Origin: a candidate division WOR-3 bacterium | GTDB taxonomy: Bacteria; SDB-A | Assembly (NCBI GenBank): GCA_016926475.1 | Contig: JAFGON010000018.1 | Coordinates: forward strand, 1-18,033 | DNA: 18,033 nt | Reading direction: 5' to 3' | Part shown: positions 1-18,033 of the stretch, piece after piece | Layout: the number at the start of each line of letters is the position of its first letter | How positions within the stretch are numbered: position 1 is the first letter of the stretch | Program-made: the position numbers and the translations under genes | Notes under the pieces: model-generated | Databases searched by the model: none | Told to the model about the DNA's origin: nothing | Seen by the model: only the letters and a program-made list of their open reading frames with translations

Positions 1-3000
1 CTGTCTTCCCGATATGTCGTAAACGGCCAGTCTGACAGGCACCTCAGAACCAACGCTGTAGCCTATGACGGTTCTGCCCCTGACCGGGTTTGGATAGACC
101 GGAGATAACGAGAAGTGGTGCCGGTCATTTAAAGGATGACCTGTCTCCTGCTCTTCGACATTCACAAGGCCCGAGGGGATGACGATGGATACATCGTCAA
201 AATAGTAACCTTCTGCGACGCCGGAAGGACCTGAGAAAAAAAGCCAGGACAATAGAATTGAACCTTCGTAATTAAAATATACGTTTTGTTTTTGCCATAC
301 TCTGTGATCACCAGTGTAAATTGAATCGTATGGAGAGTGAAGCCACGTGCCAGTGTAGCCTTCTTGAGGATACAAAAGACTCCAGGTGCTTCCTCCGTCA
401 GTGGAAGCCTGGAGTTGTACTTTGTCCGAATTGTTAAAGATTTCATACCAGTGCCAGAAAGTCAGCAATGTTCTTTCGGATGATGTAAACGAATCAAATA
501 CAACCCTGGAATTGACAATTTGCGAAGAATACTGCCATGTCCCTTCGTTGCCGCAATACATCGAATGCGAGGAACTGTGGTTCCTATGTTCGGTAATATG
601 CCACGATGCAGGTCCCTGGAATGTCCATAAAGAATCACCGTTTTCAAAACCATCGTTAAAAAGTACCCCGCCGATTCCTATGCTGCCTGAACCTTCGTAA
701 TGGTAACCTCCGTGGGAATGTCCCAGGAGATTCATTTCAACAAAAGAAGGTGTGGGAATGCTTTCAGAGACGTGTACCGTGAAAGCGCTGTCAAGAGTCA
801 AAGTATCGAAAGGGTTTATGAGGTTAGACTGTTCGAAAGAGTCGATCAGCGTTATATACGGATCGGCGCACAAAAGGTTTATCTCGAGTGATGAAATACT
901 TCCGCTGCCTGTGTTGCATATCTTAAAAGACATGGAAAAATCGTCTCCGGGCTCAATCAATTCAGGCCCCATCGCGGAAATCAAAACCAACTCAGATCCG
1001 TTTACTGTCAATGAAATTGTGCTCTCCCAGACGCTGTCATTTTGATCCCAACAGGTAAAAGTGAAAGGAACAACGTAAAGGTCCGGGATTGAATCATGAA
1101 ATGTCACCGAAAAGCCCGACGAAGAAGACGCGGTGTCGTGAGGATTGATACTGCCGAATTCGACGGTGTCCATTCCAACAGTGGCTGAAGAATCAAGTGA
1201 AACAAGAACAGCTTTTACCCCGTTGGCGGTATTCTGACCATGGTTTACAACCGATGGATAAGCCGAATATGTGAAGCCCGAGTTTATCTGCCCGTTGTCG
1301 AGGCCTCCAGTTATGGTGTCGAAATCGACTATCGTGACAAAAGCGCTTTGGGAATAGACGCACAAAGTGTCTTGGTAGTATATGCAGTCATGTGCGTAAA
1401 CAGTTAGACACATGTCATCTGCAGAGCTTATGTTGTAGTCTATAGTGGCGTTTCCCGAAGCGTCGGTAAATGCCCTTGCAAAAACCGATGAATCCGTCAA
1501 ACCTGTGATACAGCAGACAGCGCCTTCAAGGGGAAGTCCGCCTGTCTGGACGTTGACTGAAAATTGATGGTTTCCCAATTGAATACTGTCTTCATGCAGA
1601 GCGGTGATTGTATCAGGTTCTGAAAAATAGATCTGAGTTTCAGGGTCGCCCAAAAGGTTTAGTTCGTTTATGCACCAGTGGTATGAGCTGTCCATGATGG
1701 GAATGCAGTTGTCTTTGCCGACTCCGTGTCCTCTTCCTATGTTGTATAGGCTGTCCCTGAAAACTTTTCTTGCAGTCCATATATTCAGCCAGTCCGAAGG
1801 TCCCATACCGTTGCCTTCAACCGGGAGTCCCGGCAGAATTCCGTCGCCTATGCCGTACCTCGCGTTGAGCATCAGAGCTATGGATCCTCCGTTGGGCGCG
1901 TTGAAAATGTATTCAGCCAGGCATTCGTAATTGTCGAACCATCCGGGCATGCAGGCACAAGAATGGAACACAAAAAGTTTCATGCCGTTTGAAAGGGATG
2001 AAATCATAGAACTGACGAGCATTTGGGAAGGGTAACCATACCAGTAAACTCCATCCTGGTTTCCGTGGGCGGCTACGTGCACCCAATGATAACCGTTGTT
2101 AAGGGAATCAAGAAAACCGTCGGGGTGGCCGGAGTGGTTTTCGTAGAGTTTTGTGTGAGACCAGTGCAAGGGAAGGCAATTTTCAGCGATCGTATCGCAA
2201 ATCAGGCTGCCGAAGATGTTGGAGTCAGGCCAGAGCCCAGCGCCTCCTTGTAGTGATTTTTCTAGATAGCCCATAGAGGGGGTTTGCTCGTATGTGAGAA
2301 GTTTTGTTATCCAGTTTTCGGCTTCTGTGGTTGAGTTTACGGGAAACCTTCCGACGTAGACGTCGCTGTACCAGTCGCAGGAATCCTGTATGAATTCACC
2401 GTATACATGATTGCCGTTGGCGTCCCAGTTCTTGTCGTAGGGAACAACGTCGGAAAAATAGAGATCCGAAGGCATGTCTGTCGAGATTTGGAAAAAAGCG
2501 ACTTCGGAATGGATGAACCTCGCCCCCAGATTATCATTATCTCCTGCCAAGACAAGATAAATCAGGCCGTGGTTCTGATGGTAGTCCTTTACGAAATTTC
2601 TTATCTTCTCCATGTCGTCGTTGCCCTGGTAATGGCTGGAAATCCACTCTAAGCTGAATATTTTCGAGGGAATTCCTTTCTGGTTTTTCCACCGGATCAG
2701 CGGCTCAAAGCTCTGAACCAGTTCTTCCGGCGCTACTATTACGTATTCGACTTCTCCGTCTCTCGCTTCTTTCACGAGGGGGGTATTGAAACAAACATCC
2801 TGATTGTTGATAACCAGCCCCTCTACGTCCTGCGAAAATACTTCGATTTGACCTTGGGTAAGAAAAACCGGAGAAGACATACCTTCGGCGTATTCTACGA
2901 CAAGAGTGGCTTTTTTCAGGAACTGAAGTTCTTTTGTGACAGGGTTATAGCGAAAAGGCGTGTAAACAACACCGGCTATTTGAAAACCCGATTTACTTCC

Positions 3001-3393
3001 CGTGCTGAATGAAAGGACGGGATTTTCGGGATAAAAAGAGTTCTCTTCGTAAACAACACTCGATGGCCCTACAAAGGATGGATTTAAGCTCAGGGGAACA
3101 TCGGGCTGTCTTGGCAAGATGTCATAATTTCCCAGGACACTCCATTCCTGATCTTCAAGTACGGCTGATATGACGTGAGCGCCTGAAGGCAAGCTGAATC
3201 TCATGGTTTCTCCGGGTAAATCCGGGTGTCCAGTAGGCATTACAGAATTGCCTGAATAAATTATGACGTCGCCATACACCGAAGAAACTACGTCAAAATC
3301 ACTAAAGGAATTCTCAATCTGCCAGTTTATATTACCTGACGTGATATAAGTGGGTAAAACAAAAGCGATGAAAACAAAAATGCAAGCTTTCAT
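1..3393 (-). CDS. Secreted gingipain-like C25 cysteine peptidase with C-terminal sorting domain (3' end cut by window edge)
   Basis: The frame is open from an ATG at 3393 to the left edge (1131 codons, no stop). An AAGGA ribosome site precedes the ATG. Residues 1-20 form a signal peptide. Residues up to about 210 resemble a C25 pro-region. The catalytic domain follows, with His443 in VAAHGN and a Cys pair at 479/481 in HSCACMPGWF; by comparison with gingipain R (ACVNGDF) Cys481 is the likely nucleophile. After about residue 560 come beta-rich Ig/CARDB-like segments and a jelly-roll-like piece ending YYFDDVSIVI. The last visible part, from about 1093, reads YPNPVRG...VRLAVYDISGRQ, the start of a T9SS type A/FlgD-like sorting domain, so only about 40 residues should be missing. 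Role (family knowledge): exported proteolysis after Arg/Lys or related residues; the specificity here is unknown. No partner secretion genes are visible. Confidence 0.88.
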   Translation of the reverse strand, partial: MKACIFVFIAFVLPTYITSGNINWQIENSFSDFDVVSSVYGDVIIYSGNSVMPTGHPDLPGETMRFSLPSGAHVISAVLEDQEWSVLGNYDILPRQPDVPLSLNPSFVGPSSVVYEENSFYPENPVLSFSTGSKSGFQIAGVVYTPFRYNPVTKELQFLKKATLVVEYAEGMSSPVFLTQGQIEVFSQDVEGLVINNQDVCFNTPLVKEARDGEVEYVIVAPEELVQSFEPLIRWKNQKGIPSKIFSLEWISSHYQGNDDMEKIRNFVKDYHQNHGLIYLVLAGDNDNLGARFIHSEVAFFQISTDMPSDLYFSDVVPYDKNWDANGNHVYGEFIQDSCDWYSDVYVGRFPVNSTTEAENWITKLLTYEQTPSMGYLEKSLQGGAGLWPDSNIFGSLICDTIAENCLPLHWSHTKLYENHSGHPDGFLDSLNNGYHWVHVAAHGNQDGVYWYGYPSQMLVSSMISSLSNGMKLFVFHSCACMPGWFDNYECLAEYIFNAPNGGSIALMLNARYGIGDGILPGLPVEGNGMGPSDWLNIWTARKVFRDSLYNIGRGHGVGKDNCIPIMDSSYHWCINELNLLGDPETQIYFSEPDTITALHEDSIQLGNHQFSVNVQTGGLPLEGAVCCITGLTDSSVFARAFTDASGNATIDYNISSADDMCLTVYAHDCIYYQDTLCVYSQSAFVTIVDFDTITGGLDNGQINSGFTYSAYPSVVNHGQNTANGVKAVLVSLDSSATVGMDTVEFGSINPHDTASSSSGFSVTFHDSIPDLYVVPFTFTCWDQNDSVWESTISLTVNGSELVLISAMGPELIEPGDDFSMSFKICNTGSGSISSLEINLLCADPYITLIDSFEQSNLINPFDTLTLDSAFTVHVSESIPTPSFVEMNLLGHSHGGYHYEGSGSIGIGGVLFNDGFENGDSLWTFQGPASWHITEHRNHSSSHSMYCGNEGTWQYSSQIVNSRVVFDSFTSSERTLLTFWHWYEIFNNSDKVQLQASTDGGSTWSLLYPQEGYTGTWLHSPYDSIYTGDHRVWQKQNVYFNYEGSILLSWLFFSGPSGVAEGYYFDDVSIVIPSGLVNVEEQETGHPLNDRHHFSLSPVYPNPVRGRTVIGYSVGSEVPVRLAVYDISGRQ

Positions 3394-3421
3394 TTGTAAA
3401 TCCTTGTTGAGACTTTCTACG

Positions 3422-3451
3422 ATATTAGTATTAAATAATCAAACCAAGCAA
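3422..3451 (-). promoter_or_regulatory. Candidate sigma-70 promoter for the C25 peptidase
   Basis: On the minus strand TTGCTT (3446-3451) and TAATAT (3422-3427) are separated by 18 bases, about 30 bases upstream of the ATG at 3393. This is a pattern match only. Confidence 0.4.
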
Positions 3452-3477
3452 AAGTAAATATAAATGTCGCTGGAAAA

Positions 3478-3496
3478 TGATTTTGTCACAAAATCA
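3478..3496. promoter_or_regulatory. Perfect 19-bp palindrome, candidate TetR-type operator
   Basis: TGATTTTGT-C-ACAAAATCA is a 9+1+9 perfect inverted repeat centred on 3487. It lies between the divergent C25 peptidase and TetR-family genes. It contains a TTGTCA (3483-3488) that could be the -35 of the rightward promoter, with TATACA (3504-3509) as a close-set -10. Position, symmetry and length fit a TetR dimer site that controls the regulator itself and perhaps the peptidase. Binding is inferred. Confidence 0.5.
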
Positions 3497-3540
3497 AATA
3501 TATTATACAAAAAGTAAAGTATAGAATCCGGGAGTGAAAA

Positions 3541-3629
3541 TTGACGAGAAAAGAAAAATTGTTCAAGAGAGACCATATATTGTATTCGGTGGATCACATT
3601 CTTAATGAAAGGGCTTTAAAAACCTCTCA
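3541..3629 (+). pseudogene. Frameshifted N-terminal part of the TetR-family regulator
   Basis: From a TTG at 3541, after a GGGAG ribosome site, the frame reads LTRKEKLFKRDHILYSVDHI followed by LNER, which matches the first helix of TetR DNA-binding domains. The conserved continuation GFKNLSMEKIA lies one frame away, starting at 3612. One missing G in the GGG run at 3611-3613 would restore a single reading frame through to 4103 (about 188 residues). This is either a real one-base deletion or a sequencing/assembly error. The surrounding bases (GAA AGG GCT) do not form a classic slippery heptamer. Confidence 0.7.
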
Positions 3630-4103
3630 ATGGAGAAGATCGCAGTTCAATCAGAATTCACACGTCAGACCATATACGCCTATTTCAAAAACAGAGAAGA
3701 ACTTTTACTGATACTGTTCTTGAAAGAAAGCCTTAAAAGATGGGTATATCTTGAAAAAGCGACGGAAGACTGGGATACAAGCGTTAAAAAACTTGAGATG
3801 TTTGGAATGTCGTATTGGGAATATTACAGGAAAATTCCCAACTATCTCGATCTTGCTTTATACTACGACAATTACGGAATCCCATATAAATCGATGAGAA
3901 AGGCAATTTTAAAGGAATTCTACGAACCAAACATCAGAGCTAAAACTTTTTTTCACAACATTTTTATTCAAGGCCAAAAAGACGGAAGCATAAGGGATGA
4001 CATTAACGTAGAATTTTCCTTGAGTTATTTCTGCATTTCTCTTCGCGCGGTTCTGAAAGAAGTTATATATCTTAAATATATGAAAAAAGAGTACTTCTTT
4101 TAA
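3630..4103 (+). CDS. TetR/AcrR-family transcriptional regulator (main part; N-terminus in another frame)
   Basis: The ORF starts at an internal ATG and encodes 157 residues. It opens with the second half of a TetR helix-turn-helix domain: MEKIAVQSEFTRQTIYAYFKNREELL matches the pattern IA..aGvs..tiY.yF.nKeeLl. The rest is a helical ligand-binding domain of no recognised subfamily. Family knowledge: TetR proteins bind palindromic operators as dimers and let go when a small ligand binds. As annotated from 3630 the protein lacks helix 1 of the DNA-binding domain, which is found in the -1 frame at 3541-3612, so function depends on whether that frameshift is real. It is divergent from the C25 peptidase with a palindrome in the gap, so autoregulation and peptidase control are plausible but unproven. 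Confidence 0.82.
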   Translation: MEKIAVQSEFTRQTIYAYFKNREELLLILFLKESLKRWVYLEKATEDWDTSVKKLEMFGMSYWEYYRKIPNYLDLALYYDNYGIPYKSMRKAILKEFYEPNIRAKTFFHNIFIQGQKDGSIRDDINVEFSLSYFCISLRAVLKEVIYLKYMKKEYFF

Positions 4104-4212
4104 TTTGTAAAAATACTGGTCCAAGGATTTTCGGCAAAGTAAGACGATCGGAAAAATTGTAAAATCCCGGGGCTATGAGGGAAGAAGGTCAACGGGTATT
4201 TTCACAAGACGC

Positions 4213-4259
4213 AGAAGAGCGCGGGAAAACCATCCTCTTCTCGGTATAGGACGTTTTTT
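4213..4259 (+). terminator. Weak hairpin with distant T-run after the TetR gene
   Basis: AGAAGAG (4213-4219) pairs with CTCTTCT (4235-4241), a 7-bp stem with a 15-base loop. A T6 run follows only at 4254-4259, too far for a canonical intrinsic terminator. It lies between convergent genes. The rest of 4104-4283 shows nothing recognisable. Confidence 0.22.
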
Positions 4260-4283
4260 AGATTAAACCACGGGATCTGTTTC

Positions 4284-4799
4284 TCATCCTCCGTCGATTG
4301 AGAGGATACGGTTTCCAATACCTGTTTTTACATAGTAAACCGTGAAATACCCATTTTTCAGTATGTCGGCCTGTTCCTGTGATAGTAGAAAATTTACCCC
4401 TTCAATTTTTATCTGTGTGAAGCCTCTTTTTCTGATTGATAGCATGGATGTCTGCGCTGAACCGCTGATGATTGATATTTTGCCCTCCCGCAGATTTTTG
4501 TTTTTAATGTAATAAGCAGTCATTGGAATAATAAGTATCGGGATGTAGATTAAAAAGGGCCACAATTTCGATAGGTCTAAGTACTGGAGCCCGGTTTTAT
4601 TGTAATAAATTAGACCTGACAATCCGACGATGAATAGGGCTATGAGCATGGACGTGATCTGCCTCTGGTTTGTCGACTTGTTAAGCGATTCTATTCGTTT
4701 TTTCTGTTCGTCTGAAAGGAGTCCGTTCCGGTTGGTGTAGAGATCATCTGCGGTGAAGTTAAAGGCTGTCTCCAGAAGTCTCGATGTTTCTCTTGACAA
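4284..4799 (-). CDS. Hypothetical two-helix membrane protein
   Basis: 171 residues from a TTG start at 4799. An in-frame TAG lies four codons upstream, so no longer start exists, and an AGG sits just before it. Three parts are visible: a charged N-terminal segment rich in Asp, Glu, Asn and Lys (residues 1-45, with FTADDLYTNRNGLLSDEQKKR), two hydrophobic helices (about 48-66 and 79-96), and a C-terminal soluble domain ending YFTVYYVKTGIGNRILSIDGG. The layout resembles uncharacterised membrane proteins seen in Chloroflexota and other phyla; no function is known to me. It follows the TPR/DUF2271 gene by 54 bases on the same strand and may be co-transcribed with it. Confidence 0.75.
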   Translation of the reverse strand: MSRETSRLLETAFNFTADDLYTNRNGLLSDEQKKRIESLNKSTNQRQITSMLIALFIVGLSGLIYYNKTGLQYLDLSKLWPFLIYIPILIIPMTAYYIKNKNLREGKISIISGSAQTSMLSIRKRGFTQIKIEGVNFLLSQEQADILKNGYFTVYYVKTGIGNRILSIDGG

Positions 4800-4821
4800 A
4801 ACCTAAACCCCGGTAAATCGG

Positions 4822-4842
4822 TTTTGATCTGCGATATCAAAA
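4822..4842. repeat. Small inverted repeat between two minus-strand genes
   Basis: TTTTGAT-7 bases-ATCAAAA forms a perfect 7-bp stem. It is A/T-rich, has no adjoining T-run for termination, and may be incidental or a minor mRNA structure ahead of the membrane-protein gene. Confidence 0.3.
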
Positions 4843-4853
4843 ACAGTCATGTT

Positions 4854-6449
4854 CTACTCCATGTACCTTAATTGGATATAAGGAAGAAGGCGGCCGTCTG
4901 TTTTGATGACTTCTGCGTTTTCGGCTCCGATTTCAAAATCAACAGATGTCTGTTCGTATTGATAACTCGGCCAATAACTGACTTCTATGTTGGCTTTGTA
5001 GGTGCCATTTTGGACTGTGTTACCATCGCTGTCTTTGAGGTTCCAGGTGTAGACATGGTTTCCGAGATCGATGCTCGCGCCGGTATTCGCGTCTGTTGTG
5101 AAATTGGAAGAGTTCCCCCAAAGTGGTAATGTCGTTTGAACGGCTTTGACGTTTCCGGCAAAACCCGATACGTAGATTGTTTTGATGAAATTTTCCTGAT
5201 CGTCTTCTATCCAAACAGCTGTCTGCGGCGGAAGCTCGTCTATAAAACCCAGAGAGAATTCTATTATAAGGCAAGGCTTTTCGAGGGATGAAAAGTCCAC
5301 CGTAAAGGGTCTTGGATTTAAAACTTCAAAAACCCATTGTGCTTCTTGTGAAGAGGGATAGTCGTTGACTACGTTTGTCCATTTTGAGGCGCCAAGTTTT
5401 CTGTAGCCGTATCCGATGTGAAAGAGCGCTGCAGTTTTCACCGAATCGGGAGCGTCGCTTTCAAGTATTTCGTTCAAGTCGGATATACCCTGTTCGAGTT
5501 TTCCGACGAAGAAAGGAAACTGGACACCCATGATTCCTCTCAGAAGCTTGAATTCAATATTGTCCGGCTCAATATCGAGGACTTTATCAATTTGATTCAT
5601 CGCTTTAAAACAAAGATTGGTCCTGTAATCCGTGTCTTCGGTGATGCTCTCTTCGTAAGGGGTTTCCGCCAGAGCGAGATAAACATAGGCGAGAAGCGAA
5701 AATGTTTCGACGCGGTTATCATCAAGTTCAACAGCTTTGACCAAAAGAGTTTCAGCCCGGAAATATTCCCCCTCTTCGTAAGATGATTTCGCTCTGGAGA
5801 GGAGGTCGTCTAAATCTTCAGCGGAAAAAACAGCCGTGTCTTCAACCGGCTTAAGCGGTTTAAGGCGTTCAATTTCGTCACGCGCTTTTTGAGACAATTC
5901 CAGGTCGTTGGAAAGAGAGAGCAGTTCTTCCCACACTTTAATTGCGGATTCTATGTCATCCCGCTTTTCGTATCCCTGGGCTAAATATATTCTCGCTGAT
6001 ATCAAAAGAGACGAATCTTCTTCCTCCGAAGATGTCGGTGTCAGCGCGAGAAGCGTTTCAAGATCTTTTATTCCCTTGTCCAATTTTCCCAAAAAAACCG
6101 GGACAACAACGCTCATGAAACCTCTGTAAAACAGGGCGTCGGGATTATCGGGGGCAAGCATGACCGCTTTGTCGAGTATTGAAAATGATTCAAAAGCGCG
6201 TGAAGCCTGAAGCTGGAAATCTCTTGTCTCACCTGCGCTTTTACCGATGTAAAAGCCGAGAAGCGCCAAAATTCCTGAATTTTCCGGATACGCTTCGGCA
6301 GCTTTCCTCATTAACTCAACGGCCGCTTCAGTGTTGCCTTCTGCGTTGAGTATACCCGCCTGTTCTTTGAAATCTTCGACTGTTGTTTGTGAAAAAACTG
6401 AAAATAAAGGTAAAAACAAAAAAACTGTTAAACAAATCAAAGATTTCAT
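4854..6449 (-). CDS. Exported TPR-repeat protein with C-terminal DUF2271-like domain
   Basis: 531 residues with a clear signal peptide (1-20, ending SVFSQ). Residues about 25-380 are TPR-like helical repeats. A block of about 130 residues is duplicated: ALFYRGFMSVVVPVFLGKLD in the first copy matches KLLRGIMGVQFPFFVGKLE in the second, each followed by G(I)xDL. Residues 388-531 match the DUF2271 pattern of predicted periplasmic proteins: PPQTAVWIEDDQENFIKTIY, LPLW, TGASIDLGNHVYTW, NGTYKANIEVSYWPS. The start ATG shares one base with the stop of the upstream FMN-binding gene (TAATG), which indicates translational coupling. As far as I recall, DUF2271 genes occur near flavinylation (ApbE/PepSY) genes elsewhere. 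A role in an extracytosolic flavin-linked redox complex is therefore a reasonable inference, with the TPRs as scaffold. No redox residues of its own are evident. Confidence 0.82.
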   Translation of the reverse strand: MKSLICLTVFLFLPLFSVFSQTTVEDFKEQAGILNAEGNTEAAVELMRKAAEAYPENSGILALLGFYIGKSAGETRDFQLQASRAFESFSILDKAVMLAPDNPDALFYRGFMSVVVPVFLGKLDKGIKDLETLLALTPTSSEEEDSSLLISARIYLAQGYEKRDDIESAIKVWEELLSLSNDLELSQKARDEIERLKPLKPVEDTAVFSAEDLDDLLSRAKSSYEEGEYFRAETLLVKAVELDDNRVETFSLLAYVYLALAETPYEESITEDTDYRTNLCFKAMNQIDKVLDIEPDNIEFKLLRGIMGVQFPFFVGKLEQGISDLNEILESDAPDSVKTAALFHIGYGYRKLGASKWTNVVNDYPSSQEAQWVFEVLNPRPFTVDFSSLEKPCLIIEFSLGFIDELPPQTAVWIEDDQENFIKTIYVSGFAGNVKAVQTTLPLWGNSSNFTTDANTGASIDLGNHVYTWNLKDSDGNTVQNGTYKANIEVSYWPSYQYEQTSVDFEIGAENAEVIKTDGRLLPYIQLRYME

Positions 6450-6973
6450 TATCTCTCCATTTCGATGATTTTATTGTAAAAAAAAGCCGCTTCCCAAAAA
6501 TTTTCAATAACAGCGAATGAACTTATAGTCGCTCCGGTGACTGCGTCTATTTCATAATCGTTGAAATTTCTGTTTTCTATATCCAGAAAACCGATTTTCA
6601 TTCCCGTGAATTTATCGAAAAAACTTTTTTTTTCAAGAAGAACAAAATACTGTGGGGTTTCATTGTGAGATAAAAGAAGAACCCCTATGCAAATACCGTC
6701 TGCGGAAATTCCTGTCAAGGTAATTACCGGTCCTACCAGTCCGCTGTTATCGCCCAAAAAACCGTATCCGATCAAAGAATTGTCTTTGTAGACATTGTAG
6801 TATGATGAAGTATCGAGAAATACTTTTTCGAAAGAATCAGCAAATACGAAGATTTTCTGAAGGTGAATAGTCTCCTGCGAATCTGCAGAGAGGAGAGAAG
6901 ATGTGTTAAGGCATGAAATCGAGAAATCTGAAAAAAAACAGAGGACAAACAAAACCATCGCGCTGCTTTTCAT
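6449..6973 (-). CDS. Exported FMN-binding domain protein (flavinylation motif)
   Basis: 174 residues. The hydrophobic N-terminus (1-20) is followed by Cys21 (SISC), either a weak lipobox or a plain signal peptide. The FMN_bind domain covers about 60-165: IGYGFLGDNSGLVGPVITL, the following G.I.GVLLLSHNETP segment, and DAVTGATISS at 143-152. The last matches the covalent flavinylation consensus of NqrC/RnfG-type domains, where ApbE attaches FMN to the threonine of GAT (here Thr149). Family knowledge: such domains shuttle electrons outside the cytoplasm. It is the first gene of a minus-strand run with the TPR/DUF2271 protein, to which it is coupled by a one-base overlap. No ApbE, Rnf or Nqr gene lies in the window, so the electron donor and acceptor are unknown. 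Confidence 0.85.
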   Translation of the reverse strand: MKSSAMVLFVLCFFSDFSISCLNTSSLLSADSQETIHLQKIFVFADSFEKVFLDTSSYYNVYKDNSLIGYGFLGDNSGLVGPVITLTGISADGICIGVLLLSHNETPQYFVLLEKKSFFDKFTGMKIGFLDIENRNFNDYEIDAVTGATISSFAVIENFWEAAFFYNKIIEMER

Positions 6974-7010
6974 TTTGACCTTTTTTTTAGATATTTTTTA
7001 AATAAAATAA

Positions 7011-7039
7011 TTTATATTGCGTGAAACGTAAAGTTTTAA
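7011..7039 (-). promoter_or_regulatory. Candidate promoter for the FMN-binding/TPR run
   Basis: On the minus strand TTAAAA (7034-7039) and TATAAA (7011-7016) are 17 bases apart, 38 bases before the ATG at 6973. The -35 is weak. Confidence 0.33.
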
Positions 7040-7073
7040 TTTTTTGGCGGAATTTGATTGCAAGGAGACAAAT

Positions 7074-7204
7074 ATGGACACAAGCCGAAAGGTGAGAGGT
7101 ATTGTGGATTTGTACAGAAAAAAATAAACGACGAAAGGATTTATTTTCATCCAAATGTGCCTTATAAGAAATTAGCCAACATGCAGGACAGCTATGCCAG
7201 ATGA
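7074..7204 (+). pseudogene. Disrupted 5' part of the SHOCT-domain gene
   Basis: A strong AAGGAG ribosome site leads to an ATG at 7074 reading MDTSRKVRGIVDLYRKK, then TAA at 7125. The stop comes straight after an A7 run (7118-7124). Stepping back one base at that run continues the protein as INDERIYFHPNVPYKKLANM and on to QDSYAR, then an in-frame TGA at 7202, after which the same frame runs on through the downstream ORF. The gene therefore appears to need both a one-base correction at the A-run and readthrough of TGA to be whole. The zero-frame A_AAA_AAA is a classic -1 slippery heptamer, but the second stop favours decay. Confidence 0.65.
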
Positions 7205-7219
7205 GCTAAGACGAAATCT

Positions 7220-7606
7220 GTGCTGGTTCTGATAGACAACACTACTTTCGGAAACGCCAAAGACGGGGCTCTTTTCACCGATGAAGCGGTCTATTCACAC
7301 AACATGATGCAGAAAGCCCAAAAATACAAGTATGAAGAAATCGACTCGGTGGTTTTTATACCTGGTTTGACGAGCAACCTAATAATAAACGGAATAAAAT
7401 TTCTCGAGACTAATTTCCCATCACAGTTTTCAATTAACCTTATAAAAGAGATGCTCGGTGAAATTGTTCATGAACTCAGGATTAATTCTGCGAAAAGCGC
7501 ATCTCCTGTTGATGCCCTGAAAAAACTCAAAGAACTCTTTGAACAAGGCTTGATAAATGAGGCGGAGTATGAAGAAAAGAGAAAAAAATACGTTGAGCTT
7601 CTTTAG
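7220..7606 (+). CDS. SHOCT-domain protein of unknown function (3' part of a disrupted gene)
   Basis: 128 residues from a GTG at 7220. The start is a poor one without a ribosome site, and the coding signal continues upstream in frame as far as the TGA at 7202 and beyond it. The body has a compact beta-rich segment with LIDNTTFGNAKDGALFTDEA and YKYEEIDSVVF, reminiscent of PH-like/bacterial stress-type domains found with SHOCT. Residues about 95-128 form a SHOCT domain (SPVDALKKLKELFEQGLINE plus AEYEEKRKKYVELL), a short C-terminal module thought to mediate oligomerisation. It is convergent with pdxT, with 16 bases between them and no terminator visible. It is likely non-functional as a full-length protein unless the upstream lesions are sequencing errors. 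Confidence 0.6.
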   Translation: MLVLIDNTTFGNAKDGALFTDEAVYSHNMMQKAQKYKYEEIDSVVFIPGLTSNLIINGIKFLETNFPSQFSINLIKEMLGEIVHELRINSAKSASPVDALKKLKELFEQGLINEAEYEEKRKKYVELL

Positions 7607-7622
7607 GGCGGGAGGTCTGTCG

Positions 7623-8222
7623 TCAGGAAATTATCGATCTAATTATTTTATAGACTTCAAATCCTTCAGACAATTCGGGATGAAAAGTAGAGACGATTAT
7701 TCTGTCTTTATGCAAGAAAACCGGATCATCGTCTGAAGTGGCGAGTATTTCCACTCCATCGCCTATTTTCGATATCTTTGGAGCTCTAATAAAGACGCCT
7801 TCCGCTGTTTTTTCTTTCGTGTATTTGTGGGTTTCTTCAGTAAAGTAGATTTTTTTTACGGAAGAATCCAACTGTCTTCCATAGGCGTTTCTTTGAATCT
7901 CGATGTCTAAAAAACCCCATGGTTCAATTTTTTTCCCATTCAGGATTTTTTTTGACAAAAGTATGCTTCCGGCGCAGGTTCCGAAAACCGCTGAGCCTTT
8001 TTTAGCTTCTTCTTTTATTTTGCTGTCCAGCCCGTAAATTTTTGAAAGGAGAAAAATCGTAGACGATTCGCCTCCGGGGATTATTATCAAATCTGAAAAA
8101 GGCGGGAAATCAGAAGGTTTCCTGACAAAGAAAATTTTAGAAGCCTTGAAGTACTCTCCCGCTTTTGAAGCGTGTGAAGAGTAGTCCCCTTGAACGGCGA
8201 CTACAGATATGAATTTTACCAT
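7623..8222 (-). CDS. pdxT: Pyridoxal 5'-phosphate synthase, glutaminase subunit PdxT
   Basis: 199 residues, the usual length. Class I glutamine amidotransferase: [12 protein letters not shown] near the N-terminus, the oxyanion segment PGGESST (49-55), the nucleophile Cys83 in [10 protein letters not shown], and His181/Glu183 in STFHPELSE complete the triad. It hydrolyses glutamine and channels ammonia to PdxS within a large cytoplasmic complex that makes PLP from ribose-5-phosphate and glyceraldehyde-3-phosphate. The start ATG lies inside the last codons of pdxS (7-base overlap, with AGAGG directly before it), typical of tightly coupled subunits. Confidence 0.97.
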
Positions 8223-9091
8223 CCTCTTGTCTGAAGTTCGTCTTCCGGTGAAATTTTTGAAGAGTCAATGCCCTTCATGCCTTCTCCCAAGTCTTCTGAT
8301 ATCTCAGCTATCAATTTGGGATCGTTGTAATGAGCGACTGCCAGTACTATCGCACGTGCCCTTTTTTCCGGATCGGAAGATTTAAAAATACCGGAACCGA
8401 CAAAGACGCTCTCCGCGCCGAGTTGCATCATTAAAGACGCATCTGCGGGAGTAGCCACGCCTCCGGCGGCGAAGTTCGGAACAGGAAGTTTTCCTTTTTC
8501 AGCCACAGATCTGACCAGTGAATAAGGGGATTGAAGCTCCTTAGATTTCGACATTATTTCATCGTCTCTTAAAGTCGTCAGAAGCCGTATCTCGCTCATG
8601 ACTGTCCTCATATGCCTGACAGCGTGAATTATATCGCCCGTGCCTGCTTCGCCTTTGGTTCTTATCAGGGCGGCTCCTTCGCCGATTCTTCTTAGAGCCT
8701 CTCCGAGATTTCTGCAGCCGCAGACAAAAGGGACATCGAAAGCAAATTTATCGACGTGAAATTTATCGTCAGCAGGGGTTAGGACCTCTGATTCATCTAT
8801 AAAATCTACTCCTAATGCCTGAAGAATCTGGGCTTCGGCAAAATGGCCGATCCGGCATTTAGCCATGACAGGAATGTCTACAGATGACATGATTTCCTTG
8901 ATTTTTTTTATGCTCGCCATCCTGGCAACACCGCCCGAAGCCCTAATATCGGCCGGAACTCTCTCAAGAGCCATGACCGCGACAGCGCCTGCTTCCTGGG
9001 CTATTGTCGCCTGAACGGCGTCTGTGACATCCATGATGACTCCCCCCTTGAGCATATCGGCCAACCCGATTTTAATTTTTATCTCAGCCAT
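8216..9091 (-). CDS. pdxS: Pyridoxal 5'-phosphate synthase, lyase subunit PdxS
   Basis: 291 residues, full length, a (beta/alpha)8 enzyme of very high conservation. Catalytic residues visible: Asp21 in [10 protein letters not shown], Lys78 in [11 protein letters not shown] (Schiff base with ribose-5-phosphate), and Lys146 in [11 protein letters not shown]. The [20 protein letters not shown] segment and the SGIFKSSDP phosphate-binding region are intact. It condenses R5P, G3P and PdxT-derived ammonia to PLP (DXP-independent vitamin B6 route). A perfect AAGGAGG precedes the ATG, and an extended -10 promoter lies about 50 bases upstream. First gene of the pdxS-pdxT pair. Confidence 0.98.
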
Positions 9092-9140
9092 GAAAACCTC
9101 CTTAAAAATACCTGCTGTAGTGAAATTTTTTTGAATCTAC

Positions 9141-9149
9141 ATTATATCA
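9141..9149 (-). promoter_or_regulatory. Extended -10 promoter of pdxST
   Basis: The minus strand reads TGATATAAT: consensus TATAAT at 9141-9146 preceded by the TGn extension. A weak -35 (TTTAAT) stands 17 bases further upstream. The predicted start near 9134 gives a leader of about 42 bases ending in AAGGAGG. No riboswitch-like structure is seen in the leader. Confidence 0.6.
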
Positions 9150-9202
9150 CAATTTCAAAATAAATTAAATCATCCCTTATATATAGAAGAGATACCTAAC
9201 AA

Positions 9203-10282
9203 TCAGAGAATCCCTTCAGGGGCAGTGAAATAAATTTCTCCTCCTGAACTGATAAACTGCTCGAGTTGTTCCGCGAGCCATAAAATCCTTTTTGAGTCTA
9301 GGTGTAGCAAGGGATTTTCAATGAAAAGACACTTGGGCAAGGCAGAAAGAGAAAGGCAAAACGCCAGAACTCTTCTTTGTCCCGATGAAAGCCTAAAAGG
9401 ATCAGCTTCCATGATCTCTTCGGAAAAACCGGCTTTAATTGCTCTGTCGAGAAATACATCTCTATTTAAGCCTCTAAACAAGACTTCCTCTCGGATCGAG
9501 CCTGAAAAGAAAAGGCGTTCGGAGTAGCTTGGGAGAAATGAAATCGATGGTTTATTTTTCATCATTTTCCTCGTGAGTTCCGATAATTCAAGAGTATTTT
9601 GAAGCCTGTGACAATTCCCGGAACTAAAAACCTCCCGTATAATTTTCAAATAAGACTCTTCTCCGGGAATTGTTTCCAAAACCTTCATCCTGCCGTTTTC
9701 AATTAAAAAGTTTTTCTGTGTAAAACCTTTGAAAAATGAAGGAAATTGAGTTACAAAAAGGCTTCCTACGCAGTTTTCTGAGACAAGGCCGATAAAATTC
9801 TGTCTCTCAGCGGAAGACAAATTTACAAAAACTTCATCGAAAAGAATGAATTTTTTGCCGGAAACTAAAAATCCTGCTGTAAAAAGGTTTAAAAGGTCGC
9901 TGTGCGACATACCATAAGTGCATTTGTCCTTTAACGACCATTCGTGCATTGTTTTTAAAATAAGATTATCCTCCAGGGGTTGTTTTCTAAGGCAAGCGCT
10001 GAATCTTAGTTCTTTTTGAGATGAAGTAAACACTGTTTGGCTGAAAATGTCCTGTCTTACAAGTCCCACGAAAGGAACAACGTCTTGGGTGTTTTCACCG
10101 ACGCATATTTTCCCTGAATCAGGAGGTAAAAGTCCCGACAAAATAAACAAAAAAGTACTCTTTCCTGAGCCAATTTCACCGGAAACGGTAATTATTGAAT
10201 TTTCGCCTAACTCAAAGCTTATATCATTTAAAAATTTCTCTTTATTCCAAGAAAATGATATATTTTCAGCGAAGAGTTTCAT
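9203..10282 (-). CDS. Tandem ABC ATPase, CbiO/EcfA-like, with complementary degenerate halves
   Basis: 359 residues holding two ABC nucleotide-binding halves. The first (1-200) has Walker A GEIGSGKST (35-43), Q-loop Gln77 and Walker B FILFDE (145-150). Its signature is lost (YGMSHSDL near 123-130), and Gln179 stands where the H-switch is expected. The second (about 245-359) starts only at the Q-loop region, with no Walker A at all. It has a good signature LSSGQ (298-302) and an altered Walker B, LFIENP, where the usual DE is EN. Pairing half 1 with the half-2 signature would give one complete ATP site and one dead site. Energy-coupling-factor ATPases drive vitamin or metal uptake with a T and an S subunit; none is encoded nearby, so the substrate is unknown. 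It is divergent from guaA, with 45 bases between the starts. Confidence 0.82.
   Translation of the reverse strand: MKLFAENISFSWNKEKFLNDISFELGENSIITVSGEIGSGKSTFLFILSGLLPPDSGKICVGENTQDVVPFVGLVRQDIFSQTVFTSSQKELRFSACLRKQPLEDNLILKTMHEWSLKDKCTYGMSHSDLLNLFTAGFLVSGKKFILFDEVFVNLSSAERQNFIGLVSENCVGSLFVTQFPSFFKGFTQKNFLIENGRMKVLETIPGEESYLKIIREVFSSGNCHRLQNTLELSELTRKMMKNKPSISFLPSYSERLFFSGSIREEVLFRGLNRDVFLDRAIKAGFSEEIMEADPFRLSSGQRRVLAFCLSLSALPKCLFIENPLLHLDSKRILWLAEQLEQFISSGGEIYFTAPEGIL
10256..10264 (+). promoter_or_regulatory. Candidate extended -10 promoter for guaA
   Basis: TGATATATT on the plus strand (TATATT at 10259-10264) has the TGn extension but almost no -35. It sits 64 bases before the guaA GTG, inside the divergent ABC gene. 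Confidence 0.3.
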
Positions 10283-10327
10283 AGATTAGGGGTTAACACG
10301 CACAAAAGTAAAAGAAAAGAGGAAATT

Positions 10328-12136
10328 GTGCCCGATAAAATAGCTGTTATTGATTTCGGAGGACAATACGCTCATCTAATTGCCACTAAAGTCAGAGAAG
10401 CGGGTGTTTACGCGGAAATTTTAGAACCAGATCACGACGTTGAATTACTGCGTAGTTACAAGGGATTGATTCTTTCGGGAAGCCCCGCTCTCAGTTCTCA
10501 GGATGAATTTGCCATGAATGGCGACATATTCACTGGAGGAGTTCCGATACTCGGTTTTTGTTTCGGTCATCAGGAAATTGCTAAATTTCACGGGGGCAAA
10601 ATTGAGCACAAAGGGCAGGAATACGGCAGAAGTGTCTTGCGGATAACAGCGGAATCGCCTTTATTCGAAGGTCTTTCAAAAGAAGAAACAGTGTGGATGA
10701 GCCATGGAGACGCGGTTGTTTCTCCCGGGGATATGGAAGAAATCGGAGTTTCTGTCTCTCCGGACGGTAAAATCCAGAGGTATTCCGCACTCCAGCATAT
10801 GCCCTTAAAGCATTTCGGGTTACAGTTTCATCCTGAAGTCGACGATACTCCAAACGGCAAAAAAATGATTGAAAACTTTGTCCTGAAAATTTGTTCTTGT
10901 CGAAAATCATGGACCCAGAAGACTATTCTTGACACTATAGAAAACAGCCTGGGGAAAAACACTCTGCACAAAAAAGTGGTAATGCTCGTCAGCGGAGGAG
11001 TAGATTCAACCGTGGCGGCGGTCCTACTCGGAAAATTTCTTCCCTCCGAAAACCTCCATTTCATTCATATTGACACGGGTCTGATGAGAGAAAACGAAAG
11101 CGCTGAGGTCATATCGCTTTTTGAAAGGCAAGGGTTGCTAAACAGCATGGAATTCATCGATGCTTCAAGAAAATTTCTGAGTAAGCTTGAAGGCATAAGC
11201 GACCCTGAAGAAAAAAGAAAAATAATAGGAGATACTTTCGTAGAGGTATCTCAGGATCTAATAGAGAATTCCTCTGAAGACGAAAGTTTTGTACTGGGCC
11301 AGGGAACTATATATCCCGACAGAATTGAGACTGGCGGATCCAAGCATGCCAATAGAATAAAGACTCACCACAACAGAGTCCCTCTCATAGAGGAAATGAT
11401 AAAAGAAGGAAGGGTGGTTGAACCAATAAAGGATCTATACAAAAAAGAGGTCAGAGATTTAGGATCAAATCTCGGTATACCTTCGGAATTTTTAAAAAGG
11501 CATCCTTTCCCCGGTCCTGGTCTGGGCGTGAGGTGTGTTTGTTCTGATGGTTTAGTCGAGAACAACGAATTTGAAAAGGTGAAAAAAAGTTTGGCTACAA
11601 TTCACAGGGGAGCATTTAAATTAGGCGCGATTCCGATTAAATCAGTCGGTGTAAAAGGTGACTTGCGAAGCTATGAATTTACCGCCACTGTGTGTTCTGA
11701 AAAATATGATTTATCGGAAGGATCAATTTTTGCAAACGTAGTTTTCCGTTTTGCAAAAGGCGTTAACAGAGTTCTCTGGATGTTTGGCTTAAAAGAACTT
11801 CCGGAATTTAAACCGCGTAGAGCTTACATCACTCCGGATAGGCTTCAATTGCTAAGAAAAGCCGATAAAAAAGCAAATGACCTGCTTCTGAAACACCGCG
11901 TATACGAAGAGATTTGGCAGATGCCTGTGATTATGCTGCCCGTGAAGGTAAATGGGTTAGATGCGGAAATAATCGTACTAAGACCTGTCCGTTCCGAAAG
12001 AGGAATGACGGCGAGACCGTATTTTTTGAGCGAAAATTTCATGAGAGAAATGGATGTTTCCTTAAAGGAAACAGGTTCGCATCTCCTCGCTTTTGATTTA
12101 TCATCAAAACCGCCAGCTACAATAGAATGGGAATGA
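10328..12136 (+). CDS. guaA: GMP synthase (glutamine-hydrolysing), long form
   Basis: 602 residues from a GTG with GAGGA upstream. The N-terminal class I amidotransferase has Cys78 in LGFCFGHQEIA and His168/Glu170 in LQFHPEVD. The ATP-pyrophosphatase domain has the P-loop SGGVDS (222-227), then FVLGQGTIYPDRIE and HPFPGPGLGVR. The C-terminal dimerisation domain ends PPATIEWE. It converts XMP, ATP and glutamine to GMP. Ordinary bacterial GuaA is about 510-525 residues. This one carries about 80-90 extra residues after HPFPGPGLGVR, with IPIKSVGVKGDLRSYEF and NRVLWMFG, in the same place and with similar motifs as the insertion in human GMPS. Long forms also occur in some bacteria such as Leptospira. 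No frameshift or damage is seen. Confidence 0.97.
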   Translation: MPDKIAVIDFGGQYAHLIATKVREAGVYAEILEPDHDVELLRSYKGLILSGSPALSSQDEFAMNGDIFTGGVPILGFCFGHQEIAKFHGGKIEHKGQEYGRSVLRITAESPLFEGLSKEETVWMSHGDAVVSPGDMEEIGVSVSPDGKIQRYSALQHMPLKHFGLQFHPEVDDTPNGKKMIENFVLKICSCRKSWTQKTILDTIENSLGKNTLHKKVVMLVSGGVDSTVAAVLLGKFLPSENLHFIHIDTGLMRENESAEVISLFERQGLLNSMEFIDASRKFLSKLEGISDPEEKRKIIGDTFVEVSQDLIENSSEDESFVLGQGTIYPDRIETGGSKHANRIKTHHNRVPLIEEMIKEGRVVEPIKDLYKKEVRDLGSNLGIPSEFLKRHPFPGPGLGVRCVCSDGLVENNEFEKVKKSLATIHRGAFKLGAIPIKSVGVKGDLRSYEFTATVCSEKYDLSEGSIFANVVFRFAKGVNRVLWMFGLKELPEFKPRRAYITPDRLQLLRKADKKANDLLLKHRVYEEIWQMPVIMLPVKVNGLDAEIIVLRPVRSERGMTARPYFLSENFMREMDVSLKETGSHLLAFDLSSKPPATIEWE

Positions 12137-12183
12137 ACCATCGATTATTTGAAAACACCAGGTCTCGATAAACGGGGGTATTA

Positions 12184-14139
12184 ATGAAAAAGAAATTTAT
12201 CGTTTTATTGTTTTTAGCCGTGCTACTGTTGGCGCCGCTCGGCGTGCTTACGGCGAGAGCCGGAGGCGGAGAGTCTTATGGAGGCGGTGGAGGTGGTGGA
12301 GGTGGTGGAGGCTCTTTCGGCGGAGGGGGGTCCGGCGGAGACGGTGGGGGTGAGCTCATCCTTTGCTTGATATGGCTGATAATAAAGTATCCCTGTATTG
12401 GTATTCCGCTGACTGTATTTCTGATAATTATGGCGATAGTCGCAAAAGTTAAAGGTTCCGGAGCGATAACCGACAGAAATCTCAAAAGGGCTCAAAAAGC
12501 TGTCAAGAGCAGGAATGTCGATAAAAACTTGAATTCACTGATCGCCAAAGATCCTAATTTTTCTCTTGAATCAATGAAGACCAGAGTCGCCACGGCATTT
12601 CTTGCCATCCAAAAGGCATGGAGCAATCAGGACCTGAAAAAAGTTACGGCGTTCATGTCCGACGGAGTCTACGAAAGGTTTTCTCTGCAGATTGACATGC
12701 AGAAAGCTGAAGGCTGGAGAAACATCATGGAAAACGTCATAGTTCAAAACATTGAACTGGTGTCCGCCCTGACGGACAGGAATTTTGATACTCTGCATTT
12801 CAGTGTAAAGGCGAAAGCCAAAGATTACAAAGTCAACATAGCTACAGGAAGGACGATACCGGGGTCGATGATCAACGACAGCTTTACAGAAATATGGACT
12901 TTTTTGAGGAAAGCGGACGTCAAAACATTAGGAAAAAAAGGCGCTTTTGAGGGTAATTGCCCAAACTGCGCCGCGCCTCTTGAAATTACTGACGCAGGTA
13001 CCTGCAAAGCTTGCAACGCATTCGTCAGAAGTCCGTCCTACGACTGGATTCTTTCCGAGATAACGCAAGTCGAAGAATGGGAACCCCGCTCTTCCGAATC
13101 CTCTGTATATATCAAAAACGAGTTGTCGGATAAAGACCCGCATTTTTCCACACAGTTCATTGAAGACAGAGCATCCGTGATTTTTTACCGCTATCAGTCG
13201 GCGCTTTTCACTGGAAATGCAGTTCATTTAAAAAAAGTGGCGTTTCCTCAAGAATACGGGAAACTCGAAGCACAGATCGCAAGAAACAAAAACGGCGATA
13301 CAGCACCTTATTACAGGTTCCCAGCAGTCGGGAAATCCGAGACCCTTTGGGTTCAGGCAGGGGATGAAATGGATAAGATACACGTTTTGATAAAATGGTC
13401 CGGAAGCGCGGCCGAGAGAAGTATTTCAACAGGTAAAACTCATGACACGGGACCGAGGTCGATAAGAATGACGGTTTTCACCCTTATTAGAAAATCAGGC
13501 GTTCTTTCCCCTTCGGATTCTTTCGCTTCTTCTCATTGTCCAAACTGCGGAGCTCCGGAAGTAAGAGATTCAAGAGACGTCTGCCCTTATTGCGGAACGG
13601 TTCTCAATGACGGCAGCAGATCCTGGGTTCTTGGCGACATGCAGGATTATTCCCATTGGATTAGGGAAAACAGACAAAAATGGACAGAAGAAAGTCAAAA
13701 ATCTGTTCTGAGCCAATCCAATAATCCTTACTCGGTCGTAGAAGCGCTTGCGGCAATGATGTTTGCTGACGGAAACGTCGATGAAACCGAGAAAAAAACT
13801 CTTTCAAAGTTTGCCTTAAAATACAACATATCCGGTTCATCTTTAGATGATATTGTAAAGAGAGCTTCTTCAGGTCAATGGACATGGAGCATTCCGGAAG
13901 ACAAAGAGCAGAAGAGTCAATTTCTTCATGCCTTGATTGACATGGCTCTCAGCGACGGAAGGGTTAGTTCAAGCGAATGGAAAATACTTAAAAAAGTAGC
14001 TTACAATTCTTCTATAGATGATGTGATGTTGAAAAAAATTGTCATAGAAAGGCAAAAAGCCCTCATACAATTCGGAAAGAATTATTTTAAAAAGACAGAC
14101 AAAAACATCGACCCTCCTCCCCCTGAAAATTGGGAGTGA
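12184..14139 (+). CDS. Exported or membrane-anchored Tim44-like protein with two zinc ribbons and TerB-like C-terminus
   Basis: 651 residues; the ATG follows GGGGGT. Order of parts: signal-like helix (1-26), Gly/Ser-rich stretch (27-56, including 11 consecutive Gly), membrane helix (about 58-86), Tim44-like domain (about 115-225, MKTRVATAFLAIQKAWSNQD and FMSDGVYERF), zinc ribbon 1 (C259, C262, C274, C277), a second Tim44-like segment (about 315-445, RASVIFYRYQSALFTGNA), zinc ribbon 2 (C452, C455, C467, C470), and a TerB-like domain (about 515-640) with AMMFADGNVDETEK and DMALSDGRVSSSEW, two acidic metal-site-like motifs. Family knowledge: Tim44-like domains bind membranes or lipids, and TerB domains occur in stress and metal-resistance proteins. 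The overall function is unknown. It follows guaA by 47 bases and may share its transcript. Confidence 0.8.
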   Translation: MKKKFIVLLFLAVLLLAPLGVLTARAGGGESYGGGGGGGGGGGSFGGGGSGGDGGGELILCLIWLIIKYPCIGIPLTVFLIIMAIVAKVKGSGAITDRNLKRAQKAVKSRNVDKNLNSLIAKDPNFSLESMKTRVATAFLAIQKAWSNQDLKKVTAFMSDGVYERFSLQIDMQKAEGWRNIMENVIVQNIELVSALTDRNFDTLHFSVKAKAKDYKVNIATGRTIPGSMINDSFTEIWTFLRKADVKTLGKKGAFEGNCPNCAAPLEITDAGTCKACNAFVRSPSYDWILSEITQVEEWEPRSSESSVYIKNELSDKDPHFSTQFIEDRASVIFYRYQSALFTGNAVHLKKVAFPQEYGKLEAQIARNKNGDTAPYYRFPAVGKSETLWVQAGDEMDKIHVLIKWSGSAAERSISTGKTHDTGPRSIRMTVFTLIRKSGVLSPSDSFASSHCPNCGAPEVRDSRDVCPYCGTVLNDGSRSWVLGDMQDYSHWIRENRQKWTEESQKSVLSQSNNPYSVVEALAAMMFADGNVDETEKKTLSKFALKYNISGSSLDDIVKRASSGQWTWSIPEDKEQKSQFLHALIDMALSDGRVSSSEWKILKKVAYNSSIDDVMLKKIVIERQKALIQFGKNYFKKTDKNIDPPPPENWE

Positions 14140-14144
14140 TTTCA

Positions 14145-14162
14145 ATAATTTTGACAAATTAT
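14145..14162. repeat. AT-rich perfect inverted repeat after the Tim44/TerB gene
   Basis: ATAATTT-TGAC-AAATTAT, a 7-bp stem with 4-base loop, overlaps a TTGACA at 14151-14156. It is too A/T-rich for an intrinsic terminator and has no T-tail. It could be an operator or chance. Confidence 0.3.
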
Positions 14163-14174
14163 CGGTTTAATAGA

Positions 14175-14203
14175 TTGAATTAGAAAATCAAATCTGCTAA
14201 AAT
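14175..14203 (+). promoter_or_regulatory. Promoter of the 6S RNA
   Basis: TTGAAT (14175-14180), an exact 17-base spacer and TAAAAT (14198-14203) are close to the sigma-70 consensus. The predicted start is near 14210, shortly before the 6S closing stem. The gap between it and the previous gene has no coding signal. Confidence 0.55.
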
Positions 14204-14235
14204 TATGACGATGAAAGACAGAGTATTAAGAAATC

Positions 14236-14407
14236 GGACACTGGGGTGCACGTGAAGAAAGATTTTTGTTTGAGCCAACAGCCTTTAACAGGGAATTTGA
14301 TTCCTTGCGGGAAGATTGAGCTCTTAATTGAGATTTTCAGAACGCGAGGTAGGATACCCACCTTGATAAAGGTTCAAACTCTCCTTTCACACGGCATCCC
14401 GGTTCCA
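14236..14407 (+). ncRNA. ssrS: 6S RNA
   Basis: The secondary structure can be drawn by hand. The closing stem pairs CTGGGGTGC-A-CGTG (14241-14254) with CACGGCATCCCGG (14390-14402): 13 pairs with one bulged A, the hallmark GGCATC...CGG 3' side of 6S RNA. The small 3' hairpin ACCTT-GATA-AAGGT followed by TTCAA is the equivalent of the CACCUUGAACCAAGGGUUC segment of E. coli 6S. The terminal arm pairs CTTGCG (14304-14309) with CGCGAG (14343-14348) and, inside it, GAAGATT (14311-14317) with GATTTTC (14332-14338). GTTTGAGCC can alternatively pair with GGTTCAAAC. 6S RNA mimics an open promoter and traps the housekeeping RNA polymerase holoenzyme in stationary phase. Its place just before rny-ymdB matches the ssrS locus of many bacteria. 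The ends are approximate, and no clear terminator follows. Confidence 0.82.
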
Positions 14408-14487
14408 ATATTAAAGGGATAAGGATACTTGTTAAGAGAAAATTATTATCTTTCAATAACACAAAAAAATTTAGAAAAAAGAGATAA

Positions 14488-14493
14488 TATAAT
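14488..14493 (+). promoter_or_regulatory. Candidate -10 for the rny operon
   Basis: A consensus TATAAT (in GATAATATAAT) lies 130 bases before the rny start with no convincing -35. The leader 14494-14623 contains a short GTTG...CAAC hairpin but no recognised RNA element or gene. Readthrough from the 6S promoter is an alternative. Confidence 0.3.
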
Positions 14494-14623
14494 TCGTGAA
14501 AAAGTCATGAAGTCGGAAATCTTAGAACTGGGTTGTATGACTCAACAGAGTTTCTCCGAAATTCGCATCTGACTTTTCTTAATTTCTCCAAGAAGTATTT
14601 CTGTCCTCGGCGGGAGGGAATAA

Positions 14624-16249
14624 GTGCATATAGTTTTATTGAGTCAAGTGATCGGACAAAACACAGGGATTTCAAACGTCCCCCTTGTTTTGATTCTTCC
14701 GATCATAATTTTTAGTTTTGTTCTCTGCATTATAACTTTTTGGCTCGGTTATGTTGTTAGCCTGAAAATCCAAAAAAGCCGTTTGGAAGACGCCAAAACA
14801 CAAGCGCGAAAAATCATCGAAGACGCCAAAAGCGAAGCGGAATCTTATAAAAAGACGGCTAAACTCGAAGTCAGCGAAGAAGCAGCGAAAACTCGGGCTG
14901 ATTTAGAGGCAAAGGAACGAAAATTTCAAAGAGAAATGTACCAGATAGAAAAAAGGCTCAACGACAGAACAGCGTCTTTGGATAAAAAGCAGGAATCGGT
15001 CAATACAAAGGAAAGAGACCTTGTCAAAAAGGAAAAAGACCTGGTCGTCAAAGAAAGAGCTTTAATGCTGAAAGCCGAAAAGCTCGATAATGAGCTCAAA
15101 GAAATCAGCAACAGGCTTCAAAGAATATCGAGGATGACTGTTCAAGAGGCAAAAAACGAACTTCTACAAAGCCTTGAGAACAAAGTCAAAAAAGAATCGG
15201 CTCAGATGATAAAGGACATAATCGACAGCGCTCAGAAAGAAGCCGACAAAGAAGCGGCTGAAATTGTAGTTTCAGCCATACAAAGGTGCGCTACCGACCA
15301 CACCGTTGAATCCACAGTGTCGGTGGTCTCTCTGCCTTCAGAAGACATGAAAGGCAGAATTATTGGAAGAGAAGGCAGAAATATAAGGTCTTTTGAAAAT
15401 CTCACTGGAATAGAGATAATTATCGATGACACTCCGGAAGCGATAACTCTATCAGGCTTCGACCCGGTCAGGAGGGAGATTGCCAGAATCGCGATGGAAA
15501 AACTCGTTTCGGACGGCAGAATAAACCCTGGAAGAATAGAAGTCGTTGTTGAAAAAGCGAAAAAAGAGATTGATGAAATAATCAAAAAAACCGCCGAAGA
15601 AACCGTCAACGAACTTGGAATATCCGAGTTCCACCCTGAAATTATGAAATATTTGGGCAGGCTAAGATACAGGACAAGTTACGGTCAAAATGTCCTGCAG
15701 CATTCAAAAGAAGTCGCGCATCTTTCCGCTCTAATGGCCGGAGAGTTAGGTCTTGATACCGCGCTGGCGAGAAGAAGCGGACTCCTTCACGACATAGGAA
15801 AAGCCGCTGATCATACCCTCGAAGGCACCCATGCTCTTATAGGAGCAGATATAGCTAAAAGGTACAACGAAGACTATATTGTCATTAACGCCATAGCGGC
15901 TCACCATGAAGAGGTCGAGCCGGTGTCTCCCATAGCTGTTCTAGTTCAAGCGGCGGATGCTATTTCCGGATCGAGACCTGGCGCCAGGAGAGACACCATA
16001 GAGGCTTATCTCGAAAGGGTCGAAAAACTCGAAGATATCGCAGTGGATGTCGAGGGAGTGGAAAAAGTTTTTGCCCTCCAAGCTGGCAGGGAACTCAGAG
16101 TCATTGTGGAGCCATCCAAGATATCCGACGCTGAAGCCATAGTGTTGTCTGGTGAGGTGGCGGCGAGGATCGAGAAAGAACTGAAGTACCCCGGGCAGAT
16201 AAAAGTTACCGTCATAAGGGAAATCAGAGCCACCGAGTATGCAAAATAG
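14624..16249 (+). CDS. rny: Ribonuclease Y
   Basis: 541 residues from a GTG with GGGAGGG upstream; an ATG start is not available near the membrane segment. A single N-terminal transmembrane helix (about 20-47) is followed by a long charged coiled coil (about 50-215). The KH RNA-binding domain has the GREG loop at 248-251 (GRIIGREGRNIRSFE). The HD phosphohydrolase domain has His389-Asp390 in LLHDIGKA plus the downstream AAHHEEVEP metal-site segment. It is a membrane-anchored endoribonuclease that starts mRNA decay in bacteria lacking RNase E or using both. It overlaps ymdB by 11 bases. The length and all motifs are normal. Confidence 0.97.
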   Translation: MHIVLLSQVIGQNTGISNVPLVLILPIIIFSFVLCIITFWLGYVVSLKIQKSRLEDAKTQARKIIEDAKSEAESYKKTAKLEVSEEAAKTRADLEAKERKFQREMYQIEKRLNDRTASLDKKQESVNTKERDLVKKEKDLVVKERALMLKAEKLDNELKEISNRLQRISRMTVQEAKNELLQSLENKVKKESAQMIKDIIDSAQKEADKEAAEIVVSAIQRCATDHTVESTVSVVSLPSEDMKGRIIGREGRNIRSFENLTGIEIIIDDTPEAITLSGFDPVRREIARIAMEKLVSDGRINPGRIEVVVEKAKKEIDEIIKKTAEETVNELGISEFHPEIMKYLGRLRYRTSYGQNVLQHSKEVAHLSALMAGELGLDTALARRSGLLHDIGKAADHTLEGTHALIGADIAKRYNEDYIVINAIAAHHEEVEPVSPIAVLVQAADAISGSRPGARRDTIEAYLERVEKLEDIAVDVEGVEKVFALQAGRELRVIVEPSKISDAEAIVLSGEVAARIEKELKYPGQIKVTVIREIRATEYAK

Positions 16250-17081
16250 AGTCAAAGTCGTATTTTTGGGAGATATAATCGGCAAACCCGGCAGGCAGGT
16301 TTGTAAAGCTTTGCTGCCTGAAATCATAAGTGAGTATTCTCCCGACGCTGTAATTGCGAACGGGGAAAACCTCGCTTCTGGATTTGGAATTTCCAAAAGG
16401 GTCGCTGAGGAGCTTTTGGAGTCGGGTGTTTCAGTGTTTACAGGAGGCAACCACTCCCTTCACGTTTCCGGAGCGGAAGAATGGTTTGAAAAGGAACAGA
16501 GGGTATTGATTCCAGCGAATTTCACAAAATACATCAAAGGTTCGAGAATTGCAGAAATAAAGACAGAAAATTCTTTTATATACGTCTTTTGTCTTGTCGG
16601 CAGACTTTTCATGAATCAGAGCGACAATCCATTTACCGTTGCGGGTTCCGTTCTCGAAGAGATTAAAAGGAGAAAAAAAGTTTTAAACCCTGTCATTGTT
16701 GTCGATTTTCACGCTGAAGCGACTTCGGAAAAAAAAGCGCTTTTTTACGAACTCGACGGAAAAGCGACTGCTGTTTTCGGGACGCACACTCATGTTGCGA
16801 CTTCGGATGAATTTGTCTCTGAAAACGGGACCGCTTACATCACAGATGCCGGAATGGCAGGGGCTTTTGATTCAGTTATCGGCATGGGAGCCTCTGAATC
16901 TCTTGAGTCTCTGAAAACCGGAAGAAAAATGAGGTTGAAACCGGCATTTGGCGCGAAAAGACGGCTTGACGGAGTTTTTTTCGCGGCGGACTCTGAGACC
17001 GGAAAAGCCCTTGAAATAAAAAGGTTCACTAAATTTGCGGAGTTTTCAAGCATAGCGAACGGGGCGAGAATTGGAAACTAA
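16239..17081 (+). CDS. ymdB: YmdB-type metallophosphoesterase (TIGR00282 family)
   Basis: 280 residues, the usual length. Metal ligands of the calcineurin-like fold are visible: Asp12 in FLGDIIGKPGR, Glu44 in ANGENLASGFGI, Asn72-His73 in TGGNHSLH, His159 in VDFHAEATSEK, and His184/His186 in FGTHTHVATSDE. Family knowledge: hydrolyses 2',3'-cyclic nucleotides or cAMP, and in Bacillus subtilis affects biofilm decisions and interacts with RNase Y. Gene order rny-ymdB is conserved. The first 11 bases lie inside rny, and no separate promoter is seen. One detail: the usual GNHIWDK is GNHSLHV here, though the metal-binding Asn-His is kept. Confidence 0.93.
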   Translation: MQNRVKVVFLGDIIGKPGRQVCKALLPEIISEYSPDAVIANGENLASGFGISKRVAEELLESGVSVFTGGNHSLHVSGAEEWFEKEQRVLIPANFTKYIKGSRIAEIKTENSFIYVFCLVGRLFMNQSDNPFTVAGSVLEEIKRRKKVLNPVIVVDFHAEATSEKKALFYELDGKATAVFGTHTHVATSDEFVSENGTAYITDAGMAGAFDSVIGMGASESLESLKTGRKMRLKPAFGAKRRLDGVFFAADSETGKALEIKRFTKFAEFSSIANGARIGN

Positions 17082-17991
17082 AATACTGCAAGGAAAACCT
17101 GTTGCGGATGAAATCTACAGCGATTTGTCCGGCAAAATCGCGAGAATGCAGAGAAAACCATACCTCGTGGTATTTCTTGTAGGGGAAGATCCCGCTTCAA
17201 AATCGTACGTAAGCTCTAAAACCAAAGCCGCAAAAAAAATCGGGATCAGAGAAAACACTTTGGTTTTACCGACTGGCATCAAAGAAAATGAACTTGAGTA
17301 TCTTGTAAAAAAATGCGCCGAAGAGGAGAACCCGGACGGAATCCTTGTTCAATTTCCTCTTCCGAGTCATATAAATCCCGAAAAGATTATCCTTTCAATC
17401 CCAGCGGAAAAGGACGTCGACGGACTTCACCCCCAGAATCTTGGGTCTCTCATGAGGGGCACCACAGGACATTACCCATGCACTCCATCAGGTGTTATTG
17501 CATTACTTGAGTACTATAGGATACAGACAAAAGGTAAAAATGCCGTCGTCTTGGGCAGAAGCCTAATAACCGGAAAACCAATGGCCAATCTTCTTCTCGA
17601 TAAAGGCATTGACGCGACTGTAGCGGTCTGCCACAGCGCAACCCCTGATATATCGCGTTATACATCCAATGCAGAGATAGTGATTTCAGCTGTTGGAAGA
17701 CCTTGTTTTTTGAAAAGTGAAATGGTCAAAGAAGGCTCGACGATAATTGACGTCGGCGTCAACAGGGTTCCATGCTCTTCATCGAAAAACGGGTACGTTT
17801 TAAAAGGAGACTCTGATTTTGATAATATGCTGGGTCGAGTCTCCGGAATTACCCCTGTCCCAGGCGGCGTAGGCCTTTTGACTGTCGCCATGCTCATGAA
17901 AAATACTGTAAAAGCAGCATTATTGAGAGAAAATAAAAATGGAAATACTGTCGGTCTCTCAGCTCAACGGGCAAGCGAAGAGAATCCTTGA
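17071..17991 (+). CDS. folD: Bifunctional methylenetetrahydrofolate dehydrogenase/cyclohydrolase FolD
   Basis: 306 residues. The start is TTG at 17071, 11 bases inside ymdB, giving METKILQGKPVADEI, the normal FolD N-terminus. Catalytic Tyr46-xxx-Lys50 (YVSSKTKAAKKIGI), Gln in ILVQFPLP, and KDVDGLHPQN (114-123) line the folate site. VVLGRSLITGKP is the NADP-binding loop, and ITPVPGGVGLLTVAMLM is the C-terminal signature. It converts 5,10-methylene-THF to 10-formyl-THF in the cytoplasm. The last 20 or so residues, past VKAALL, are an unconserved tail that arises because the frame runs 53 bases into xseA. Confidence 0.97.
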   Translation: METKILQGKPVADEIYSDLSGKIARMQRKPYLVVFLVGEDPASKSYVSSKTKAAKKIGIRENTLVLPTGIKENELEYLVKKCAEEENPDGILVQFPLPSHINPEKIILSIPAEKDVDGLHPQNLGSLMRGTTGHYPCTPSGVIALLEYYRIQTKGKNAVVLGRSLITGKPMANLLLDKGIDATVAVCHSATPDISRYTSNAEIVISAVGRPCFLKSEMVKEGSTIIDVGVNRVPCSSSKNGYVLKGDSDFDNMLGRVSGITPVPGGVGLLTVAMLMKNTVKAALLRENKNGNTVGLSAQRASEENP

Positions 17992-18033
17992 GGTCGAATT
18001 TTCACGGATAGCAGTCCGGGGAGAAATTTCGAA
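17939..18033 (+). CDS. xseA: Exodeoxyribonuclease VII large subunit, N-terminal fragment (cut by window edge)
   Basis: An ATG at 17939 inside the end of folD opens a frame reading MEILSVSQLNGQAKRILEVE and on to FSRIAVRGEIS. This matches the first residues of XseA: the LSVSELN start and the beginning of the OB-fold, which normally reads VEGEISN. Exonuclease VII degrades single-stranded DNA; the large subunit carries binding and catalysis, and the small subunit XseB usually follows. Only 31 residues are visible, but the motif and the position after folD make the call good. Confidence 0.88.
   Translation, partial: MEILSVSQLNGQAKRILEVEFSRIAVRGEIS

Follow-up and report, generated by a model that had tools for sequence, protein, structure and literature searches.

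A tandem ABC ATPase with one composite ATP site as the putative motor of a divergent ECF-type importer in a candidate division WOR-3 bacterium

Introduction

In known ECF (energy-coupling factor) modules, two ATPases closing on ATP push coupling helices and expel the S component (PMC10368641). The T unit carries two X-Arg-X signatures, which anchor in EcfA and EcfA' respectively, and a canonical module that lacked either catalytic Glu had neither ATPase activity nor transport (PMC10368641). Group II modules (EcfA-EcfA'-EcfT) such as ECF-FolT2 of L. delbrueckii combine ECF-type ATPases with a shared T unit and with S components encoded elsewhere, and have ecfT beside truA. Tandem EcfA fusions are found in Firmicutes (e.g. 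Enterococcus, L041; Tetragenococcus, L042; rumen Ruminiclostridium, L066), where one chain holds two EcfA halves, both with full Walker A, Q-loop, LSGGQ, DE and His, and is encoded next to EcfT and often next to an S component as well. In BioMNY of Rhodobacter capsulatus, the S unit BioY works with an A and a T unit, and BioM is a complete NBD that forms a homodimer. The BioMNY T unit uses its X-Arg-X signatures to contact the stretch that follows the Q-loop; for some BioY proteins (subgroup I), A and T units are dispensable (PMC3246461).

Among exporters and in CFTR, one-site asymmetry has been described, through substitutions in complete NBDs (PMC6533308; PMC12038006). In Pdr5, CFTR, TM287/288 and MsRv1273c/72c, all losses lie in one composite site and one catalytic site is left, with the degenerate site still able to bind ATP. 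Neither an asymmetric ECF ATPase nor an ECF-type A unit with a deleted P-loop subdomain was found in the open literature that we searched.

Here we describe a tandem asymmetric ABC ATPase of ECF type from a candidate division WOR-3 bacterium. Its gene lies in a window (the whole stretch of DNA analysed, 18,033 nucleotides) which is a complete contig (C18) of a 2.15 Mb genome estimated to be 100% complete. Our reading, to which we assign a probability of roughly two in three, is that the gene encodes the whole ATPase unit, in one chain, of a divergent ECF vitamin importer with a single ATP site, that the T unit is encoded far away beside truA, and that the importer probably serves BioY and biotin.

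Results

The gene and its neighbours

The gene (9203..10282, minus strand; ATG at 10282, stop at 9203) encodes 359 amino acids and lies between guaA and pdxS in all four genomes of our phylum sample, which comprises the window's own genome (G000) and three relatives. Full-length orthologues are present in all three relatives, at 48, 47 and 31% identity to the window protein. The divergent neighbour guaA (10328..12136, plus strand), conserved in 4/4 genomes, is separated from the ATPase start codon by 45 bp (10283-10327), and the ATPase gene has no obvious ribosome-binding site. The guaA product is long (602 aa), a form that the other genomes of the sample share, and gives weak scores for the GMP-synthase C-terminal and ATP-pyrophosphatase domains. 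Downstream of the ATPase gene lie pdxS (8216..9091, minus strand; Pfam SOR_SNZ), likewise a conserved neighbour in the four genomes, and pdxT. Since a promoter-like stretch precedes pdxS, which also has a ribosome-binding site of its own, an operon shared with the ATPase is only putative. In one relative (G003) a putative DUF89/ARMT1-like gene, assigned from reading of the sequence (L040 9220-10119, minus strand), stands between the ATPase gene and pdxS.

Other genes of the window are noted for completeness. Near pdxT, a protein with TPR and DUF2271 and an FMN-binding-domain protein lie side by side (together 4854-6973, minus strand), and the same pair occurs in G001 (L111). A large C25 (gingipain family) peptidase with a propeptide (1-3393, minus strand) is cut by the contig end, and its C-terminal residues are similar to a secretion-sorting tail. 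Downstream of guaA (12184-14139, plus strand) is a Gly-rich secreted or membrane protein with Tim44-like, zinc-ribbon and TerB-like domains, of which G003 has a tandem duplicate (L040 1979-6003).

One composite ATP site is kept and the other is lost

The protein can be divided into a nucleotide-binding NBD (half 1, residues 1-202; 9677..10282; Pfam ABC_tran, E 2.7e-13 at residues 18-151), a poorly conserved linker (residues 203-244; 9551..9676) and a reduced half 2 (residues 245-359; 9206..9550), all on the minus strand, as are the motifs that follow. Half 1 keeps Walker A (GEIGSGKST, residues 35-43; 10154..10180), the invariant Q-loop Gln77 (10052..10054), and Walker B with the catalytic Glu (FILFDE, residues 145-150; 9833..9850), of which D149 and E150 are invariant. 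Its signature is lost, the degenerate MSHSD (residues 125-129; 9896..9910) aligning with the LSGGQ or LSGGE of intact tandem EcfA proteins. Its D-loop Asp is also lost (S156 in the window protein, Ser or Gly across the orthologues), and at the switch position His is replaced by Gln179 (9746..9748), a Gln that is invariant in the four genomes.

Half 2 consists only of a Q-loop strand, a helical subdomain, the signature, a Walker B strand and the D-loop. In the alignment with intact tandem EcfA it has a gap where the strand, Walker A and P-loop helix are expected; the linker spans the place of this deleted subdomain, and no Walker A occurs beyond residue 43 of the 359-aa protein. The signature (LSSGQ, residues 298-302; 9377..9391) and the invariant D-loop Asp329 (9296..9298) are kept. 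The Walker B and catalytic position is degenerate (ENP, residues 322-324, within FIENP at 320-324; 9311..9319), with EN or EH standing for DE; the Q-loop Gln has become an invariant Pro251, and the switch His is absent.

We scored seven elements per site, with 13 intact tandem EcfA proteins as reference. Five were counted in cis (Walker A, the Gln of the Q-loop, the Asp of Walker B, the catalytic Glu and the switch His) and two in trans (the signature and the D-loop Asp). Site I (half 1 in cis, half 2 in trans) keeps six of the seven, the sole change being the switch His to Gln179, and site II (half 2 in cis, half 1 in trans) keeps none. The losses are therefore confined to one composite site, as in an asymmetric ABC ATPase. 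Under random loss, the chance that all 6 kept elements (of 14) would fall in one site is ~0.005, a rough figure, the elements not being independent. The preliminary description had listed GEIGSGKST, Q77 and FILFDE but no LSGGQ for the first half, and no Walker A, ENP as Walker B and a good LSSGQ for the second, and had argued that these complementary losses leave one composite ATP site. All of this was borne out, with MSHSD now placed at the LSGGQ position and the P-loop subdomain of half 2 found to be wholly gone; the D-loop Asp, the switch His and Pro251 in the half-2 Q-loop, absent from that description, agree with the same partition.

The surviving site may hydrolyse ATP slowly or poorly, given Gln179 in place of the switch His; in an asymmetric exporter, the degenerate site is the one listed with Gln at the switch position (PMC12038006). 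Taken further, this would make the protein an asymmetric ATP switch, whose one site binds ATP but hardly hydrolyses it, with binding closing the dimer and the system running on binding and slow release. Such a protein would suit the exchange of His for Gln in 4/4 genomes, and in an ECF riboflavin transporter the binding of Mg-ATP, not its hydrolysis, was reported to be enough to expel the S component (PMC10368641). We nevertheless regard it as somewhat unlikely, as Glu150 and Asp329 are invariant, which would be unexpected were hydrolysis dispensable, and as resetting the cycle requires removal of the nucleotide.

Predicted fold

A first AF2 run with three orthologues reached a pLDDT of 57.8 overall, with half 2 mostly at 80-94 and half 1 unresolved. 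The top Foldseek matches to this model in the PDB were mostly EcfA and CbiO chains, only half 2 being confident in it. When 13 intact tandem EcfA proteins were included in the alignment, the pLDDT was 90 and the pTM 0.87; these extra rows may bias the model toward a dimer arrangement. The confident model superposes on ATP-bound 8wdb_D over 348/359 residues (3.0 Å, Z 28.0), and its residues 1-359, taken as one body, also fit ATP-closed EttA-EQ2, ABCB1 and CFTR E1371Q well. From this one-body superposition on ATP-closed tandem NBDs, the halves are predicted to be placed as a head-to-tail ATP sandwich. Residues 245-359 thus face the first half in the confident model, as the preliminary description supposed when it proposed that the second half has shrunk to a site-completing partner; the motif partition, the conservation described below and the AF2 model all support that proposal.

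A candidate EcfT beside truA

Neither a T nor an S gene was found in the window or in the examined neighbourhoods of the three relatives, so that the absence of nearby T and S components, noted from the outset, holds for this 18-kb contig. A search of the full genome for orphan EcfT and S subunits, as had been suggested at the same time, brought to light a putative divergent EcfT beside truA and one BioY in each of the four genomes.

At the default threshold, the CbiQ profile found no EcfT in any of the genomes. A relaxed search gave one weak match, in G003 (E 0.004, 17.4 bits against a cut-off of 25), and none in G000 and G002. The matching protein is a membrane protein encoded immediately 5' of truA, and it was this weak match that opened up a truA-linked EcfT-like family, with a member directly 5' of truA in 4/4 genomes (L107, L108, L109, L110). 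The member of the window's genome (G000:C21:71405-72001, L107) has a TTG start and lies under the CbiQ cut-off. The position adjacent to truA is that of ecfT in Firmicutes, e.g. in Oenococcus (L070), where the order is ecfA1-ecfA2-ecfT-truA. A profile alignment of the EcfT-like proteins with six EcfT covers 207 columns and scores 32.9, whereas 300 column shuffles gave 12.7 ± 2.1 (maximum 19.6), with none reaching the observed score. As the HHalign probability of this alignment is only 35%, the argument for an EcfT rests on the shuffles and the truA linkage; a search of PDB sequences with the EcfT profile gave no useful match.

The second X-Arg-X signature, S-R-G (S-R175-G in the window's genome), is invariant in all four EcfT-like proteins. 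In the first signature, the Arg is replaced by Phe or Asn in the three genomes of the window's genus (F139 in the window's genome) and is kept in G003. Since the two signatures of known modules anchor in EcfA and EcfA' respectively (PMC10368641), the loss of one ATP site may have been accompanied by that of one EcfT anchor. BioN, in contrast, keeps both Arg signatures, where the EcfT-like protein keeps only the second in 3/4 genomes.

BioY and biotin

Each of the four genomes has one BioY, at 114-146 bits and above the Pfam cut-off (G000:C40:8716-9138, L144, in the window's genome; L145-L147 in the relatives). Around BioY, no biotin synthesis genes were seen in the four genomes, nor did any of these genomes have a BioB above cut-off; the four phylum members are probable biotin auxotrophs. 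Searches with PF12822 for other S components returned weak or broken matches only, with nothing else credible. No canonical EcfA was recognised in the four genomes either, the best other ECF-profile matches that were inspected being of the FtsE, MlaF, MacB and LolD types. The presence of BioY and the apparent absence of BioB point to biotin as the probable substrate. The co-occurrence of the ATPase, the EcfT-like protein and BioY in four genomes suggests a partnership between them, the three genes being unlinked.

It is rather improbable that the ATPase and the EcfT-like protein instead form an ECF-type module for another, unrecognised substrate, with BioY working alone or otherwise. Subgroup I BioY can do without A and T units (PMC3246461), and the pdxS-pdxT pair, which adjoins the ATPase gene in 4/4 genomes, could hint at vitamin B6. 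However, the pdx genes make B6 and do not import it, pdxS seemingly has its own promoter, and BioY is the only S component that the PF12822 search recognised.

Relationship to ECF ATPases

The best of 162 NCBIfam families for the whole protein was ECF_ATPase_2 (E 9.8e-19), which also ranked first for half 2 alone (E 8.4e-7); for the G003 orthologue, ECF_ATPase_1 ranked first. The closest relation thus appears, by profile scores, to be to the ECF ATPases rather than to other ABC subfamilies. However, the score of 67.5 bits does not reach the NCBIfam ECF cut-off of 330 bits, and the definition by Walker A, Walker B, LSGGQ and His motif in both NBDs (PMC3246461) does not cover a protein in which half 1 lacks LSGGQ and His and half 2 lacks Walker A, DE and His. 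We therefore describe it as related to ECF A components. Of the "minimal asymmetric ECF ATPase" first proposed, what stands is that ECF profiles score best, at values far under the curated family cut-offs.

EttA and other ABC-F proteins also came high in sequence and fold searches, as might be expected of a soluble ABC protein (ABC-F-like or regulatory) that serves no membrane transporter. This is improbable: the curated ECF profile outscores EttA for both the whole protein and half 2, no ABC-F interdomain linker was seen, and these genomes also share a conserved EcfT-like protein.

Conservation of the asymmetric form

The complementary loss pattern is common to all four phylum genomes; none of the three relatives has a normal second half, a feature which the preliminary description had named as a sign that the window's copy is simply decayed. 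Invariant columns across the four genomes amount to 37/202 in half 1, 25/111 in half 2 and 1/42 in the linker, and dN is 0.37-0.47 in half 2, 0.39-0.42 in half 1 and >1 in the linker, with dS high or saturated. Half 2 is under purifying selection and constrained like half 1, and the linker is not. The same pattern in all relatives, together with the constraint on half 2, marks a maintained protein and not a decayed copy. Decay of an ECF ATPase, or the misassembly of a single genome, is hardly credible despite the many lost motifs and is excluded by conservation, with identical losses in four independently assembled genomes, at identities down to 31%, and with half 2 far richer in invariant columns than the linker and as low in dN as half 1.

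Outside the phylum, the same half-loss was not found among 386 sampled genomes, in which matches span half 1 only. A motif-limited scan of 84,980 species, which could miss relatives that are weaker or differently patterned, gave strong full-length matches to two phylum members only. Two of the four genomes are public, one as candidate division WOR-3 isolate Zod_Metabat.185 and the other as Desulfuromonas sp. SDB.

Discussion

Among described systems, the Firmicutes tandem EcfA fusions can be aligned end to end with the window's protein and likewise have two EcfA halves per chain and a partner EcfT protein, as proposed here. The fusions differ in having both sites intact, where one is erased in the window's protein; in their complete half 2, which here lacks the P-loop subdomain; and in their gene order, the window's ATPase gene not adjoining EcfT. 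The Group II modules resemble the proposed system in having ATPases of the ECF type and a shared T unit, in encoding the S component elsewhere and in placing ecfT beside truA, but in the window's genome the ATPase and T genes are unlinked, and its ATPase has one catalytic Glu where ECF-FolT2 needs both (PMC10368641). BioMNY has the proposed composition, in which BioY is the S unit beside A and T units, but its BioM homodimer stands against an asymmetric single chain here. The asymmetric exporters and CFTR share with the window's protein the confinement of all losses to one composite site; they are exporters or channels with complete NBDs, whereas this protein is ECF-like and has its second P-loop subdomain deleted.

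For the proposed importer we infer ATP binding and hydrolysis, a physical complex, the substrate and a one-ATP cycle, as follows. Half 1 would bind ATP via Walker A, Q77 and D149/E150, and half 2, an EcfA remnant folded on half 1, would contribute LSSGQ and Asp329 to close site I, the second ATP site being no longer present. Closing on a single ATP, the pseudo-dimer would pull the coupling helices of the divergent EcfT, and this pull would expel or reset the S component, most likely BioY, leading to biotin import. Hydrolysis would depend on the kept E150, and Gln179 at the switch position may slow it. As either Glu is essential in the canonical module (PMC10368641), a one-site module would be an exception, and the window's system would either have evolved a one-site cycle or run mainly on ATP binding. 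We put forward tentatively, at somewhat less than even odds, that it is a natural one-ATP ECF motor, in which NBD2 acts as a signature lid, one ATP per cycle drives the S component, and EcfT has lost an Arg anchor in step.

Known ECF modules have two ATP sites, and the window's lineage would be a natural test of whether one suffices. If the reading is true, one kept and one deleted site would show which parts of the ABC dimer couple ATP to transport, and the 359-aa protein would be a minimal natural construct for testing whether a single ATP is sufficient. The EcfT-like protein would be a T unit missed by standard profiles, and the proposed importer would explain how BioY could be used by a bacterium in which no canonical EcfA genes are recognised.
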